Below, one piece after another: positions 1 to 59,969 of a DNA stretch of 59,969 nucleotides. The notes beneath the pieces are model-generated. The model worked only from the letters and a program-made list of their open reading frames with translations, made no database searches and was not told the DNA's origin. The stretch lies in assembly GCA_944358535.1 (NCBI GenBank), contig CALVRH010000005.1, positions 1 through 59,969 of the forward strand, read 5' to 3'. Position 1 is the stretch's first letter, and every line of letters begins with the position of its first letter. The DNA comes from an uncultured Bacilli bacterium (GTDB lineage: Bacteria > Bacillota_I > Bacilli_A > RF39 > UBA660). The position numbers were made by a program, and so were the translations under genes.

Positions 1-48
1 TTAAGATTCAATGTTTTCTCTTTTGTTTATAATGTTTTTTTAAAATTT

Positions 49-79
49 GCCACCCCACTAGAAAGTGGAGAGCCTTTTT
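49..79 (+). terminator. Terminator of a gene lying left of the window
   Basis: CCACT-AGAA-AGTGG hairpin with flanking GC pairing followed by CTTTTTC. No gene in the window reads into it, so it should end a gene beyond the left edge. Confidence 0.7.
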
Positions 80-116
80 CTTGAGATATAATTAATATGT
101 AGTGAGTGTGAAGTGA

Positions 117-1544
117 ATGGGAAGTAAGGGAAAAAAGAAACATAATAAAAGAGAAAAAGTTTTACGAAAAAAAGATATTTCTTTAGCTACTTTAGAATGT
201 GAAAAAAAGAAGAAAAAAAGATTTATTAAAAAGATTATTTTGATTGTATTGATTATTATACTTGTTTTAATATTGGCTTTTTTAGGTTATAAGTTTTATA
301 AGAGAAGTGAGATTGCTAAAAAAATTAATGATAATATTACTGCCGAGTATGGGGAAGAGTTAACTTCAGATTATATTTTAAAAGATAATTTTAAGAAAGT
401 TAAATTTGAACCTAAATTAAGTAGTTTGAAAAAAGTAGGAAAACATGAAATTACTTTAACTATTGATGGAGAAGAATTTAAGGTTGTTGTCAATATAAAA
501 GATACAACACCACCTGATTTAATGGTTAAAGATGTTCAAAAGTATATGGATGAAGAATTACCTAAGGTAGAAGAATTTGTCGATAAGGTTAATGATTTGT
601 CTAAAGTAGATTTAAAAATGAGTGATGTAGAAAAAGTTGTTGGTGAACATGAGGTTACTATAACTGCTACTGATAAATATAATAATAAAACTAGTAAAAA
701 AGCAAAATTAACAATATTAGAGTATAAAGGTTCTGTTAAATTTAGTGGGCTTACTAATTTAAGTGTGGAAGCTGGCAATAAACCGGATTTGAAAAAGAAC
801 GTTTCTGCTAAAGATGATAGGTTTGGTGATTTAGAGTTTACTGTCGATGATTCTAAAGTTAATTATAATACACCAGGAACTTATACAATATACTATAAGG
901 TAACTGATAAACTGGGTAATGAAACAATTAGGGAAAGAAAGATTACTATAAGAGCCAAAACAGTTATGATTAATAATTTTCCAACATATTCACAGTTTCC
1001 TAATTATCCAAATGGCTGTGAAACCATTGCTTTATACTTGATGCTTAAGTATTATGGAATTAATGTTTCTCCAGAAACACTTGTTAATAATTTAGCTAAA
1101 GGTGATGGAGTACATTGGGAGAATGGTATAAGATATGGTGGAGATCCAGAAATTGAGTTTGTTGGAGATCCAAGGGACCAGCACGGTTACGGAGTATATC
1201 AAAAGCCAATTATTAATTTAGCTAGTAAATATAAATCTGGTATGGTTGATTATACAGGACATTCATTAAGTCAAGTTTTAGAGATAGTTAAAAGTGGAAA
1301 ACCAGTTCAAGTGTGGGTGTCAATTAATTTAAAAAACACTTCAGTTTGTGCGGATTGGACACATAAAGCTTCTGGTAAAAAAATTAATTGGATTTGTTCA
1401 TTGCACAGCGTGGTTGTTATTGGATTTAATGATAATTATGTATATGTTTCTGATCCTTATACTGGAGATATAGAAAAATATCGTAAGAGTCAATTTCAAA
1501 AAATGTATAATTTGTTTGGTAAAAGAGCTATTTATTTTAAATAA
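117..1544 (+). CDS. Membrane-anchored protein with Ig-like repeats and a C39-like cysteine peptidase domain
   Basis: 475 residues. A very basic N-terminus (about 1-38) is followed by one membrane segment (about 39-58), so the rest should lie outside the cell. Residues about 75-285 look like three Ig-like/DUF5011-type modules (runs such as DTTPPDL and YTIYYKVTDKLGN). Residues about 288-475 form a C39-like (PF13529-type) papain-fold domain. The expected triad is visible as Cys301 in NGCE, His430 in LHSVV and Asp446 in SDPYTG. The family cleaves peptides or acts on wall proteins, but no substrate can be named. It is monocistronic, with a terminator on each side. The ATG has only a weak upstream GTGAAGTG, so a slightly different start is possible. 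Confidence 0.8.
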   Translation: MGSKGKKKHNKREKVLRKKDISLATLECEKKKKKRFIKKIILIVLIIILVLILAFLGYKFYKRSEIAKKINDNITAEYGEELTSDYILKDNFKKVKFEPKLSSLKKVGKHEITLTIDGEEFKVVVNIKDTTPPDLMVKDVQKYMDEELPKVEEFVDKVNDLSKVDLKMSDVEKVVGEHEVTITATDKYNNKTSKKAKLTILEYKGSVKFSGLTNLSVEAGNKPDLKKNVSAKDDRFGDLEFTVDDSKVNYNTPGTYTIYYKVTDKLGNETIRERKITIRAKTVMINNFPTYSQFPNYPNGCETIALYLMLKYYGINVSPETLVNNLAKGDGVHWENGIRYGGDPEIEFVGDPRDQHGYGVYQKPIINLASKYKSGMVDYTGHSLSQVLEIVKSGKPVQVWVSINLKNTSVCADWTHKASGKKINWICSLHSVVVIGFNDNYVYVSDPYTGDIEKYRKSQFQKMYNLFGKRAIYFK

Positions 1545-1569
1545 ACTTCATTAATTTGAAGTTTTTTTC
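1545..1569 (+). terminator. Terminator of the C39-like gene
   Basis: ACTTC-ATTAATTT-GAAGT hairpin followed by seven T, directly after the stop codon. Confidence 0.8.
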
Positions 1570-1650
1570 ATATTTATTTTGAATTTTTTTCACGTTGATT
1601 TTATTTTTGATTAATAAAATTATAGTGTTTAGGAAAGAGAGGATAAATAA

Positions 1651-2646
1651 ATGAGAATAAAATATTTTGATAATGCAAAAGGGATTTTAATTATATTTAT
1701 TATACTTGGACATGTTTTTAGTGCGTGCGCTGATTATTATGGATATGATGATAATTTTTATAAATTCTTTTCACTTTTTATGATTCAATGTTTTTTCTTT
1801 ATTTCGGCTTATTTTTCATCAAAAAGTAAAAGAGGTCAAAGAATTTTAAGTATGTTAAAGATTTATTTAGTGTGGCAAATGATTGTAACTATTTATTACT
1901 CTTTTGTTTTAAATATAATGAATTTTAGTTTTAATGTTTTATATCCTAGATATACTTATTGGTTTTTGGTAACAATGATTACATATTTAATTTTAGAGTA
2001 TCTATTTGATAAAATTAGTTATAATGTGATGATACCTCTTTCATTTATAATATCTTTGTTTATTGGTTTTATTCCATTTATTGGAGAATGGGCATCACTT
2101 GCTAGAACATTTACGTTTTTACCTTTTTATGTAATTGGTTTTTATGCGAAAGATTTAAAATTAATTGAAAAACTTCAAAGTGATAACTTTAAAAAGACAT
2201 TTATAGTTTTTTCAGTTTTGATACTTATATTGTCTTTTGTTTACGATGATATTTTACCTTTTAGGTTACTTCGAGGAAAATATAGTTATTATGAAATAAC
2301 AGGTGATTTATTAAGCGTATTTTTAAAGAGAATTATGTTTTATATATTTAGTATAATTGTTAGTATTACGTTTTTTAAGGTTATTTCTAAAAAGGAAACT
2401 ATCTTTACTAAAATAGGACAAAATACACTTTATATTTATTTGGTGCAGGGGGCTATTATGAAAACTTTGGTTACTTTGAATTTATTGCCGAGTAATATTG
2501 TTTTTGGTAATGTTTTATCAATATTTATTTTGATTATCTTTACGTTTGCTATAGCAAAATTTATTACTTGTTTTAAAAATATTATTAAAGAAAAGATTAA
2601 TGATATAATATGGATAAAAAAATTAAAGACAAAAATGGCATCCTAA
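1651..2646 (+). CDS. Membrane acyltransferase, acyltransferase-3 family
   Basis: 331 residues, mostly hydrophobic, with about ten membrane segments. The N-terminus has the family hallmark: YFDNAKG leading into the first helix, with the conserved His21 in ILGHVF. This family O-acetylates sugars or other envelope groups using a cytoplasmic acyl donor. The substrate is unknown; a fucose-4-O-acetylase-like (COG3594) member is the closest type by eye. A GAGAGGA ribosome-binding site precedes the ATG. The stop codon lies inside a terminator hairpin, so the gene is probably alone in its transcript. Confidence 0.8.
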   Translation: MRIKYFDNAKGILIIFIILGHVFSACADYYGYDDNFYKFFSLFMIQCFFFISAYFSSKSKRGQRILSMLKIYLVWQMIVTIYYSFVLNIMNFSFNVLYPRYTYWFLVTMITYLILEYLFDKISYNVMIPLSFIISLFIGFIPFIGEWASLARTFTFLPFYVIGFYAKDLKLIEKLQSDNFKKTFIVFSVLILILSFVYDDILPFRLLRGKYSYYEITGDLLSVFLKRIMFYIFSIIVSITFFKVISKKETIFTKIGQNTLYIYLVQGAIMKTLVTLNLLPSNIVFGNVLSIFILIIFTFAIAKFITCFKNIIKEKINDIIWIKKLKTKMAS

Positions 2647-2666
2647 ATGGATACCATAATTTTTCA
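2635..2666 (+). terminator. Terminator overlapping the acyltransferase stop codon
   Basis: ATGGCATCC-TAAAT-GGATACCAT stem with a T-rich tail. The stop codon TAA forms part of the loop. Confidence 0.75.
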
Positions 2667-2695
2667 CAATTTTATCAAATTTTTTCCATAAGTTA

Positions 2696-2804
2696 TTGGT
2701 ATGATTATTACAGAGTTAAGAAAGAACTCTAGAAGGATGTGATATATGATTAATTAGCTTTTTCTAAACTATACTCACGAAGCAGTTCTCACCACTGCTT
2801 TTTA
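2696..2804 (+). ncRNA. Candidate small RNA or mini-ORF transcript
   Basis: An extended -10 box (TGGTATGAT, 2697-2705) is followed by a perfect hairpin AGAGTT-AAGAAAG-AACTCT (2712-2730). An AAGGATGTGAT ribosome-binding-like stretch leads to a three-codon ORF (ATG ATT AAT TAG, 2746-2757). A terminator (AGCAGT...ACTGCT plus T-run, 2781-2804) ends the unit. The result would be a transcript of about 95 nt. It does not match a family I recognise. Confidence 0.4.
2781..2804 (+). terminator. Terminator of the small transcript
   Basis: AGCAGT-TCTCACC-ACTGCT hairpin followed by TTTTT on the plus strand. On the minus strand it lacks a U-run, so it does not serve tspO well. Confidence 0.7.
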
Positions 2805-3230
2805 ATTTAATAGATATACTCCAAATGAAAGATATGCGGCGAATATTAGCCATATTAAATATGGGGTGTTTATTAAACCTGATAATTTATTTACTTTATA
2901 AAATTCTTTTATCATAATAATGACTAAAATAATTAGTAAAATTATCCATATAAAGGAGAATAAATACCATTTAAAAACAAAGAAGAAAATAGACCATAAG
3001 CCATTTACTACTAACTGAGTATAGTAAATGGTTTTATTTTGCCCATCTTGTTTATAAAAGCTATAGCCCATAATAATGTATAAAATTGTCCAGATAATTG
3101 GAAAGATTATACCTGGAGGAGAAAGAGGTGGCTTATTTAGATCTTGATAGTTCATAAATGGATTTATAATTAAACCGATTATGCCACCCATAATTACAGG
3201 AATTAAAATATTTTTAATTAATTTTTGCAC
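2802..3230 (-). CDS. tspO: TspO/MBR family membrane protein
   Basis: 142 residues with five predicted membrane helices, the usual size for TspO (about 150-160). The family signature is clear: NKPPLSPPGIIFPIIWTILY near residues 32-51, then WSIFFFVFKW. Bacterial TspO proteins bind or degrade tetrapyrroles and are linked to stress responses. What this one binds is unknown. It is transcribed away from the two-component system, and the short gap 3231-3301 must hold promoters for both directions. Confidence 0.9.
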   Translation of the reverse strand: MQKLIKNILIPVIMGGIIGLIINPFMNYQDLNKPPLSPPGIIFPIIWTILYIIMGYSFYKQDGQNKTIYYTQLVVNGLWSIFFFVFKWYLFSFIWIILLIILVIIMIKEFYKVNKLSGLINTPYLIWLIFAAYLSFGVYLLN

Positions 3231-3301
3231 TTTATCACCAGTATTAATATATGTAATTAAAAATAATTTATAATTATGATATAATGAATTAGGTGATTCA
3301 A

Positions 3302-3967
3302 ATGCAGAAGATATTAATTGTTGAAGATGAAGTTAAGATTAGAGAAGAACTGACCACTTTTTTAAAAAATAATGGATATGAAGTTTTATTTATAAATAAA
3401 TTTGAAAATACTTTAGATGATATTTTGAAAAAAGATGTTGATTTAATTTTAATGGATATTAATATTCCGGGAATTAATGGAATGCATTTGTGCAGGGAGA
3501 TTAGAAAAGAGAAAAAAACACCAATTATTATTGTAACAAGTAGAAATAGTGAGATGGATGAGCTTATATGCATGAATTATGGGGCGGATGATTTTATAAC
3601 TAAACCTTATAATTTGCAAATTTTACTTGCTCATATGGAGGCTGTTTTAAAAAGAAGTAAACCAGAGGTTAGTCATGTTTTAGAATATGAAGGAATGAAG
3701 GTTAATTTGTCTAAAGGGGTTATTGAGTATAATGGAGAAAATGTTTTACTTACTAAAAATGAACTTTCGATTTTGGCTTATTTACTTGAGAATAGAGGAA
3801 AGGTTGTATCTCGTGATGATCTGATGAGTTATTTATGGGATAGTGAGATGTTTGTGGATGATAATACGTTAACAGTTAATATTACAAGGTTACGTAAGAA
3901 ATTAGAGGAATTAGGTTTTAGTGATGTTATTGAAACGAGAAGAGGATGGGGTTATATTATATTATGA
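3302..3967 (+). CDS. OmpR-family response regulator, BceR-like
   Basis: 221 residues from the chosen ATG, which has AGGTG seven bases upstream; a GTG at 3293 would overlap that ribosome-binding site. The receiver domain (1-115) shows the acidic pair in VEDE, the phosphorylated Asp52 in LMDINIPG and the conserved Lys in TKPYN. The C-terminal winged helix (about 125-221) ends in the typical RRGWGYII. The stop codon overlaps the kinase start (ATGA), so the pair is translationally coupled. With the kinase and the BceAB transporter downstream it should form a peptide-antibiotic sensing module. Confidence 0.92.
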   Translation: MQKILIVEDEVKIREELTTFLKNNGYEVLFINKFENTLDDILKKDVDLILMDINIPGINGMHLCREIRKEKKTPIIIVTSRNSEMDELICMNYGADDFITKPYNLQILLAHMEAVLKRSKPEVSHVLEYEGMKVNLSKGVIEYNGENVLLTKNELSILAYLLENRGKVVSRDDLMSYLWDSEMFVDDNTLTVNITRLRKKLEELGFSDVIETRRGWGYIIL

Positions 3968-5013
3968 AGTTTATAGATTATTTTAAAGAGAGAATTCCTT
4001 TAATTTTTATATACTTTGTGGTTGTTACTTTGATTACTTTTATTTTGATGGTATTTAGAGTTTATTATACCGGTATAATGATGATTTTATTTTTACTAAT
4101 TGTTTTGGGTTTATTTATGTTTTTTTATAGATTTTATCAGAAGAAAACCTTTTATGATAATTTATATAGTATTTTAAATAATATTGATAATAAGACATTA
4201 ATACACGAGGCAATGAATGAGGCTTATTTTACAGAAGGTAAGATATTATTAGATGTTTTAAGAGAAACTGATAAATATAAGTTAGAACAAATCAATAAAT
4301 ATAAGTATATGCAGGAGGAATTTCAAGAGTTTATGGAACTTTGGGTGCATGAGATTAAAACACCACTTGCAGCAATTAATTTGATTACCGAGAATAATAA
4401 GAATAAGATTACAAATAGTATTAATGAAGAGGCTAAAAAAATTGATGGCTTTGTTGAAATGATTTTATTTTATGCTCGCAGTCAAATGCCTGAAAAAGAT
4501 TATTTGATTAAAAATTGTAAGTTAACTAATATTGTAAATAAAGTGATTATTCGTAATAAGAATAGTTTTTTAGAGAAAAATATTCGTTTGGATATGCATG
4601 ATTTAGATGTGTCAGTTAGAAGTGATAGTAAGTGGATGGAATTTATTGTTAATCAGGTTGTAGTTAATAGTATAAAGTATATAGATGAAAATCCACTTAT
4701 TGAAATATACGCAGTTTCTGATAAAGAAAGTGTGAGTTTATATATTAAAGATAATGGAATAGGTATTAATTATAAAGATTTACCTAGAGTGTTTGAAAAG
4801 GGGTTTACTGGGCAAAATGGTAGAAGAAAATATAATTCAACTGGTATGGGCCTTTATTTAGTTAAAAAATTATGTTTAGCTTTGGGTAATAATGTTATAA
4901 TAGATAGTGTTTTAGGTGAGGGAACTATAGTTCAGATTGTTTTTCCGCTTGGTTCTTTTACTGATAAAATGATTGGAGATGAAGATTATGGGATTAAAAG
5001 TGAAAAGCAATAG
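3964..5013 (+). CDS. Intramembrane-sensing histidine kinase, BceS-like
   Basis: 349 residues from the ATG at 3964, which overlaps the regulator stop. Two membrane helices (about 12-31 and 37-56) are separated by only a few residues, so there is no sensory domain outside the cell. This is the hallmark of kinases that sense through a partner BceAB transporter. The phospho-accepting His129 sits in LWVHEIKTPLAAI, as in BceS proteins. The ATP-binding domain shows NSIKY, DNGIGI and GMGLYL. Because this architecture needs a transporter to sense the drug, the adjacent ABC genes are the likely partner. Confidence 0.92.
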   Translation: MKFIDYFKERIPLIFIYFVVVTLITFILMVFRVYYTGIMMILFLLIVLGLFMFFYRFYQKKTFYDNLYSILNNIDNKTLIHEAMNEAYFTEGKILLDVLRETDKYKLEQINKYKYMQEEFQEFMELWVHEIKTPLAAINLITENNKNKITNSINEEAKKIDGFVEMILFYARSQMPEKDYLIKNCKLTNIVNKVIIRNKNSFLEKNIRLDMHDLDVSVRSDSKWMEFIVNQVVVNSIKYIDENPLIEIYAVSDKESVSLYIKDNGIGINYKDLPRVFEKGFTGQNGRRKYNSTGMGLYLVKKLCLALGNNVIIDSVLGEGTIVQIVFPLGSFTDKMIGDEDYGIKSEKQ

Positions 5014-5329
5014 AGGTGAAAATGATCCTTTGACTTTTAGGATTGATGATATGGATTTTGTGTTTTCTTTTGATAATATTGAGCAAATGAAGCTTAATGA
5101 GAAAAGTCAAATTTTACTTAAAGAGGCAATAAGAGGGGATAAGAAACTTTTTAAGGGAAAGAAAAAATTATTAGCTGGAGATTATGAGGTAAAGTTAAAT
5201 TCTAGTGAAGAAGTAAATAATTTGTGGTTATCCGCTTTTGATAAATTAGCCGAGTATAAGTTAATTGAAAAAGATGGAAAGGATTATGTAGTTACATCTA
5301 AAGGGTTAAAACATTATGAAACTCTTTAG
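4988..5329 (+). CDS. Small unknown protein between the kinase and the ABC transporter
   Basis: 113 residues from the ATG at 4988, which has GGAG nine bases upstream inside the kinase gene; an in-frame ATG at 4979 is the alternative. I do not recognise a family. The protein is soluble and charged. Its last 30 residues (LAEYKLIEKDGKDYVVTSKG) resemble a short winged-helix hairpin, but this is weak. It overlaps the kinase gene and sits before the transporter promoter, so it should be co-expressed with the two-component system. A role in drug sensing is inference from position only. Confidence 0.7.
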   Translation: MGLKVKSNRGENDPLTFRIDDMDFVFSFDNIEQMKLNEKSQILLKEAIRGDKKLFKGKKKLLAGDYEVKLNSSEEVNNLWLSAFDKLAEYKLIEKDGKDYVVTSKGLKHYETL

Positions 5330-5336
5330 TTTTTTC

Positions 5337-5350
5337 TTACGAAAGTGTAA
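5337..5350 (+). promoter_or_regulatory. BceR-type operator
   Basis: TTACG-AAAG-TGTAA fits the known BceR/PsdR/YxdJ consensus TnACA-N4-TGTAA with one mismatch, inside the perfect palindrome TCTTAC-GAAAGT-GTAAGA (5335-5352). It lies 20 bp upstream of the -35 box, and a half-site TTGTAAG follows. Confidence 0.7.
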
Positions 5351-5370
5351 GAATTTGTAAGGTTAATAAA

Positions 5371-5399
5371 TTGTTATATAAAAGATATGTGAGTATAAT
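5371..5399 (+). promoter_or_regulatory. Sigma-A promoter of the BceAB-type transporter
   Basis: TTGTTA (5371-5376), 17-bp spacer, TATAAT (5394-5399), 20 bp upstream of the ATG at 5420. Confidence 0.75.
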
Positions 5400-5419
5400 T
5401 AGTGGCAGAGGTGAGAAAA

Positions 5420-6187
5420 ATGGATAAAATTTTGAAAGTTGCGAATGTAGAAAAATATTATGGAAATCGCTCTAATTTGACTAAAGCGATTGATAATATT
5501 TCTTTTGATGTTTTAGAAGGAGAATTTGTCGGAATTATGGGAGCTTCTGGTTCTGGTAAAACTACTTTGTTAAACTGTATTTCAACAATTGACAAGGTAA
5601 CAAGTGGTCATATTTTGATTAATGGGACTGATGTTACAGAGCTTAGAGGAGAAAAATTAAATAAATTTAGAAGAGAAGATTTAGGTTTTATTTTTCAGGA
5701 TTTTAATTTACTTGATACCTTAACAGGTTATGAAAATATCGCCCTTGCTTTAACTATTCAAAATAGAAAGCCAAAAGAGATTGATGATAAGATTAAAGAA
5801 GTGGCTAAAACTCTTAATATTACACATGTTTTAAATAAGTATCCTTATCAAATGAGTGGTGGTGAAAAACAAAGAGTCGCTTCAGCTAGGGCAATTATTA
5901 CGAATCCTAAGCTTATTTTAGCTGATGAGCCAACGGGAGCTTTGGATAGCAAAAGTAGTAGAATGCTCTTAGAAAAATTAGGAGAACTTAATAAGAATTT
6001 AAAAGCGACAATTTTGATGGTTACTCATGATGCTTTTACAGCTAGTTACTGCTCAAAAATATATTTTATTAAAGATGGTAAAATATTTAATGAACTTATC
6101 CGTGGTGATGATTCTAGAAAAGAGTTTTTTGATAGAATTATTGATGTTGTGACATTACTTGGAGGGGATATGAATGATGCTCTTTAA
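5420..6187 (+). CDS. BceA-type ABC transporter ATP-binding protein
   Basis: 255 residues. The start at 5420 has AGAGGTG ideally spaced; the GTG at 5402 lies upstream of that site. Visible motifs are Walker A GASGSGKTT, Q-loop FQDFNL, signature MSGGEKQR, and Walker B LILADEPTGALD. It belongs to the MacB/LolD-like group that works with FtsX-type permeases. Its end overlaps the start of the permease gene by 14 bases. Together they should remove or sense wall-targeting peptide antibiotics such as bacitracin; the actual drug is not readable from sequence. Confidence 0.93.
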   Translation: MDKILKVANVEKYYGNRSNLTKAIDNISFDVLEGEFVGIMGASGSGKTTLLNCISTIDKVTSGHILINGTDVTELRGEKLNKFRREDLGFIFQDFNLLDTLTGYENIALALTIQNRKPKEIDDKIKEVAKTLNITHVLNKYPYQMSGGEKQRVASARAIITNPKLILADEPTGALDSKSSRMLLEKLGELNKNLKATILMVTHDAFTASYCSKIYFIKDGKIFNELIRGDDSRKEFFDRIIDVVTLLGGDMNDAL

Positions 6188-8159
6188 GTTATCTATTAAA
6201 AACATCAAAAAAAGTTTTAAGGATTATGCAATATATTTTTTAACTTTGGTGCTTGGTGTAGCTATCTTTTATGTATTTAATGCACTTGATAGTCAAGAAG
6301 CTATGTTACAACTTACGGAAACTGAAAAAGAGATTATTTCACTTATGAATGAGTTTTTAAGTGGTGTTTCTATTTTAGTTGCGGTTATTTTAGGCTTTTT
6401 AATTATTTATGCAAGTAGGTTTTTGGTTAAAAGAAGGAAAAAGGAGTTTGGTATTTATCTTACTTTAGGTATGGGTAAGAGGCAAGTTTCAAAAATTCTT
6501 TTAATGGAAACATTGATAATTGGTTTTATTTCACTTGCTGTGGGTCTTGGTCTTGGAATTATTGCTTCACAGTTTATGAGTATTGTGGTAGCTAAATTAT
6601 TCGAAGCTGACATGTCTCGGTTTGAGTTTGTCTTTTCACAAGCTTCGATGTTTAAAACAGTGATTTATTATGCGATTATTTATTTAATAGTTATGGTATT
6701 TAATGTGTTTGCGGTTACTAAATATAAACTAATTGATTTACTTAATGCGGCTAAAAAAGGTGAAAAGATTAAGACACGTAATTTGACCATTTCTGTAATA
6801 TTATTTGTTATTTCAGTAGGGATACTAGGGTTTGCTTATTATTTAGCTACGCAAAGACTTGATAGTTTAGATTTATTTGGACTTTCTATATTACTTGGAA
6901 TTATTGGAACATTTTTGTTATTTTTCTCTATGTCAGGATTTATTTTGAAGTTAGTTCAAAGTAATAAGAAGTTATATTTAAAAGGTTTAAATATATTTAC
7001 TTTAAGACAGATAAACAGCAAGGTTAATACAACAGTATTTTCTATGAGTATTATTTGTTTACTTTTATTTTTTACAATTACAATTTTTTCATCAGCTTGG
7101 AGTATTAATGTAAGTTTAAAAAATGATTTAGTTTATGGAACTCCAGCTGATATAGTTATTGCATCTTATGCGGAAGAGACTAAAGATGTAAAGACAGATA
7201 TTTTAGATAAAGTAGGTTATAGCATGGATAACTTTAGTGGATATGCCAGAGGCAATACTTATGGATTTGAAAGCGTGACAGTGGGTAGTTTACTTACTCC
7301 AATATTAGATGATGTTTTAAAAAGTTACCCTTATTTGATGGTAGATAGTTATTTGCCAGTTATGAAAATATCAGATTATAATAAGTTTGCTTCATTTTAT
7401 GGAAGAGATACTTACAGTTTAAATGATGATGAGTTTATTTTGGTTGCAGATTATCCTCAAATGATAGAATATCAAAATATGGCTTTGGAAAAAGGTGTGA
7501 CTATTAAGATTGGTGATAAAGAGTACCATAATAAATATGATGAGTGCAAGGAAGGGTTACTACAAATGAGTGGTAATAAAACTAATACTGGTATTGTAGT
7601 GGTACCGGATAATGTAGATATTAGTTCAAATGAGACAATTAGAAGTTATTTGGCAGCTAATTATAAAGGTGATAAAAATAAAGCTGAAGAAAATTTAAGA
7701 GAATATATGGATGAGATAAATTCTAATGGGGCAGTAGCTGATACAAAGTTAGATATTTATACAGCTAGTACGGGTTTAAGAGCTATTATGATATTTATCG
7801 GTTTATATTTGGGAGTTATATTTTTAATTTCATCAGCAGCTATACTCGCTTTGAAAGAATTATCTGATAGTAGTGATAATAAGGAAAAATATCAGATGTT
7901 AAGGCGTATTGGTGTAGATGATAAAAAATTAAATAGAGCTTTATTTACACAAATATTTATATTCTTTATGTTCCCGCTTGTAATTGCTATTATTCACTCA
8001 ATATTTGGCATAATGTGTGCGAATACGATTATGGAAAGTATGAGTGTGACTAGTAATATGACTTCAATACTTGGAGCGGCATTACTTATTGTTGTTATAT
8101 ATGGAGGATATTTTATAGTTACTTATACGACAAGTAAACGAATTATAAATGAAAAATAA
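6174..8159 (+). CDS. BceB-type ABC transporter permease
   Basis: 661 residues with about ten membrane helices in the BceB layout. There is one N-terminal helix, a block of paired FtsX-type helices (about 55-310), a large extracellular domain of some 220 residues (about 315-540), and a final FtsX block (about 540-650). The FtsX motif KRRKKEFGIYLTLGMG is seen near residue 90. The large outer domain is what distinguishes these drug-sensing permeases from ordinary FtsX proteins. A GGAGG site lies within the end of the ATPase gene. A terminator follows directly. Confidence 0.92.
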   Translation: MMLFKLSIKNIKKSFKDYAIYFLTLVLGVAIFYVFNALDSQEAMLQLTETEKEIISLMNEFLSGVSILVAVILGFLIIYASRFLVKRRKKEFGIYLTLGMGKRQVSKILLMETLIIGFISLAVGLGLGIIASQFMSIVVAKLFEADMSRFEFVFSQASMFKTVIYYAIIYLIVMVFNVFAVTKYKLIDLLNAAKKGEKIKTRNLTISVILFVISVGILGFAYYLATQRLDSLDLFGLSILLGIIGTFLLFFSMSGFILKLVQSNKKLYLKGLNIFTLRQINSKVNTTVFSMSIICLLLFFTITIFSSAWSINVSLKNDLVYGTPADIVIASYAEETKDVKTDILDKVGYSMDNFSGYARGNTYGFESVTVGSLLTPILDDVLKSYPYLMVDSYLPVMKISDYNKFASFYGRDTYSLNDDEFILVADYPQMIEYQNMALEKGVTIKIGDKEYHNKYDECKEGLLQMSGNKTNTGIVVVPDNVDISSNETIRSYLAANYKGDKNKAEENLREYMDEINSNGAVADTKLDIYTASTGLRAIMIFIGLYLGVIFLISSAAILALKELSDSSDNKEKYQMLRRIGVDDKKLNRALFTQIFIFFMFPLVIAIIHSIFGIMCANTIMESMSVTSNMTSILGAALLIVVIYGGYFIVTYTTSKRIINEK

Positions 8160-8183
8160 TCAGAGTTATCTGGTTATTTTTTT
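8155..8183 (+). terminator. Terminator of the BceAB-type operon
   Basis: AATAATCAGA-GTTA-TCTGGTTATT hairpin followed by TTTTT. It overlaps the permease stop codon. Confidence 0.8.
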
Positions 8184-8208
8184 GTGTAATAGTTTTTTTA
8201 ATTTTAAG

Positions 8209-8250
8209 AGGAATTTTGATTTTTTTGACGTATGTTTATATATAAAGGGG
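8209..8250 (+). promoter_or_regulatory. Promoter element shared with the one at 44994
   Basis: TTGATT (8216-8221), 17-bp spacer, TATATA (8239-8244). The surrounding 42 bp differ from positions 44994-45035 at only about four places, including the spacer, which a sigma factor alone would not conserve. Confidence 0.6.
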
Positions 8251-8267
8251 CTTAGAAAGGGATTTTT

Positions 8268-8381
8268 ATGAAATTAATTAAGATAAATTTTTTTAAGACG
8301 ATTTTGTTCGATTATGGAATATGTTATAAAAAGGTTAATGGTAAGATTATTGTTATAGGTTTTTATAAAAAAGTATTTTAA
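8268..8381 (+). CDS. Possible 37-residue basic small protein
   Basis: ATG with GAAAGGGA upstream, 37 codons, rich in Lys, Ile and Phe (starts MKLIKINFFK, ends YKKVF). It sits just behind a good promoter in the 306-base gap between the bceB-like gene and deoD, and would otherwise be an empty leader. It is too short to assign. The rest of the gap holds only the promoters for this ORF and for deoD. Confidence 0.4.
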   Translation: MKLIKINFFKTILFDYGICYKKVNGKIIVIGFYKKVF

Positions 8382-8407
8382 ATAATATATTGTTTTTGGT
8401 AAGAAAA

Positions 8408-8436
8408 TTGATTATTAAATAAGGCTTTGTTATAAT
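8408..8436 (+). promoter_or_regulatory. Sigma-A promoter of deoD
   Basis: TTGATT (8408-8413), 17-bp spacer, TATAAT (8431-8436), 30 bases before the deoD start. Confidence 0.7.
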
Positions 8437-8465
8437 TTATTTAGATAGAAAAGGAGGGTGGTAAT

Positions 8466-9179
8466 ATGACACCACATAATAATGCGAAAAAAGGGGAAAT
8501 TGCAAAAACAGTAATTATGCCTGGAGATCCGATGAGAGCAAAATATATTGCGGAAAAATATTTGGAAGATTATAAACTTGTAAATGATGTTAGAGGAATG
8601 TATGCTTATACTGGATTATATAAAGGAAAAGAGGTTACGGTTATGGCCCATGGTATGGGTATGCCTAGTATAGGAATATATTCATATGAGCTTTACAAGT
8701 TTTATGATGTTGAGGAAATTATTAGAATTGGCTCTTGTGGAGCTTATTTAAAGGAGATGAAACTTTTTGATATCATTTTGTCAACGGCGGTTTATACTGA
8801 AAGTAGTTTTGCTCTTACTTTAAATAATGATTTATGTCATATAGCTTATAGTGATGAAGATTTAAATATTAAAATTGGGAAAGTGGCTTATAAAAATGAT
8901 ATAAAATTATATCGTGGTATGACAGCTTGTTTAGATTGTTTTGATGTTTATATGACTGATGTTAATAAATTTTTTGAAAGGATGCCTAAAGGTGTTGAAC
9001 CGATTGCGGCAGAGATGGAAGCTTTTGCTTTATTTTATATTGCTAAAATGCTTGGTAAGAAAGCGGCTTGTTTAATGAGTGTTGTTGATTCTAAGTATAT
9101 TAAAGAGGTGGCTTCGGCAGAGGAGAGAGAAAAAGGTTTAGATAAAATGATAAAACTTGCTTTAGATTCGGTTTTATAA
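8466..9179 (+). CDS. deoD: Purine nucleoside phosphorylase, DeoD type
   Basis: 237 residues, the normal DeoD length. It splits purine (deoxy)nucleosides with phosphate into base and (deoxy)ribose-1-phosphate for salvage in the cytoplasm. Visible motifs are the phosphate-binding PGDPMRAK (19-26), the GMGMPS loop, RIGSCGA, and EMEAFAL near the ribose site. The catalytic Asp is kept in SVVDS, where the usual text is TVSDH. The C-terminal AEEREKGLDKMIKLAL matches the family. An AAGGAGGGTGG site makes the start secure. The M16 gene follows after 35 bases and may be co-transcribed. Confidence 0.95.
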   Translation: MTPHNNAKKGEIAKTVIMPGDPMRAKYIAEKYLEDYKLVNDVRGMYAYTGLYKGKEVTVMAHGMGMPSIGIYSYELYKFYDVEEIIRIGSCGAYLKEMKLFDIILSTAVYTESSFALTLNNDLCHIAYSDEDLNIKIGKVAYKNDIKLYRGMTACLDCFDVYMTDVNKFFERMPKGVEPIAAEMEAFALFYIAKMLGKKAACLMSVVDSKYIKEVASAEEREKGLDKMIKLALDSVL

Positions 9180-9214
9180 TTAATTTTTTGGACATAATAT
9201 TGATGAGGTGTAAT

Positions 9215-10474
9215 ATGAAATTTTATGATTATAATATTAATAATTTTGATTTGCACGTTATAAAAACAAGTCGTTTTAAAACTGTTTTTTATAGTGTTAA
9301 TATAAGGTTTGATGATAAGAAGGAAAATGAAATATATACTTCTTTACTTAGTAGATTACTTATTCAGACAAGTAGTAGGTTTGATAGTGTAAGAGATATC
9401 AATGCTTTTTGTGCGAGTATTTATGATCCATCTTATAATGTTCGAGTTTTGGAAAGTGGTTCGCAAAATATCTTGTGTTTAACTTCTAGCTTTGTTAATG
9501 AAAAGTATACGGAAGAAGGAATGAATAAAAAGAATTTTGAATTTTTATCAGGAGTTTTATTTGAACCAAAAGTTGTTTCTTTTGCTTTTGATGAAGAGGT
9601 TTTTGAGGTTCAAAAGGAAAAGTTATTAGAATTTTACCGTACAATGAAAGATAGGCCACAGAATTATGCGGGTGGTAGACTAGCAGAAGAGATGCAGATA
9701 AAAAAGTATAAGGTATTTAAATTAGATGAATTAATTAAGGCGATAGAGAATTTGACGGCAAAAGATTTATATGATTTTTATAAAATGATTATGAGCACAG
9801 GCAAACTTGATATATTTGTCTGTGGCGATGTTAACCCAGTGGAAATTAAGGAATTGTTTAGTGAAATTATTAAATTTAAGGGTTCTAGAAGTGGTAAGAT
9901 TAATCATTTAGTTAAGCAGATGACTTATAATGAAAAGCCAAATATTATTATTGAACCATCTAGTAATACTCAAAGTAATTTGATTGTTGGGTGCAAGTGC
10001 GAGAATTTATCTGAATTTGAGAGAAAATATGTGTTTGTACTTTATTCTTGGATACTTGGTGGTGGGATGAATTCTTTATTGAATCAAACGGTTAGAGAAA
10101 AGAATTCACTTTGTTATTACATTTATGCAGTTCGTCAAAATTTATTTGAGTCATTGAAAATATATGCAGGTATTGATGGTAAAGATTTTGATAAGACTTA
10201 TGAGCTTATTTTGGATGAAATGGAAAATATGCGTAAGGGGAAATTTTCTTCAGAGTTATTTGAGGGGGTTAAAGAGATTTATTATAATTCTTTAATTAAG
10301 ATTGAAGATTCTCAAAGCGATTTAGTTGGTAATTTTACATCAGAGGTGTTTGCCGGTAACGATAATGTAGAGATGAGAAGAAAACAAATGGAAAAAGTTA
10401 CTAAAGAGGATGTTATGAATTTTGCAAGTAAGGTTCATGTTGATACTGTATTTTTATTAAAGGGAGAAAGATAA
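9215..10474 (+). CDS. ymfF: M16-family protein YmfF, without the zinc motif
   Basis: 419 residues from the ATG at 9215 (GAGGTG just upstream). It has the two-lobed M16 fold but no HxxEH motif, as expected for the inactive partner of a heterodimeric M16 protease. Recognisable stretches are the central VREKNSLCYYIYA and the G-rich GGGMNSLL. Its neighbour ymfH, one base downstream, carries the zinc site, and the two probably form one complex. In B. subtilis the pair lies in the ymf operon and has been linked to EF-P maturation in databases. The substrate here is not known. Confidence 0.85.
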   Translation: MKFYDYNINNFDLHVIKTSRFKTVFYSVNIRFDDKKENEIYTSLLSRLLIQTSSRFDSVRDINAFCASIYDPSYNVRVLESGSQNILCLTSSFVNEKYTEEGMNKKNFEFLSGVLFEPKVVSFAFDEEVFEVQKEKLLEFYRTMKDRPQNYAGGRLAEEMQIKKYKVFKLDELIKAIENLTAKDLYDFYKMIMSTGKLDIFVCGDVNPVEIKELFSEIIKFKGSRSGKINHLVKQMTYNEKPNIIIEPSSNTQSNLIVGCKCENLSEFERKYVFVLYSWILGGGMNSLLNQTVREKNSLCYYIYAVRQNLFESLKIYAGIDGKDFDKTYELILDEMENMRKGKFSSELFEGVKEIYYNSLIKIEDSQSDLVGNFTSEVFAGNDNVEMRRKQMEKVTKEDVMNFASKVHVDTVFLLKGER

Positions 10475-10475
10475 G

Positions 10476-11753
10476 ATGGAGAAAAAAAGTTATGCTGGGT
10501 TAGATTTAGATGTGTATGAAGAAGTTTTAGATAATGGACTTAGAGTGTATATAAGCCCTATCCCAAGACATACGATTCATGCACGTATAACTACTTTTTT
10601 TGGCGGCTCAACATTAGAATTTAAGTTAGATGGAGATTCATCTTTTACAAAAGTACCTGGTGGGGTGGCTCATTTTTTGGAACATAAGATGTTTGAAAAA
10701 AAAGATGGTAAAGATCCACTTTCTGTTTATGAGAATAATGGAGCTTCTGGTAATGCTTTTACTAATGAGTTTGTAACAGCATATCATTTTACGGGAGCTG
10801 GACATTTTTTTGAGAATTTGGAAACTTTACTTAGATGTGTGCATGAGCCTTATTTTACTGATGAGAATGTTTTGAAGGAAAAGGGAATAATATCACAGGA
10901 GAAGAAACAAGATTTAGATAATCCTTTTTCAATTGTTTACGATAGATGTTTAATTAATACTTTCCATAATTTAGATTTTAAAAATACGGTTTTAGGGAGT
11001 TTAGATGATATTAATTCGATTACTAAGGAAGATTTATATAATTGTTATAATACTTTTTATCATCCTAGTAATATGATTTTGACGATTAGTGGGGATGTTG
11101 ATCCAGATAAGACTTTGAGGTTTATTAAAGATTTTTATAAGAAGTATGATTTTAAAAAAAGGCCAAAGGTAATTTTAAAACATAAAGATGAGCCTTTAAC
11201 AGTTGTTAAAGAAAAAGATGTTATTTATATGGATAATTTATCTAAGGAGATATTAATTTGTTATAAGGTTAAGAAACCAACTTATATTAAGGATGAGTAT
11301 TTAAATAGAATATATTTTTCATTTTTACTAGATTTGAAGTTTGGGGCAATCGCTCCAATTGTAGATGTTTTTGCGAAGGATACTAATTTGATTTCACCTG
11401 TGTCATCTTATTTAGAGCCGGTAGATGATTTTTATATGATAGTATTTAATGCGACAGTTAAAGATGATGCGGATAGTTTTGTAGATTTAGTTGATAAGAC
11501 AATTAAAGATATGGATTTTAATGAAGAGAATTTTAATTTGATTAAGAAGGCTATTTTAAATTCGATAATTTTATCGACAGAGAATTCTAATGGAATATGT
11601 TCGATGATTGCAAATCAGGTTTATTTTTTTGGAAATCCTATTTATGATATGCATGATAAGTTAAAAGGTCTTAATTTTGAGATTTTTAAAAAGTCTATTG
11701 AAGACATTGATTTAAATAATCGAAGTGTGGTTGTTTTAGAAAATAAAAACTAA
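10476..11753 (+). CDS. ymfH: M16-family zinc peptidase YmfH
   Basis: 425 residues. It carries the inverted zinc motif HFLEH (His66, Glu69, His70) and the downstream glutamate region seen in M16 peptidases. It follows ymfF by one base and should form the catalytic half of the pair. The gene ends in a convergent overlap of four bases with yigZ, inside a shared terminator hairpin. No signal peptide is present, so it acts in the cytoplasm. Confidence 0.88.
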   Translation: MEKKSYAGLDLDVYEEVLDNGLRVYISPIPRHTIHARITTFFGGSTLEFKLDGDSSFTKVPGGVAHFLEHKMFEKKDGKDPLSVYENNGASGNAFTNEFVTAYHFTGAGHFFENLETLLRCVHEPYFTDENVLKEKGIISQEKKQDLDNPFSIVYDRCLINTFHNLDFKNTVLGSLDDINSITKEDLYNCYNTFYHPSNMILTISGDVDPDKTLRFIKDFYKKYDFKKRPKVILKHKDEPLTVVKEKDVIYMDNLSKEILICYKVKKPTYIKDEYLNRIYFSFLLDLKFGAIAPIVDVFAKDTNLISPVSSYLEPVDDFYMIVFNATVKDDADSFVDLVDKTIKDMDFNEENFNLIKKAILNSIILSTENSNGICSMIANQVYFFGNPIYDMHDKLKGLNFEIFKKSIEDIDLNNRSVVVLENKN

Positions 11754-11785
11754 GAGACAATTATGATTTGTTTCTTAGTTTTTAT
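11745..11785. terminator. Bidirectional terminator between ymfH and yigZ
   Basis: AAAACTAAGA...TCTTAGTTTT stem with A-run on one side and T-run on the other. It overlaps both stop codons. Confidence 0.75.
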
Positions 11786-12334
11786 TTGACATAAGTTTAA
11801 AAGTTTGTTTTCTATTTCTTTTAGTTTATTTTCGTCGATGCTAAAATTATAGATAATATTAGTTTTATATGATTTTTTTATATCGATATTTTTAAGTAGG
11901 TAATTTATTTGTTTTATGTTTTCATAAGGAAATTCAATTGTTATGTTGTATCCATTTACTAAATTGGTGATAGTTGTTTTATTTAAAGCTTCGCTTACAC
12001 TATTACTATAAGCTCTGATTAAGCCACCAGCTCCTAATTTAATTCCACCAAAGTATCTTATTACTACGCATAATATATTAGTTAAATTATTTTGTTTTAA
12101 AACGTTTAAAATAGGCATACCAGCTGTACCACTTGGCTCGCCATTATCAGAACATTTTTCATGATTATTTATAATATAGGCATAGCAGTAGTGTGTGGCA
12201 TCTTTATATTCTTTTTTTATGTTTTCTAGTTTTTCTTTAACATTATTTATATCGTTTATATTAGTTAAAACTGTGATAAATCTAGATTTATTGATAATTA
12301 TTTCATTTGTGATTTCTTTTTTTATAGATTTCAT
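11750..12334 (-). CDS. yigZ: YigZ/IMPACT-family protein
   Basis: 194 residues from the ATG at 12334; the upstream GTG at 12346 lies in the ribosome-binding site TTGGTG. The N-terminal UPF0029 domain shows the family text HYCYAYII, SDNGEPSGTAGMPIL and IRYFGGIKLGAGGLIRAY. The C-terminal part is the DUF1949-type domain. The family is related to the eukaryotic translational regulator IMPACT and to fitness during stress; its bacterial role is not settled. Confidence 0.92.
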   Translation of the reverse strand: MKSIKKEITNEIIINKSRFITVLTNINDINNVKEKLENIKKEYKDATHYCYAYIINNHEKCSDNGEPSGTAGMPILNVLKQNNLTNILCVVIRYFGGIKLGAGGLIRAYSNSVSEALNKTTITNLVNGYNITIEFPYENIKQINYLLKNIDIKKSYKTNIIYNFSIDENKLKEIENKLLNLCQIKTKKQIIIVS

Positions 12335-12369
12335 TAATATCACCAATTTAATTATAAAGAAAACATGTT

Positions 12370-12401
12370 AAAAAGACAAGATTTTAGTTATCTTGTCTTT
12401 G
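12370..12401 (-). terminator. Terminator of the minus-strand gene at 12388
   Basis: CAAAGACAAGA...TCTTGTCTTTTT on the minus strand. It overlaps the last codons and stop of the gene. Confidence 0.75.
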
Positions 12402-12846
12402 TTTGATTAAATAATTCATTATTTTTAGCTAATATATCAGATGAATGTTTTTGAATGTTATTAATTATATCTTTGTTTTTTGAAGTAATGGTATAGTTTA
12501 AATTGTCCTCGGTACTGATGGATGTTTCAACTATTATATTTTGGATGCCATCATCTTTTTGGGGCAAGGTATGGATATCACAGGCGTCATATGGAACTAT
12601 ATTTTTAGATATTAATTCATTTACGAAGTCTGTTTCTTGGCCTTGCAATAAACTAGTACCTTTTAAAGCTATATAAAATTGATCTTTATTTGGAAACATT
12701 AAGAATTCATCGGGATTTACAGTTAAGTTAGTTATATATTCTGTTCTATCATCGGTTAACTGATTTATAGTTAAGGTTGTACCGATAACACCGGTAAGAC
12801 CGGCGCCACACATTAATATAAAATCTCTTCTTGTTAAGTTTTTCAT
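12388..12846 (-). CDS. Exported protein of unknown function with a Tat-like leader
   Basis: 152 residues. The N-terminus reads LTRRDFILMCGAGLTGVIG: a twin arginine followed by a hydrophobic stretch, close to the Tat consensus S/T-R-R-x-F-L-K. After about residue 30 the chain is soluble and acidic, with no family I recognise. It has its own strong promoter (TTGACA, 16 bp, TATAAT on the minus strand), an AAGGAGG site and a terminator, so it is expressed alone. It could equally be a plain Sec signal anchor that happens to carry RR. No tat genes are in the window. Confidence 0.75.
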   Translation of the reverse strand: MKNLTRRDFILMCGAGLTGVIGTTLTINQLTDDRTEYITNLTVNPDEFLMFPNKDQFYIALKGTSLLQGQETDFVNELISKNIVPYDACDIHTLPQKDDGIQNIIVETSISTEDNLNYTITSKNKDIINNIQKHSSDILAKNNELFNQTKTR

Positions 12847-12874
12847 TTATAAAACCTCCTTTTTACAGGTGAGT

Positions 12875-12902
12875 ATTATACTATTTTTATTGTTTTTGTC
12901 AA
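12875..12902 (-). promoter_or_regulatory. Sigma-A promoter of the Tat-like-leader gene
   Basis: On the minus strand: TTGACA (12902-12897), 16-bp spacer, TATAAT (12880-12875). Confidence 0.75.
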
Positions 12903-12916
12903 ATTTACGCTTAAGC

Positions 12917-12945
12917 TTGATTAAATTTGGATATTTAATTATAAT
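12917..12945 (+). promoter_or_regulatory. Sigma-A promoter of uvrC
   Basis: TTGATT (12917-12922), 17-bp spacer, TATAAT (12940-12945). It is divergent from the minus-strand promoter just upstream. Confidence 0.7.
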
Positions 12946-12965
12946 TATGTGCAGAGGTGAAGAGT

Positions 12966-14735
12966 ATGGTTTTGGAAAAATTAAAGTTAGTACCACATAA
13001 GCCTGGGTGTTATTTAATGAAAAACAAAGACGGGGTTATAATATATGTTGGTAAGGCTAAAGATTTAAAAAATAGACTTAATTCTTATTTTCACTCTTCA
13101 CATACTGGTAAGACGGCAAGACTTGTTAGTGAGATTGCAGATTTTGATTATATTGTTGTGTCTTCTGAAACTGAGTCATTAATTTTAGAGATTAATTTGA
13201 TAAAAAAACATGATCCTAAGTTTAATATTTTACTTAGAGATGATAAAAGTTATCCATATATTGAACTTACTGAGGAAAAGGTTCCAAGATTGTTAATAGT
13301 TAGGAATGTACATAAGAAAAGGAAAAAAACTAGATTATTTGGTCCTTATCCAAATGTTTATGCGGCAAGAAAGGTTGTTAATTTATTAAATAGATTATAT
13401 CCACTTAGAAAGTGTCAAACATATCAAAAAAGGCCATGTTTATATTATCATATAGGACAGTGTTTGGGTTATTGTGCGAATAATGTTTCTAAAGAAAAAA
13501 TTGGAGAGATGGAAAAAGATATTGTTAGCTTTTTAAAGGGTAATAATGAGATTGTGACTGATAAATTAAAAATAGAAATTCAAAAGGAAAGTGATGCTTT
13601 ACATTTTGAAAAGGCTTTAGAACTTAAAAATTTACTCGATGATATTAATGTTATTTTAGTTAAGCAAAAGATTGAAGTTAATGATAATATTGATAGAGAT
13701 ATATTTGGATATTATAGTGATGAAAATTATTTGAGTGTATTTGTATTTTTTGTTCGTGGTAGTAGAATAGCTGGACACCACCATCAGATTATTCCGTTAA
13801 TTGATGATGAAGGGGAAGAATTAACTCGTTATATTGCTAAGTTTTATGATAAAGCACTTATTCCTAAAGAGGTTTTAGTACCTAGTATTACTGATAGTAA
13901 TTTACTTTCTGATTATTTTAAAGTGAAAGTTAAAATTCCTGAAAAAGGAGTTAAGAAGAAATTAGTTGATATGGCATCTGATAATGCAAAAAAACAGTTA
14001 GAGGATGAGTATGAGCTTGTTATTAAAAACGAAGAGAAAACTATTAAGGCGAATGAGGAGCTTAAGAAAACACTTGGTTTGGATAAATTAGATAGGATTG
14101 AACTTTTTGATAATGCGCATTTGTTTGGTACATATAATGTATCTGGAATGGTTGTATTTATCGATGGGTCTCCAGCTAAAAATGAATATAGAAAGTTTAA
14201 AATATCTGTAGATAAAAATGATGATTATGGAACAATGAGGGAGGTTATTTATAGGCGTTATTTTAGGGTATTAAAAGATAATCTAGTAAGACCTGATTTA
14301 ATTATAGTTGATGGTGGAATGGGTCAGATGAATGTGGCTAAAGAGGTATTAGATAGTTTGGGTATGAATATTAATTTAGTTGGTTTAAAAAAGGATGATA
14401 AACATTCTACTAATGCACTTGTGACATTTGATGGGGAAATACCTATTGAAAAAAGGAGTAATTTATTTCATTATTTAGAGAGAATGCAAGATGAGGTTCA
14501 TAATTTTACCATTAATTATCATAGACAAATAAGAAGTAAGGGACTTTATGCTTCTATTTTGGATGATATACCGGGTATTGGTAAACAAAGAAAACATGAT
14601 TTACTAAAAAAATATAAAACAGTTCAGAATATGAAAAAGCAAAGTGTGGAAGAGCTTTCTAGTATACTTCCTTTAAATGTGGCTATAGAGCTTAAAGATA
14701 TTTTAGATAGTTTAGATAAAGAAACAGATGAATAG
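12966..14735 (+). CDS. uvrC: Excinuclease ABC subunit C
   Basis: 589 residues from the ATG at 12966 (AGAGGTG upstream), the normal UvrC length. It makes both incisions around a DNA lesion in nucleotide excision repair together with UvrAB. The N-terminal GIY-YIG nuclease begins PGCYLMKN with IIYVGKAKDLKNRL. A Cys cluster follows around residues 150-170. The UVR motif is seen near ALELKNLLDDI. The RNase H-like nuclease carries DNAH and IIVDGG. Two helix-hairpin-helix motifs close the protein (DIPGIGKQRKHDLL). uvrA and uvrB are not in the window. Confidence 0.96.
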   Translation: MVLEKLKLVPHKPGCYLMKNKDGVIIYVGKAKDLKNRLNSYFHSSHTGKTARLVSEIADFDYIVVSSETESLILEINLIKKHDPKFNILLRDDKSYPYIELTEEKVPRLLIVRNVHKKRKKTRLFGPYPNVYAARKVVNLLNRLYPLRKCQTYQKRPCLYYHIGQCLGYCANNVSKEKIGEMEKDIVSFLKGNNEIVTDKLKIEIQKESDALHFEKALELKNLLDDINVILVKQKIEVNDNIDRDIFGYYSDENYLSVFVFFVRGSRIAGHHHQIIPLIDDEGEELTRYIAKFYDKALIPKEVLVPSITDSNLLSDYFKVKVKIPEKGVKKKLVDMASDNAKKQLEDEYELVIKNEEKTIKANEELKKTLGLDKLDRIELFDNAHLFGTYNVSGMVVFIDGSPAKNEYRKFKISVDKNDDYGTMREVIYRRYFRVLKDNLVRPDLIIVDGGMGQMNVAKEVLDSLGMNINLVGLKKDDKHSTNALVTFDGEIPIEKRSNLFHYLERMQDEVHNFTINYHRQIRSKGLYASILDDIPGIGKQRKHDLLKKYKTVQNMKKQSVEELSSILPLNVAIELKDILDSLDKETDE

Positions 14736-14765
14736 AATTAACTGGTTTATTCATCTGTTTTTTTC
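14722..14765 (+). terminator. Terminator of uvrC
   Basis: AACAGATGAATA...TATTCATCTGTT stem followed by seven T. It overlaps the uvrC stop. Confidence 0.8.
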
Positions 14766-14984
14766 TTTGATTATTACTTCAAAGTTATATTTTTTGCATA
14801 TAGTCATTAAGGTATGAAAAGTGTATGGCCTTGAGTTTATTAGGCTTTTTGTGTTTTTGTATTTTTCAATAGTAGATTTAGCTTTGCCGACTAATTGCCC
14901 AATTTCTTTATCTGATTTTCCTGTGGCTTGAATAATCATATTCATTACTTCGGCTTCACTATAATTGTTTGCAACTATTTTCAT
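14751..14984 (-). CDS. Small helix-turn-helix protein
   Basis: 77 residues. The middle (about 20-50) reads SDKEIGQLVGKAKSTIEKY, a good XRE/lambda-repressor-type helix-turn-helix. The rest resembles the tail of phage-like regulators (LMTICKKYNFEVII). It is divergent from the surface-protein gene at 15135, and the gap between them holds several related palindromes. Control of that gene, and of itself, is therefore plausible but inferred. Confidence 0.75.
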   Translation of the reverse strand: MKIVANNYSEAEVMNMIIQATGKSDKEIGQLVGKAKSTIEKYKNTKSLINSRPYTFHTLMTICKKYNFEVIIKEKNR

Positions 14985-15003
14985 TTTTTATCACCAACAA
15001 AAT

Positions 15004-15119
15004 TGTACTCTGAGGGAGCTATTAATTTGCATTTTACTCCCTATGAGAGAGTAAAAAATCTTGACTTTAGGAAAACGTATAAGTATAATTGAAATAGAAT
15101 AACTCCCCCATAGGGAGTT
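15004..15119. promoter_or_regulatory. Palindrome cluster between the HTH gene and the surface-protein gene
   Basis: Three related motifs: CTCTGAGGGAG (about 15007-15017), ACTCCC-TATGA-GAGAGT (about 15041-15057) and the perfect AACTCCC-CCATA-GGGAGTT (15101-15119). The second lies just upstream of the -35 box and the third just downstream of the -10 box, as operators would. Confidence 0.55.
15061..15089 (+). promoter_or_regulatory. Sigma-A promoter of the surface-protein gene
   Basis: TTGACT (15061-15066), 17-bp spacer, TATAAT (15084-15089), flanked by the palindromes. Confidence 0.8.
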
Positions 15120-15134
15120 TACGGAGGAAGCCAA

Positions 15135-16037
15135 ATGAAAGAAAAAATAAAGAAAAACTTAATAGGATTTGTATTAGGAGTAATAACAGCAATTAGTATA
15201 AGTGTAATTGCAGCCACATATTTTCCATCTAATGATGTGACATATGATAATAAAGAAAGTGGACTTGAAAGTACCAATGTACAAGGAGCAATAGATGAAC
15301 TATATGGAGTATGTACAGCAGAACCTCCAGCAGGTGAACAAATAATAGAAGATAATGGATTAGAAAAAGATCCATATGAATGTAGATATTTCTTTACAGG
15401 TGCCAACCCCAATAACTATATAACCTTTAATGGAGAGCCTGCAGGCTGGAGAATTATTTCTGTAGGTTGTGATGGAACTATAAAAATAATGAGAGATGAA
15501 AGTATAGGAAAAATATCATGGGATACATCTGGTTCAAATAATTGGGCAAGACCAGCCAGTTTAAATACATATTTAAATGGAACATATTTAAATAGCTTAA
15601 GTAGTGAAGCACAAGGTCAAATAGTTGCATCTGATTATAGTATAGGTGCAGTAACTCTTAATAATAATGATTTAGCGGGTCAAGTAAGTGCTGAAAATAG
15701 TACAACATGGAATGGAAAAATAGCCTTACCAACAGTAAGCGAATATTTAAGAACAAATTCCAATTCAAACTGTAAAACATATAGTACTTTTAATAGTAAT
15801 TATAGTACATGTAAAAATACGACATGGATGTATGATAATAATGATAATTGGTGGACCTTGTCGTCCAACGCCGGCCACTCTAGCACCGTGTTCTACGTGA
15901 ACTTTAGCGGCGACCTCTACTACTACTACGCCGCGAACGGTACGTTCTATGCGATTCGGCCGGTCGTTTATCTAAGCTCTGAGGTTAAAATCATAGGAGG
16001 AGATGGAAGTCAGTCTAATCCTTACACGATAGAGTAG
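15135..16037 (+). CDS. Exported C-type-lectin-like protein with a putative hypervariable C-terminus
   Basis: 300 residues. A signal peptide or membrane anchor covers about 8-27. A conserved linker (ESTNVQGAIDELY) leads to a lectin-like/DUF6273-type domain (about 85-300) ending in the family text RPVVYL. Codons 239-278 are strikingly different: positions 15849-15968 contain 69 G+C of 120 (57%), in a chromosome near 29%. Of codons 244-269, 20 end in C, and they encode Asn, Tyr, Ser, Gly, Asp, His, Thr and Phe. This is the pattern left when AAC codons of a template are mutated at A, as in variable regions of diversity-generating retroelements. No reverse transcriptase or template repeat is in the window. 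The GGAGGA site at 15123 fixes the start. Confidence 0.85.
   Translation: MKEKIKKNLIGFVLGVITAISISVIAATYFPSNDVTYDNKESGLESTNVQGAIDELYGVCTAEPPAGEQIIEDNGLEKDPYECRYFFTGANPNNYITFNGEPAGWRIISVGCDGTIKIMRDESIGKISWDTSGSNNWARPASLNTYLNGTYLNSLSSEAQGQIVASDYSIGAVTLNNNDLAGQVSAENSTTWNGKIALPTVSEYLRTNSNSNCKTYSTFNSNYSTCKNTTWMYDNNDNWWTLSSNAGHSSTVFYVNFSGDLYYYYAANGTFYAIRPVVYLSSEVKIIGGDGSQSNPYTIE
15849..15985 (+). other. Putative DGR variable region (GC-rich patch)
   Basis: An abrupt GC-rich block begins at the WW pair and ends after CGGCCGGTCG, which could serve as the GC-rich initiation-of-mutagenic-homing tail. Composition returns to AT-rich on both sides within a few codons. The encoded part is where lectin-fold DGR targets carry their variable residues. 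Confidence 0.6.
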
Positions 16038-16111
16038 ATGATACTTTTAAATAATGGTGTTATACATTATGTTAATGTAAGGATATAAGATAGGGTTTTG
16101 CAAAATGATAA

Positions 16112-16138
16112 AAAAGTGACCTTTTGGTCGCTTTTATA
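16112..16138 (+). terminator. Terminator downstream of the surface-protein gene
   Basis: AAAAGTGACC-TTTT-GGTCGCTTTT hairpin with T tail. Apart from this and the promoter of the next gene I see nothing in 16038-16278. Confidence 0.75.
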
Positions 16139-16278
16139 GTGAAGGAATATTTATATAGTGTTTAAATATAAGAGCTTAGTTTAAAATAGGTTAATTTGAT
16201 GGAAAATTTCTATTCGACATAACTTTACATTTTTTTTATATTTTGATATCATTGTATAAGATAAGAGGGTGCACTTAT

Positions 16279-16845
16279 ATGAAGAAGTCTTTAACAATAA
16301 TTGGAGTAGTTATTATAATTATTGCTATTATATTTATTTGCGCTTGGATATGGGCTAAAGGTTTAAAAGAAGATACAGCAGCTACTAAGAAAAAAATGGA
16401 TGAAGTATTAGAGGCTTATCCTAAATTTAATGAAGAGGTTGATAAGTTTTCTACTTTAAGAAATGAACTTTATCAAAATAAAGAAAATTTGTATTTAGAG
16501 ACGCTTAGGGATAATGCTTCTACTTGGAATACTTTTATTGATAATTATAAAGCTGAAATTATGAAAGTTGAAGAAACTGCAAAAATACTTAAGGAAAACT
16601 GTGATTTAGAGTATGGAGATGTGAATGTAAGTTCAAAATGCACAACTTTTAAGGCTAATTATGAAGCGGCCCATAATTATTATATAAGTGATGTTAAGAT
16701 GTATAATGAGATGGTTAAAAATTATGAAGAGTATAATAGGGAACATGGTAATCAATATAGTACAGTTAATGAGGCAACATATGGGCCTTATACTGATTAT
16801 ATAGATTATGATAAAGATGGAGAATACTTTGGGAAAGAGGGGTAA
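16279..16845 (+). CDS. Membrane-anchored extracellular protein of unknown function
   Basis: 188 residues from the ATG at 16279, which has GAGGGTG upstream. One N-terminal membrane helix (about 5-25) is followed by a mainly helical, charged outer part with a coiled-coil look (about 30-150). Two Cys in the outer part (ENCDLE and SSKCTT) could form a disulphide. The C-terminus is Tyr/Asp-rich. I recognise no family. It lies six bases before the NAGPA-like gene, so the two are an operon and probably act together at the cell surface. Confidence 0.75.
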   Translation: MKKSLTIIGVVIIIIAIIFICAWIWAKGLKEDTAATKKKMDEVLEAYPKFNEEVDKFSTLRNELYQNKENLYLETLRDNASTWNTFIDNYKAEIMKVEETAKILKENCDLEYGDVNVSSKCTTFKANYEAAHNYYISDVKMYNEMVKNYEEYNREHGNQYSTVNEATYGPYTDYIDYDKDGEYFGKEG

Positions 16846-16851
16846 TCTTAA

Positions 16852-18159
16852 ATGAAAGATGAAGAGATAGAAGTATTATTTGAGGATGATGAAGATATTG
16901 AGTTAACTAGAAAGAGAAAAGAAAATGAAAAATCTAAGATTAATGATGAGGAAGAGTTTGTTAAGGACCCATCTTTAGATAATGTTTTTCCTGATAAAGA
17001 TGATGTGCAGATTGATAGGTTATTGAATGAGTTTGAAGAAGTTAGTAATGATAGTACTGAAGAAAATAATAAAGTATCTTTAGAAGAGATTTCATCAGAA
17101 GAAAATAATAAAGTAAAAGAAAAAAATAAAAAAATGAAATTATGGCAAATAATTTTAGTTATAATAATTTGTTTAGCTTTAATAGTTGGATCTGGACTTG
17201 CATTTTTACTTTATGGACCATATCCTAATTTTAGAAACTGGCTTATTACAACAGCAATGACAACTATGAGTCATAAGTATTTAGCTACTTGGTTTTATGA
17301 CGATGAGACAATAAATGCGGTTATGCAAGATAATTATGTTAAAGAGTCTTCAGAGGATGTCGATTTAAATGCAATTAGTTTTGTTGATTACAGCAATTCT
17401 AAAGTGATGTATAAAAATAAATATGAAAAAGAAATATTGACTCATGATGAGGGGGATATTTATAAGTTAATTAATATTAATGGTGATGGGCTTAGAGGAT
17501 ATTTAATTGCAATATATGATCCATCTAAAGTTAAAGTAGCGACTGCTTCTAATATGAATAGCAGCGGGGAAATGCTTACAACGATTGCAGAGAAAAACAA
17601 AGCGATTGTGGCAATAAATGCGAGTGGTTTTTATGACCCTGGTTATCATGGTAATGGTGGAAAACCACATGGGGCAGTTATTCAAAATGGTCAGATTGTT
17701 AGTAATTTACCTAAATCAAATGTCGGTGGAGGTATTATTGGTTTTACTCAGGATAATAAATTTATTATGGGTAAGATGACGGCTTCAGAAGCTTTAGCTA
17801 AAGGTGTGCGTGATGCGGTGGAGTTTGGACCATTTTTGATTGTTAATGGAGAACCATCTTTTATTAAAGGTAATGGTGGCTGGGGAACAGCACCAAGGAC
17901 AGCTATTGGTCAGAGAAAAGATGGGATTGTATTATTTTTAGTTATGGATGGTCGTGATTATGTTCATGGTATTGATGGTGTTGGAATGACAGAACTTACG
18001 GAAATACTTATGAATTATGGGGCTTATAATGCGGCGAATTTAGATGGTGGAACGTCTTGTGGGTTAGTTATTAATGGTAAACTTACAAATCAGCCGATAA
18101 ATGGTAGTGGTAAAAAAGCGACTAGAGCTATTCCTAATGCTTGGATTGTAACTGAATAA
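16852..18159 (+). CDS. Membrane-anchored phosphodiester glycosidase (NAGPA) family protein
   Basis: 435 residues. A long acidic cytoplasmic tail (1-95) precedes one membrane helix (about 98-120). The outer domain (about 215-435) is of the NAGPA/PF09992 type. It shows AIVAINASGFYD, PHGAVIQNG, TAIGQRKDGIVLFLVMDGRD and NLDGGTSCG. Bacterial members are thought to cleave phosphodiester-linked sugars, for example in exopolysaccharide or teichoic acid metabolism. The cytoplasmic tail is unusually long and could bind a partner. It forms an operon with the preceding gene. Confidence 0.88.
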   Translation: MKDEEIEVLFEDDEDIELTRKRKENEKSKINDEEEFVKDPSLDNVFPDKDDVQIDRLLNEFEEVSNDSTEENNKVSLEEISSEENNKVKEKNKKMKLWQIILVIIICLALIVGSGLAFLLYGPYPNFRNWLITTAMTTMSHKYLATWFYDDETINAVMQDNYVKESSEDVDLNAISFVDYSNSKVMYKNKYEKEILTHDEGDIYKLININGDGLRGYLIAIYDPSKVKVATASNMNSSGEMLTTIAEKNKAIVAINASGFYDPGYHGNGGKPHGAVIQNGQIVSNLPKSNVGGGIIGFTQDNKFIMGKMTASEALAKGVRDAVEFGPFLIVNGEPSFIKGNGGWGTAPRTAIGQRKDGIVLFLVMDGRDYVHGIDGVGMTELTEILMNYGAYNAANLDGGTSCGLVINGKLTNQPINGSGKKATRAIPNAWIVTE

Positions 18160-18218
18160 ATATTTTGATTTTATAGACATATATTTACATTAGAGAAATA
18201 TTTTTAAAGTTATGTTTA

Positions 18219-18243
18219 GTACTATTTGTTATAATAATAGTAC
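18219..18243 (+). promoter_or_regulatory. Palindrome over a -10 box
   Basis: Perfect arms GTACTATT (18219-18226) and AATAGTAC (18236-18243) enclose TATAAT (18230-18235) in front of the DUF3048 gene. A repressor bound here would block the promoter. Confidence 0.5.
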
Positions 18244-18263
18244 AAAGGTAAGGGGGAATGGTT

Positions 18264-19316
18264 ATGGCCAGAAGACGGAAAAAAAGTAAGAAAAAATTAT
18301 GGATTGTTTTATTTATTATTTTGATATTGGCTTTATTTGGAGTTTATTATTGGTATAATTCTGATGAAGTTAAGGATTATGTATCTGATAAGATAAAGAT
18401 AGAAAAAAAGTTAAAAATTGTCGATGAAGATTCTAAAAGTAGGCCTATTGCGGTAATGATTAATAATAATCATGTAGCTTGGCCTCATGCAGGACTTCAG
18501 GATGCGTATATTACATATGAAATTTTAGCTGAGGGTGGAATTACGCGTTTAATGGCTATATTTAAAGATAAGGATACATCAAAGATTGGTTCTGTTCGAA
18601 GTGCGCGTCCTTATTATTTGGATTATGCTTTAGAAAATGATGCAATTTATGTTCATTATGGCTGGAGTGATCAAGCTAAAAAAGATATTAGTTCGCTTGG
18701 GGTTGACAATATTAATGGACTTACTGTTTCTAGTGTTTTTTGGCGTGATAAGTCTTTAAATAAAGCTACTGAACATACTGTTTTTACTAGCATGGAAAAG
18801 ATTAAAGAATATGCTAAAGAAAAAGGTTATGACCGTGATACTAATAAGGATTTACTTTTAAATTACAGTGTTGATGAAATTGATTTAAGTAAAAGAGAAG
18901 ATGCGGTAAAAGCCGATACAGTATTTATGAAATATTCATATTATACTAATAGTAGTTATGAATATGATAGTGAAAATAAGGTTTATAAGCGTTTTATGTC
19001 TGGTACAGCACATGTAGATGCAGTTACTGGTGATCAATACACTTATAAAAATATTATTATTACACCAATTGAAACACATGCTTATGACTCTTACGGTAGA
19101 TTGGAACTTGATGATGTTGGATCAGGTGATGGATATTATATAACTGATGGTTATGCTATTCCGATAAATTGGTCTAAAGCCAGCCGAAGTAGTCAAACTG
19201 TTTACAAAAATATGGATGGTGAAGAGATAAAAGTTAATGATGGAAATACTTTTATTCAAATCACTCCACCTTCTGAAAGTATTGATATTAAAGGAAATAC
19301 TGAGGAAGATGCATGA
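18264..19316 (+). CDS. DUF3048 (YerB-like) membrane-anchored protein
   Basis: 350 residues from the ATG at 18264; the ATG at 18258 is too close to the AAGGGGG site. A basic N-terminus and one membrane helix (about 12-31) precede an outer DUF3048 domain. Family text is clear: RPIAVMINNNHVAWPHAGLQ, AEGGITRLMAIFKD, GSVRSARPYYLDYA. The B. subtilis homologue is YerB, a lipoprotein of unknown role; here the anchor is a helix with no lipobox. It belongs with the envelope genes around it, but its function is not known. Confidence 0.88.
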   Translation: MARRRKKSKKKLWIVLFIILILALFGVYYWYNSDEVKDYVSDKIKIEKKLKIVDEDSKSRPIAVMINNNHVAWPHAGLQDAYITYEILAEGGITRLMAIFKDKDTSKIGSVRSARPYYLDYALENDAIYVHYGWSDQAKKDISSLGVDNINGLTVSSVFWRDKSLNKATEHTVFTSMEKIKEYAKEKGYDRDTNKDLLLNYSVDEIDLSKREDAVKADTVFMKYSYYTNSSYEYDSENKVYKRFMSGTAHVDAVTGDQYTYKNIIITPIETHAYDSYGRLELDDVGSGDGYYITDGYAIPINWSKASRSSQTVYKNMDGEEIKVNDGNTFIQITPPSESIDIKGNTEEDA

Positions 19317-19327
19317 AATTAGCCAAT

Positions 19328-19356
19328 TTGTAATTTATTTATAAATGTGGTATACT
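19328..19356 (+). promoter_or_regulatory. Sigma-A promoter of the HD hydrolase gene
   Basis: TTGTAA (19328-19333), 17-bp spacer, TATACT (19351-19356). Confidence 0.65.
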
Positions 19357-19382
19357 GAATAGGTACTTTGAGGTGAAATATA

Positions 19383-19889
19383 ATGAGTAGTCATAAAAAA
19401 GACTTACAATATATGAGTATAGTTAATAATATTTTAGATAATAAAGAGTTTTTAAAAATTAAAACAATAGAACATCATGGAATAAGTAGATATGATCATT
19501 CTTTGAAGGTATCTTATTATTCTTATAAAATTGCGAAGATATTACATTTAGATTATGAACAGACTGCAATTGGTGGTTTGCTTCACGATTTCTTTTTGAG
19601 TCCTGAGGATAGGTCGCAAAAAGAACGTATAGCTTCTGTGTTTACTCATCCTAAGCAAGCAGTTTCTATGGCTAAATCGCAATTTAATCTTACAGCTAAG
19701 GAAGAGGATATGATTAGATCACATATGTTTCCAATCAATTTATCTATTCCAAAGTATGCAGAGAGTTGGATTGTAAGTATGGTTGATAAATGTGTTGCTA
19801 CTAATGAATTTGCACTTAAGTTTAGGTTTAGATTAAAATATGCATATAATTTATTCTTATTATTTGCAATTAGTATTATGAAAATTTAG
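19383..19889 (+). CDS. HD-domain phosphohydrolase
   Basis: 168 residues. The metal-binding HD pattern is complete: His in RYDHSLKVS, the HD pair in GGLLHDFF, a later His in DMIRSHMFP, and Asp in VSMVDKCV. Such single-domain HD proteins hydrolyse nucleotide or other phosphate esters in the cytoplasm; no substrate can be given. A C-terminal hydrophobic stretch (LFLLFAISI) is present. It ends just before a terminator and tRNA-Arg. Confidence 0.85.
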   Translation: MSSHKKDLQYMSIVNNILDNKEFLKIKTIEHHGISRYDHSLKVSYYSYKIAKILHLDYEQTAIGGLLHDFFLSPEDRSQKERIASVFTHPKQAVSMAKSQFNLTAKEEDMIRSHMFPINLSIPKYAESWIVSMVDKCVATNEFALKFRFRLKYAYNLFLLFAISIMKI

Positions 19890-19913
19890 GGCTTTATAAA
19901 AAGCCTTTTTTTT
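19888..19913 (+). terminator. Terminator of the HD hydrolase gene
   Basis: AGGGCT-TTATAAA-AAGCCT hairpin with eight T, overlapping the stop codon. Confidence 0.85.
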
Positions 19914-19930
19914 GTTATAATTGTTTTGAT

Positions 19931-20007
19931 GTCCTTGTAGCTCAGCAGGATAGAGCAACCGCCTCCTAAGCGGTAGGTCGGCAGTTCGAATCTGCCCAAG
20001 GACGCCA
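19931..20007 (+). tRNA. tRNA-Arg (anticodon CCU)
   Basis: Acceptor GTCCTTG pairs with CAAGGAC, discriminator G, and CCA is encoded. The anticodon stem ACCGC/GCGGT encloses the loop CTCCTAA, so the anticodon is CCT and reads AGG. The D-arm GCTCAGCAGGATAGAGC and the TTCGAAT T-loop are canonical. Confidence 0.95.
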
Positions 20008-20018
20008 TTTTGATGATT

Positions 20019-20044
20019 AAAGGACTCATTGTGAGTCTTTTTTG
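20019..20044 (+). terminator. Terminator of tRNA-Arg
   Basis: GGACTCA-TTG-TGAGTC hairpin followed by TTTTTT. Confidence 0.75.
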
Positions 20045-20102
20045 ATAGTTTAATTGTTTTGTTCATTGTGAGGGTATGGTACAATATTATTGGGTGATAT
20101 TT

Positions 20103-20711
20103 ATGTCTAAAGTAATTAATACTTATGATGGTATTTTAGATGAGGATTTGTTTGACGAGACTATTAGTAATAAAAAATTTGAAGGAAAACAGAATAAGGT
20201 TAAGTTAAAAAACGTTACTTTTGAAGATTGTATTTTTAAAGATGTTAATTTTGATGAAATAGAGGTTGAAGGGGTGGATTTTGTTAATGTTATTTTGGAA
20301 AATTGTGATTTATCAAATAAGCATATAGATGAAAGATTAATTAAAGATGTTATTTTTAAAAATTGTAGATTGGTTGGAACAAGTTTTATAGATAGTTTTA
20401 TTAAGAATACGGAATTTATTTCAGTCAATGGTAGGTATTTAAATATGTCTGGTGCTAAAATTAGTAATATAAAAATTGAAGAAAGTGATTTTTCAGAAAG
20501 TTCATTTATTGAAGTAAAGATTAAAAATTTATCTTTATATGGGGTTAATTTTACGAAGGCGGAATTTTTGAAGTCATTAATGGATGGTGTTGATTTTTCT
20601 TCTTCAAATATAACTGATGTAATGTTTGATATATATAGTGTGAAGGGAATTGTTATAGATAGATTTCAATGTTATGAATTAATGGGAATGCTTGGAGTAA
20701 ATGTGAAGTAA
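20103..20711 (+). CDS. Pentapeptide-repeat-like protein
   Basis: 202 residues from the ATG at 20103, with GGGTGAT upstream. From about residue 30 to 185 the chain shows degenerate five-residue repeats of the A(D/N)Lxx type, with Phe or Leu every fifth position (VTFEDCIFKDVNFDEI, VDFVNVILENCDLS, ADFLKS-like runs). These should fold as a right-handed quadrilateral beta-helix. Pentapeptide proteins can shield gyrase or scaffold other proteins; nothing here shows which. No signal peptide. Confidence 0.78.
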   Translation: MSKVINTYDGILDEDLFDETISNKKFEGKQNKVKLKNVTFEDCIFKDVNFDEIEVEGVDFVNVILENCDLSNKHIDERLIKDVIFKNCRLVGTSFIDSFIKNTEFISVNGRYLNMSGAKISNIKIEESDFSESSFIEVKIKNLSLYGVNFTKAEFLKSLMDGVDFSSSNITDVMFDIYSVKGIVIDRFQCYELMGMLGVNVK

Positions 20712-20842
20712 GTTTTACAATGTAAATATCTTTAAATTATTAAAATTTTATTTAATATGTGTGTTATAATTTAAATAGATATGTAAAATTGACAAAACTG
20801 ACGAAATATTATAGAATATTTTCAAATAATTGGGTGATTAAT

Positions 20843-22468
20843 ATGGATTTAGGTAATAAAAAAAGAGAATTGATGAAGCTTATTAATGAACTAGCTAATT
20901 TAAAGAAAGATTTTCAAGAAAATGATAGTAGTTCTTTAAGATCTTCAATTTATTTAACTACTGGAAAAATTAATAAGTTAACTGGAGAAATAGCTATTTT
21001 GGAAAAAATTGAGGAATTAGAGAGAAAACACAGAAATAGAGAACCAATTAATTTTTATCATGGTGGTGGGGCTTCTGTTCAAAATGTAGCTTTTTCTTCT
21101 GATAATGTTAATTATGAGAAGGCTTATGAACAACAGAAAAAATTATTAGGATTAGAACTTACCCATTATAAAGCTTTGCCTATAAGTGGAATTGAGTATG
21201 GAGAGCCTGATTATGAAAAATTATATAATCAAAATAGAGATGCTCTTTTGGATATGAGTATTGATTATGATGTAAATGATGTTGAAAAAGAACCTGCTCA
21301 TTTAAAAACGAATGTTGATATTAAAGATTCTATTGATTCGCCCACGGGAAAACATTTTAAAAAAATTGATTTAGATAATGAAAAGAATCATACTTTTGAT
21401 AATTCTTATGTTGGAGCAAAACATTTTAAACCTAATTTGCTTTCTTTACCGTATGCAGTTTTTATTAAAGATGGTGTTGGATATATTGTTGGTAATTTTA
21501 CTAGTGATTATTTAAATAGTAATTATGAATTATTAGATTCAAAACTTTTAGATGAAAATCTTAAAGGAGTTAAACTTATTAATAGTTTAGATTATGGTGT
21601 AAATAATGTTCAAGGGTTGGATGTAAAAATTAATGTAGAAAAATATGGAAATATAGATATTATTGGTGATGTTGATGCTTTAGAATATCACAATCAAATA
21701 AGTGATGAGAAAGATGAAGATAGTTTAGATGATGAGAATCAAAAGGTTGTTATTTCTTCGGCTGATGAGCTTTCAAAAGAACCGATTAATGAAGAAGTAT
21801 CTTTAGAGAAAGATTCTATACAAGATGGTGAAGATATGGCTGGACTAGATGTTATTCCTGATATGCCAGATTTACAGGATTTGAGCCATGGGGCTGAAAA
21901 TGTTGAGCCAGTGATAAAAGGACGTATTATAAAGCGTAAAAAGGCGTCATTAATTGAAAAATTTAAAAATTTAAAAACTTGGCAAAAAGCGGTTATTATA
22001 GGTGGAGCTATTGCTGTTATTGGAATTGGAGCATTTGTTTTAGGACCACATATTATGGAGGCTATTAATAATTTAGTTAATCCTGAGCATGTAAATACAG
22101 CTAATAATATGATAAATACGGTTAATGATACAATGAGTAATGCCACTTCTTCAGTTTCAGGTTTAGATTATGGTAGTATTGGTGAGGGGCATACAGTGTT
22201 TACTAATGCTTATGATGCGGCTAGTAATGCACATGGTGTTATTTCAAATGAATGGTTTAGTAATAATCCTTTGGATGTGTTTAATACAGCAACTAATAGT
22301 TATATGGGACTTTCTCCAGAGCAGCTTAATGATCCAACATTTATGGCTGAACTTGCGAAAGATCCTAATAATGCATTGCTTTTTGGTGATAGTATGGCTA
22401 GTCCTTCTGGTTTTGTTGGTCTTGACGATATTATTTCAGAGATTACCAAAGGCGGAATGATGAGATAA
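20843..22468 (+). CDS. Large single-pass membrane protein of unknown function
   Basis: 541 residues from the ATG at 20843 (GGGTGAT upstream). The first 60 residues are a coiled coil. The middle (about 130-280) is a soluble region with no family I recognise, followed by an acidic linker. A basic stretch (KGRIIKRKKASLIEKF) precedes one membrane helix (about 387-410, VIIGGAIAVIGIGAFVLG). The last 130 residues are rich in Asn, Ser and Gly. The positive-inside rule suggests a cytoplasmic N-terminal part and an outer C-terminal part. It is followed after 10 bases by a small gene. Confidence 0.75.
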   Translation: MDLGNKKRELMKLINELANLKKDFQENDSSSLRSSIYLTTGKINKLTGEIAILEKIEELERKHRNREPINFYHGGGASVQNVAFSSDNVNYEKAYEQQKKLLGLELTHYKALPISGIEYGEPDYEKLYNQNRDALLDMSIDYDVNDVEKEPAHLKTNVDIKDSIDSPTGKHFKKIDLDNEKNHTFDNSYVGAKHFKPNLLSLPYAVFIKDGVGYIVGNFTSDYLNSNYELLDSKLLDENLKGVKLINSLDYGVNNVQGLDVKINVEKYGNIDIIGDVDALEYHNQISDEKDEDSLDDENQKVVISSADELSKEPINEEVSLEKDSIQDGEDMAGLDVIPDMPDLQDLSHGAENVEPVIKGRIIKRKKASLIEKFKNLKTWQKAVIIGGAIAVIGIGAFVLGPHIMEAINNLVNPEHVNTANNMINTVNDTMSNATSSVSGLDYGSIGEGHTVFTNAYDAASNAHGVISNEWFSNNPLDVFNTATNSYMGLSPEQLNDPTFMAELAKDPNNALLFGDSMASPSGFVGLDDIISEITKGGMMR

Positions 22469-22478
22469 GGGGTGTTTT

Positions 22479-22769
22479 ATGGAAAATGGATTATATACAG
22501 TTGTTGAATTTGATGACAATGACAAATGGTTTGTAATTGCTGAGAAGGTTATTGACGGGAGTAAATACAGTTATTTGATTAGAGTTAATCAAAACGAAGA
22601 TGATTTTATCGATGAATATCAGGTTGTGAAAAGTTATTTTAATGGCAATGATGAATATATGGATGTTGTTAATGGCGATGAGCTTAGGAAAATTATGCCA
22701 ATTTTGGTACCTGAGACAAAAAAATTTATAGAACATCCTGAAATACTTAAAGAATTATTGAAAAATTGA
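22479..22769 (+). CDS. Small acidic protein, DUF1292-like
   Basis: 96 residues. The N-terminal half (TVVEFDDNDKWFVIAEKVIDGSKY) resembles the DUF1292 fold of YrzB-type proteins (a field, then a lookup of an updated value), but the match is only by eye. The gene lies 10 bases after the large membrane protein with a GGGGTG site and is followed by a terminator, so the two form an operon. Function unknown. Confidence 0.7.
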   Translation: MENGLYTVVEFDDNDKWFVIAEKVIDGSKYSYLIRVNQNEDDFIDEYQVVKSYFNGNDEYMDVVNGDELRKIMPILVPETKKFIEHPEILKELLKN

Positions 22770-22789
22770 ACTGTTTATTCAGTTTTTTT
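22769..22789 (+). terminator. Terminator before gmk
   Basis: AACTG-TTTATT-CAGTT hairpin followed by TTTTTT. Confidence 0.75.
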
Positions 22790-22810
22790 CTTTAAAAAGG
22801 AGGCATTGGT

Positions 22811-23491
22811 ATGATTAGAACAAAAAAACAAGGATTATTAATTGTACTTTCTGGACCTAGTGGTAGTGGTAAAAATACTGTTTGTGATGAGGTTAAGAGA
22901 AATAATTCAAATATTTGGGAATCTATTTCAATGACTAGTAGAAAACCAAGGAAAGGCGAAGAAAATGGTAAAGCATATTATTTTGTGAATGATGATGAGT
23001 TTGAAGAAAATATTAAGAATGATAAAATGCTTGAATGGGCAAGATTTGCTGGTAACTATTATGGTACGCCTAAGGATAGTGTTCAAAAGCACTTAGATAA
23101 TGGTGAGGATGTTATTTTGGTTATTGAAATTCAAGGTGCTTTACAAATTAAGAAGAAGATACCACAAGCGTTATTTATCTTTTTACTTCCACCTAGTATG
23201 AGTGAGCTTAAGAGAAGACTTACAGCTAGACATACTGAAAGTGAAGAAAAGATTATGGAAAGATTTGAAACGGCGTATAAAGAAATTAATGAACTTTCTA
23301 AGTATAATTATGTTATTGTAAATGATGAAGTTTCAAAGGCGGCTTCTAAGCTTGAGGCAATTATTAAAGCTGAAAAGTGTAGAGTTGATAGGATAGAAGA
23401 AGTATTTTTAGATAGTTCTGAGGAAAAAATTCACGAGATTTTAGTGGATAAAAATTTGGAAAATAAATTTGTTGATGTGAATAAACTTTAA
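22811..23491 (+). CDS. gmk: Guanylate kinase
   Basis: 226 residues, slightly longer than the usual 205 at the C-terminus. It phosphorylates GMP to GDP with ATP in the cytoplasm. Visible motifs are P-loop LSGPSGSGKNTV (15-26), the GMP-binding MTSRKPRKGEENGKAYYFV, and EWARFAGNYYGTP. The IEIQGA Walker B-like strand and LKRRLTARHTES lid follow. The P-loop reads GKNT where most Gmk proteins have GKGT; the catalytic Lys is kept. An AAGGAGGCA site precedes the ATG. The phosphoesterase gene follows closely. Confidence 0.95.
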   Translation: MIRTKKQGLLIVLSGPSGSGKNTVCDEVKRNNSNIWESISMTSRKPRKGEENGKAYYFVNDDEFEENIKNDKMLEWARFAGNYYGTPKDSVQKHLDNGEDVILVIEIQGALQIKKKIPQALFIFLLPPSMSELKRRLTARHTESEEKIMERFETAYKEINELSKYNYVIVNDEVSKAASKLEAIIKAEKCRVDRIEEVFLDSSEEKIHEILVDKNLENKFVDVNKL

Positions 23492-23503
23492 AGGGGTTTG
23501 AAA

Positions 23504-24394
23504 ATGCGATTATTAGTTGATGATTATTTACAGGTTAGATATGTTAATTTATATAGTTCAAAAGTTAGAAAAGATTTGAAAATATTGGCTATTGGTGATG
23601 TACATATAAGTAATTTAGTTAGTGAAAAAAAGCTAGAATTATTAAAAAAGCAAATATTGAAAGAAAAAGCAGATTATATTGTTTTTACTGGTGATTTGAT
23701 TGATAGGATAGAAGAAATTAACGATGTTTATTCATTAAATAAATTAAAAGATTTATTAGGTTTTGCAGCTAAAGTTTCTAAAACTATTGTTGTTTTAGGT
23801 AATCATGATTATATTCATAGGACAAATAATAATAGTTATATAGAAGAAATCAGTGGTGTGATAAGAAGTATTGATGAAGTTACATTACTTGATAATGAAA
23901 TATATTATGATAGTAATATTTTGTTTATGGGTTATACTGTACCTAAAGAGTATTATTTTAAAAAAGAGTATGATTTTAAAGCTTTTTATGATGATTTTAT
24001 AAACCATGATTTACTTTATAGAAATATAGATAATAGTTTACTTACTATAGCATTAGTTCATTCTCCAGAGTTTAGTAATGATAGAAAATGCATTAATTTA
24101 TTTAAAAATTATGATTTAATTATTTGTGGTCATACACATGATGGTTGTGTTCCTTTTGGAATTGGTAATTTTAATAGAGGAATTATAAGTCCTAAAAAAG
24201 TTTTTTTTCCGAAAAATGTTAGAGGTCTTAGGAAAATTGGTAATGGCTATATTTTGGTGACTGGTGGAGTGGTTAAGATTTCTAAATGTGCTCCTAAGTT
24301 ATTACATCCTTTAAATCATTTATGTCCTGTGCAGATGGATGTGATTAAATTTAGTAATGAAAAAAAGGTTAGTGTTAGAAAAAAATGGTATTAA
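23504..24394 (+). CDS. Calcineurin-like metallophosphoesterase
   Basis: 296 residues from the ATG at 23504 (AAGGGG upstream). The two-metal site is complete: GDVH, GDLID, GNHDY, HSPE and GHTHDG, in that order. It resembles the YaeI/YkuE type that acts on phosphoesters near the membrane, but it has no clear signal peptide or N-terminal membrane helix. The substrate is unknown. It is 12 bases behind gmk and probably co-transcribed. Confidence 0.88.
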   Translation: MRLLVDDYLQVRYVNLYSSKVRKDLKILAIGDVHISNLVSEKKLELLKKQILKEKADYIVFTGDLIDRIEEINDVYSLNKLKDLLGFAAKVSKTIVVLGNHDYIHRTNNNSYIEEISGVIRSIDEVTLLDNEIYYDSNILFMGYTVPKEYYFKKEYDFKAFYDDFINHDLLYRNIDNSLLTIALVHSPEFSNDRKCINLFKNYDLIICGHTHDGCVPFGIGNFNRGIISPKKVFFPKNVRGLRKIGNGYILVTGGVVKISKCAPKLLHPLNHLCPVQMDVIKFSNEKKVSVRKKWY

Positions 24395-24470
24395 AAATAA
24401 ATAGTATTTAAATATTTTTATACTAGTTATATGGTGAACAAGTTTTATAATTTTCGCATTGTTTTTTTGA

Positions 24471-24508
24471 AAGTATGACATTGATGGTATAAGTGTGTCA
24501 TGCTTTTA
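24471..24508 (+). terminator. Terminator, first copy of a repeated element
   Basis: AAGTATGACA...TGTCATGCTT stem with T tail. A 21-base part (24487-24507) recurs exactly at 25728-25748. The rest of 24395-24621 shows only the promoter region of the next gene. Confidence 0.7.
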
Positions 24509-24621
24509 TATATATTAATTAATAAAACTTTTGATTGCACTAAAATTATATATAATCATTTTTTGGATGATAAAATAAAAGATTGAAATTAGAAAAATTA
24601 AAATAGGAGAGGAATAGAAAG

Positions 24622-25212
24622 ATGGATAAAGATATTAAACCATATAAACAAAGAGGGGATACATGTGCGATTGCGTGTTTAATGATGGTTTTAGAATATT
24701 ATCAAATTATGGATAAGGCTAATTGGTATGATGAGAAAAGATTATATAAAGTATACGGTTCAAAATATATGGCTGGGACTCCGTTTTCAGCTTTAGCTTT
24801 TCATTTATCTAAAAATGGATTAGATACAACTATATATCATTCTGATATAAATCTTTTTAACAATAATAAAAAAATTCTTAGTGAAAATGATTTTAAATGT
24901 GCAATGGATGAATATAAAGTATATTTAGATAGGGCTATTTCAAAAGGAACGCATGCTATAAATGGGATTGATATAGATGCTAAATTATTGAAGGAACAAC
25001 TTAAAGAAGGTAAAACAATAATACTTGCGGGTGAACTTGCTAGTGTATATCATGCTATTTTAGTTTCTGGTTATGAAGATGATAAATTTATAGTTTGTGA
25101 TCCTTTATACAAGACGAAACAAATTAGGACAGCCGATGAACTTAACAAATTTATGGATACAAGTATTGGAAAATGGTTTATTGCGATTAGTGATAAAACT
25201 AAAGAAAAATAA
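24622..25212 (+). CDS. C39-like cysteine peptidase domain protein
   Basis: 196 residues, no signal peptide. The N-terminus has the C39-type pattern Gln10...Cys15 (DTCAIAC). His144 (VYHAILVSGY) and Asp160 (VCDPLY) complete the triad. Unlike the first gene of the window it is cytoplasmic. C39 domains usually cut leader peptides at a Gly-Gly site during bacteriocin export, but this one lacks an ABC transporter fusion and its role is open. It lies at the left edge of the accessory region. The start is set by GGAGAGGAATAG. Confidence 0.78.
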   Translation: MDKDIKPYKQRGDTCAIACLMMVLEYYQIMDKANWYDEKRLYKVYGSKYMAGTPFSALAFHLSKNGLDTTIYHSDINLFNNNKKILSENDFKCAMDEYKVYLDRAISKGTHAINGIDIDAKLLKEQLKEGKTIILAGELASVYHAILVSGYEDDKFIVCDPLYKTKQIRTADELNKFMDTSIGKWFIAISDKTKEK

Positions 25213-25316
25213 GAATTGATGTATAATTTAGATATTTTTTTGGCTGAAGCAGATAGTTTAATGAATATTAAAGAAAGATTTTAAAATGTGACAAAAAATA
25301 AATATTTGTGTTTATT

Positions 25317-25437
25317 CATTTTTTTGTAACTTAATAGGCATATTTACATATTTTAATGTAGAGGGGGTTATGTGAATAATTTACAGGTTGCCAGAGAGAT
25401 GTTGGTCATGATGGATACTTTTATACCCTTTGTATAA
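25317..25437 (+). pseudogene. Remnant of a second copy of the LysM amidase 5' end
   Basis: Positions 25317-25415 match 35725-35822, the leader and first codons of the intact amidase. Both share a 22-base block ending AATGTAGAGG and the identical start GTGAATAATTTACAGGT. Small indels after codon 6 shift the copy out of frame, and it stops after 21 codons. No further amidase sequence follows. It may be the left boundary of an inserted segment or the relic of a tandem duplication. Confidence 0.75.
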
Positions 25438-25555
25438 TGGACAGTCCTGAAGTTTTATAATATTATTTTTTATAAATGATATGTTTACTTTTATATTAAA
25501 GTAATTTTTTTGCGTGTTAAAATGATAAAAAATGGAAAAAATTGTAAAAAATGTG

Positions 25556-25582
25556 TTGACAAGGTATTTAATAATGTAGTAA
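25556..25582 (+). promoter_or_regulatory. Promoter of the 38-residue ORF
   Basis: Perfect TTGACA (25556-25561), then a weaker -10 TAGTAA (25577-25582) at 15-bp spacing. Confidence 0.45.
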
Positions 25583-25616
25583 TTTAGTTATAAATATTTT
25601 GTGAGAGGGAAATAAT

Positions 25617-25733
25617 ATGGTACAAAAGAGAGGTATATCAGAAAAATTATTATTTTGTAAATCATTATATAACATAAATATAATTTCTTTTGTGTCTTTG
25701 GTTTTCTTTGGAAGTGTGATACTGTTAGTATAA
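25617..25733 (+). CDS. Possible 38-residue membrane peptide
   Basis: ATG with GAGAGGGA upstream, 38 codons, then TAA inside a terminator hairpin. The N-terminal half is basic and the C-terminal half is a single hydrophobic helix (IISFVSLVFFGSVILLV). This layout fits small toxins, signalling peptides or bacteriocin-like peptides, but it could be chance. Around it, the 558 bases from 25213 to 25771 hold only the amidase remnant, this ORF and the terminator. Confidence 0.45.
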   Translation: MVQKRGISEKLLFCKSLYNINIISFVSLVFFGSVILLV

Positions 25734-25750
25734 GTGTGTCATGCTTTTTT
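25712..25750 (+). terminator. Terminator, second copy of the repeated element
   Basis: AAGTGTGATA...TGTCATGCTT stem with T-run. It shares 21 exact bases with the copy at 24487-24507. It lies just before the RelA-like gene. Confidence 0.65.
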
Positions 25751-25771
25751 ATAATTTGTTGGTGGTGTTAT

Positions 25772-27214
25772 ATGAAAAATATTGTATTAGATGATTTGAT
25801 TAAAATATTGAAAGAGTATAATCCCGAAGAAATCGAAATTGTAAAAAGAGCTTATGACTACGCATGTGATTTACATCACGGACAATATAGACAAAGTGGG
25901 GAGCCTTATATTAGTCATCCTTTAAATGTAGCATATATATTATCTGAATTACATGCTGATAGGGATACTATTTGTGCTGGTTTGTTACATGATACATTAG
26001 AAGATACAAAAATTACAAAAGAGGATATTGCTCATGATTTTAATCAAAATATTGCTAATTTAGTTGATGGAGTTACTAAACTTGCTAAAATGAATTTTTC
26101 TTCAAAACAAGATCAAAATTATGCAAATACCAGAAAAATTATCACTGGTATAACTGAAGATGTGAGAATAATTATTATTAAGTTAGCTGATAGACTTCAT
26201 AATATGCGAACATTACAATTTAAATCTGAATTTAAGCAAAAGGAAAATGCAATAGAGACCATGGAAATATTTGTTCCACTTGCTTATTATATAGGGGCAT
26301 ATAGAATTAAGTCGGAACTAGAAGATTTATCACTACAATATCTGAAACCAGATATGTATAAAAGAATTTTAGAAAAGAAATTAAAGATAGAAGAAGATAG
26401 TGACGAGTGTTTAAGGGAAATGTTAGGTACAATTGAGAGCTTGTTAAATGATAAGAATATTCCTAATGAAATAAAGGTTAGAACTAAAAATATATATGGT
26501 ATATATAAAAGATTAAATGAAGGTCATAGACTTTCTGATATTCATGATTTATTAGCATTAAAAATTATGGTTGATGAGGTTGAAAATTGTTATAGAACTT
26601 TAGGAATTATACACTCAAAGTATCATCCGGTGAATAGTAAATTTAAAGATTATATATGTAATCCAAAGACAAATATGTATCAATCACTTCATACAACAGT
26701 TTTTGGCTTAGATGATAGATTAGTCCAAACACAAATTAGGACATTTAAAATGGATAAAATAGCTTCTTTTGGTTTAACTGCATATTGGGATGCGGAAAAG
26801 GGTAATGCCAGAAATATAATGCAGAAAGATTTAAAAGAAAAATTTCAATTTTTTCAGTCATTAACAGAAATTAATTCAATGTTTGGTGATAATCAGCAAT
26901 TTGTCAATCAAGTAAAAAATGAACTATTTTCTGACAAAGTGTATGTATATACTCCTAAAGGAGATATTATAGAACTTCCTAAAGGTTCAACGCCAATAGA
27001 TTTTGCTTATAAACTTAGTACTGATATTGGAAATACAATGGTTGGAGTTTTTGTCAATGATGAATATGAACCAATCGATTATATATTACAAAATAAAGAT
27101 AGAGTTAGAATCGTGACAGATGATTTATCGTTTGGGCCACGTGATGATTGGAAAGATAAAGCTCATACGAGTTATGCAAAAAAGAAAATAAAAGAGTTTA
27201 AAAAGGAGATGTAA
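25772..27214 (+). CDS. RelA/SpoT-like protein lacking the regulatory C-terminus
   Basis: 480 residues from the ATG at 25772; long Rel proteins have about 730. The HD hydrolase domain is complete (His49, HD pair His73-Asp74, Glu77-Asp78, later LADRLHNM). The synthetase domain keeps IHDLLALKI and FKDYICNPKTNMYQSLHT. The catalytic Glu of the E-x-Q-I-R-T motif is Gln319 (VQTQIRT), and the Arg of LLALR is Lys. A TGS domain (about 385-450, YVYTPKGDIIELPKGSTPIDFAYKL) ends the chain; the zinc-finger and ACT regions are absent. It may therefore hydrolyse rather than make (p)ppGpp, or act on another nucleotide. The next gene starts one base after its stop. Confidence 0.88.
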   Translation: MKNIVLDDLIKILKEYNPEEIEIVKRAYDYACDLHHGQYRQSGEPYISHPLNVAYILSELHADRDTICAGLLHDTLEDTKITKEDIAHDFNQNIANLVDGVTKLAKMNFSSKQDQNYANTRKIITGITEDVRIIIIKLADRLHNMRTLQFKSEFKQKENAIETMEIFVPLAYYIGAYRIKSELEDLSLQYLKPDMYKRILEKKLKIEEDSDECLREMLGTIESLLNDKNIPNEIKVRTKNIYGIYKRLNEGHRLSDIHDLLALKIMVDEVENCYRTLGIIHSKYHPVNSKFKDYICNPKTNMYQSLHTTVFGLDDRLVQTQIRTFKMDKIASFGLTAYWDAEKGNARNIMQKDLKEKFQFFQSLTEINSMFGDNQQFVNQVKNELFSDKVYVYTPKGDIIELPKGSTPIDFAYKLSTDIGNTMVGVFVNDEYEPIDYILQNKDRVRIVTDDLSFGPRDDWKDKAHTSYAKKKIKEFKKEM

Positions 27215-27215
27215 A

Positions 27216-28199
27216 ATGCAATTATTGGATGATTTATTTAAATTATATGATGTAAAAATATTTGAGTTTGTGAATCTTTCAGGTGGGTGGATAAATGATA
27301 AATATTTAATTACTGATAGCAACCGAAAACAATATGTCTTAAAGGAATTAAGTTTAAAAAAATTTCCTCAAAAATATTTTTCTATTCTTTGTGAAACGGT
27401 AAAACTGCAAAAAGAATTATATGATAATGATTTTTTGGTGCCAAATGTAATACCAAATAATAAAAATGAATTGATATCTAATTTTTCTAATGGGAAATAT
27501 TATTTTTTACAGGAATATATAAAAGGTATCAGTAAAAAAAATAATGAATTGTCTATTATTGAAATTAATGATATAGCATTTAATTTGGCTTTACTTCATA
27601 AATATCTAAAATCAAAATCTATCAAAAGTTTTAAATCACCTTTTTTATCTTATAAAAGTATTGAGGTTTTGAAAAAAGAGTTTGATGATAGAGTTAAACA
27701 AATTGCTTCAGACACGAGGAAAGAATATAAGAAAGAATTAGAATTGCATAGTAAAATAATTAACGATATTGAAAATTCAAATATTTTGAATAAAACTAAT
27801 TTACAACTTATACATGGAGACTTTACTCCTGACAATATAATATTAGATAATGGCCATGTTAAATCTTTTATAGATTTTGAACTTTGCAGAGTAAATACAA
27901 AACTTCAAGATATAGGGAGAATAATTTTATCTACATGTATGGAAAATAATACTTTAATTAAGAAGAAATTATTAAGTTTTATTAATGGATATTCAAAAGT
28001 ATATAATCTTGATGTCAAAATGATTTCCTTAGCAATCAAATTTGTTTGGATTAATGAAGTGAATATTTGGATACAAGAAAGATATTTTAGAAATTATAAT
28101 CCTCCAAAAGTAGAAAAATTTATATCTGAAATTCAATGGATTAGTAATAATTGGTTTAGTTTAGAAGATATAATTAAGGATGTGATATATAGTGGATAA
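27216..28199 (+). CDS. Small-molecule kinase of the APH / homoserine-kinase fold
   Basis: 327 residues. The phosphotransferase core is clear: catalytic loop HGDFTPDN (His200, Asp202, Asn207) and the metal-binding Asp220 in IDFE. The N-terminal lobe has the nucleotide-binding text QYVLKEL and a hinge-like YFLQEYIKG. Relatives phosphorylate sugars, homoserine, choline or aminoglycosides. The substrate here is not readable, and I see no reason to call it a resistance gene. It follows the RelA-like gene by one base and overlaps the next gene by eight, so it is part of the biosynthetic operon. Confidence 0.85.
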   Translation: MQLLDDLFKLYDVKIFEFVNLSGGWINDKYLITDSNRKQYVLKELSLKKFPQKYFSILCETVKLQKELYDNDFLVPNVIPNNKNELISNFSNGKYYFLQEYIKGISKKNNELSIIEINDIAFNLALLHKYLKSKSIKSFKSPFLSYKSIEVLKKEFDDRVKQIASDTRKEYKKELELHSKIINDIENSNILNKTNLQLIHGDFTPDNIILDNGHVKSFIDFELCRVNTKLQDIGRIILSTCMENNTLIKKKLLSFINGYSKVYNLDVKMISLAIKFVWINEVNIWIQERYFRNYNPPKVEKFISEIQWISNNWFSLEDIIKDVIYSG

Positions 28200-29880
28200 A
28201 ATAAATGTTAATTATGAAATTAATTTTATAATTAATAAAAATATAAATCAATTTAAAAAATATATTGAAAATGAATTTCAAAAAAATGAATTGAATTGTA
28301 TTAAATATTCAATTAATGCATCTGATAATAATTTTGTAAAGGTTTATGTAGAAAAGAAAGACATTGATTATATATTTAAATGTGATAATAAAGCGTTTAA
28401 TAATATAAATGATATTATTAAATATAAATATATTTTGCCTAAATTATATGAAAATAATCTGAATATTAATTCATATAAAAAAGATCTTGCAAAACTTGAA
28501 CATAAAAAATCTGATTTATGGAATTTAATATTAAAAAAATATAATAAAATTTTTAAAAAGAATTTTAAAGTAAATAATGGTTTAAATGATATTTATGAAT
28601 GGTTTACAGGTGCTGTTTTTTTTACAGATTATGAATGGGAGGAAATTTGTAATAATAAAATAAAAGATTTATTTGAAACCATGAAAAATAATAGTTATAT
28701 TTATTCTTTACCATTAGATAATGGAATTATTTTGAGAGGCTCTAGTATTTATTATTATTTTTCTACTGATGTTAGTAGATTTAAAAAGCCTAGTATTAAA
28801 GAAATCAAGCAATGGTTTGATAATGTTTCTGTTTATATAAAAAAAGTTTTACCAATTTTAAATAATTATCAAATAAAAAATAATTATGATAAGCGATTGC
28901 TATTAGCTTTAGTTGATAATATTAGAAATATTATATTAATTTTAACAAATTGTAAATTAATGAATTTGTCGATTAATGGTCAAGATTTTATATATCATTC
29001 TACTTGTAATAATAAAGAGATAAGTGTTTGCTTTGATTTAATAAATAACTATCAAGAAGTCTTGAAAACTATTTGTTTAGATGGAATTTGTTCAACAGAT
29101 GAAGTAGAAAATATAAAAACTATTTATAAAAGTACTTTAAATTTAATTGTAAATGTAAGTTCAATTATATTAAATATACAAGATGAATTTATTTTAGGTA
29201 AAAGTTTTAATCCTTTAAGAGAAATCGATAATTATTTTGAAAACTATATTGTGTGTAAATATATTGTTGATGAAAAGTTATTAAATGATGAAAAAGGTAA
29301 AAATATAAACTTAATCGGAATATTATATGGTGGGTTAGAATTGCCATTTATAATAGATAACATAATTCCTAATAAGGTTACAGTTAGCTTTTTATTTCAA
29401 AATCATGGTATGTATCTTGATAGACAACAGAAAGATAAAAATATAATTGTCATTAATTTAAAAGAATATGGGTTTCTTCATAAGGAAAACGATACTTATT
29501 TGATAGATGATAATATGATGAGTGGTGTAACAATGCAATTTGCTTATAATCAATTATACTTATATGGTATAAATAATATTAAGGGAATTTTTGTTGTTCG
29601 TCATCCTAATATAAATAGAATTGCACAGTTGGAATATTTTGATACGGCTTTAAATTTAAACTTGGTAGATAATTATATAGATGGCATGCTTACTGATACA
29701 CCATATACTAAAATTAAACGTGGAACCAACTATAATAGTATGTTTGTAAATGAGTTAAATATTTTTTCCATTATGACGGAAATTTTTCTGAAGGCATTAT
29801 ATTGTAATAATTCATTTATAAAAGACAGTCAAGTTGATATATTTTTGGGTTATTCGGAGGGTAAAAATGATAAAATATGA
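28192..29880 (+). CDS. Large protein with C-terminal phosphoribosyltransferase domain
   Basis: 562 residues from the GTG at 28192 (AAGGATGTGAT upstream); no ATG is near. Residues about 345-500 form a type I PRTase-like fold: ILYGGLELP as the pyrophosphate loop, and the PRPP motif YLIDDNMMSGVT (Asp439, Asp440, Thr447). The first 330 residues are helical and Asn/Lys/Ile-rich, with no family I recognise. PRTases join a base to ribose-5-phosphate, or with a free PRPP group make a ribosyl product. The N-terminal part may supply the acceptor. It overlaps both neighbours. Confidence 0.78.
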   Translation: MDKINVNYEINFIINKNINQFKKYIENEFQKNELNCIKYSINASDNNFVKVYVEKKDIDYIFKCDNKAFNNINDIIKYKYILPKLYENNLNINSYKKDLAKLEHKKSDLWNLILKKYNKIFKKNFKVNNGLNDIYEWFTGAVFFTDYEWEEICNNKIKDLFETMKNNSYIYSLPLDNGIILRGSSIYYYFSTDVSRFKKPSIKEIKQWFDNVSVYIKKVLPILNNYQIKNNYDKRLLLALVDNIRNIILILTNCKLMNLSINGQDFIYHSTCNNKEISVCFDLINNYQEVLKTICLDGICSTDEVENIKTIYKSTLNLIVNVSSIILNIQDEFILGKSFNPLREIDNYFENYIVCKYIVDEKLLNDEKGKNINLIGILYGGLELPFIIDNIIPNKVTVSFLFQNHGMYLDRQQKDKNIIVINLKEYGFLHKENDTYLIDDNMMSGVTMQFAYNQLYLYGINNIKGIFVVRHPNINRIAQLEYFDTALNLNLVDNYIDGMLTDTPYTKIKRGTNYNSMFVNELNIFSIMTEIFLKALYCNNSFIKDSQVDIFLGYSEGKNDKI

Positions 29881-30868
29881 TAATAAATATTATGAAAGAA
29901 TTATAAAAAGTTATAAATATGATAAAATCCAGCCATTTTTATGTATTAATGAATTTAATGCAGAAAAAAATTGGATATGTTCTTATAATTTAAATGATTT
30001 TATTAATGGTAATAATCGAAATGAAAAATGTCTAATAATAATGGGGATAGGAATTAATGGAGTTCCTCATTTGGGGACTGTTTCTCAAATATTAAAAGCA
30101 ATTTATTTGCAAAAATGTGGATTTAATGTTCAAATCATTTTAGGAGATCTTGACGTATACGGTGCTAGATCTACATCTTTAAATAAAATCAACGAATTAA
30201 TAAAGAGGTACAAAAAATTTATTATTTCTTTAGGGTTTGATGAGCAAAATGGTGAAATAAGAGATCAATTTCATCATCCTGAAATATTAAAAACATCATT
30301 TATTTTATCAAATGTTATTAGAGATAAAGACTTTGATGAAATTGAAGAAGAAATAAATGAATTATATAAAACGGAACGTGTATATGAGGGAATGGATTAT
30401 AATGTGAAACAAGCAATATCATTAATGTTTGCAGATTTTATTCATCCTGGTTTTATTGGTAAGTATAAACATGTTTTAATTATTAGTGGAATTGATGAAC
30501 ATGGGTATGTGTGGAAAGCTAATGAGATTAGAAAACGAATGAATATTGATATGACTATTAGCGGATTATATTCAAAAATGTTAAGAGGATTAAATGAATA
30601 TCCTAAAATGAGTAAGAGTATTTTAAAATCTAGTATAAATTTATCTATATCTAAAAGTTTATTAAAAAAAATAATACTTTCAGAAAAATATAATTATAAA
30701 GATGATACAGATTGTTTTGTTTATCAATTAATGATGAATGTTTCACTATATGATGAAGAATATTTAAAAAAAGTGAAAGTTGATTGTTTAAATAAAAGTC
30801 AAGAATGGGATAAAGCTGTTGATAATTATATAGAAGATTTATATAAACTATGTCGTTTATGGAGGTGA
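29867..30868 (+). CDS. Stand-alone class I aminoacyl-tRNA-synthetase-like enzyme, TrpRS/TyrRS type
   Basis: 333 residues from the ATG at 29867 (CGGAGGG upstream); an earlier in-frame start at 29834 lies inside the previous gene. It shows the class I signature as PHLGT (His68) and KMSKS as YPKMSKS (247-251), so amino acid activation is plausible. The chain resembles TrpRS in length and layout, but the text around both motifs is far from housekeeping TrpRS and I see no anticodon-binding module. Such paralogues often make aminoacyl-adenylates or aminoacylate small molecules. Here it lies between a PRTase and a CAT-fold gene. Confidence 0.78.
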   Translation: MIKYDNKYYERIIKSYKYDKIQPFLCINEFNAEKNWICSYNLNDFINGNNRNEKCLIIMGIGINGVPHLGTVSQILKAIYLQKCGFNVQIILGDLDVYGARSTSLNKINELIKRYKKFIISLGFDEQNGEIRDQFHHPEILKTSFILSNVIRDKDFDEIEEEINELYKTERVYEGMDYNVKQAISLMFADFIHPGFIGKYKHVLIISGIDEHGYVWKANEIRKRMNIDMTISGLYSKMLRGLNEYPKMSKSILKSSINLSISKSLLKKIILSEKYNYKDDTDCFVYQLMMNVSLYDEEYLKKVKVDCLNKSQEWDKAVDNYIEDLYKLCRLWR

Positions 30869-30871
30869 ATT

Positions 30872-31504
30872 ATGAAAATAAAAATTGATATTGATAAGTG
30901 GAAAAGAAAAAAACAGTATGCTTTTTTTTCTAATTTTACAAACCCTTATGCATCTGTAACTAGTATTTTAAATGTTGATAAAATAGTGAAAATTTCCAAA
31001 AAATATAAAATTTCATTTTATGGAATTATGTCTTATGTAGTTTTAAAAACGCTAAATGAAATAGATGAATTTAAATATGTTTTAGAAGATAATCATATAT
31101 ATAAATATGATCAAATAAATGTTTCTTTTTCTGTTTTAGATGATTCTAATTCAATTAATTTTAGTAGAACGGTTGAATATACCGACTTTAATAAATTTAT
31201 AGAATTATTTAATTACGCAAAAAAGGAAGCAGAAAATAATATTCAAATACAATATAAAAGAGATTTTAACAAATGTTATTTTACTTGTCTTCCATGGGTT
31301 AGATTTACTTCTGTTGATAATCCTATGAATTACGAAGTTATTGATAGTGTACCTAGAGTGTGCTGGGGAAAATATTTTATAGAAAGTGGCAACTATATGA
31401 TAGATTTATCTATTCAAATTAATCATGCTTTTCAAGATGGTTACCATTTAGGTCTGTTTTTTAATAAGCTACAGGAGAATATAAATTTATTTAATTATGA
31501 GTAA
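30872..31504 (+). CDS. Chloramphenicol-acetyltransferase-fold acyltransferase
   Basis: 210 residues, the length of CAT subunits. The catalytic motif is present as NHAFQDGYH (His185, Asp189, Gly190), matching H-x-x-x-D-G of CAT. The chain begins with the family pattern of an N-terminal (FFSNFTNPYASVTS) segment. Members are homotrimers that transfer acetyl or other acyl groups to a hydroxyl or amine. Because it sits inside a biosynthetic operon, I read it as a tailoring or condensing enzyme, not as chloramphenicol resistance. It overlaps the HAD gene by eight bases. Confidence 0.82.
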   Translation: MKIKIDIDKWKRKKQYAFFSNFTNPYASVTSILNVDKIVKISKKYKISFYGIMSYVVLKTLNEIDEFKYVLEDNHIYKYDQINVSFSVLDDSNSINFSRTVEYTDFNKFIELFNYAKKEAENNIQIQYKRDFNKCYFTCLPWVRFTSVDNPMNYEVIDSVPRVCWGKYFIESGNYMIDLSIQINHAFQDGYHLGLFFNKLQENINLFNYE

Positions 31505-32114
31505 ACCAAAGATTTTATGTATTGATTTAGATGATACTTTAGCATTAACAGCCAATACTATTTTAGAGTATGCAATTCATTTTGATAAAACTATATTAAA
31601 TAGAAGTGGGATTTTAAAAAAAATTGACACTTGTGGAGATTATTATTATTTTGCAAGAATGTTGGGATGGAATAGAGAACAATTAATAAATTTTTTTGAT
31701 ACATATTATATAGATTATTTACGAAAAATAAAAGTAAAATCAGATGCAGAGTTAATTATAAAGAAAATAAAAAGGCTTGGAATAAAAGTTTATATTGTAA
31801 CATCGAGACGTGAACGAGAGAATAATATAGTGAGAGAAATAACACGACAATGGTTAAAACAAAATAAAATTTTATATGATAAACTGTTTATAAATGTTAT
31901 TGATAAAAGTAAATTAATAGAACAAATAAAACCAACTTACTTTGTTGATGATTCATATCAAAATTGTTTGAATGTGTTGCAAACATTTGAAAAAACAAAA
32001 GTATTTTTGATTGAAACAGATTTTAATAAGAACATTCAAACTAAAAACATATTAAAAATTAAGGAATTAAAAGAACTGTATGAATTTATTAAAGGAGATG
32101 TAGAAAATGCATAA
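31497..32114 (+). CDS. HAD-family phosphatase, 5'-nucleotidase-like
   Basis: 205 residues. Motif I is CIDLDDTL (Asp10 and Asp12), motif II the Thr/Ser in VYIVTSRRE, a Lys is present after it, and motif IV is YFVDDS. The cap layout resembles the NT5C/5'(3')-nucleotidase group, which removes a phosphate from nucleotides. In this operon it may dephosphorylate the PRTase product or an intermediate, but this is inference. It overlaps the genes on both sides by eight bases. Confidence 0.85.
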   Translation: MSKPKILCIDLDDTLALTANTILEYAIHFDKTILNRSGILKKIDTCGDYYYFARMLGWNREQLINFFDTYYIDYLRKIKVKSDAELIIKKIKRLGIKVYIVTSRRERENNIVREITRQWLKQNKILYDKLFINVIDKSKLIEQIKPTYFVDDSYQNCLNVLQTFEKTKVFLIETDFNKNIQTKNILKIKELKELYEFIKGDVENA

Positions 32115-33042
32115 TTTCGTTATAGATAGTCATAGTCATATTGGCAAAGATATCTTTCATGGGGAATCGACTATTGATGGATATATTGAATTTGCTAAAA
32201 AAAGTCATATAGATGTTGGAATTATAATGGGGGTACCATCGCCTTGTACAGACTTGAGTAATCTTAATACTAGATTTATGTATTGGAAATTGAATGAAAC
32301 TAATATGGAATTTTATGGTAAAAAAAATCCTTTTATTGAAATAAATTATAAAATAAATGACTTGTTAAAAGAAAAAACAAGTGAAGATTTAAAATTATTG
32401 TTTGTACCAACATTTCATCCTATTTTAGATGAAATAGAAAAATTTGAAAAAATGATAACAGAAACTGATCCGGTAGCTATAAAAGTTCATGGGATTGGTA
32501 GTGGAGTTGGTCCAGATGATATTAATCATGATTATATTGAATTAATAAGAGCATATGATTTGCCAATTATAGTTCATACTGATTGTGATTTTGGACAAGG
32601 CAGTATATCTATGCAGTATGTTAGAAATATTAATAGAGCTTTTCTTTGGGCAAATTTTTTTGAAAAAAACAGAATAAAAGGAATATTAAATCATGGAGCT
32701 TCGTTGGATTTAGAAACTTTTAAAATTGTGAATAATTCAGATTATTTGAAAATAGCATTAGGACCAGATAAAGTTGCATGTATTGATAATAATAGATTAT
32801 TTTATGATTGTAATGGTGACTATAAAAACTATTTAATGTTTTTAAAAAAATATTTAGATATGTCAAAAATAGTATATGATGCTGATTATAATTGGAATAA
32901 AGTTGAAGGTCAGCTGGATGATTATGATTCTGTAGAAAGGGTAAAAGAAATTTTTGGTGATAACGAGGATTCTGAAAATATATTAGCAAATAATTTGTTG
33001 GATTTTAATCCAAAAATATTAAAGAAAATAAGGAGGAAATAA
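32107..33042 (+). CDS. Amidohydrolase-family (COG2159-like) enzyme
   Basis: 311 residues with a TIM-barrel look. Metal ligands can be seen: DSHSH (His9, His11), the Lys-containing strand AIKVHGIG, IIVHTD, ILNHGAS and YDADYNW. This is the amidohydrolase-2 pattern, which includes hydrolases and non-oxidative decarboxylases. A hydrolytic or ring-opening step on the operon product is plausible; the substrate is unknown. The gene overlaps the HAD gene and is followed after two bases by the membrane protein. Confidence 0.82.
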   Translation: MHNFVIDSHSHIGKDIFHGESTIDGYIEFAKKSHIDVGIIMGVPSPCTDLSNLNTRFMYWKLNETNMEFYGKKNPFIEINYKINDLLKEKTSEDLKLLFVPTFHPILDEIEKFEKMITETDPVAIKVHGIGSGVGPDDINHDYIELIRAYDLPIIVHTDCDFGQGSISMQYVRNINRAFLWANFFEKNRIKGILNHGASLDLETFKIVNNSDYLKIALGPDKVACIDNNRLFYDCNGDYKNYLMFLKKYLDMSKIVYDADYNWNKVEGQLDDYDSVERVKEIFGDNEDSENILANNLLDFNPKILKKIRRK

Positions 33043-33044
33043 TT

Positions 33045-33584
33045 ATGATTTATTATATCGCACAAGCTTTTGGCATATTGGGATTAATAGTTATGATTTA
33101 TAGTTTGTTTCAAAAAAATAAAAATAAAATGTTATGGTTTATTGTGTTAAACGGTTTATTTTTTGGATGTCAATATTTCTTATTACAAGCTTACTCTGGT
33201 ATGTTTTCAAACTTTTTTGGAATAATTAGAACATATATTTGTAAAGTAAAAGAACAAAATGAGAGCTTAAATAAATGGTATGTTTTTGCATTTTTCATGA
33301 TAGGATATATTGTTATTGGATTTATAACTTTTGATGGACACATTATAAGTTTATTACCTATTATAGCTGAATTGATATATGTTATAACTTTGTGGCAGAA
33401 ATCTGTTAAAAGGATAAGATATGGTACTTTATTAATGGTAATATTATGGTTAATTTATGATGTTGTGGTTAAAGCATATCCATCTATGATAACTGATTTA
33501 ATTGTAATGACATCTACAATGATAGCAATATGGGTGAATGATTTTAAAAGAAAAGGAATGAATAAAAATGAAAAATACGACTGA
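33045..33584 (+). CDS. YgjV-like membrane protein
   Basis: 179 residues, five or six hydrophobic helices. The text LGLIVMIYSLFQKNKNKML at the N-terminus resembles the Imp-YgjV family of inner-membrane proteins, whose role is unknown. A relation to PnuC-like or SWEET-like small transporters is possible from the layout but not shown. As the only membrane protein in this operon it is the candidate exporter or importer of the product. Its end overlaps the GNAT gene by 17 bases. Confidence 0.7.
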   Translation: MIYYIAQAFGILGLIVMIYSLFQKNKNKMLWFIVLNGLFFGCQYFLLQAYSGMFSNFFGIIRTYICKVKEQNESLNKWYVFAFFMIGYIVIGFITFDGHIISLLPIIAELIYVITLWQKSVKRIRYGTLLMVILWLIYDVVVKAYPSMITDLIVMTSTMIAIWVNDFKRKGMNKNEKYD

Positions 33585-34104
33585 TATTATTTCGAAAAGG
33601 TTGGTTTTGAGAAAAATAAAAGCTTGTGATTATAAAGCAATATATGAATGTTGGACCAGCGATTTTGAAGTTAGCAAGTATGTTACTTGGACTCCACATA
33701 AATCTATTGATGAAACAAAAAAGTTAGTAGATTTTTGGTTAAATGAATATAATCATGAATATACATATCGTTGGATTGTTGAAAGAAAAAATACGCACGA
33801 AGTTATAGGAATGATAGATGTGATTAATAAAAATTTACAATATATGACAGCTGAGGTAGGGTATTGTTATGGTTCTAAATATTGGGGGCATGGATATGCT
33901 AGTGAAGCATTAACTGAAGTAATTAATTATTTACATAATATTGGTTTTGTAACAGTTTATGCGCAGCATTTTGAATCAAATAAAGCTAGTGGTAAGGTAA
34001 TGCAAAATGCTGGGATGAAATATGAGGCTACTTTAAAGTCGCGGGTTATTAATAAATTGGGAAATCGTGAAGATGTTTGTGTATATTCATCAGTAAATTC
34101 GTAA
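33568..34104 (+). CDS. GNAT N-acetyltransferase, RimJ/RimL type
   Basis: 178 residues. The GNAT core is clear: TKRLVLR-like start (ISKRLVLRKI), VIGMIDV, the acetyl-CoA loop YWGHGYASEAL, and the closing FESNKASGKVMQNAGM. RimL-type enzymes acetylate protein N-termini or small amines, and several give self-protection against peptide-nucleotide antibiotics such as microcin C. Overlap with the membrane gene makes it the last gene of the operon; a self-resistance role is inference. No strong terminator follows, only an AT-rich hairpin. Confidence 0.88.
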   Translation: MKNTTDIISKRLVLRKIKACDYKAIYECWTSDFEVSKYVTWTPHKSIDETKKLVDFWLNEYNHEYTYRWIVERKNTHEVIGMIDVINKNLQYMTAEVGYCYGSKYWGHGYASEALTEVINYLHNIGFVTVYAQHFESNKASGKVMQNAGMKYEATLKSRVINKLGNREDVCVYSSVNS

Positions 34105-34153
34105 AATGTAATTAAATTTCAATTGAATTATATAAAAAATTGTAGTAAAAACT

Positions 34154-34181
34154 TTGACAATAATATAATATATGATATAAT
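34154..34181 (+). promoter_or_regulatory. Sigma-A promoter of the T-box-tyrS unit
   Basis: TTGACA (34154-34159), 16-bp spacer, TATAAT (34176-34181). Confidence 0.8.
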
Positions 34182-34187
34182 GGCTAT

Positions 34188-34410
34188 AAGTTATTTTAAA
34201 AAAACGATGATTAATGCAAAGTAGATTATATTATTTATATTTTAGAGAGTTTAAGTTTGGTGAAATTAAACATATAATATAATTGAATTACACATTATGA
34301 GTTTATTAGGTAGTTACTTTATAGCTATAAAGTGTATGATATTTATCATAAATTAAGGTGGTACCGCGATAATTCGTCCTTATGGAAATAGAGTTATCGC
34401 GTTTTTTTAT
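34188..34410 (+). promoter_or_regulatory. T-box riboswitch for tyrosine
   Basis: The diagnostic T-box (AAGGTGGTACCGCG..., 34355-34382) is followed by the terminator CGCGATAA...TTATCGCG plus seven T (34365-34408). The specifier is likely the tyrosine codon TAC at 34289-34291, in the context GAAT-TAC-A. Uncharged tRNA-Tyr would stabilise the antiterminator and switch on tyrS. It fills the 324-base gap before tyrS. Confidence 0.9.
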
Positions 34411-34428
34411 TTTAAAGGAGGAAAATTT

Positions 34429-35625
34429 ATGAATAAAAATGAACAAATTGATTTAATATTAAGAAGAACAGTAGAAGTTCACAATAAGGAAACTTTGTTA
34501 AAAAAATTGAATAGTGGTAAAAAATTAGTTGTTAAGTTTGGAGCAGATCCGTCAAAACCCGATTTGCATTTAGGACATACTGTTCCACTTAGAGCATTAA
34601 GAATTTTACAAGAGTTGGGTCATGAAATAGTCTTTGTTATAGGAGATTTTACTGCCATGATTGGTGATCCATCTGGAAAGTCAAAAACAAGGCCATCATT
34701 GAGCTTTGAAGAAACACGAAAAAATGGAGAAACTTATTTTAAACAAGTTTCAAAAATTTTGGATCCGAACAAAATTAAAATTGCTTATAATTCTGAGTGG
34801 CTTTCAAAAATGTCTTTTGAAGATGTTATTAAATTAACAAGCAAATATACAGTTGCAAGAATTCTTGAAAGAGATGATTTTAATAATAGATTTAAAAATA
34901 ATATTCCTATAGGTATTCACGAATTTTTATATCCATTGATGCAAGGCTATGATTCAGTAGCTTTAAATGCTGATATTGAAATTGGCGGAACAGATCAAAC
35001 ATTTAATTTGCTAGTTGGTAGAGAATTGCAAAGAGATTATGGCCAAACACCTCAAGATGTTATGTGTTTTCCATTATTAGTTGGTTTAGATGGAAAGGAA
35101 AAAATGAGCAAGTCATTAGGAAATTATATTGGTGTTGATGATAAGCCAGAGATTATGTATGAAAAGGCAATGAGAATTCCTGATGATGTATTATTAGATT
35201 ATTTTAAACTTACTACAGATTTGAATTTAGAAGATGTAAAAACAATTATAAAAAAAGATGTGGTAGAAGCTCATAGAGTGTATGCTAGAGAAATAATCAA
35301 AATGTATCATGGAGAAGAATTTATAAAACAAGCAGAGGAAAGATATAAAACTGTTGCCAAGGGAGGAATACCTAAAAATATTGAAGAAATAGAAATAGAT
35401 GGTTCTATCATAGATAAAGGAATTTTATTAACAGATTTATTAGTAGTTTCTAAAATTGTTTCATCTAAATCTGAGGGTAGAAGGATGATTCAACAAAATG
35501 GAATAAGTATAAATGGAAATAGAGAAAATAATTTGGAGAGAGTAATAACAATTGATGATTTTGAAAAAAATGGTTTAATTATACAAAAAGGGAAAAAGCA
35601 ATTTAAAAAAGTAGTTATAAAATAG
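34429..35625 (+). CDS. tyrS: Tyrosyl-tRNA synthetase
   Basis: 398 residues. It attaches tyrosine to tRNA-Tyr in the cytoplasm. Class I motifs are HLGHT (residues 47-51) and KMSKS in the stretch GKEKMSKSLGNYIG. The S4 RNA-binding domain lies at the C-terminus (SEGRRMIQQNGISING). The length and sequence are closer to the TyrZ-type bacterial enzyme than to the B. subtilis TyrS type. The T-box and promoter upstream control it alone. It lies between the biosynthetic operon and the amidase, so it may be the ordinary gene or a resistant copy. Confidence 0.94.
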   Translation: MNKNEQIDLILRRTVEVHNKETLLKKLNSGKKLVVKFGADPSKPDLHLGHTVPLRALRILQELGHEIVFVIGDFTAMIGDPSGKSKTRPSLSFEETRKNGETYFKQVSKILDPNKIKIAYNSEWLSKMSFEDVIKLTSKYTVARILERDDFNNRFKNNIPIGIHEFLYPLMQGYDSVALNADIEIGGTDQTFNLLVGRELQRDYGQTPQDVMCFPLLVGLDGKEKMSKSLGNYIGVDDKPEIMYEKAMRIPDDVLLDYFKLTTDLNLEDVKTIIKKDVVEAHRVYAREIIKMYHGEEFIKQAEERYKTVAKGGIPKNIEEIEIDGSIIDKGILLTDLLVVSKIVSSKSEGRRMIQQNGISINGNRENNLERVITIDDFEKNGLIIQKGKKQFKKVVIK

Positions 35626-35709
35626 TTGTTATAAAGATAATTTTAATTTTATTTGTGTTTTTACTAAGAAATACCATAATTTTTGCAAAGCCCTTTATTG
35701 TTTTATTTT

Positions 35710-35735
35710 AAAAAGGTGTTTATGCATCTTTTTTG
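35710..35735 (+). terminator. Terminator of tyrS
   Basis: AAAAAGGTG-TTTATG-CATCTTTTTT hairpin. Part of it belongs to the amidase-leader repeat. Confidence 0.6.
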
Positions 35736-35780
35736 TAACCTTATGCCTACTTTTACATATTTTAATGTAGAGGTGGTTTT

Positions 35781-37148
35781 GTGAATAATTTACAGGTAGT
35801 TGTAGACGCTGGTCATGGTGGTACGGATCCGGGTGCTGTAAGTAGTTCCGGGGTTAGAGAAAAAGACTTAACTTTAATGATTGCTCAATATATGTATGAG
35901 GAGTTTCAAAAAAGAGGGGTGCCGGTTACCATTGTTCGTTCAACTGATGAGACAGTTTCACCAACTGAGAGAGTAAATAGGATATTAGATGCTTATGGAG
36001 ATAATCCTAATGTGGTTATTATTTCTAATCATATTAATGCAGCTGGTTCAGCTACGCAGGGGGCAGAAGGAGCCGAGGTGATATATGCACTTAGGGATGA
36101 TAGTACACTTGCGTCTAATATTTTGACAGCTTTAGGTAATGCGGGTCAGAAGATGAGAAAATTTTATCAAAGAAGGCTTCCTAGTGATACTTCTAAGGAC
36201 TATTATTTCATTCATAGAAATACTGGAAGTAACACTCATCCAGTTATAGTTGAATACGGTTTTATTGATAATCCTGAGGATTTATCTAAAATACAAAATA
36301 ATTATAAAGAATATGTGGATGCGGTGGTTGATGCTGTAATAGCTACTGCGGAAGGTGAGAGTATACCTAGTTTACCGGAAAGCGGTAATTATTATGTCGT
36401 ACAAAATGGAGATAGCTTATGGAAGATTGCTAATAAATATGGAATTACAGTTGATGAGCTTAAAAGTTTGAATGGGCTATCTAGTAATAATTTAACGGTA
36501 GGGCAAATATTAGAAGTTCCTTCAAGTTCTAGTGATGTTTCTACATATACTGTGAAGGCTGGAGATAGTTTATGGAAAATAGCTAATATGTATGGACTTA
36601 CTGTGGCGGAGCTTAAAGATTTAAATGGTTTAACTAGTGATAATTTAAGTGTTGGTCAGGTTTTGAAGGTTAATAATTCATCTAATAATTCTAGTGGTAA
36701 TACATATACAGTAAAAAGTGGAGATAGCTTATGGAGTATTGCTAATAAATATGAAACAACAGTAAATACTTTAAAAAGTTTAAATAATTTAACTAGTGAT
36801 GTTTTGAATGTTGGTCAGGTGCTTTTGATTCCAAATGAGTCATCTAATGGTTCTTCTAATAATTCTTCTACATATACTGTGAAGGCTGGGGATAGTTTAT
36901 GGAATATCGCAAATAAATACGGAATTACAGTTGATGAACTTAAAAACTTAAATGGTTTAACGAGTAATATTTTAAATATTGGTCAAGTGTTAAAGGTACC
37001 TAGTGGGGGTAATACTTATACGGTAAAAAGCGGAGATAGTTTATGGAGTATTGCCAATAGATATGGAACAACGGTTGATACTTTAAAGAGTTTAAATGGA
37101 TTAACGAGTAATACTTTGATGATTGGTCAAGTTCTTAATTTACCATAA
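35781..37148 (+). CDS. N-acetylmuramoyl-L-alanine amidase with five LysM repeats
   Basis: 455 residues from the GTG at 35781 (AGAGGTGG upstream). An amidase-3 domain (about 3-190) shows the zinc residues in DAGHGGTDPG, the Glu in GVREKDL, SNHINA and IVEYGF. It is followed by five LysM modules starting near residues 210, 257, 311, 371 and 413 (each YTVK.GDSLW.IAN). The enzyme would cut the glycan-peptide bond of the wall. No signal peptide is present: the catalytic domain begins at once, as in CwlC-type enzymes that leave by lysis or another route. A degraded copy of its 5' end lies at 25.3 kb. Confidence 0.93.
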   Translation: MNNLQVVVDAGHGGTDPGAVSSSGVREKDLTLMIAQYMYEEFQKRGVPVTIVRSTDETVSPTERVNRILDAYGDNPNVVIISNHINAAGSATQGAEGAEVIYALRDDSTLASNILTALGNAGQKMRKFYQRRLPSDTSKDYYFIHRNTGSNTHPVIVEYGFIDNPEDLSKIQNNYKEYVDAVVDAVIATAEGESIPSLPESGNYYVVQNGDSLWKIANKYGITVDELKSLNGLSSNNLTVGQILEVPSSSSDVSTYTVKAGDSLWKIANMYGLTVAELKDLNGLTSDNLSVGQVLKVNNSSNNSSGNTYTVKSGDSLWSIANKYETTVNTLKSLNNLTSDVLNVGQVLLIPNESSNGSSNNSSTYTVKAGDSLWNIANKYGITVDELKNLNGLTSNILNIGQVLKVPSGGNTYTVKSGDSLWSIANRYGTTVDTLKSLNGLTSNTLMIGQVLNLP

Positions 37149-37172
37149 AAAAATAGGTAAAAGACCTATTTA
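37147..37172 (-). terminator. Terminator of the NodB deacetylase gene
   Basis: AAATAGGTC-TTTT-ACCTATTTTTTT read on the minus strand. Confidence 0.75.
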
Positions 37173-38221
37173 ATGTTTTTAACAAGGTCAAAGGTGTAAC
37201 CTTGTTTTTTCATGTTTTTAATGAATGTGTCTAATGCTAAGTAATTGCCTTTATTCTTTGGATGCATTAAGTATATTGCGCCATTATGGACTCTTTTGGT
37301 TAGTTCATTTAAGGCTTTTTCTTTAGTTACATCTTCTTTATAGTCTAGGTAATCGGCACTATAGAAATAACTTTTATAGCCTAGATCTTTCATAATTTGT
37401 AAGTCTCTATAACTCCATTCTCCTCTAGGGTCTCTATATATTTTTTCCATGTTTTTACCGGTTATTTCATAATATGTTTGTTCAACTTCTGTTATTTCTT
37501 TTAAGTATTTATCAAAATTTTCCCTAGTGGCTAGTGATGGCATGTTTAGGTGGTGTGATGTATGATTGGCAATGGTATGGCCTGTTTCAGCCATTTTTTT
37601 AATTAGTTCTTTATTTTCTTCAATAAATTTTCGGCAGAGGAAAAATGTGGCTTTGACATTATTTTGGTTTAATACATCGACAATTTCTTTAACGTAGGTT
37701 TCTAATCCTCCTTCATCAAAGGTTAGGTATAGTACTTTTTCATCAGGCCCCATAAAGAAGGCATTATATTTTTTTAATTCATTAACATCGGCGCCACCTG
37801 ATGGTCTTTTACCATCTAGTTTATTGTTACTCCACCAACCTCTAGTTTGGTTGTCGATGTTATCATATTCATCTTTATAGGTTGGAGTTTTATTTTTTGT
37901 AACTTTAATAAATCTATGGGCTTTAGCAGTTTCACCTTTAGAGTTTTTTACGGTGTAGATTAATTCATATGTTCCTATTTTATTTGTTAAAACTTTTCCG
38001 TTTATTTTTACTTTATCTGTTAGGTTGCCATCTTTTGAATCAGTGGCTTTATATCCTGGCTCTTTATAATTTTGTCCTTGGTTAATTGTAATGATGTTTT
38101 TGCCATTTAAAGTAATTTTTGGAATTTCAATAGATGGTTTTTTTATGAATTTAAGATATATTGTAATTGATATTATGATTACAATTAATATAGTTAAAAT
38201 TGTTTTTAATTTTTTTGACAT
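37166..38221 (-). CDS. Polysaccharide deacetylase, PdaA-like, with an Ig-like module
   Basis: 351 residues. A membrane helix (about 7-24) anchors the protein. A DUF5011-type Ig module (about 38-110, ITINQGQNYKEPGYKATDSKDG) precedes the NodB catalytic domain (about 150-350). NodB motifs are TFDEGG, NHTSHHLN, YRDPRGEWS and MHPK. The order resembles PdaA, which deacetylates N-acetylmuramic acid and so makes muramic delta-lactam in the cell wall. It is convergent with the amidase gene, another wall enzyme. Confidence 0.9.
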   Translation of the reverse strand: MSKKLKTILTILIVIIISITIYLKFIKKPSIEIPKITLNGKNIITINQGQNYKEPGYKATDSKDGNLTDKVKINGKVLTNKIGTYELIYTVKNSKGETAKAHRFIKVTKNKTPTYKDEYDNIDNQTRGWWSNNKLDGKRPSGGADVNELKKYNAFFMGPDEKVLYLTFDEGGLETYVKEIVDVLNQNNVKATFFLCRKFIEENKELIKKMAETGHTIANHTSHHLNMPSLATRENFDKYLKEITEVEQTYYEITGKNMEKIYRDPRGEWSYRDLQIMKDLGYKSYFYSADYLDYKEDVTKEKALNELTKRVHNGAIYLMHPKNKGNYLALDTFIKNMKKQGYTFDLVKNIK

Positions 38222-38329
38222 TTTAACACCTCATCACATTATATTGAATATAATAATAAAATATGATGTGTTAAGTTATATTTGTACTTTTAATAAAAGT
38301 AATATATAATTATAGTAGGAGGTTATGAT

Positions 38330-39700
38330 ATGGAAATAACTAGAAATATTAATGCGGATATTTTTAGAGAATACGATATTAGAGGTATTTATAAAGAAGA
38401 TATAGATGAAAATGTAGCTTATACAATTGGTAAAGCTTTTGGAAGTTATATTAAAAAATTTGGACAAAGTAAGGTAATTACTGGTCATGATAATAGGGAA
38501 AGTTATAAGGAAATTTATCCAGCTTTAATTAAAGGTTTAATTGACAGTGGAGCTGATGTTATTAGTTTAGGAATGGTAACAACTCCAATGCATAATTTTG
38601 CGAAGATTCATTATGGGGTAGAGTCAGCTATTATGGTAACAGCAAGCCATAATCCTAAAGAATATAATGGTTTTAAGATGTCTGTTAGGAAAGAAGATTC
38701 TTTGTTTGGAAAAGAGCTTCAGGAATTTAAGCGGTTTTTGGATGAATATCATTTTAATGATGGTATAGGAAAAGTTACAGAAGTTTCGGTGTTTTCAGAT
38801 TATGCGGATAATTTGAGGTCGTCTTTAGATTTTGGTAATAGAAGAGTTAAAGTTGTAGTGGACTGTGGCAATGGAACTGGAAGTTTATTTATTAAAGATA
38901 TTTTAGATATGTTTAATGTCGATTATGAACTTTTATACTCTGAAAGTGATTCTAATTTTCCAAATCATATCCCAGATCCAGCAGTAAAGAATAACTTACA
39001 TGATTTGGGTGAGAAGGTAAAAGAACTTGGGTTTGACTTAGGAGTTGCTGTTGATGGCGATACTGATAGATGTGGCTTAGTTTTAGAAGATGGAAGATTT
39101 GTGTCGGCTGATTTGATTATGGCATTATTTTACCGTGATTTAGCGCCTTTAATGAGAGTGCGTAAAGGGGTATTTGATGTTAAGTGTTCACTTTCTTTGA
39201 TTGATGAAATTAAGAAACTTGGTTTAGAACCTTGTATGAATAGAACAGGGAGTGTTTATTGCCGAAAGTTTGTTAAAGATAATGATTTAGATTTTGGAGG
39301 AGAGTATTCTGGACATTTATTTTTTAGAGATAGGTATTTAGGCTTTGATGATGGAATATATGGAATACTTAGAATTATAGAATTACTTTCTAATACCGAT
39401 AAAAAAATGAGTGAGCTTTTTGATGGGTTTAATCATTATTTTTCAACTGAAGAGTTAAAAGTAAGAGTTACTGATGAAAATAAATTTGAGATTGTTGATG
39501 GGGTTATAAAATATGCGAAAGATCAAAAATATGAGTTTTCTTTAACCGATGGTATTAGGGTTATTTTTGATGACGGTTGGGCTTTGGTAAGAGCTAGTAA
39601 TACAGGACCTGATTTAACGGTTAGATTTGAAGCTAAAACTGAGAAAAGGTTGAACGAGATTCAAAGTGAGTTTACTAAAGTAATTGATGATTTGAAATAA
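38330..39700 (+). CDS. Phosphomannomutase / phosphoglucomutase
   Basis: 456 residues of the alpha-D-phosphohexomutase family. The phosphoserine loop is TASHNPKEYNG, the metal loop DGDTDRCG, the sugar-binding loop GEYSGH, and the phosphate-binding loop RASNTGP. The layout matches AlgC-type PMM/PGM, which makes mannose-1-P or glucose-1-P for envelope sugars. The exact sugar cannot be told from this. A TAGGAGG site precedes the ATG. The small gene that follows has its own promoter region, so it is probably monocistronic. Confidence 0.9.
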   Translation: MEITRNINADIFREYDIRGIYKEDIDENVAYTIGKAFGSYIKKFGQSKVITGHDNRESYKEIYPALIKGLIDSGADVISLGMVTTPMHNFAKIHYGVESAIMVTASHNPKEYNGFKMSVRKEDSLFGKELQEFKRFLDEYHFNDGIGKVTEVSVFSDYADNLRSSLDFGNRRVKVVVDCGNGTGSLFIKDILDMFNVDYELLYSESDSNFPNHIPDPAVKNNLHDLGEKVKELGFDLGVAVDGDTDRCGLVLEDGRFVSADLIMALFYRDLAPLMRVRKGVFDVKCSLSLIDEIKKLGLEPCMNRTGSVYCRKFVKDNDLDFGGEYSGHLFFRDRYLGFDDGIYGILRIIELLSNTDKKMSELFDGFNHYFSTEELKVRVTDENKFEIVDGVIKYAKDQKYEFSLTDGIRVIFDDGWALVRASNTGPDLTVRFEAKTEKRLNEIQSEFTKVIDDLK

Positions 39701-39740
39701 GTTAGCAAATACTGTATAATTTGTTTAAGGGTGATTAATT

Positions 39741-39941
39741 ATGGAAAATAAAAATATGATAGTTGATGTAATATCTAAATCATTTCCGCGTTTTAAAATT
39801 ACCAAGAAACTTCGAGATAATATTAAATCACATCCATTGAGTTATCAAAATTGTGATGTTAGAATTCGTTTAGGTTTGTTTTATACAGAAAAAGAGTGGG
39901 AAAAGAAACGTGATAAAATATTAAGTAAAAAATTACCGTAA
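39741..39941 (+). CDS. Small basic protein of unknown function
   Basis: 66 residues, rich in Lys and Arg; reads FPRFKITKKLRDNIKSHPLSYQNCDVRIRLGLFYTEKEW in parts. No family I recognise. A TATAAT box lies in the short gap upstream and an AAGGGTGAT site precedes the ATG. It sits between the hexomutase gene and tRNA-Thr. Confidence 0.65.
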   Translation: MENKNMIVDVISKSFPRFKITKKLRDNIKSHPLSYQNCDVRIRLGLFYTEKEWEKKRDKILSKKLP

Positions 39942-39983
39942 AAGCGTTGAAATTATATATGAAATATTATATAATTTTGATAT

Positions 39984-40057
39984 GCCGCAATAGTATAAAG
40001 GTATTACGAGGCCATGGTAAGGCTTTAATCGGCGTTCGATTCTCCGTTGCGGCACCA
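39984..40057 (+). tRNA. tRNA-Thr (anticodon GGU)
   Basis: Acceptor GCCGCAA pairs with TTGCGGC, discriminator A, encoded CCA. The anticodon arm AGGCC/GGCTT has one G-T pair and loop ATGGTAA, giving anticodon GGT. The T-stem CGGCG/CTCCG has one mismatch and the D-stem is short, so identity rests mainly on the anticodon. Confidence 0.75.
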
Positions 40058-40064
40058 TATTGAT

Positions 40065-40103
40065 TGACACTCGAAATTTTATTATTTAAATTTTGAGTTT
40101 TTA
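40065..40103 (+). terminator. Terminator of tRNA-Thr
   Basis: ACTCGAAATTT...AAATTTTGAGT stem followed by TTTT. Confidence 0.6.
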
Positions 40104-40110
40104 AATATTA

Positions 40111-40145
40111 TAAAACACGCAATATTTAAATTAGCGTGTTTTTAA
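40111..40145 (-). terminator. Terminator of the CmpB-like gene
   Basis: AAAACACGC...GCGTGTTTT stem, with T-runs on both strands. It overlaps the minus-strand stop codon. Confidence 0.7.
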
Positions 40146-40774
40146 AAGTATAAATATTTAAAACCTAATTTTTTATAGATGGTGGATGCTCTTGGTAAAG
40201 AAAATAGATTAGCAAATATTAGATTGTAAAGCTCATCAGCTAAGAATATAAAACATAGGGTATAACTGATTAATAAAAATACTTTTTTATTTAGATGGGT
40301 TGCTAGATAAAAACAAAGTGGAACGATTAAATACATTAAAAGTAAGCTTGATATACCAAATATTAAAACACTTCTTAAGCATACGTATCCATTGATGTTG
40401 CCAAAATTTAATATTTCTTTACTATAATCCCAACATTTAACATCGTTTAGATTTTCCATATACCAGCCACCAATATATTCTAAGATTCCACTAGCAATGA
40501 CACTTATTAAAAAAATATATAATGGGTGTTTTCTTTTTTTATAGGTTAGGAAAAATATTGTTACTGCACCTATGGCGTATATGTTGATCCAAGGTAAGAA
40601 GTTCCCACCTCGCCAGTAAAACTCTTTCATGCCACTATTAAAAAAATAGAAAATAAATTCATATAGCCATCCAAATATTCCTGATATAACAATTATTAAG
40701 CATATTATTCCAATAAGTGTTGGTTTATCAAATTTATAATCTTTGTTTAGATAATTTTTAAATTTTTCTTTCAT
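40142..40774 (-). CDS. CmpB-like (PF06541) membrane protein
   Basis: 210 residues from the ATG at 40774 (GGATGTG upstream); an ATG at 40789 would place the ribosome-binding site inside the gene. Five or six hydrophobic helices. The conserved text of the family is visible in GWLYE, GGNFLPWINIYAIGA, EYIGGW and the KCWDYS...GNINGYVCLR segment. Databases name this family a putative ABC transporter permease, but it has no known ATPase partner here and its role is unknown. Confidence 0.8.
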   Translation of the reverse strand: MKEKFKNYLNKDYKFDKPTLIGIICLIIVISGIFGWLYEFIFYFFNSGMKEFYWRGGNFLPWINIYAIGAVTIFFLTYKKRKHPLYIFLISVIASGILEYIGGWYMENLNDVKCWDYSKEILNFGNINGYVCLRSVLIFGISSLLLMYLIVPLCFYLATHLNKKVFLLISYTLCFIFLADELYNLIFANLFSLPRASTIYKKLGFKYLYF

Positions 40775-40902
40775 AAAGTTCACATCCATTTATATTTTAT
40801 CAGAAAAGTGAGATGTTGAAAATAATTATGTATTTCTTTACATTGATTAATCATCATGATATAGTAGTTAATAGATATTATGGTAATAGAAAAGGTGAGA
40901 GT

Positions 40903-41841
40903 ATGATTAAGATATTTAAAAGCGAATTAGATAAAATTAATTTGAGCGAACAGATTGAGAAAGACTGCTGGATTGATTTAATTAATCCAACTAAAGAAGA
41001 GGTTCAAAAAATAAAAGCTATATGTGGGATTGACGATTCAGTTATTATGCAGGTTCTTGTTGAGAAAGAATTTCCACGAGTTAAGAAAATTAATGGGGGA
41101 ATTTTAGTAGTTATAGATGTTCCTTATATGAAAGATAGAAGTATAAAGAATAAATATGTTACTTATCCGCTTGGGATTATTATATGTGATAATCATATTA
41201 TGTTAACAGTATCTTTAGTAGAACATGAGTTTTTGAAAAAGTTTAAGCTTGGTGAAGTAGAAAATTTTGATATTACTAAAAGGGAACGCTTTTTACTTCA
41301 AATAATTTTTAATTCGGCTGAGGCTTATTTGTATACTTTAGATTCTTTGGAAAATGATATTCAAAAGGTTGAAAAGCATACTTATCATTCTACTAATAAT
41401 AAGCAACTTCTTAATTTTTTGAATATTCAAAAATCACTTGTTTATTTTATAACTTCTTTAAGAGCTAATAGCAGTGTGCTTGAACGTTTACAAAAAGAAG
41501 ATATAATATCTTTAAATAAAGAGGAAAAGTTACTTTTAGAAGATGTAATTATTGAAAATAAGCAATGTATTGAAAATTGTGCGATTTCAAGAGAAATTTT
41601 ATCTTCAACTATTGATGCTTATGGGACAATTATTTCTAATAATTTGAATGTTATTGTAAAGTTTTTAACCGCAATTACAATTGTGTTTTCTATACCTACA
41701 ATGATTGCTTCTTTTCTTGGTATGAATGTTCCTCTTGGAATTGTTGGGGAAAGTGATTTATCATTTTTATTTATTTGTATTATTTCATTTATTGTTTCAC
41801 TTGTTTTGGCTTGGTGGCTTAGAAAAAGAAATATGCTTTAA
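40903..41841 (+). CDS. corA: CorA-family divalent metal ion transporter
   Basis: 312 residues from the ATG at 40903 (AAAGGTGAGAG upstream). A soluble N-terminal domain of about 240 residues leads to two C-terminal helices. The selectivity motif GMNVP is present before the final helix (FLGMNVPLG). CorA pentamers carry Mg2+ or Co2+ into the cell. Earlier in-frame starts exist but have no ribosome-binding site. No regulation is visible. Confidence 0.93.
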   Translation: MIKIFKSELDKINLSEQIEKDCWIDLINPTKEEVQKIKAICGIDDSVIMQVLVEKEFPRVKKINGGILVVIDVPYMKDRSIKNKYVTYPLGIIICDNHIMLTVSLVEHEFLKKFKLGEVENFDITKRERFLLQIIFNSAEAYLYTLDSLENDIQKVEKHTYHSTNNKQLLNFLNIQKSLVYFITSLRANSSVLERLQKEDIISLNKEEKLLLEDVIIENKQCIENCAISREILSSTIDAYGTIISNNLNVIVKFLTAITIVFSIPTMIASFLGMNVPLGIVGESDLSFLFICIISFIVSLVLAWWLRKRNML

Positions 41842-41977
41842 AATTTTAAGTAATTATAAAATGTTTAGAAATTTAATAATTGATTAATTTTGTGTTAAAT
41901 TTGTGTATTTTTGTTTTTTTTGGCTTTATGAAATAGGTTTGATGTGTTATTATAGTAGATGAAAGGTAGGGATATAT

Positions 41978-42721
41978 ATGTTACCAGGAAAAGTAGCAAT
42001 TGTTACTGGTGGAACAAGAGGTATTGGGTTTGCTGTTGTTAAGAAATTTTTAGATAATGGAGCAACCGTTGTTTTTTTTGGAACAAGGGAAGAGACTGTA
42101 CAAGCAGCTTTAACTAAATTAAATCATGAAAATCCTAATTATCAAGTTATGGGAATGTATCCTGATATTACAAACATTGCGGCTGTCGAGAGGGCTTTTG
42201 CGGATGTGAAAAATCGTTTTGGAAAAATAGATATTGTAGTTAATAATGCTGGAATTTCATCTAGTGAAAGTCTTTACAATTATGATGAAGATAATTTTGA
42301 TAGTATTATGGATTTAAATGTGAAAGCAGTTTTTAATTGCTCTAAGGTGGGAGCAAAATATATGAAAGAAAATGGTGGCGGAGTTATTTTAAATACTAGT
42401 TCAATGGTTAGTATTTATGGCCAGGCTGCTGGATGCGGATATCCAGCAAGTAAGTTTGCAGTTAATGGTTTAACTAAATCTTTAGCTAGAGAACTTGGAC
42501 GCGATCATATTAGAGTAAATGCGGTGGCTCCAGGGGTTATTCATACAGATATGGTAGATAGTTTACCTGAAGAGATGATAAAGCCGATTATTTCATCTAT
42601 TCCTATTGGTAGAATGGGTGAGCCTGAAGATATTGCGAATGCTTTTCTATTTTTAGCAAGTGATATGGCTAGTTTTATTACAGGAGCTATTTTATCAGTT
42701 GATGGGGCTGGAATGTGCTAA
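41978..42721 (+). CDS. Short-chain dehydrogenase/reductase
   Basis: 247 residues. The NAD(P)-binding TGGTRGIG, NNAG, the catalytic Ser in NTSSMVS, and YPASK are all present. The C-terminal GRMGEPEDIANAFLFLASDMASFITGA is typical of FabG-like and of hydroxysteroid-dehydrogenase-like SDRs of gut Firmicutes. There are no fab genes nearby, so I do not name a substrate. It is alone in its transcript, ending in a terminator that overlaps the next promoter. Confidence 0.9.
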   Translation: MLPGKVAIVTGGTRGIGFAVVKKFLDNGATVVFFGTREETVQAALTKLNHENPNYQVMGMYPDITNIAAVERAFADVKNRFGKIDIVVNNAGISSSESLYNYDEDNFDSIMDLNVKAVFNCSKVGAKYMKENGGGVILNTSSMVSIYGQAAGCGYPASKFAVNGLTKSLARELGRDHIRVNAVAPGVIHTDMVDSLPEEMIKPIISSIPIGRMGEPEDIANAFLFLASDMASFITGAILSVDGAGMC

Positions 42722-42748
42722 AAATTATTAGTAAAGTTTACTATAAAT

Positions 42749-42778
42749 AAGATGTTTTATATTGACATCTTTTTTTAT
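42749..42778 (+). terminator. Terminator of the SDR gene, overlapping the next promoter
   Basis: AAGATG...CATCTT stem with seven T. Its loop and 3' arm contain the TTGACA -35 box of the arsR-type operon. Confidence 0.7.
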
Positions 42779-42788
42779 TTATTATAAT
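42762..42788 (+). promoter_or_regulatory. Promoter of the metal-export operon
   Basis: TTGACA (42762-42767), 15-bp spacer, TATAAT (42783-42788), just upstream of the SmtB-type operator. Confidence 0.65.
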
Positions 42789-42793
42789 ATGTT

Positions 42794-42815
42794 TATATGA
42801 ACAGATATTCATATA
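42794..42815 (+). promoter_or_regulatory. ArsR/SmtB-type metal operator
   Basis: TATATGAACAGATATTCATATA has the 12-2-12 form (ATATGAA...TTCATAT) typical of SmtB, CzrA and ZiaR. It lies between the -10 box and the repressor start, so bound repressor would block transcription until metal binds. Confidence 0.8.
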
Positions 42816-42827
42816 AAGGAGGATACA

Positions 42828-43130
42828 ATGTATAGTAAAGAATTTTTAGGAGGACTTGCAGAGTTTTTTAAGATTTTTGCGGATGAGACGAGACTTCGTA
42901 TTTTAGATTTATTAGTATCTGGTGAGAAGTCAGTAAATGAAATTTCTAAAAAGTTAGATGTTAGTCAATCGGCAGTTTCTCATCAATTAAAAACGCTTAG
43001 AGGTTCTAATTTGGTTAAAGCGAATAAAGTTGGTCAAACGGTTAACTATAGTATTAAAGATGAACATATAGAAATTATTTTGAAATATGGAATTGAACAT
43101 TTAAAGGAGAAAGTGAATGATGAAAATTAA
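42828..43130 (+). CDS. ArsR/SmtB-family metal-responsive repressor
   Basis: 100 residues. The winged helix carries the family text FADETRLRILDLL, ISKKLDVSQSAVSHQLKTLR. The C-terminal helix has the metal-ligand positions of CzrA/SmtB (DEHIEIILKYGIEH; Asp, His and His). Zn2+, Cd2+ or Co2+ should release it from the operator upstream. It overlaps the ATPase gene by 14 bases, and both form one operon. Confidence 0.9.
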   Translation: MYSKEFLGGLAEFFKIFADETRLRILDLLVSGEKSVNEISKKLDVSQSAVSHQLKTLRGSNLVKANKVGQTVNYSIKDEHIEIILKYGIEHLKEKVNDEN

Positions 43131-44952
43131 GTTAAATAGTGATATTATTAAAATTATTATAAGTGCAGTTTTATTTGTTTTAGCTTTATTTTTAGAAGAT
43201 TATAGGATGGTTTATTTAATTTTACTTATAATTAGTTATATAGTAGTTGCTTATGAGATTTTTATAGAGGCTTTTAAGAAGTTATTGAAAGGAAATGTTT
43301 TTGATGAAAATACTTTAATGATTATTGCAACGATAAGTGCATTTATAATAGGGGAGTATCCAGAGGCTGTAATGGTAATGCTTTTATTTGAGTTTGGGGA
43401 ATATTTATCTGATTTAGCTGTTGATAATTCGAAAGAGTCGATTGTTAAGTTAATGGATTTACGAAGTGATTATGTCAATTTAAAGATTGATCAAAAGATA
43501 AAAAAAGTGGATGTTCGAGAGGCAAAAGTTGGTGATTTATTTGTGGTAAAGCCTGGTGAGAAAGTTCCTCTTGATGGAGTAGTGACTGAAGGGGTTACAC
43601 TAGTAGATACATCTAGTTTGACTGGTGAAAGTGTACCAAGAGAAGTTAATGTAGGCGATAGTGTGCTTAGTGGGTTTGTGAATATTAGTGGTCTTATTAC
43701 GGCAGAGGCTATTTGTGAATTTGAAACATCAACTGCTAGTAAGATTATTAGTATGCTTGAGAATTCGGATGAGAAAAAGACAAGTACGGAAAAATTTATT
43801 ACGAAGTTTTCGAGAATATATACACCAATTGTAGTTTTGCTTGCGTTTTTATTAGTGCTTATTCCTACTTTGATGGGCGGTAATTTTGATGATTGGCTTT
43901 ATAAGGCTTTGGTATTTTTAGTAACAGCTTGTCCTTGTGCTTTAGTTATTTCAGTTCCTTTAGGTTTCTTTTGTGGAGTAGGACGAGCTAGTAAAGAGGG
44001 AATTTTAGTTAAGGGCAGTGATGGTCTTGAGGGGCTTACTAAATTAAATACGATAGTTTTCGATAAAACAGGAACAATTACTGAAGGTAAATTTGAGGTT
44101 AGAAATATAGTTAGTGATAAAATTTCGACGGATGAATTTTTGAAATTGGCGGCATACGGAGAATATTATTCTAATCATCCTATTGCAAGGTCAATTACGA
44201 AAGCTTATAATGAACAGATTTACGAAAATGAAATAAAAGATTATAAGGAAATTAGTGGGCAAGGAATTATGGCGAATGTTTTTTCTAAACAAGTAATTAT
44301 TGGTAATGAGAAGTTATTTGAAACAGAAAAGATAAATGTGCCTAAAATTGATGATTTAGGAACGATAATATATGTAGCCTTAGATGGTAAATATTTGGGT
44401 TATATAATTATTGGTGATAAAATTAAAGAGTCAGCATTACATTTGGTAGATAATTTAAAGAAAGTTGGAATTAATAATATGATTATGTTTTCTGGAGATG
44501 CTGAAGATGTGGTTAAAAAGGTAGCTAATAAGGTTAAAATTAGTAAGTATTATGCAAAGTTATTGCCAGCTGATAAGGTTCAAAGGTTAAGAGAAATTAA
44601 ACAAAAGTCATTTACGTCGTTTGTGGGTGATGGTATTAATGACGCACCAGTGATTAAAGAGGCGGATTTAGGTATTTCGATGGGCGGTATTGGTAGTGAT
44701 GCGGCTATTGAAGCTTCGGATGTTGTTTTAATGCATGATGATTTAGAGAAAATTGTAACAGCTATAAAGATATCACATATAACGCATAGAATTGTTAAGT
44801 TTAATATTGTTTTTGCTTTAGTTTTTAAGTTTTTAATGCTTGGTTTAGCAACTTTTGGATTTGCAAGTATATGGATGGCGGTATTTGCTGATGTAGGGGT
44901 GACTTTACTTGCTGTTTTAAATGCTCTTAGGATAATGAAAAAGAAATTATAA
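43117..44952 (+). CDS. Heavy-metal P-type ATPase, Zn/Cd/Co type
   Basis: 611 residues. Conserved P1B motifs: TGES (SSLTGESVP), CPC in the sixth helix (TACPCALV), the phosphorylated Asp in DKTGT, the HP dipeptide (SNHPIA), and GDGINDAP. There is no N-terminal metal-binding HMA domain. It pumps Zn2+, Cd2+ or related ions out of the cytoplasm using ATP. The SmtB-type repressor upstream supports a role in Zn/Cd efflux. The terminator AATCGGA...TCCGGTT follows. Confidence 0.93.
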   Translation: MMKIKLNSDIIKIIISAVLFVLALFLEDYRMVYLILLIISYIVVAYEIFIEAFKKLLKGNVFDENTLMIIATISAFIIGEYPEAVMVMLLFEFGEYLSDLAVDNSKESIVKLMDLRSDYVNLKIDQKIKKVDVREAKVGDLFVVKPGEKVPLDGVVTEGVTLVDTSSLTGESVPREVNVGDSVLSGFVNISGLITAEAICEFETSTASKIISMLENSDEKKTSTEKFITKFSRIYTPIVVLLAFLLVLIPTLMGGNFDDWLYKALVFLVTACPCALVISVPLGFFCGVGRASKEGILVKGSDGLEGLTKLNTIVFDKTGTITEGKFEVRNIVSDKISTDEFLKLAAYGEYYSNHPIARSITKAYNEQIYENEIKDYKEISGQGIMANVFSKQVIIGNEKLFETEKINVPKIDDLGTIIYVALDGKYLGYIIIGDKIKESALHLVDNLKKVGINNMIMFSGDAEDVVKKVANKVKISKYYAKLLPADKVQRLREIKQKSFTSFVGDGINDAPVIKEADLGISMGGIGSDAAIEASDVVLMHDDLEKIVTAIKISHITHRIVKFNIVFALVFKFLMLGLATFGFASIWMAVFADVGVTLLAVLNALRIMKKKL

Positions 44953-44976
44953 TCGGATTTTTCCGGTTTTTTTTAT
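44951..44976 (+). terminator. Terminator of the P-type ATPase gene
   Basis: AATCGGA-TTTT-TCCGGTT hairpin with T-run. Confidence 0.8.
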
Positions 44977-44993
44977 ACTGAAAAAGGAATTTT

Positions 44994-45035
44994 GTTTTTT
45001 TTGTCGTATGTTTATATATAGAGGTGATAATGTGG
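44994..45035 (+). promoter_or_regulatory. Promoter element shared with the one at 8209
   Basis: TTGTTT, 17-bp spacer, TATATA. It is nearly identical over 42 bp to positions 8209-8250, including the spacer. It stands just before the LolD/FtsX-type transporter. Confidence 0.6.
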
Positions 45036-45724
45036 AAATTTTAAATGTTAAAAATTTGAGTAAAAAATATACAAATGGAGATAATGAATTTTGGGCTTTA
45101 AAGGATATTAATTTTAGAGTTAGTAAAGGAGAGTTTGTCATGATTACTGGTAAAAGTGGCAGTGGTAAGAGTACTTTACTTCATTTATTAGCTGGACTCG
45201 ATAGTCCAAGTGGAGGTTTTGTTTTTATAAATAATCAAAGTATTTATGATTTTTCTGATAAGGAAATGACAGTATTTAGAAGAAAGTATATTGGAATTAT
45301 ATATCAATTTTACAATTTAATACCAGTTTTAAATGTAAGAGAAAATATTTTACTTCCTTCATTATTTGATGGAAGAAAAGTGGATGATAGAAAGGTTAAT
45401 GATTTATTGAAAAGTTTAGGCCTTATTAATAAGGGTGAAATGTATCCTAATGATTTATCTGGTGGTCAACAACAACGAGTGGCAATTGGAAGGGCACTTA
45501 TAAATAGGCCAAAAATAATACTTGCCGATGAGCCAACGGGTAATTTAGACAGTAAAAATAGCAAATATGTGATGAAATTATTAAAGTTTTATAATAAAAA
45601 ATTTAAGCAGACAATTATAATGGTAACTCATGATTTAAGTTTAATTAAAGAAGCTGATAGAGTTATTACTATGGCTGATGGGAAAATTATAAAGGATGAG
45701 AAAAATGACAGAATTAAGTCTTAA
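45032..45724 (+). CDS. LolD/MacB-type ABC transporter ATP-binding protein
   Basis: 230 residues from the GTG at 45032, which has AGAGGTG upstream; an ATG at 45008 lies within the promoter region. Walker A ITGKSGSGKST, signature LSGGQQQR, Walker B IILADEPTGNLD. It pairs with the FtsX-type permease whose gene overlaps its end. Such pairs do not carry a substrate through the membrane but move lipids, peptides or signals across by mechanotransmission. Confidence 0.9.
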   Translation: MEILNVKNLSKKYTNGDNEFWALKDINFRVSKGEFVMITGKSGSGKSTLLHLLAGLDSPSGGFVFINNQSIYDFSDKEMTVFRRKYIGIIYQFYNLIPVLNVRENILLPSLFDGRKVDDRKVNDLLKSLGLINKGEMYPNDLSGGQQQRVAIGRALINRPKIILADEPTGNLDSKNSKYVMKLLKFYNKKFKQTIIMVTHDLSLIKEADRVITMADGKIIKDEKNDRIKS

Positions 45725-47639
45725 GTTTTTAAGGAAAAATAAAAAGCAGAGTTTGACGATTATAATTGGAACTATGTTAGCTAGTATTTTACTTTTCAGT
45801 GTGGGATTTTTATTTTCGTCGTTTAGAGAATATTTGATAAGTAAAGCTTTAGAAAAAAATGATTATCATGTTCGAATTAAAGGGGTAATTTCTGATGATA
45901 GTAACATTATTTCTTTAAAAGAAAAAGATGGTGAATATTATATAAAGTTTGATGATATAAATAAGACATATAAGTATACAGAAAGGTTATGTCATATTAA
46001 TTTATGCGATGAGATTAATTATAACAATAAATTATTATCTTTATATGGTCTTGGTGATAATAATTATTTAGATCTTTTTAAAAGTTTAATAATTAGTGTT
46101 GTTTTTATTTTATCTATTGCGGTTTTTTTTATTATATATAATTGTTTTCAAATATTTTTTACGAAAAAGAAGAAAGATATTTTTTTGCTGTTTACGGCAG
46201 GCGCTTCAAAAAAACAGATTTATAAGGTGTTTTTTTTCGAAGAGGTTTTATGTAGTATTTTGGGAATTATATGTGGCTTTATTTTAAGTTTAGGTTTAAA
46301 TATATTTATTATAAGGGTTATTAATAGTCTTTTATTTGAATTTTTAAATGGTAAACTTGGGTTTAATTTTTATATTCCTTTTATTTGGATTCCTTTTATT
46401 TTTATGATGATGATAGTTTTATTTGCTTCTTTAATGCCACTTTTTAAAATTAGAAAATATAAAGTTATAAATATTTTGAAAGATGATGATATTGATAAGA
46501 GTGTTTCACTTAAGAAAGCTCACCATTTTATATTTGGTTATGCTTTGACAAATTATGAGAGAGGTAAAAAGAAGTATAAAGGGATTATAATATGTGTAAT
46601 TATTTTAGTTTTTCTTTTTAATAGTTTAATGAGTTTTAAAAAATATATGACTTATATATTTGATAATTATATTAATTTACCTAATTATGATGTTGCATTG
46701 ATTAGTGGAATGGATGATTATAATAGACTTAGTGATTTTGGAAGTTATTTAAATGCTTCTAAAAAGGTAATTTTTAAGTCATGTGAACAAAAGGTGATGA
46801 TTCCAGAAAAAAATTATAACAAAGGTTTTCAAAAGACAAGTAATTTATTTATTACTAATTTAGGAGGAAATAAACTTATAAATAGAGTTTCGAGTGTGAA
46901 TTTGAAGGGTAATAAAATGTATAATGTTGATTATAAGCCTTTTTCAAAAATAAATGAGCTTTTAGTAGGTGATTATAAGATTAGTGTTGGTTTGACTGAT
47001 GAGGTACCATTTGGATTTGAAAATATGCTTTTAGAAGGAAATTATGTTTTAAATTTGGGGGAGAATGATTTTAATTTGGTGTGTCCTAAGTATGAGGGAA
47101 GGGCATTTATTAAAACGAATGAAAAAGGGTTAGATGAAAAAATTACAGAGTATGCGAATAAGAATGATTTTCATGATTTAAGTTATGTGAATGTGAAAAA
47201 GGGGTATGAATTTATAAACAATTTTATGCTTGTTTTGAAAATTTTTGTGTTTCTTTGCATTTTAATAATTTCTCTGATTGGTCTTTGTGCAGTTTTTAAT
47301 GTTGTTTCAGCTAATATAAAAATTAGAAAAAGGGAGTTTGCGACATTAAAGAGTTTGGGTTTTACTAATAAAAATATTAATTTATGTTTAATTATAGAAA
47401 GCTTGATAATTAGTTTTAAAGGTTGCTTTTATGCCTTTCCATTTATTTTGCTTATAAATAGATATTTATATGTAAATTTGGACGATTTTTTTGATATGAG
47501 TTTTAAAATGGTTGATTATAAGTTACTTTTTTTTAGTTTTTTAATTAGTTTTTTATTAGTGTTATGGTGTATGTTTTTATGTCATTTACGTTTATATAAA
47601 GATAGTTTAATTAATAATATTAAAGATGATAAATTTTAA
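45705..47639 (+). CDS. FtsX-like ABC transporter permease
   Basis: 644 residues from the ATG at 45705 (AAGGATGAG upstream). Helices lie at about 15-35, 130-155, 185-210, 235-255, then a large outer domain of about 170 residues (about 320-490), and the final three near 520-640. The second FtsX block shows the ISLIGLCAVFNVVSANIKIRKREFATLKSLGF signature. The gene is probably monocistronic with the ATPase. Substrate or partner unknown. Confidence 0.85.
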   Translation: MTELSLKFLRKNKKQSLTIIIGTMLASILLFSVGFLFSSFREYLISKALEKNDYHVRIKGVISDDSNIISLKEKDGEYYIKFDDINKTYKYTERLCHINLCDEINYNNKLLSLYGLGDNNYLDLFKSLIISVVFILSIAVFFIIYNCFQIFFTKKKKDIFLLFTAGASKKQIYKVFFFEEVLCSILGIICGFILSLGLNIFIIRVINSLLFEFLNGKLGFNFYIPFIWIPFIFMMMIVLFASLMPLFKIRKYKVINILKDDDIDKSVSLKKAHHFIFGYALTNYERGKKKYKGIIICVIILVFLFNSLMSFKKYMTYIFDNYINLPNYDVALISGMDDYNRLSDFGSYLNASKKVIFKSCEQKVMIPEKNYNKGFQKTSNLFITNLGGNKLINRVSSVNLKGNKMYNVDYKPFSKINELLVGDYKISVGLTDEVPFGFENMLLEGNYVLNLGENDFNLVCPKYEGRAFIKTNEKGLDEKITEYANKNDFHDLSYVNVKKGYEFINNFMLVLKIFVFLCILIISLIGLCAVFNVVSANIKIRKREFATLKSLGFTNKNINLCLIIESLIISFKGCFYAFPFILLINRYLYVNLDDFFDMSFKMVDYKLLFFSFLISFLLVLWCMFLCHLRLYKDSLINNIKDDKF

Positions 47640-47640
47640 G

Positions 47641-47669
47641 TTGCGACACATATAATTATGATATATAAT
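47641..47669 (+). promoter_or_regulatory. Promoter of murG-murB-divIB
   Basis: TTGCGA (47641-47646), 17-bp spacer, TATAAT (47664-47669). Confidence 0.7.
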
Positions 47670-47689
47670 TAAATTAAGGATGTGAGATT

Positions 47690-48784
47690 ATGCGCGTAAT
47701 AATTAGTGCGGGTGGAACTGGGGGACATATTTATCCTGCTTTAGCTATTATTAATAAGATTAAGGAAAAAGAACCAGATAGTGAGTTTTTATATATTGGA
47801 ACGCATAACAGGATGGAGAAGGATATTGTACCTGAGAAGGGTATTCCTTTTAAATCAATTGAGATGTATGGTTTTAATAAAAGACATTTATTTAAAAATT
47901 TTAAAACAGTAAAATGTTTATTTAAGGCGTTTAAGGATTGCCGAAAAATGATTAAAGAATTTAATCCAGATGTTGTTATTGGTGTTGGTGGATATGTGAC
48001 AGTTCCAGTTATTATGAGTGCGAAGAAGCTTGGTTATAAGACTTTTTTACATGAGCAAAATGCTTTACCTGGTAAGAGTAATAAGTTTTTAAGCAAATAC
48101 TGTGATTTGATTGGGGTGTCTTTTGAATCATCATTAAAATATATGCCTAGTGGTAAAGCGGTAATGACAGGAAATCCTTGCAGTGAAGATGCATTAAGGG
48201 TGCCTAGTTTAGTTAAGTCTAGTTTAAGCCTTTCTTCATCAAAAAAATTAGTACTTATTGTTATGGGCTCACTTGGAGCTGGACGAGTTAGCAAGTTTTT
48301 AGAAAATGAACTTTTAAAATTTAAAGATAAAGATTATGAAATTTTATTTGTAACTGGTAAGTCGTCATATGATGATGTAATGAGTCACAGTTATCCGGAT
48401 AATGTTAAGATTATACCTTTTTATGAAGGATTAACTAGAGTAATGAAAAAGACTGATTTGATGGTATCTAGAGCAGGTGCTTCTACTTTGAGTGAAATTA
48501 TTGCTTTAAAGGTGCCGACTATTTTGATTCCATCACCATATGTAGCTAATAATCACCAATATTTGAATGCGTTAGATTTGGTAAATAAAGAGGCGGCTTT
48601 TATGATTGAGGAAAAAGATTTACAAGATGGAGTTTTATTTAAACAGGTTGATAGCTTGATTTATGATAACAAAAAGTTGTCAGAAATTAAAGACAATTTG
48701 CAAAAAATGCAGGTCAAGGATAGTGCGACTTTAATATATGAAAATTTGAAGGGATTAATTAATAGTAATGAAAAAGATAAGTAA
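47690..48784 (+). CDS. murG: UDP-GlcNAc:undecaprenyl-pyrophosphoryl-MurNAc-pentapeptide transferase
   Basis: 364 residues. It adds GlcNAc to lipid I to make lipid II on the inner face of the membrane. The N-terminal GGTGGHIYPALA loop, VIGVGGYVTVP, EQNALPGKSNK, and the C-terminal SRAGASTLSEI with NNHQYLNA are all family features. The start of murB lies within its last codons (17-base overlap), so the two are coupled. Confidence 0.96.
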   Translation: MRVIISAGGTGGHIYPALAIINKIKEKEPDSEFLYIGTHNRMEKDIVPEKGIPFKSIEMYGFNKRHLFKNFKTVKCLFKAFKDCRKMIKEFNPDVVIGVGGYVTVPVIMSAKKLGYKTFLHEQNALPGKSNKFLSKYCDLIGVSFESSLKYMPSGKAVMTGNPCSEDALRVPSLVKSSLSLSSSKKLVLIVMGSLGAGRVSKFLENELLKFKDKDYEILFVTGKSSYDDVMSHSYPDNVKIIPFYEGLTRVMKKTDLMVSRAGASTLSEIIALKVPTILIPSPYVANNHQYLNALDLVNKEAAFMIEEKDLQDGVLFKQVDSLIYDNKKLSEIKDNLQKMQVKDSATLIYENLKGLINSNEKDK

Positions 48785-49613
48785 TGCTTTGATAAAAGAT
48801 TATACGACTTATAAGCTTGATGGAGTTATTAAAGAAGTATATTTTCCTAGTGATGTTTTAGAACTTAAAAATCTTTTAAGGAAGTTAAAAGGCAAATATA
48901 AAATTATTGGTATGGGCTCTAATTTAATTATTAGTTCAAATTATGATGGGGCTTTGATTAAACTTGAAAATTTTGATAAACTAGATATTGATGAAACCCT
49001 AGTTAAGGTAGGAGCTGGGTATAGTTTATCTAAGTTAGCTTTGAAGTGTGCGGATAAGGGACTTAGTGGACTTGAGTTTGCATTTGGAATTCCAGCGACT
49101 ATTGGTGGAGCGGTGTTTCAAAATGCGGGAGCTTATGGCCGGCAAATGGATTTAGTGCTTGAAGGGATTAACGCTTTAGATGATAAAGAAAATATAGTTT
49201 ATTTATCTAAAGAAGATTTGAAATTTGGTTACCGTGATTCAATTTTGAGACATAGGAGGCTTATTTGTTTAGAAGTGTTTTTAAGATTGAAAAAAGGTGA
49301 TGCATTTAGTATTAAGGAAAAAATGCGAGAAAACATGCGTATGCGGAAAGAAAAACAACCTTTAGAATATCCATCAGCAGGTTCGGTATTTCGTAATCCA
49401 CCAGGCAATTCTGCAGGCAAGCTTATTGAAGAGGCTGGACTTAAAGGTTTTAAGGTTAAAGGAGCGATGGTTTCTTTAAAACATGCTAATTTTATTGTTA
49501 ATATAGGTGGCGCGAAAGGTGAAGATGTTATCAAGTTAATTAATATAATAAGGGAAAAGGTTTATGCAAAAACTGGGATTTTATTAGAATGTGAACAAGA
49601 AATTATAGAATAA
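48768..49613 (+). CDS. murB: UDP-N-acetylenolpyruvoylglucosamine reductase
   Basis: 281 residues. It makes UDP-MurNAc from UDP-GlcNAc-enolpyruvate with FAD and NADPH. The FAD-binding IIGMGSNLI, GIPATIGGAVFQNAGAYG and the active-site Ser in PSAGSVFRNP (with the catalytic Glu later in ECEQE) place it in the type II MurB group. Starts inside murG. Confidence 0.95.
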   Translation: MKKISNALIKDYTTYKLDGVIKEVYFPSDVLELKNLLRKLKGKYKIIGMGSNLIISSNYDGALIKLENFDKLDIDETLVKVGAGYSLSKLALKCADKGLSGLEFAFGIPATIGGAVFQNAGAYGRQMDLVLEGINALDDKENIVYLSKEDLKFGYRDSILRHRRLICLEVFLRLKKGDAFSIKEKMRENMRMRKEKQPLEYPSAGSVFRNPPGNSAGKLIEEAGLKGFKVKGAMVSLKHANFIVNIGGAKGEDVIKLINIIREKVYAKTGILLECEQEIIE

Positions 49614-49625
49614 AAAGGTGATGTT

Positions 49626-50300
49626 ATGGCCCGTAAGGTTAGGAAAAAAAGAAAAATAAAAGTTAAAAATGTTATGCTGATGATGTTTTTTATTATGGTA
49701 ATTCTTTTAGGAGTAGCATTTTTGACAGATGTAAAGATCAATAATATTGTTATAAAAGGTAATTCGCTTTATAGTGATTGGGAAATTATTGAAAAAGCGG
49801 GTCTTTCTGATTATCCTAGTAGTTTAAAGACTTTGTCAAAGACGATTGAAAGTAGGCTTGAGGAGGACGATTATATTAAGAGTGTTGATGTGAAAAGGCC
49901 TAGTTTGACGAAGGTGGTTATAGAATTAGAGGAAAATTTGCCTTTATTTTATTATTTGCCAGCAGAAAAAACTATATTAGCTGATAAAACAGAGGTAACA
50001 GAAGATTTTCCAGTACCAACGGTAATTAATTATGTTCCAGATAAAATTTATACGAAATTTTTATCGGCTATTTCTAAGGTTAATTATGATATAGTTAAAC
50101 GAATTTCTGAGATAAAATATGATCCAAATGAGGTGGATGATGGAAGATTTTTCTTAACGATGAATGATGGTAATCAAGTTTATTTAACACTTAATGATTT
50201 TAATAAAATTGATAATTATTTAGATATTATTAAAGAATTTGATAATAAAAAAGGAATTTTATATTTAGATTCTGGAGAATATTTTGAGGTAAAAGTGTAA
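49626..50300 (+). CDS. ftsQ: Cell-division protein DivIB/FtsQ
   Basis: 224 residues. A basic N-terminus and one membrane helix (about 17-35) precede a POTRA domain (about 37-105, INNIVIKGNSLYSDWEIIEKAG) and the beta domain, ending in GILYLDSGEYFEV. It stabilises the FtsL/DivIC complex in the divisome. It lies 12 bases behind murB, as in many Firmicutes. A hairpin (AAAAGAAAATG...CATTTTCTTTT) follows at about 50311-50356. Confidence 0.9.
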   Translation: MARKVRKKRKIKVKNVMLMMFFIMVILLGVAFLTDVKINNIVIKGNSLYSDWEIIEKAGLSDYPSSLKTLSKTIESRLEEDDYIKSVDVKRPSLTKVVIELEENLPLFYYLPAEKTILADKTEVTEDFPVPTVINYVPDKIYTKFLSAISKVNYDIVKRISEIKYDPNEVDDGRFFLTMNDGNQVYLTLNDFNKIDNYLDIIKEFDNKKGILYLDSGEYFEVKV

Positions 50301-50338
50301 TTATTTCAAAAGAAAATGCACGAAAAAAATAAATTGGG

Positions 50339-50378
50339 TTTACATTTTCTTTTCAATAAGGTAAAATTATAGTATAAT
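50339..50378 (+). promoter_or_regulatory. Promoter region of ftsA-ftsZ
   Basis: TTTACA (50339-50344), 17-bp spacer, TAAAAT (50362-50367). A second TATAAT at 50373-50378 is also possible. The -35 box lies in the 3' arm of the preceding hairpin. Confidence 0.55.
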
Positions 50379-50406
50379 TAATGATAGACCGTAGGAGGAT
50401 GATGTT

Positions 50407-51636
50407 ATGGAGCACGTTTATGCGAGTATTGATCTCGGCAGCGATTCCATTAAACTTGCTATATGTGAATTATATCAAAATCATTTGAATTTGTTAGCAG
50501 CAACAACTATACCTTCTCGGGGGATAAAAAAGGGGTTAATAACTGATCCTGAGTTAGCAAAAAAATCGATATTACTTTCTTTTAAATCGATTGAAGATAT
50601 GCTTGGAGTTAAAATCAAGAAAATTATTGCGAATATTCCAAATCATATGGCTGAATATAAGCTTATTAGGGGTGAATGTGATATTCGTGGCGATTTGATT
50701 ACAAATGCCGATATGGTAAATTCTTATAAGATGGGGATTAAAGCTAATTTACTTCCTAATGAAGAATTTGTTACAGTGGTACCTATTGATTTTAAAATAA
50801 ATGGAAAAACGGTAATGAAGGATCCAAAAGGGTTTCCTGGTAAAAAATTAATGGGAAGGGCAATGATGGTGACGACACCTAAGAAAAATGTATATTCTGT
50901 AGCTAGTATTTTAGAGAGTCTAGGAATTGATATTGTCGATATTTCGGTTGGAAGTGTTGGTGATATGAATTGTTTTAGGAATGAAGCTTTAGATAAAGGT
51001 ATTAGTGCGGTAATCAATGTTGGGGCAGATATTACGTCAGTATCTTTATATAATAAGAGTATTCCGGTTAGCACAAAGATAATTGGAGCTGGTGGAAATG
51101 ATATCGATCGTGATTTAGCATATATGTATAAAATTGAACTTTCAGAAGCTAGGAAGATTAAGGAAAAGTTTGCTTTAGCACATACGAGAAATGCGAATGT
51201 TTATGATATTTATGAGACAGTAAATACTGATAATGTGAAGATTAAAATTAATCAAAAAGCTGCATCGGAAGTGGTAATGAGCCGAATAAATGAGATATTA
51301 ACTTTGGCAAAAAATGAGTTAAAAGACTTAACAAATAAGCCAATTCAGTATATAATAGTAACTGGTGGTATGAGTAACATGTTAGATTTTGAGTATTCTT
51401 TGCATGATGTTATGCCAGAGGCTAGTAAAGGAACAGTTAAATTAGTAGGAGTTAGAAATAATAAATATAGTACTGTTATTGGGAATATTATTTATTTTCT
51501 AAATACATTAAAATTAAAAGGAATGGATTATTCAATGCTTAGTGAAGATGACATGGATGAACTATCTTCACCTAAGGAAAATTCTAACGATGATACAATG
51601 CTGGGAAAAGTGTTTGGATACTTTTTTGGCGAATAG
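50407..51636 (+). CDS. ftsA: Cell-division protein FtsA
   Basis: 409 residues. Actin-fold ATPase that anchors FtsZ to the membrane. Phosphate 1 loop ASIDLGSDSIKLAI at the N-terminus, GADITSVSL, IGAGGNDID and VTGGMS. The C-terminus (MLGKVFGYFFGE) is the amphipathic membrane-binding helix. A GTAGGAGG site precedes the ATG. ftsZ follows after 12 bases. Confidence 0.95.
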   Translation: MEHVYASIDLGSDSIKLAICELYQNHLNLLAATTIPSRGIKKGLITDPELAKKSILLSFKSIEDMLGVKIKKIIANIPNHMAEYKLIRGECDIRGDLITNADMVNSYKMGIKANLLPNEEFVTVVPIDFKINGKTVMKDPKGFPGKKLMGRAMMVTTPKKNVYSVASILESLGIDIVDISVGSVGDMNCFRNEALDKGISAVINVGADITSVSLYNKSIPVSTKIIGAGGNDIDRDLAYMYKIELSEARKIKEKFALAHTRNANVYDIYETVNTDNVKIKINQKAASEVVMSRINEILTLAKNELKDLTNKPIQYIIVTGGMSNMLDFEYSLHDVMPEASKGTVKLVGVRNNKYSTVIGNIIYFLNTLKLKGMDYSMLSEDDMDELSSPKENSNDDTMLGKVFGYFFGE

Positions 51637-51648
51637 GAGGAAATTAAT

Positions 51649-52689
51649 ATGATGGGAATTGAAATGGATCAACTTGCAAAAATAAAAGTAATAGGTGTCG
51701 GGGGCGGCGGCTGTAATGCGGTAAATCGAATGACAGAGTCAGTTGAAGGAGTAGAGTTTATAGTAGCAAATACTGATTCACAGGTACTTAATAATTCTTT
51801 GGCTGAACATAAAATTCAAATAGGAGCAGAACTTACTCATGGACTTGGAGCAGGAGCTAATCCACAAATTGGTAAAGAGGCAGCTTTAGAGTCAAAAACA
51901 GAATTAGAGGAAGCTTTAAAAGGAGCAGATATGGTATTTATCACTTGTGGTATGGGTGGTGGTACTGGTACAGGAGCAGCACCAGTTATTGCTGATATTG
52001 CCCAAAATTCTGGAGCTTTGACTATTGGAATTGTTACTAAACCATTTTCTTTTGAAGGTAAGAAGAGAATGGAACAAGCTTTGGCCGGAATTGAAGAGTT
52101 AAAAAAACATGTTGATACTTTGATTGTGGTACCAAATGATAGATTAAGAGAAATTATAGATAAGTCTACACCATTAATTGATTCTTTTAAAGAGGTTGAT
52201 AATGTACTTCGCCGTGGTGTTCAATCTATTTCTGATTTAATTGCATGTCCTGGACTTATTAATCTAGATTTTGCGGATGTTAAGACGGTTATGGAAAAAC
52301 GTGGTAATGCACTTATTGGTATTGGTGCTGGAGTTGGTGAAGATAGAGCTGTTGAAGCAGCTAACCAGGCAGTGCTTTCTCCACTTTTAGAGACTAGTAT
52401 TGATGGAGCTACTGATGCAATTATTAATGTTACTGGTGGACCTAATTTAACTTTGTTTGAAGTAGAAGAGGCTGTTGAAGCTATTAGAAAATCAGCTAAT
52501 ACAGATATTAATACGATATTTGGTGCAGTTATTAATGAGAACTTTACGGACGAACTTATTGTAACAGTTATAGCGACTGGTTTTGATCAAAATAAAGAAA
52601 AAGAGGAAGAGGATGTAATTCCAATTGCAGGATTAGATGATGAAGATACAGTTATACCAGCATTTTTGAGAAAAAGAGGAAATTATTAA
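51649..52689 (+). CDS. ftsZ: Cell-division GTPase FtsZ
   Basis: 346 residues, shorter than the usual 380 because the linker is only some 15-20 residues. The tubulin signature [12 protein letters not shown] and [11 protein letters not shown]-type text ([12 protein letters not shown]) are clear. The C-terminal peptide IPAFLRKR, which binds FtsA, is intact. FtsZ forms the division ring. AGGAGG precedes ATG-ATG, and the start could be either. Confidence 0.97.
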
Positions 52690-52713
52690 GCTTTCAAATG
52701 AAGGCTTTTTTAA
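52690..52713 (+). terminator. Terminator of ftsA-ftsZ
   Basis: AAGCTTTCA-AA-TGAAGGCTT hairpin with T-run. Confidence 0.75.
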
Positions 52714-52745
52714 AACCCTATAAAATTTTTTATAGGGTTTTTCCT
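52712..52745. terminator. Bidirectional terminator between ftsZ and srtB
   Basis: AAAACCCTATA...TATAGGGTTTT stem, flanked by A and T runs. It overlaps the srtB stop codon. Confidence 0.8.
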
Positions 52746-53557
52746 TTATTTAAATTATATTCATAAATTGGAGTGACTTTGGTATATACGGCGAATCTTT
52801 TATTTCCATATAAATCACTACTTTGGTCAGTACAACATTCTAAAATGATTACTTGGTTATCTGGCTCTATAGTTACATCTGATTCAAAATTAGAAGAGTT
52901 TATGTTATTGTACATATCTTGAAGAAATTCTTCTTGTGTATTATAGTCAAATTCTTGAGTGGTGGCATCTTCTTCTAAAGCGGCAAAGACATCTAATTTA
53001 TAAACACCTTTTGCTGTATACAAGGTATATGTTTTGTTTTGATCATAAAAGGCTTGCCCCTCATTTTGATATTCAGTTAAATCACCAAACATGTTTTCTC
53101 CATATAGGTTATGTCCCCAAAGCCGGCTAACTTGGTTATTCAGGTTTTTGTCGTTTTGATAATCTAAGAAAACAGTTCCAGAAGCACTATAATTGCCATC
53201 TAGAGTATGTTTTAAATAGTAGTCTTCTTCTTCTCTAGAGTTAGTCATGGCAATAGGAAATGCTACGCCATCTGGTTTTTCTAGTATTCCAAAGGCATTT
53301 GGATATTCTTCCTGTAGTTTGTTAATGTCGTATTTTGGAGTATATTCTTCTTGGACTGTATTAGAATCTTCTTGGTTTACTTCTTTATCGATAACCAATA
53401 CTTGCTCGGCTAGGGCATTATTTTCTTTAGTGCCTTCTGATTGACTAAATATGGTAAGACCGGCATAGGCTTGACCGGCTAGGGCAATAACTAAGCCAGA
53501 TGCAATAAGAAATTTATTAAATTTATTGGATTTTTTTCTATCTACTTTATATGACAT
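52730..53557 (-). CDS. srtB: Class B sortase
   Basis: 275 residues. Signal anchor about 14-35. The sortase fold (about 90-275) shows the catalytic His in RLWGHNLYG, the Cys in IILECCTD, and the Arg in GNKRFAVYTKV. The layout and the SRLWGH text are those of class B (SrtB, as in Clostridia and Bacilli). The enzyme links surface proteins, often those with an NPQTN-like or SPKTG-like signal, to the wall; no such substrate is obvious in the window. It has its own terminator and ribosome-binding site (AGAGGTG). Confidence 0.88.
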   Translation of the reverse strand: MSYKVDRKKSNKFNKFLIASGLVIALAGQAYAGLTIFSQSEGTKENNALAEQVLVIDKEVNQEDSNTVQEEYTPKYDINKLQEEYPNAFGILEKPDGVAFPIAMTNSREEEDYYLKHTLDGNYSASGTVFLDYQNDKNLNNQVSRLWGHNLYGENMFGDLTEYQNEGQAFYDQNKTYTLYTAKGVYKLDVFAALEEDATTQEFDYNTQEEFLQDMYNNINSSNFESDVTIEPDNQVIILECCTDQSSDLYGNKRFAVYTKVTPIYEYNLNKGKTL

Positions 53558-53707
53558 TTCAACACCTCTTTTTTATTATAACATTTATATTAAAAAATGT
53601 TTTAAAAAAAAGGAAATTGGGTAAAAAGATTGTATATATATTATGATGGCGACTTTTGATGACAAAAAAAGTACTAGTTTTAGTTTAAGATATATGCAGG
53701 TGATTAT

Positions 53708-54157
53708 ATGAAAAAGTATTTATTTCCTATTTCTGTTTCTTTGATTTTAGGTGTTTTTATGGCATATTTTATTATAAGACAATATGAGGATATGCCTGCT
53801 TTGGCAGTTTCTTCAGAAGCGGAAACATTATATTATATTCAAAGAGGAGTTTACTCTGATATGGATAGTATGCAAGAGGGTATGAAAGATTTTACTCATT
53901 ATATATACAATGTTGAGGATAATCAATATTATGCTTATATTGGTATTACAACTAATAAAGAAAATGCTTTAAAGATTCAGAATTATTATAAATCCATTGG
54001 CTATGATACTTTTTTAAAGGATAAAATTACAGACAATGATGATTTTATTAATGTTTTAAGGCAATACGATGAGTTACTTTCTAAGACTGATGATACTGAG
54101 TCGATAAAGGTAATTTGTAATCAAGTGTTATCGAAGTATGAGGAGTTGGTAAAATGA
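53708..54157 (+). CDS. Membrane-anchored protein with a SPOR-like domain
   Basis: 149 residues. One membrane helix (about 5-24), then a domain (about 40-105) with the SPOR-like pattern YYIQRGVYSDMDSMQEGM and AYIGITTNKENALKIQNYYK. SPOR domains bind denuded wall glycan at division sites. Its stop overlaps the radC start by four bases, so it is in that operon. A role in wall remodelling is inferred. Confidence 0.75.
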   Translation: MKKYLFPISVSLILGVFMAYFIIRQYEDMPALAVSSEAETLYYIQRGVYSDMDSMQEGMKDFTHYIYNVEDNQYYAYIGITTNKENALKIQNYYKSIGYDTFLKDKITDNDDFINVLRQYDELLSKTDDTESIKVICNQVLSKYEELVK

Positions 54158-54834
54158 GTGTAAAAATAAAAGAAATTCCATTATCGGAAAGACCAAGAGA
54201 AAGACTTATAAATTTTGGAGCTGAAAATTTAAGCGATGAAGAATTGCTGGCAATTATTTTAAAAACTGGCTTTAAAGATATGTCTGTTAAGGAATTATCG
54301 GCTTATATTTTGAGTGTTTTTGGTGGAATTAAGAATTTAAAAAATATTAATTATAATGAGGTTAAAAATATTAAAGGAATTGGTGAGGCAAAAGCTTGTA
54401 GTTTGGCGGCTTTAAGTGAAATAAGTAAAAGGATGAACAGAAAAATTGTTTCTTTAAAAGGGGTTAGATTAAACCATTCAGATAAGGTTTTTGATTTTTA
54501 TAAAACTAAAATTAATAGTTCTCAAGAACAATTTTATTGTGTTTATTTAGATGCTGGTAAAAAGGTTATTGAGGAAAAACTATTATTTATTGGAACTGCT
54601 AATTATAGTTTGATTCATCCTAGAGATATTTTTAAAGAGGCTTATTTAATTAATGCGACGGGGGTTATTTGTGTGCATAATCATCCAAGTGGAGATGTAA
54701 AACCTAGTAAAGAGGATATAAATATGACAATTAGGCTTAGAGAGGTTGGAGTTATTATGGGAATTAAAGTAATTGATCATGTTATTATTGGTGATGACAA
54801 GTATTATAGTTTTTTAGAAAATGGAGAAATATAG
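54154..54834 (+). CDS. radC: RadC/YsxA family JAMM protein
   Basis: 226 residues. N-terminal helix-hairpin-helix part (ERPRERLINFGAENLSDEELLAI...), then the JAMM metal motif in HNHPSGDVKPSKED, with the Glu and Asp in place. Named for a historical DNA-repair phenotype that is now doubted; the function is unclear. In B. subtilis the same gene (ysxA) lies directly before mreB. Here mreC follows directly and mreB is missing. Confidence 0.93.
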   Translation: MSVKIKEIPLSERPRERLINFGAENLSDEELLAIILKTGFKDMSVKELSAYILSVFGGIKNLKNINYNEVKNIKGIGEAKACSLAALSEISKRMNRKIVSLKGVRLNHSDKVFDFYKTKINSSQEQFYCVYLDAGKKVIEEKLLFIGTANYSLIHPRDIFKEAYLINATGVICVHNHPSGDVKPSKEDINMTIRLREVGVIMGIKVIDHVIIGDDKYYSFLENGEI

Positions 54835-54880
54835 TTGGTTTTATTTTCAAAATGTATTATAATTTTATTGGGTGACAGCT

Positions 54881-55729
54881 ATGTATAAAAAAAGAAGGTT
54901 TGATAAAAGATATTTGTTTATATTAGTAGTTATAGCTATTGCTTTAGTTTTGGTAGTTTTAGCGGTTTCTTTACAAAAAGACCGTGATTTAAACCCAATT
55001 GAAAAAGTGGCTAAAGATATTGGTACAGTAGTTTTAAAAGTAGTTTCGGCACCTTTTAATTTTGTACATGATAATATAGAGGCTATGATTGAAAAAGATA
55101 ATGTATATGAGAAATACAAGGAATTAAAAAATAAAGAGGAACAATTGGATTCGGTTATTTCACAAAATGATAATTTACGTAGTGAAGTGGATAAATTAAA
55201 AGAGACCTTGGATTTAAATACTGTTTTGAGTGATAAAGTTTATCTTAATGCGACGATTGTATCGCGTAATATTGGATATTGGTATGAAGAAGTTACAATT
55301 GATAAGGGAAGTAAAAATGGTATTGAAAAGGATATGGCAGTGGTTACTCCTAAAGGTTTGATTGGAAAAATTACAAAGGTTAGTAATTATTCAAGTACAG
55401 TTCAACTTCTTTCAAATGATCATATGAGTGATAAAATAAGTGTGAAAATAAAAACTAAAGATGATTATGTATATGGACTTATTTCAATGTATGATTCTAA
55501 AACTAATACTTATACAGTTGAGGGTATTAGTGAAAATGTAGATATAGATAAAGGTGCGGATGTGGTAACAACAGGTATGGGGACTGTATTTCCAAGTGGC
55601 CTTATGATTGGTAAAGTTAAAGAAGTGACAACAGATAATTTTGATTTATCTAAAGTGATTGAGGTAGAAGCTTCAGTTGATTTTGATGATTTAGATTATG
55701 TAACAGTTTTAAAAAGGGTGAGTAATTAA
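54881..55729 (+). CDS. mreC: Rod-shape-determining protein MreC
   Basis: 282 residues from the ATG at 54881 (GGGTGA upstream). One N-terminal membrane helix (about 10-28), a coiled coil (about 65-110), then two beta-barrel domains with the family text IGYWYEEVTIDKGSKNGI and GLIGKI. MreC connects the wall synthesis complex to the cytoskeleton. The stop overlaps the start of mreD by one base. Confidence 0.93.
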   Translation: MYKKRRFDKRYLFILVVIAIALVLVVLAVSLQKDRDLNPIEKVAKDIGTVVLKVVSAPFNFVHDNIEAMIEKDNVYEKYKELKNKEEQLDSVISQNDNLRSEVDKLKETLDLNTVLSDKVYLNATIVSRNIGYWYEEVTIDKGSKNGIEKDMAVVTPKGLIGKITKVSNYSSTVQLLSNDHMSDKISVKIKTKDDYVYGLISMYDSKTNTYTVEGISENVDIDKGADVVTTGMGTVFPSGLMIGKVKEVTTDNFDLSKVIEVEASVDFDDLDYVTVLKRVSN

Positions 55730-56214
55730 TGAAAATTATTATTTTAATAGTTTCTTTTTTACTTGAAGGTGTTATTTCTAATTTTGTGTCAATTAATGGA
55801 TATTTTGCTCCTTTGTTTACTCTTGTTTCTTTAATTATGATTTGTCCACTTTTTGACGATTCTACCAATTATTATAAGTATGCTTTTTTCTCTGGTTTAG
55901 CTTATGATTTATTTTATACTGATACAATTATATTTCATGCAATTATTTTTTGCTTTATGGCGTTTATAATTATGCGTTTAAATTTGGTTTTGACTGATAA
56001 TTTTATAAATATTTTAATTATTGTGGCTTTAAGTATTGTGTTTTATAGAATAATTACTTATGGAATTTTAGTTTTTATAAATAGTATGTCATTTGATGTT
56101 TTGGCTTTAGTAGATAGTATTTTGAAATCGCTTATTTTGAATTTGATATATAGTATGTTGCTTTTTATAATTATTAAGAAGTTTTCTCGGAAAAAGAAGT
56201 ATGTGTATTCGTGA
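55729..56214 (+). CDS. mreD: Rod-shape-determining protein MreD
   Basis: 161 residues with five membrane helices. It follows mreC with a shared base, as in B. subtilis. MreD is a membrane partner of MreC. Its last 41 bases overlap, in the opposite direction, the end of the murF gene. Confidence 0.88.
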   Translation: MKIIILIVSFLLEGVISNFVSINGYFAPLFTLVSLIMICPLFDDSTNYYKYAFFSGLAYDLFYTDTIIFHAIIFCFMAFIIMRLNLVLTDNFINILIIVALSIVFYRIITYGILVFINSMSFDVLALVDSILKSLILNLIYSMLLFIIIKKFSRKKKYVYS

Positions 56215-57502
56215 AGTAGTTAGTTATTTGTTCTAATTTTAAAGTTCTGGATGCTTTAATTAATATTAAAGTATCTTTTATTTTTTGTTTTTTTAGATAG
56301 TTAATAGTTTCTTTATAGTTAGAAAAATATAGGGCATTTTTATATTTTATATTTTTTATGTAATTTCCAATAAGAAGGACTTTTTTGTTACTTATTTTGT
56401 CTAGAAGCTTTGGTATTTGGCAATGAATTTGGTTTGTGTATATACCAAGTTCATTGATGTCACCTAAGATTAGAAGCTTTTTTTGTTTTTCGTTTTCAAG
56501 TAGATTTAAAACGCCTTTTAAGGATTCTAAAGATGAGTTATAGCAGTCGTTTATGATGGTGTTATTGTTTGAATCTTTAAGGATATTCATGCGCATATTA
56601 TAGCTTTGATATTGTTTTATGGCTTTGATAATTTCATTTGGACTTATTTTTAGATATAGTCCAATATGAATGGCTATTAAAGCATCATTTACTAGATGTT
56701 TTGGAAGATTTAGGGTTATTTGATATTCATTGTTTTTAAGTTTTATTTTAAATGAAGATTTATTTAAAGATGAAGACAAATCATAAGCAATAAGGTCATT
56801 TTCTTTATTAAAGCCACTTTTATATGCTTTTTGGTTTTTTAGTAGAGGGTCATCGCCATTTATGAATAGGGGGCCATTTAGTCCTTCTTTGATTTCAAGT
56901 TTGGCTTTTAATATGTTTTCTTGGCTACCAAGATTACCAATGTGGGATGTTCCTATATTAGTGATGACAGCAATGTCCGGGGTAAGCATTTTTGATAAGT
57001 ATTTGATTTCGTTTAAATGATTCATTCCCATTTCAATGATTGCAATTTCATCATCTTGGTTTAGGTTAAAAATTGTTAGGGGAACACCAATATGGTTGTT
57101 ATAGTTTTTTTGACTTTGGAGACATTTATATTTTGTGCTTAAGACAGTATAAATTAACTGCCTTGTAGTGGTTTTACCAACGCTACCAGTAATAGCTATT
57201 ATTTTAGGGTTATATTTTTGTCTAATGTATGAAGCTATATTTCCTAATATTTTTACTGTATTTTGGACTAAAATGGTTGGAATATTATAGGCTACTTTTT
57301 TACTTACTATAATTAATGAGGCGCCGTTTTTTATGGCTTCTTTGATATATTGATGCCCATCTTTAGAACCTATTAGGGCAATATAACAGTCACCATTTTT
57401 AATATCTTTACTATTTATTTTAAATGTGTTTATGTTTACATTTAAATTTATCTTGTTTATTAAAGTGCCTTTGGTTATATTTAAAATTTCTAAAATATGC
57501 AT
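56174..57502 (-). CDS. murF: UDP-MurNAc-tripeptide:D-alanyl-D-alanine ligase
   Basis: 442 residues from the ATG at 57502; the upstream GTG at 57511 is part of the AGGTG site. It adds D-Ala-D-Ala to UDP-MurNAc-tripeptide in the last cytoplasmic step of wall precursor synthesis. The ATP-binding ITGSVGKTTT, NNHIGVPLT and EMGMNHLNEI are typical of Mur ligases; the C-terminal domain carries LLILGDINELG. It lies in reverse orientation within the mre-rpl block, where B. subtilis has minCD. Confidence 0.93.
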   Translation of the reverse strand: MHILEILNITKGTLINKINLNVNINTFKINSKDIKNGDCYIALIGSKDGHQYIKEAIKNGASLIIVSKKVAYNIPTILVQNTVKILGNIASYIRQKYNPKIIAITGSVGKTTTRQLIYTVLSTKYKCLQSQKNYNNHIGVPLTIFNLNQDDEIAIIEMGMNHLNEIKYLSKMLTPDIAVITNIGTSHIGNLGSQENILKAKLEIKEGLNGPLFINGDDPLLKNQKAYKSGFNKENDLIAYDLSSSLNKSSFKIKLKNNEYQITLNLPKHLVNDALIAIHIGLYLKISPNEIIKAIKQYQSYNMRMNILKDSNNNTIINDCYNSSLESLKGVLNLLENEKQKKLLILGDINELGIYTNQIHCQIPKLLDKISNKKVLLIGNYIKNIKYKNALYFSNYKETINYLKKQKIKDTLILIKASRTLKLEQITNYFTNTHTSFSEKTS

Positions 57503-57587
57503 ATTAATCACCTAACTTAATATATGCTTTTGCCTAAAATGAGTTCTAATTATAGTTTTAAAATAATAAGGTATTATAGGTGATTTT

Positions 57588-58145
57588 ATGGCTAAAAAAG
57601 TAGTTAGAAAAGTTAGTTTTTTAAGTAAGTTATTTAGTAAGTTTTTGGTATGTGTGGTTTTACTTTTAGGGTGTTTGATTGCTTTAAAGGCTAGTCCTAG
57701 TTTAAGAGAAAATTTATATAAATATGTTTTTAAGAATAATTTTAGTTTTGGAGAGGTGAATACGGTTTATGAGAAGTTATTTGGTTCATCTTTACCACTT
57801 ACTGGTACTGAGCAAACTGCACTTGTTTCTTCTTCAAAAATAGAGTATACGGATAGTAAGGCTTATAAAGATGGGGCAGAACTTACAGTTTCAGAAAATT
57901 ATGTTATTCCGGTGATTAAAAGTGGAATAGTGGTTTTTGCTGGTGAGAAGGATGGGTATGGAAATACCGTAATAATTCAACAAGGTGATGGCATAGAAGT
58001 ATGGTATGCGAATATTAAGGAGATAAAGGTAAGTATGTATGATTATTTAAAAACTGGAGATATTTTAGGTGAGGCGGATGGATCTAAATTATATTTAGTG
58101 TTTACTAAAGAAGGAGAGATTTTAGATTATAAAAAATATATTTAA
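57588..58145 (+). CDS. M23-like membrane protein, SpoIVFA-like
   Basis: 185 residues. One membrane helix (about 17-36), then an outer M23/LytM-like domain (about 100-185) with the fold text IVFAGEKDGYGNTVIIQQGDGIEVWYAN. The zinc ligands of active M23 enzymes (HxxxD and HxH) are not visible, so it is probably inactive, as is SpoIVFA. Position directly before the SpoIVFB homologue, as in B. subtilis, supports the name. It may regulate that protease. Confidence 0.8.
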   Translation: MAKKVVRKVSFLSKLFSKFLVCVVLLLGCLIALKASPSLRENLYKYVFKNNFSFGEVNTVYEKLFGSSLPLTGTEQTALVSSSKIEYTDSKAYKDGAELTVSENYVIPVIKSGIVVFAGEKDGYGNTVIIQQGDGIEVWYANIKEIKVSMYDYLKTGDILGEADGSKLYLVFTKEGEILDYKKYI

Positions 58146-58872
58146 GATTCATCTTTTTTATTATATAGCGGCTTTAGTATCAGCTATTACAGGTCATTTT
58201 AAAGGGTTTATTTGTTTTAGTTTAATTATTATTGTTCATGAGTTTGGGCATATTTTAATGGGGATTAGGTATCATTGGAAAATTGAAAAGGTGATAATTC
58301 TTCCTTTTGGGGCATTGACTATTTTTCATGAGGATTTAAATAAAAAAATTAAAGAAGAGTTTTGGATTGTAATTATGGGGCCACTTTTTCAAATTGTTTT
58401 TACTTTGATTATTTATTTGTTTTATGGAATGAATGATTTTATTTATTATAGTTTAATTATTTTAGGATTTAATTTGTTACCTATTTTTCCTTTGGATGGT
58501 TCTAAAATTTTAAATTTATTTTTTAACAAGGTGACGGGTTTTAAAACTAGTCATTTACTCTTAATTATGGTATCTATTTTAAGTATCTTTGTTTTATTGT
58601 GGCAGGCTAGTTTTAGCTTAATATTTATATTGATTATTTTGTTTTTGATTATTCGTATTTTTTCAGAAGTTAAGGACCATGAAAGTTTATTTAATAGATT
58701 TTTATTAGAACGTTATTTGAAGAAGTATCATTTTTCTAAGATTTTGAAAATTAATTCAATGGATATGCGTGGTATGAAGAGGGATTATGGACATTTGTTT
58801 TTTGATGGAAAAAAATATATTTCAGAAGAATATAGACTTAAAAAAAGGTTTGACTTTAAAGGCAGATTGTGA
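58126..58872 (+). CDS. spoIVFB: Site-2-type membrane metalloprotease, SpoIVFB-like (probable ATT start)
   Basis: 248 residues if it starts at the ATT at 58126. The protease motif HEFGH is at 38-42, and the second metal motif is PLFPLDGS-like (IFPLDGSKI). The text KIHLFYYIAALVSAITGH and ILPFGALTIFHEDLNK aligns well with B. subtilis SpoIVFB. The reading frame is open from a TAG at 58123 onward, and no ATG, GTG or TTG exists before 58258, which lies beyond HEFGH. A GGAGAG eight bases before the ATT supports that start. It overlaps the M23-like gene by 20 bases. The protein is likely to cut a membrane-bound or membrane-near substrate. Confidence 0.85.
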   Translation: MIKNIFKIHLFYYIAALVSAITGHFKGFICFSLIIIVHEFGHILMGIRYHWKIEKVIILPFGALTIFHEDLNKKIKEEFWIVIMGPLFQIVFTLIIYLFYGMNDFIYYSLIILGFNLLPIFPLDGSKILNLFFNKVTGFKTSHLLLIMVSILSIFVLLWQASFSLIFILIILFLIIRIFSEVKDHESLFNRFLLERYLKKYHFSKILKINSMDMRGMKRDYGHLFFDGKKYISEEYRLKKRFDFKGRL

Positions 58873-58979
58873 TAAAATTTGTAAATGTGTAGATCTCCAT
58901 CTACAACCGCACAAAAAAGGTTTGAAAAAGAGTTATCTTTACCTTAATGGCGAGTCTTAGGAAAAAAGGAGGTAGAATT
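58873..58979 (+). promoter_or_regulatory. L21 leader of rplU
   Basis: The gap carries TGTAGA-TCTCCA-TCTACA and the text AACCGCACAAAAAAGG, similar to the ribosomal L21 leader RNA of Firmicutes. This leader is thought to give autoregulation by L21. Recognition is by eye. Confidence 0.65.
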
Positions 58980-59279
58980 ATGAAAGCAGTTATTGAAACT
59001 GGAGGAAAACAATATTATGTTGAAGAAGGCAGCGTTTTATATACTGAAAAATTAGATGTGGCTGCGGATAGTAAGGTTACTTTTGATCATGTTTTAATGA
59101 TTGGTGGTGCTTTAGGTAATCCTTATGTTAAGGGTGCGAAAGTAGAAGCTAAAGTTTTAAAACATGGTAAGGGTAAAAAGATTAAAGTTTACAAGTATAA
59201 ACAAAAGAAAAAATATCGCCGTACTCAAGGTCATCGTCAACCATACACTAAGCTTGAAATTACAAAATTGGCTTTTTAA
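58980..59279 (+). CDS. rplU: Ribosomal protein L21
   Basis: 99 residues from the ATG at 58980 (AAGGAGG upstream). Binds 23S rRNA in the large subunit. Family text [50 protein letters not shown] and [11 protein letters not shown] is complete. The gene order rplU-prp-rpmA is conserved in Firmicutes. Confidence 0.97.
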
Positions 59280-59575
59280 TGATTAAAGTTTTACTTTCAA
59301 AAAATCATATTGATATTAATGGTCATGCGATGTTTGATGAGTATGGAAAAGATATTGTCTGTGCGGCGGCAAGTACGATTGTGATAACAAGTATAAATGC
59401 GATTTTAAGATTTGATGAAAAAGCTATTAGTTATGAGTTATCATCGGAGGGAATATCTATTGATATTTTGAAGCATAACCGTGAGACAAATTTACTTATT
59501 TTAAACATGACTAGTTTACTTAGAGAATTAGAAGAAAAATACGGTAAAAACATAAAAATATACGAGGAGGTGTAG
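59279..59575 (+). CDS. prp: Ribosomal-processing cysteine protease Prp
   Basis: 98 residues. The catalytic His is in INGHAMF and the Cys in IVCAAASTI, as in B. subtilis YsxB. It removes the N-terminal extension of L27. The start codon overlaps the rplU stop by one base. The neighbouring rpmA product carries the expected cleavage text, so the pair is functionally coupled. Confidence 0.93.
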   Translation: MIKVLLSKNHIDINGHAMFDEYGKDIVCAAASTIVITSINAILRFDEKAISYELSSEGISIDILKHNRETNLLILNMTSLLRELEEKYGKNIKIYEEV

Positions 59576-59578
59576 TTT

Positions 59579-59863
59579 ATGGAATTATTAAAGTTAAATA
59601 TTCAATTATTCGCCCATAAAAAGGGACAAGGTTCAACTAAAAACGGACGTGATTCTGAGTCTAAAAGATTAGGCGCGAAAGCTGCTGATGGCGAAGTGGT
59701 ATCTGGCGGATCTATTTTATATCGTCAAAGAGGTACAAGAATTTATCCTGGTGTTAATGTGGGTAAAGGTAAAGATGATACTTTATTTGCTAAAATTGCT
59801 GGACGTGTAAAATTTGAACGTTTAGGACGTGACCGTAAACAAGTGAGTGTTTATCCAGAATAA
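59579..59863 (+). CDS. rpmA: Ribosomal protein L27
   Basis: 94 residues. The N-terminal extension [10 protein letters not shown] precedes [14 protein letters not shown], so Prp should cut after LFA to expose the mature end, which reaches the peptidyl-transferase centre. Family text [16 protein letters not shown] and [17 protein letters not shown] is complete. A GAGGAGG site stands before the ATG. A terminator follows. Confidence 0.97.
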
Positions 59864-59876
59864 AATTAATTGAAAG

Positions 59877-59969
<93 letters not shown>

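Follow-up and report, generated by a model that had tools for sequence, protein, structure and literature searches.

The window analysed here is a 59,969-bp stretch of DNA from a MAG (G000) of 1.33 Mb that comprises 55 contigs and is 90.5% complete. At positions 15135..16037 of the + strand lies an open reading frame for a 300-residue DUF6273 protein, which matches PF19789 over residues 116-281 in a profile search (E = 1.2e-9) and which we assign to the group-B targets of a DGR. Its hydrophobic N-terminus (MKEKIKKNLIGFVLGVITAISISVIAATYFPS; 15135..15227, +) is a signal or anchor helix that spans residues 4-22 in the structural model, and suggests that the protein is secreted or membrane-anchored at the surface. 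A C-type-lectin-like domain, delimited by a structural match to 9qa6, occupies 15339..16034 (+; model residues 68-300). Within this domain, paralogue alignment and codon-position differences define a GC-rich variable region (VR) at 15849..15966 (+), followed by a constant C-terminal tail that is conserved in paralogues (VVYLSSEVKIIGGDGSQSNPYTIE; 15967..16037, +). A hairpin read from the sequence 3′ of the gene (16111..16134, +) is probably an ordinary terminator.

An earlier note on this DNA had singled out the GC-rich patch at 15849-15968, and that patch is real. It holds 69 G+C in 120 bp, and nowhere else in the window is the GC content as high: 120-bp stretches with this count occur only within 15847-15969, the best elsewhere reaches 58, and the maximum in second-order Markov simulations of the window (n = 40) was 56. 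The patch is therefore not a product of chance. The coding sequence around it has a GC content of 30.8% before the patch and 39.1% after it. The note's codon count also stands, as 20 of the 26 codons 244-269 end in C versus 16 of the first 238, and the RPVVYL text that it had associated with lectin-type DGR targets is present near the C-terminus as AIRPVVYL. VR codons are of the NNC or NNT type and are flanked by the constant codons TGG TGG ACC TTG TCG on one side and GCG ATT CGG CCG GTC on the other.

The predicted fold agrees with the lectin-like character that had been proposed for the protein. The AlphaFold model, made with 10 sequences, has a mean pLDDT of 61.6 and drops below 50 in the VR itself, which it places on a low-confidence beta-hairpin near the C-terminus (strands 251-257 and 260-265). 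VIA-align superposed 186 residues (Z 11.8, rmsd 3.4) on the N-terminal domain of the Thomasclavelia ramosa IgA peptidase 9qa6, a domain described by its authors as C-type lectin-like (PMC12237041). Foldseek listed only this N-terminal domain for the model, and DGR targets such as Mtd or TvpA did not appear among the listed matches; a PDB sequence search with the protein gave no match. The structural and PF19789 matches support a predicted C-type-lectin-like fold, in which the VR takes its usual C-terminal place. The protein probably binds ligands while anchored at the surface, and would present the variable hairpin as its contact face.

The target gene belongs to a large family. There are 50 DUF6273 matches to the window protein in G000, of which about 40 are near full length and align over 65-100% of its length. 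At least 14 paralogues share the GC-rich C-terminal patch and its constant non-A frame, and others are AT-rich there; a demonstrable VR is clear in five genes of class A and about ten of group B, not in all of the approximately 40 family members. Per codon pair, the paralogue alignment shows 0.41, 0.39 and 0.21 differences at the first, second and third positions in the VR, versus 0.11, 0.10 and 0.17 in the scaffold. In the tail (15967..16037), paralogues differ mostly at codon position 3. Among paralogues of the window gene, hypervariation is seen in the VR only, and there at the first and second codon positions.

This pattern bears on the alternative raised in the earlier note, in which the patch is a cassette from a GC-rich foreign donor, or else an oddity of codon bias. 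The one point in its favour is the high GC content of the patch. The same GC-rich constant codons recur in many G000 paralogues and in template repeats (TRs) of congeners, however, and the non-A frame is common to about ten paralogues, whose differences fall on template adenines and on the first and second codon positions. Searching viral contigs with the window protein as query found no relatives, and the TR-VR comparisons described below refute a donor cassette for sibling genes; for the window gene we consider it very improbable. A DGR explains the composition differently: the patch would be GC-rich because its template combined C-ending AAC codons with constant GC-rich ones, the adenines were replaced, and the host gene is AT-rich.

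Neither a reverse transcriptase (RT) nor a TR was found in the window, in agreement with the earlier note, and the note's expectation that an RT would be found elsewhere in the genome proved correct. G000 has three RT genes, all outside the window contig, on contigs C42, C21 and C33. The C42 gene, a group II intron maturase, was rejected as a DGR RT. On C21 there is a DGR locus that consists of a target gene, a TR, a small gene, an avd frame and an RT. This RT (351 aa; 7082-8134, -) has the xGxxxSQ motif of DGR RTs as GLPIGGLSSQ and the YxDD site as RYMDD, and its best matches are PHROG 1423 and PDB chain 8ub7, which we take to be the BPP-1 RT complex. The avd frame upstream of this RT (L012 8140-8440) matches the class-A Avd of relatives and contains an in-frame stop here, with intact copies in the relatives, and the small gene, at the place of the MutS_I-like gene, has no clear Pfam match. 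The TR that accompanies this RT lies at about 9025-9150 (-).

Four VRs on four contigs can be compared with this template. The C34 VR differs from it at 15 of 30 template adenines and at 0 of 71 other positions; the corresponding counts are 14/30 and 1/71 for the VR at C7:50882, 15/30 and 3/71 for that on C22, and 14/30 and 4/71 for the cis VR on C21 (pooled A versus non-A differences of the three VRs on other contigs, Fisher p = 4e-23). Down to the single base, one template accounts for the VRs of four contigs. The coding flanks of the C34, C7 and C22 genes show 81-93% identity among themselves and with C21, with no long identical tract, and the tails after their VRs are 58-87% identical. Because the flanks differ by 7-19% while the VRs fit the TR, these VRs were written from the template and not carried by long gene conversion. 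We regard these comparisons as showing, on sequence grounds, that the C21 template wrote sibling genes in trans on three other contigs. Both checks by which the earlier note could have been refuted came out in its favour: an RT exists in the genome, next to a TR, and the variation in sibling genes is A-specific.

A competing account holds that gene conversion, starting from a few cis targets, is the main way in which VRs spread, with no retrohoming at the window locus. Some observations speak for it: C14 and C21 share approximately 827 identical bp that include the whole VR, a tract that is the product of gene conversion or duplication; a further VR, at C7:27463, seems to be pieced together from two VR types; and on C31 (L019 690-1226) the 5′ half of a TR continues as VR-type sequence. 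As a general explanation it is unlikely, since the C34, C7:50882 and C22 VRs, set between divergent flanks, agree with the TR at 68-71 of the 71 non-A sites, and each carries A-site changes of its own.

On sequence comparison, the window VR belongs to a second group of VRs, group B. It differs from the nearest group-B TR at 17 of 34 adenines and 14 of 69 other positions and is one codon longer. When six group-B VRs of G000 were pooled and compared with a composite TR, assembled from a G000 half-copy and a G026 sequence, there were differences at 102 of 202 adenines and 30 of 418 other positions (p = 2e-33). The exact TR of the window VR was not found. An A-tolerant IUPAC pattern search of G000 returned only the VR itself and poly-A runs, and an ungapped A-tolerant scan with no limit on A content was uninformative because of such runs. 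The inferred window-type TR had no exact match in 44 congeners, where the closest template, in G002, was 83% identical.

Parts of a group-B DGR are present in G000. The RT is represented by an N-terminally truncated DGR-type fragment on C33 (L013 5306-5996) with a YQDD site. A GC-rich patch beside the fragment was rejected as a TR, being a tRNA-like sequence. Group-B TRs survive as half-copies near contig ends, one being the C31 copy described above and the other lying on C11. Two sister species, G002 and G019, have an intact group-B DGR in which the TR, a MutS_I-like gene, Avd and RT stand in a row. The G002 TR differs from two VRs of the same genome at 18 and 20 of 36 adenines and at 1 of 66 other positions in each case. 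In G019, Avd (PF22296, PHROG 3206) and MutS_I (PF01624) adjoin the RT, and bAvd is intact; the MutS domain I-like protein beside Avd and RT is small (L113 4658-5068).

We consider it very probable that the patch is a DGR variable region, written in trans by mutagenic retrohoming with a group-B template as its source, and a DGR origin of the window VR is near certain. In this mechanism an error-prone RT would copy RNA transcribed from an AAC- and AAT-rich template repeat, misincorporating at template adenines, and the mutated cDNA would replace the 3′ part of the lectin-type gene in trans. The source of the window VR would be a group-B template that has been lost, has diverged or was left unassembled. 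Trans retrohoming is seen for the sibling genes and the sister species, and we infer it for the window gene from sequence likeness to these; the trans DGR reading proposed earlier is accordingly supported one step less firmly for this gene than for its siblings.

Whether the window gene is still being written is a separate matter. There is close to an even chance that its VR is a leftover, written by a DGR in an ancestor whose group-B RT and TR then decayed or were lost, such that the gene is now an ordinary one. The truncated RT on C33, the half-copy TRs, the 14/69 non-A differences, the missing downstream hairpin (see below) and a frame that has kept clear of stops are consistent with such a history, and Treponema denticola strains without an RT or TR keep target genes of this kind (PMC4891356). 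On the other side, the MAG is approximately 90% complete, TR loci, being repeats, are prone to loss or breakage during assembly, and both half-copies lie near contig ends; absences in G000 are weak evidence because the MAG is in 55 contigs. In addition, the VR at C7:27463 shares the distinctive 5′ half of the window VR, with differences there almost only at codon positions 1 and 2. We give a leftover state and a missing piece of assembly about equal weight for this gene.

Hairpins follow some of the target genes. Cis-type group-B genes carry, 27-31 nt past their stop, a hairpin with an 8-bp stem and a 4-nt loop, and a hairpin of the form CAAACTCC-loop-GGAGTTTG occurs after several sibling VRs and is absent after the window gene. 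Nor was this hairpin seen behind class-A trans genes with a fit to the C21 TR, so its absence after the window gene does not decide between the readings.

TRs also occur apart from RTs. In G002, cassettes on C4 (L115 3680-4170) and C1 (L116 3150-3650) comprise a target gene and, after it, a conserved block with a hairpin and then a complete TR, which runs into the 3′ end of a target gene; no RT is nearby. The TR core is identical among the three G002 TR copies. The simplest reading is that these RT-less cassettes arose by TR-VR recombination.

The DGR mechanism itself is already known, and multiple VRs per TR are common (PMC6642488). The Bordetella phage BPP-1 DGR has bRT, Avd and a hairpin downstream of the VR (PMC3240598); the systems described here resemble it in RT family (8ub7 closest), Avd, A-specific writing and a similar hairpin after cis group-B VRs, and differ in the extra MutS domain I-like gene and in many trans targets, several of them without a hairpin. 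DUF6273 proteins with a C-terminal VR are described phage DGR targets, in Faecalibacterium prophages (PMC11792537) and as tentaclins (PMC10743442), with the same Pfam domain and a lectin-type fold. Those phages carry one or two per cassette, whereas the present family is bacterial, dispersed and about 40 strong per genome.

Remote targets have precedents in bacteria. In T. denticola, one RT/TR locus serves 2 to 7 scattered TvpA-type targets with a lectin fold (PMC4891356), but these belong to the FGE-sulfatase domain family, are far fewer and are found in a spirochaete. Thiohalocapsa PB-PSB1 has nine DGR loci, some of them incomplete, and 15 targets for which trans activity is inferred from evidence of diversification (PMC10907252); its targets are joined to conflict-system domains and are intracellular sensors, unlike the apparently anchored surface proteins here. 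The dispersed target-type genes of G000, approximately 40 in 1.33 Mb, exceed the seven of T. denticola and the 15 of Thiohalocapsa.

To our knowledge, trans-writing DGRs have rarely been inferred, mostly with a handful of targets. The family size is unusual, and less ordinary features are the large dispersed family, the VR-hairpin-TR cassettes that lack an RT and the recombinase element inserted in TRs (see below). We tentatively suggest, as a wider and rather doubtful possibility, that in this genus of gut Bacilli, whose genomes are reduced, DGRs serve as a system of genome-wide antigenic variation. Each cell would then hold tens of scattered lectin-type surface genes and two or more trans-writing RT/TR sets, with VR-hairpin-TR cassettes spreading between targets without an RT and a tyrosine-recombinase element inserting at the TR. 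Population sequencing of these gut Bacilli could show how many remote genes one DGR diversifies, and with what host-associated benefit.

Several further features of these genomes were observed. In at least three species, DGR template-type repeats are interrupted at the same point, after AACGTGTT or AACGTCTT, by an inserted element with tyrosine recombinases (PF00589). Sites of the element or the repeat are L114 1589-3090 (G019 C18), L117 100-160 (G026 C67), G000 C11 1-105 (L025) and L302 100-300 (G007 C7). In G019, the element end and TR bases form a 36-bp palindrome, and the exact 20-bp core of this palindrome is confined, within the genus, to three genomes and in each of them to a template-type repeat. 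The neighbours of the G026 element are orthologues of window genes at 16243-19889. Long A or T runs stand at the end of the window (about 59907-59969) and at ends of C20 and C48, and are probably an assembly artefact. Named loci of the same genus come from MAGs of uncultured Bacilli, Tenericutes or Erysipelotrichaceae, with isolate names that suggest animal gut. Finally, DGR parts of two classes lie directly upstream of rpsF, on C21 of G000 (L012 about 7007-9150) and on C1 of G002 (L116 about 2500-3650), and this site is possibly a shared landing place of DGR parts in the two species.

Follow-up and report, generated by a model that had tools for sequence, protein, structure and literature searches.

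An uncultured bacterium with a small genome carries, within the window (the whole stretch of DNA analysed here, 59,969 nucleotides), a paralog of the TrpRS/TyrRS family which, with about even confidence, may be placed in a horizontally acquired, mobile biosynthetic module, where it would activate an amino acid and pass it to a small molecule. The protein, here P0001, is a TrpRS-like class Ic synthetase paralog according to Pfam, motifs, a structure model and a tree. Because its gene lies inside a horizontally acquired metabolite operon, the activated amino acid is probably destined for a small molecule and not for protein.

The open reading frame (29867..30868; forward strand, like all features given below) starts with ATG, encodes 333 amino acids and, as an earlier note on this DNA had claimed, keeps both an HLGT motif of the HIGH type (H68-L-G-T71, 30068..30079) and a KMSKS motif (residues 247-251, 30605..30619). 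The Pfam family tRNA-synt_1b, whose cut-off is 21.1 bits, is matched with a score of 48.2 and an E value of 1.2e-12, so that a chance match can be discounted; judged by sequence score and motifs alike, P0001 is a member of the class Ic synthetase superfamily, with the synthetase fold and both ATP-binding signatures evident. KMSKS is kept in 11/11 family members, and the relatives from a second type of island, described below, have TAGT in place of HIGH. The residue D190 (30434..30436), also invariant in the 11 members, aligns with the aspartate of the AAD motif in bacterial TrpRS as well as in the A. pernix enzyme; given its retention, the substrate would most likely be Trp, Tyr or an amino acid with a similar side chain. 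The counterpart of the TrpRS motif GxDQ is GIDEH (30488..30502), in which E211 is invariant (11/11): the motif reads GxDE in P0001 and its ortholog in the genome G257 and GxEE in the nine other members, whereas all five aligned TrpRS carry the GxDQ expected of a housekeeping enzyme. This change from Q to E could lower adenylation.

The claimed distance from housekeeping TrpRS and TyrRS is borne out by an identity of 21% to the TrpRS of the same genome, by a separate clade and by scores far under the cut-offs of the NCBIfam equivalog models, both for TrpRS (archaeal type, 61.4 vs 451; trpS, 38.4 vs 176.75) and for TyrRS (36.7 vs 220 and 18.1 vs 113.8). In a tree of 41 proteins, the P0001 clade is set apart from TrpRS and TyrRS (100/99) on a stem of 2.13 changes per site; a comparison with TyrRS by hhalign was left aside, its middle part being poorly aligned. 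The word "orphan" is apt in the sense that the genome holds another TrpRS (C18) and two TyrRS; had P0001 been the only TrpRS of the genome, this would have spoken against the view of the earlier note, by its own account, but such is not the case.

Regarding the proposed lack of a clear anticodon domain, the C-terminal helical region is indeed shortened (82 residues after KMSKS vs 131 in the TrpRS of the same genome), but it is not absent. The model of residues 1-333 aligns over its full length with residues 93-446 of human TrpRS (Z 28.2), and this whole-length alignment extends to the TrpRS of eukaryotes and archaea, C-terminal helices included. Since the model still has these TrpRS-like helices, P0001 may be able to bind tRNA. 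In the amino acid pocket, eukaryotic TrpRS binds indole through a Tyr and a Gln, and the equivalent positions in P0001 are aliphatic as judged by eye; this proves nothing, because A. pernix TrpRS, according to the alignment, seems to lack them too.

P0001 belongs to a run of nine genes with gaps of -17 to +3 bases, which encode in order an RSH protein, an APH kinase, a type I phosphoribosyltransferase (PRTase), P0001, a CAT-fold protein, a HAD-fold protein, an amidohydrolase, a YgjV-type protein and a GNAT protein; a T-box TyrRS gene comes after it. The overlap with the PRTase gene (14 bases) and the adjoining CAT-fold gene (3-base gap) are as previously described, and the GC content of the genes at 27216-33042 is 0.20-0.26, compared with 0.279 for the window. 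The first gene (25772..27214) encodes a short RSH protein of 480 amino acids with HD, RelA_SpoT and TGS domains (Pfam/NCBIfam); its HD motifs are intact, its synthetase motif aligns as QTQIRT with EIQIRT in the three full-length RSH proteins compared, and one base separates it from the next gene. This gene (27216..28199) encodes a small-molecule kinase of the APH/homoserine-kinase fold (Pfam APH, 2.7e-17; ThrB-like, 1.6e-15, under cut-off) which keeps its catalytic motifs, HGDxxxxN and DFE. The PRTase (28192..29880; 562 amino acids; model mf5122277a056, PyrR/HGPRT at Z about 10) has the type I fold at about residues 345-510 and an N-terminal part without assigned function; the structural matches of the model are limited to residues 132-527, and hence no new fold is claimed for the N-terminal part. 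In its loop, DDNMMSGVT, the residues D439, D440, G445 and T447 are invariant in 13/13 aligned sequences.

Downstream of P0001 lies the CAT-fold acyltransferase (30872..31504; Pfam CAT, 9.9e-27, with all CatA-like families under cut-off), in which the HxxxDG motif is kept. It is followed by a HAD-fold phosphatase, weakly similar to 5'-nucleotidases (31497..32114; all Pfam matches under cut-off), and by an amidohydrolase-type metal hydrolase (32107..33042) recognised by alignment, with no Pfam family, which retains HxH, K, H, H and D and is matched in 7/283 family genomes. The last two genes encode a YgjV-type membrane protein (33045..33584; Pfam Imp-YgjV, 1.3e-27; syntenic in G257) and a GNAT acetyltransferase (33568..34104; Pfam), a 59% identical relative of which adjoins the PRTase of the genome G092. 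The enzymes of the run lead us to infer that the operon is biosynthetic. Pfam detected neither a carrier protein nor an evident exporter in the nine genes, YgjV perhaps excepted, and ARAGORN found in the window only tRNA-Arg and tRNA-Thr, both outside the operon.

The TyrRS gene beyond the run (34429..35625; TIGR00234, 377.7 bits; tree) encodes a full-length protein, the second TyrRS of the genome, and is preceded by a T-box leader (34198..34384; Rfam RF00230, 100.9 bits). It possibly serves immunity or supply, or it may simply have been next to the RSH gene for longer than the island. The last option is suggested by two genomes (G775 and G777) that lack the island but still have a T-box TyrRS after RSH, which weakens the idea of TyrRS as a pure island gene; the idea is in part strengthened by G257, where a second TyrRS lies by the GNAT gene, before the T-box TyrRS.

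One other genome, G257, has the nine-gene run in synteny, and nearly all relatives lack it. The identities between the two runs are 75% (RSH), 51% (APH), 56% (PRTase), 69% (P0001), 61% (CAT), 52% (HAD), 67% (amidohydrolase), 73% (YgjV) and 68% (GNAT). P0001 itself is sporadic (3/291 family genomes and 2/44 genus genomes, its own genome counted in both), and the site of the island is variable, relatives carrying other islands there. P0001 relatives occur in nine further loci, which represent a second type of island: all nine hold a TrpD-like phosphoribosyltransferase, of another family than the PRTase of the window and about 2-7 kb from the paralog, together with a full-length TrpRS. Therefore, 11/11 family loci combine the synthetase paralog with a phosphoribosyltransferase, two of type I (window and G257) and nine TrpD-like. 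In two related islands, L096 and L128, the place of P0001 is taken by a class II protein that resembles AsnRS, lacks an anticodon domain and comes closest to the models of asparagine synthetase A; the stretch read at L128 contains neither PRTase nor CAT. A tRNA-Trp gene beside the G094 island has G73, the bacterial identity by sequence reading. A viral, phage or plasmid origin was considered and rejected: no P0001 relatives were found in IMG/VR by degenerate-pattern scans, which are not exhaustive, nor in 50,697 phage or 72,556 plasmid records; similar searches gave no PRTase relatives in IMG/VR or plasmids, and PHROG has no family for either protein.

The small-molecule role outside translation put forward in the earlier note is well supported by gene context, because of the tight operon, the synteny with G257, the 9/9 phosphoribosyltransferase pairing and the AsnRS-like stand-in; as an interpretation overall, it is supported in part. 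P0001 would use ATP to form an aminoacyl-adenylate, and the aminoacyl group would then be passed, more likely without tRNA (MshC and asparagine synthetase A being examples) than with it, to an amine or hydroxyl of a small molecule. The PRTase would probably build this molecule and the HAD phosphatase trim it, while kinase, CAT and GNAT would modify or mask the product. The least certain step is the nature of this product, which may be an aminoacyl-nucleoside-like synthetase inhibitor, against which the full-length synthetase of the island would protect. The reading is weakened by the TrpRS-like helices of the model, by the change from Q to E, by TAGT in place of HIGH in the second type of island, by a run in which neither a carrier protein nor, YgjV perhaps aside, an exporter is evident, by the TyrRS that may be an older neighbour, and by the missing PRTase and CAT in the stretch read at L128. 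More generally, we tentatively suggest that mobile islands, mostly of small-genome Bacilli, could combine an interchangeable TrpRS-like or AsnRS-like paralog with a phosphoribosyltransferase to make inhibitors of this kind, the full-length TyrRS, TrpRS or MetRS of each island conferring immunity and, in several, a hydrolase-type RSH damping the stringent response that the inhibitor provokes.

Several known systems resemble this arrangement. According to the available parts of the sources, MshC, the mycothiol cysteine ligase, is, like P0001, a class I synthetase paralog, and it ligates an amino acid to the amine of a sugar in an ATP-dependent reaction (PMC9437257); MshC, unlike P0001, derives from CysRS, and its model TIGR03447 is absent from the list of 7 NCBIfam families that P0001 gave at E 0.1. 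Asparagine synthetase A is likewise of synthetase type without a tRNA-binding domain, and a relative replaces P0001 in L096 and L128, but its fold is class II. Operons predicted to form peptides contain a MetRS paralog (Aravind 2010, PMC2922099) that is also mobile, of class I and defined by its neighbourhood, with GNAT genes and with other ligases substituting in parallel systems; however, its association with a cupin and a lysine N6-monooxygenase is strict, and that text contains neither "TrpRS" nor "phosphoribosyl". As far as the accessible portions of two reports go (PMC12945691, PMC6331615), the IleRS-like SbzA of the SB-203208 pathway and the AlaRS-like AcmF of the pathway to ascamycin, an aminoacyl nucleoside sulfamate, are synthetase-like enzymes within small-molecule gene clusters that act as aminoacyl transferases. 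P0001 also lies in an inferred biosynthetic cluster and is additional to the housekeeping enzyme. On the other hand, SbzA is a multi-domain class Ia protein, AcmF belongs to class II, aminoacyl-tRNA is used by both, and those portions do not mention a set of PRTase, HAD and amidohydrolase.

By analogy with SbzA and AcmF, P0001 might move the aminoacyl group to the small molecule from an aminoacyl-tRNA that a canonical synthetase has charged (the adjacent TyrRS would be a candidate), which we consider somewhat unlikely. Both motifs are retained in the cluster-borne SbzA, which works with Ile-tRNA (PMC6331615; PMC12945691; available parts), the C-terminal helices of P0001 align with those of TrpRS, and the same islands hold full-length synthetases; against this count the short C-terminal region, the operon without a tRNA gene and the AsnRS-like stand-in, nearest to asparagine synthetase A, which the consulted part of PMC9437257 describes as a group without tRNA-binding domain.

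The overlap of the P0001 and PRTase genes recalls HisZ, a class II paralog of HisRS that controls the phosphoribosyltransferase HisG. A comparable regulator, binding an amino acid and controlling the PRTase with no catalysis of its own, would agree with the 11/11 pairing, but it is unlikely: P0001 keeps its ATP-binding motifs, and its family keeps KMSKS without exception, which a regulator need not do, and in the second type of island the phosphoribosyltransferase is distant and of another family. Motifs and fold would also suit a spare or inhibitor-resistant TrpRS or TyrRS for translation, and duplicate synthetases resisting antibiotics are known (PMC9437257, in part). In this sense, rare, laterally transferred TrpRS-A and TrpRS-A-like relatives of archaeal/eukaryotic type, of unknown function, occur beside the normal TrpRS in bacteria and archaea (PMC5370408, part of the text), but there they are accompanied by a tRNA-Trp (A73) and ORF1. 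P0001 has no tRNA of its own beside it, in a genome already provided with TrpRS and two TyrRS, and its low equivalog scores, long stem and altered GxDQ make this role quite improbable. Finally, the sporadic island at a variable site could be an anti-phage or conflict system instead of a metabolite pathway, which is very improbable given that PADLOC has no model match for P0001, PRTase, CAT or amidohydrolase and weak matches only for HAD and kinase, and that the viral, phage and plasmid searches, as made, gave no homologs.

The preferred reading of P0001 as an amino acid-activating enzyme of small-molecule biosynthesis has precedents of its kind in MshC, SbzA, AcmF and a MetRS paralog. If true, the TrpRS/TyrRS branch would join the few synthetase branches recruited for small-molecule ligation, and would do so in bacteria with tiny genomes. 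The likely target of the product could be read in advance from the linked full-length synthetase, making the mode of action directly testable, and the replacement of a class I paralog by a class II paralog in related gene sets would represent a rare natural experiment on the requirements of the step.

The TrpRS-like paralog P0001 is encoded by an uninterrupted ORF on the forward strand (window 29867-30868, 333 aa, ATG start) and keeps HLGT and KMSKS at residues 68-71 and 247-251, as the earlier note had read. It reaches 48.2 bits against Pfam tRNA-synt_1b (cut-off 21.1), and in NCBIfam it scores best with TrpRS models, archaeal-type foremost, all far below cut-off, which bears out the claimed distance from housekeeping TrpRS. 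The AlphaFold2 model, based on 11 sequences (mean pLDDT 75.5, pTM 0.79), has A. pernix TrpRS as its top Foldseek match (E 2.6e-14); in VIA-align it matches eukaryotic TrpRS (Z about 28, whole length aligned), and A. fulgidus TyrRS comes next (Z 24.7). The proposal that a clear anticodon domain is missing stands only in part: the region past KMSKS is shorter than in the TrpRS of the own genome (82 vs 131 residues), but the model aligns with TrpRS over the whole length. With this correction of the C-terminal region, the finding is sound. The own genome (1.33 Mb assembly, completeness 90.5%) holds four tRNA-synt_1b genes, named by tree: the window TyrRS, a TyrRS on contig C6, a TrpRS on C18, and P0001. 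Since a separate TrpRS is present, P0001 is not the only one of the genome, the case that the earlier note had held against its own reading.

Where TrpRS has GxDQ, P0001 has GIDEH, whose Glu is invariant in all 11 family members. D190, equally invariant (11/11), is aligned to the AAD-motif Asp of A. pernix TrpRS and of a bacterial TrpRS set. This position in bacterial TrpRS and TyrRS contacts the polar group of the side chain; a fair guess at the substrate, and no more, is therefore an aromatic amino acid that carries a hydrogen-bond donor.

The genes from RSH to GNAT (25772-34104, forward strand; RSH, APH kinase, type I PRTase, P0001, CAT, HAD, amidohydrolase, YgjV, GNAT) are separated, in order, by +1, -8, -14, +3, -8, -8, +2, and -17 bases, and a TyrRS gene with a T-box of its own lies 324 bases beyond GNAT. 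The GC content of the genes at 27216-33042 is 0.204-0.26, against 0.279 for the window. By inspection, catalytic motifs are retained in the kinase, in the loop of the PRTase, and in CAT, HAD, and amidohydrolase. In the PRTase model (mean pLDDT 73.9) the C-terminal part matches PyrR and HGPRT (Z about 10), and D439, D440, G445, and T447 are invariant in 13/13 relatives. Upstream of RSH, window 24622-25212 encodes a 196-aa protein that by eye resembles C39 peptidases; a 93% identical counterpart is contained in a longer ORF downstream of RSH at L072:4696-5619.

The window RSH (25772-27214) belongs to a group of short proteins of about 480 aa. In all 14 examined (window, L009, L016, L020, L021, L072-L076, L078-L080, and L128), Q replaces the E of the synthetase motif EIQIRT and the HD motifs are intact, so they look hydrolase-only from these residues. 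Their genes often adjoin islands. The own genome has three short copies and one of 725 aa; on its contig C8 (L075), a short RSH gene is followed by an HxH-hydrolase-like gene and by genes for three proteins that resemble one of 334 aa in L013, by eye a radical SAM enzyme; this is perhaps another peptide or metabolite cluster.

Relatives of P0001 are rare. At E 1e-10 they occur in 3/291 family genomes, namely the own one, G257, and G094 (the last with the second island type), and in 2/44 genus genomes at E 1e-30 (the own and one with the second type); at E 1e-15, only the own genome has one among 395 class genomes, and likewise among 392 phylum genomes. The gene order of G257 is that of the window, divided between two contigs. 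RSH, APH, PRTase, and the larger part of the TrpRS-like gene are on C8; the end of that gene is on C46, followed by CAT, HAD, amidohydrolase, YgjV, GNAT, and a TyrRS. The latter is completed on C57, whose end overlaps that of C46, and next comes a T-box TyrRS 80% identical to that of the window (T-box 90.5 bits, slightly below the gathering score of 93). G257 has a tandem pair of TyrRS genes past the island (L010, L119), and a third elsewhere. Window 27215-35780, between the RSH gene and an amidase-like gene at 35781, is a variable site occupied by three gene sets in three related genomes: L021 and L072 have flanks in common with the window, the former holding the second island type and the latter an unrelated set.

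A contig scan with two conserved patterns returned 10 loci, one being the G257 contig, which leaves nine of the second type. Their paralogs (394-426 aa) have TAGT instead of HIGH and keep KMSKS. When the eight island proteins of L021 were used as queries against the nine loci (L021 included), all nine had the paralog together with a TrpRS and a TrpD-like protein (127.7 vs the trpD cut-off of 199), and six had the complete set; neither HAD protein was found with these queries in L014 and L017, and four of the eight were matched in L013, the HAD one weakly (23%). The island TrpRS copies form one clade (99/97) with a Patescibacteria genome inside and the housekeeping TrpRS of Bacilli outside; the L014 TrpRS does not belong to it, and the L013 copy, a fragment, is placed next to it. 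As the island TrpRS is the sole one found in G094, G770, and G772, it can serve translation, subject to the incompleteness of these genomes. In G094, a 464-aa protein resembling PLP-dependent decarboxylases (by eye only; L015:7976-9370) precedes the TrpRS-like island.

The paralog itself is exchanged in some islands. PRTase relatives occur in 14/291 family genomes. That of G092 (L096; 38% identical to the window's) lies with CAT (43%), GNAT (59%), amidohydrolase (31%), a 344-aa class II AsnRS-like protein, and a full-length MetRS; no TrpRS-like gene was found in this island. The second MetRS of G092, on C1, is of the type present as the single MetRS in five other genomes searched. The island also contains a gene for tRNA-Ile (GAT) whose T loop is odd (L096:1921-1995, reverse strand). 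Amidohydrolase relatives occur in 7/283 family genomes, six strong and the seventh (G152) at E 2.3e-7. The strong loci carry the TrpRS-like gene in the window and G257, and the AsnRS-like gene in G092 and G066 (64% identical to each other); in G260 and G089 no aaRS paralog was seen at the locus, where a GNAT-like gene stands along with the gene of a protein that shows weak similarity to L013 and L019 proteins of 392-403 aa. The G066 order opens with an RSH 71% identical to the window's, and neither PRTase nor CAT was found in the 14 kb covered, so the overlap with the window is limited to RSH, amidohydrolase, and the GNAT domain. The other 11 PRTase relatives are longer, with a HAD-like N-terminus and different partners, and no aaRS paralog was seen in the stretches examined; at two of these loci (L098, L101) there is a relative of the window's APH kinase, and the G244 relative is interrupted by stops. 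Those of L097-L106 measure about 770-790 aa, usually beside an HTH-like gene, a small HAD-like gene, and a PfkB-SIS protein, sometimes with an APH kinase and a DHH phosphoesterase.

The fold, motifs, operon, and mobility of P0001 are established, as is the pairing with a phosphoribosyltransferase, constant over the 11 loci of its family. P0001 would form an aminoacyl-adenylate and then move the aminoacyl group to some small molecule as acceptor. In G092 and G066 the class II stand-in resembles asparagine synthetase A, an AspRS-like enzyme described in a review (PMC9437257) as activating aspartate and, for want of a tRNA-binding domain, handing it to ammonia; by analogy, this likeness favours a tRNA-free step for P0001. 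P0001 could instead use aminoacyl-tRNA, as does SbzA, likewise a motif-keeping paralog (PMC6331615, PMC12945691). The neighbouring full-length synthetase is a possible, not a demonstrated, immunity copy: the TyrRS of the window and G257, the TrpRS of the second type, and the extra MetRS of G092 fit the pattern known from immunity copies (PMC9437257), but G775 and G777 have adjacent RSH and T-box TyrRS genes with the island absent. Searches of the open-access literature listed no paper dealing, by title or abstract, with a TrpRS-like protein paired with a phosphoribosyltransferase, and the TrpRS-A of PMC5370408 has gene neighbours unlike those of P0001. Recruitment of aaRS paralogs for small-molecule synthesis is already known, and it is the partner set that is fresh here.
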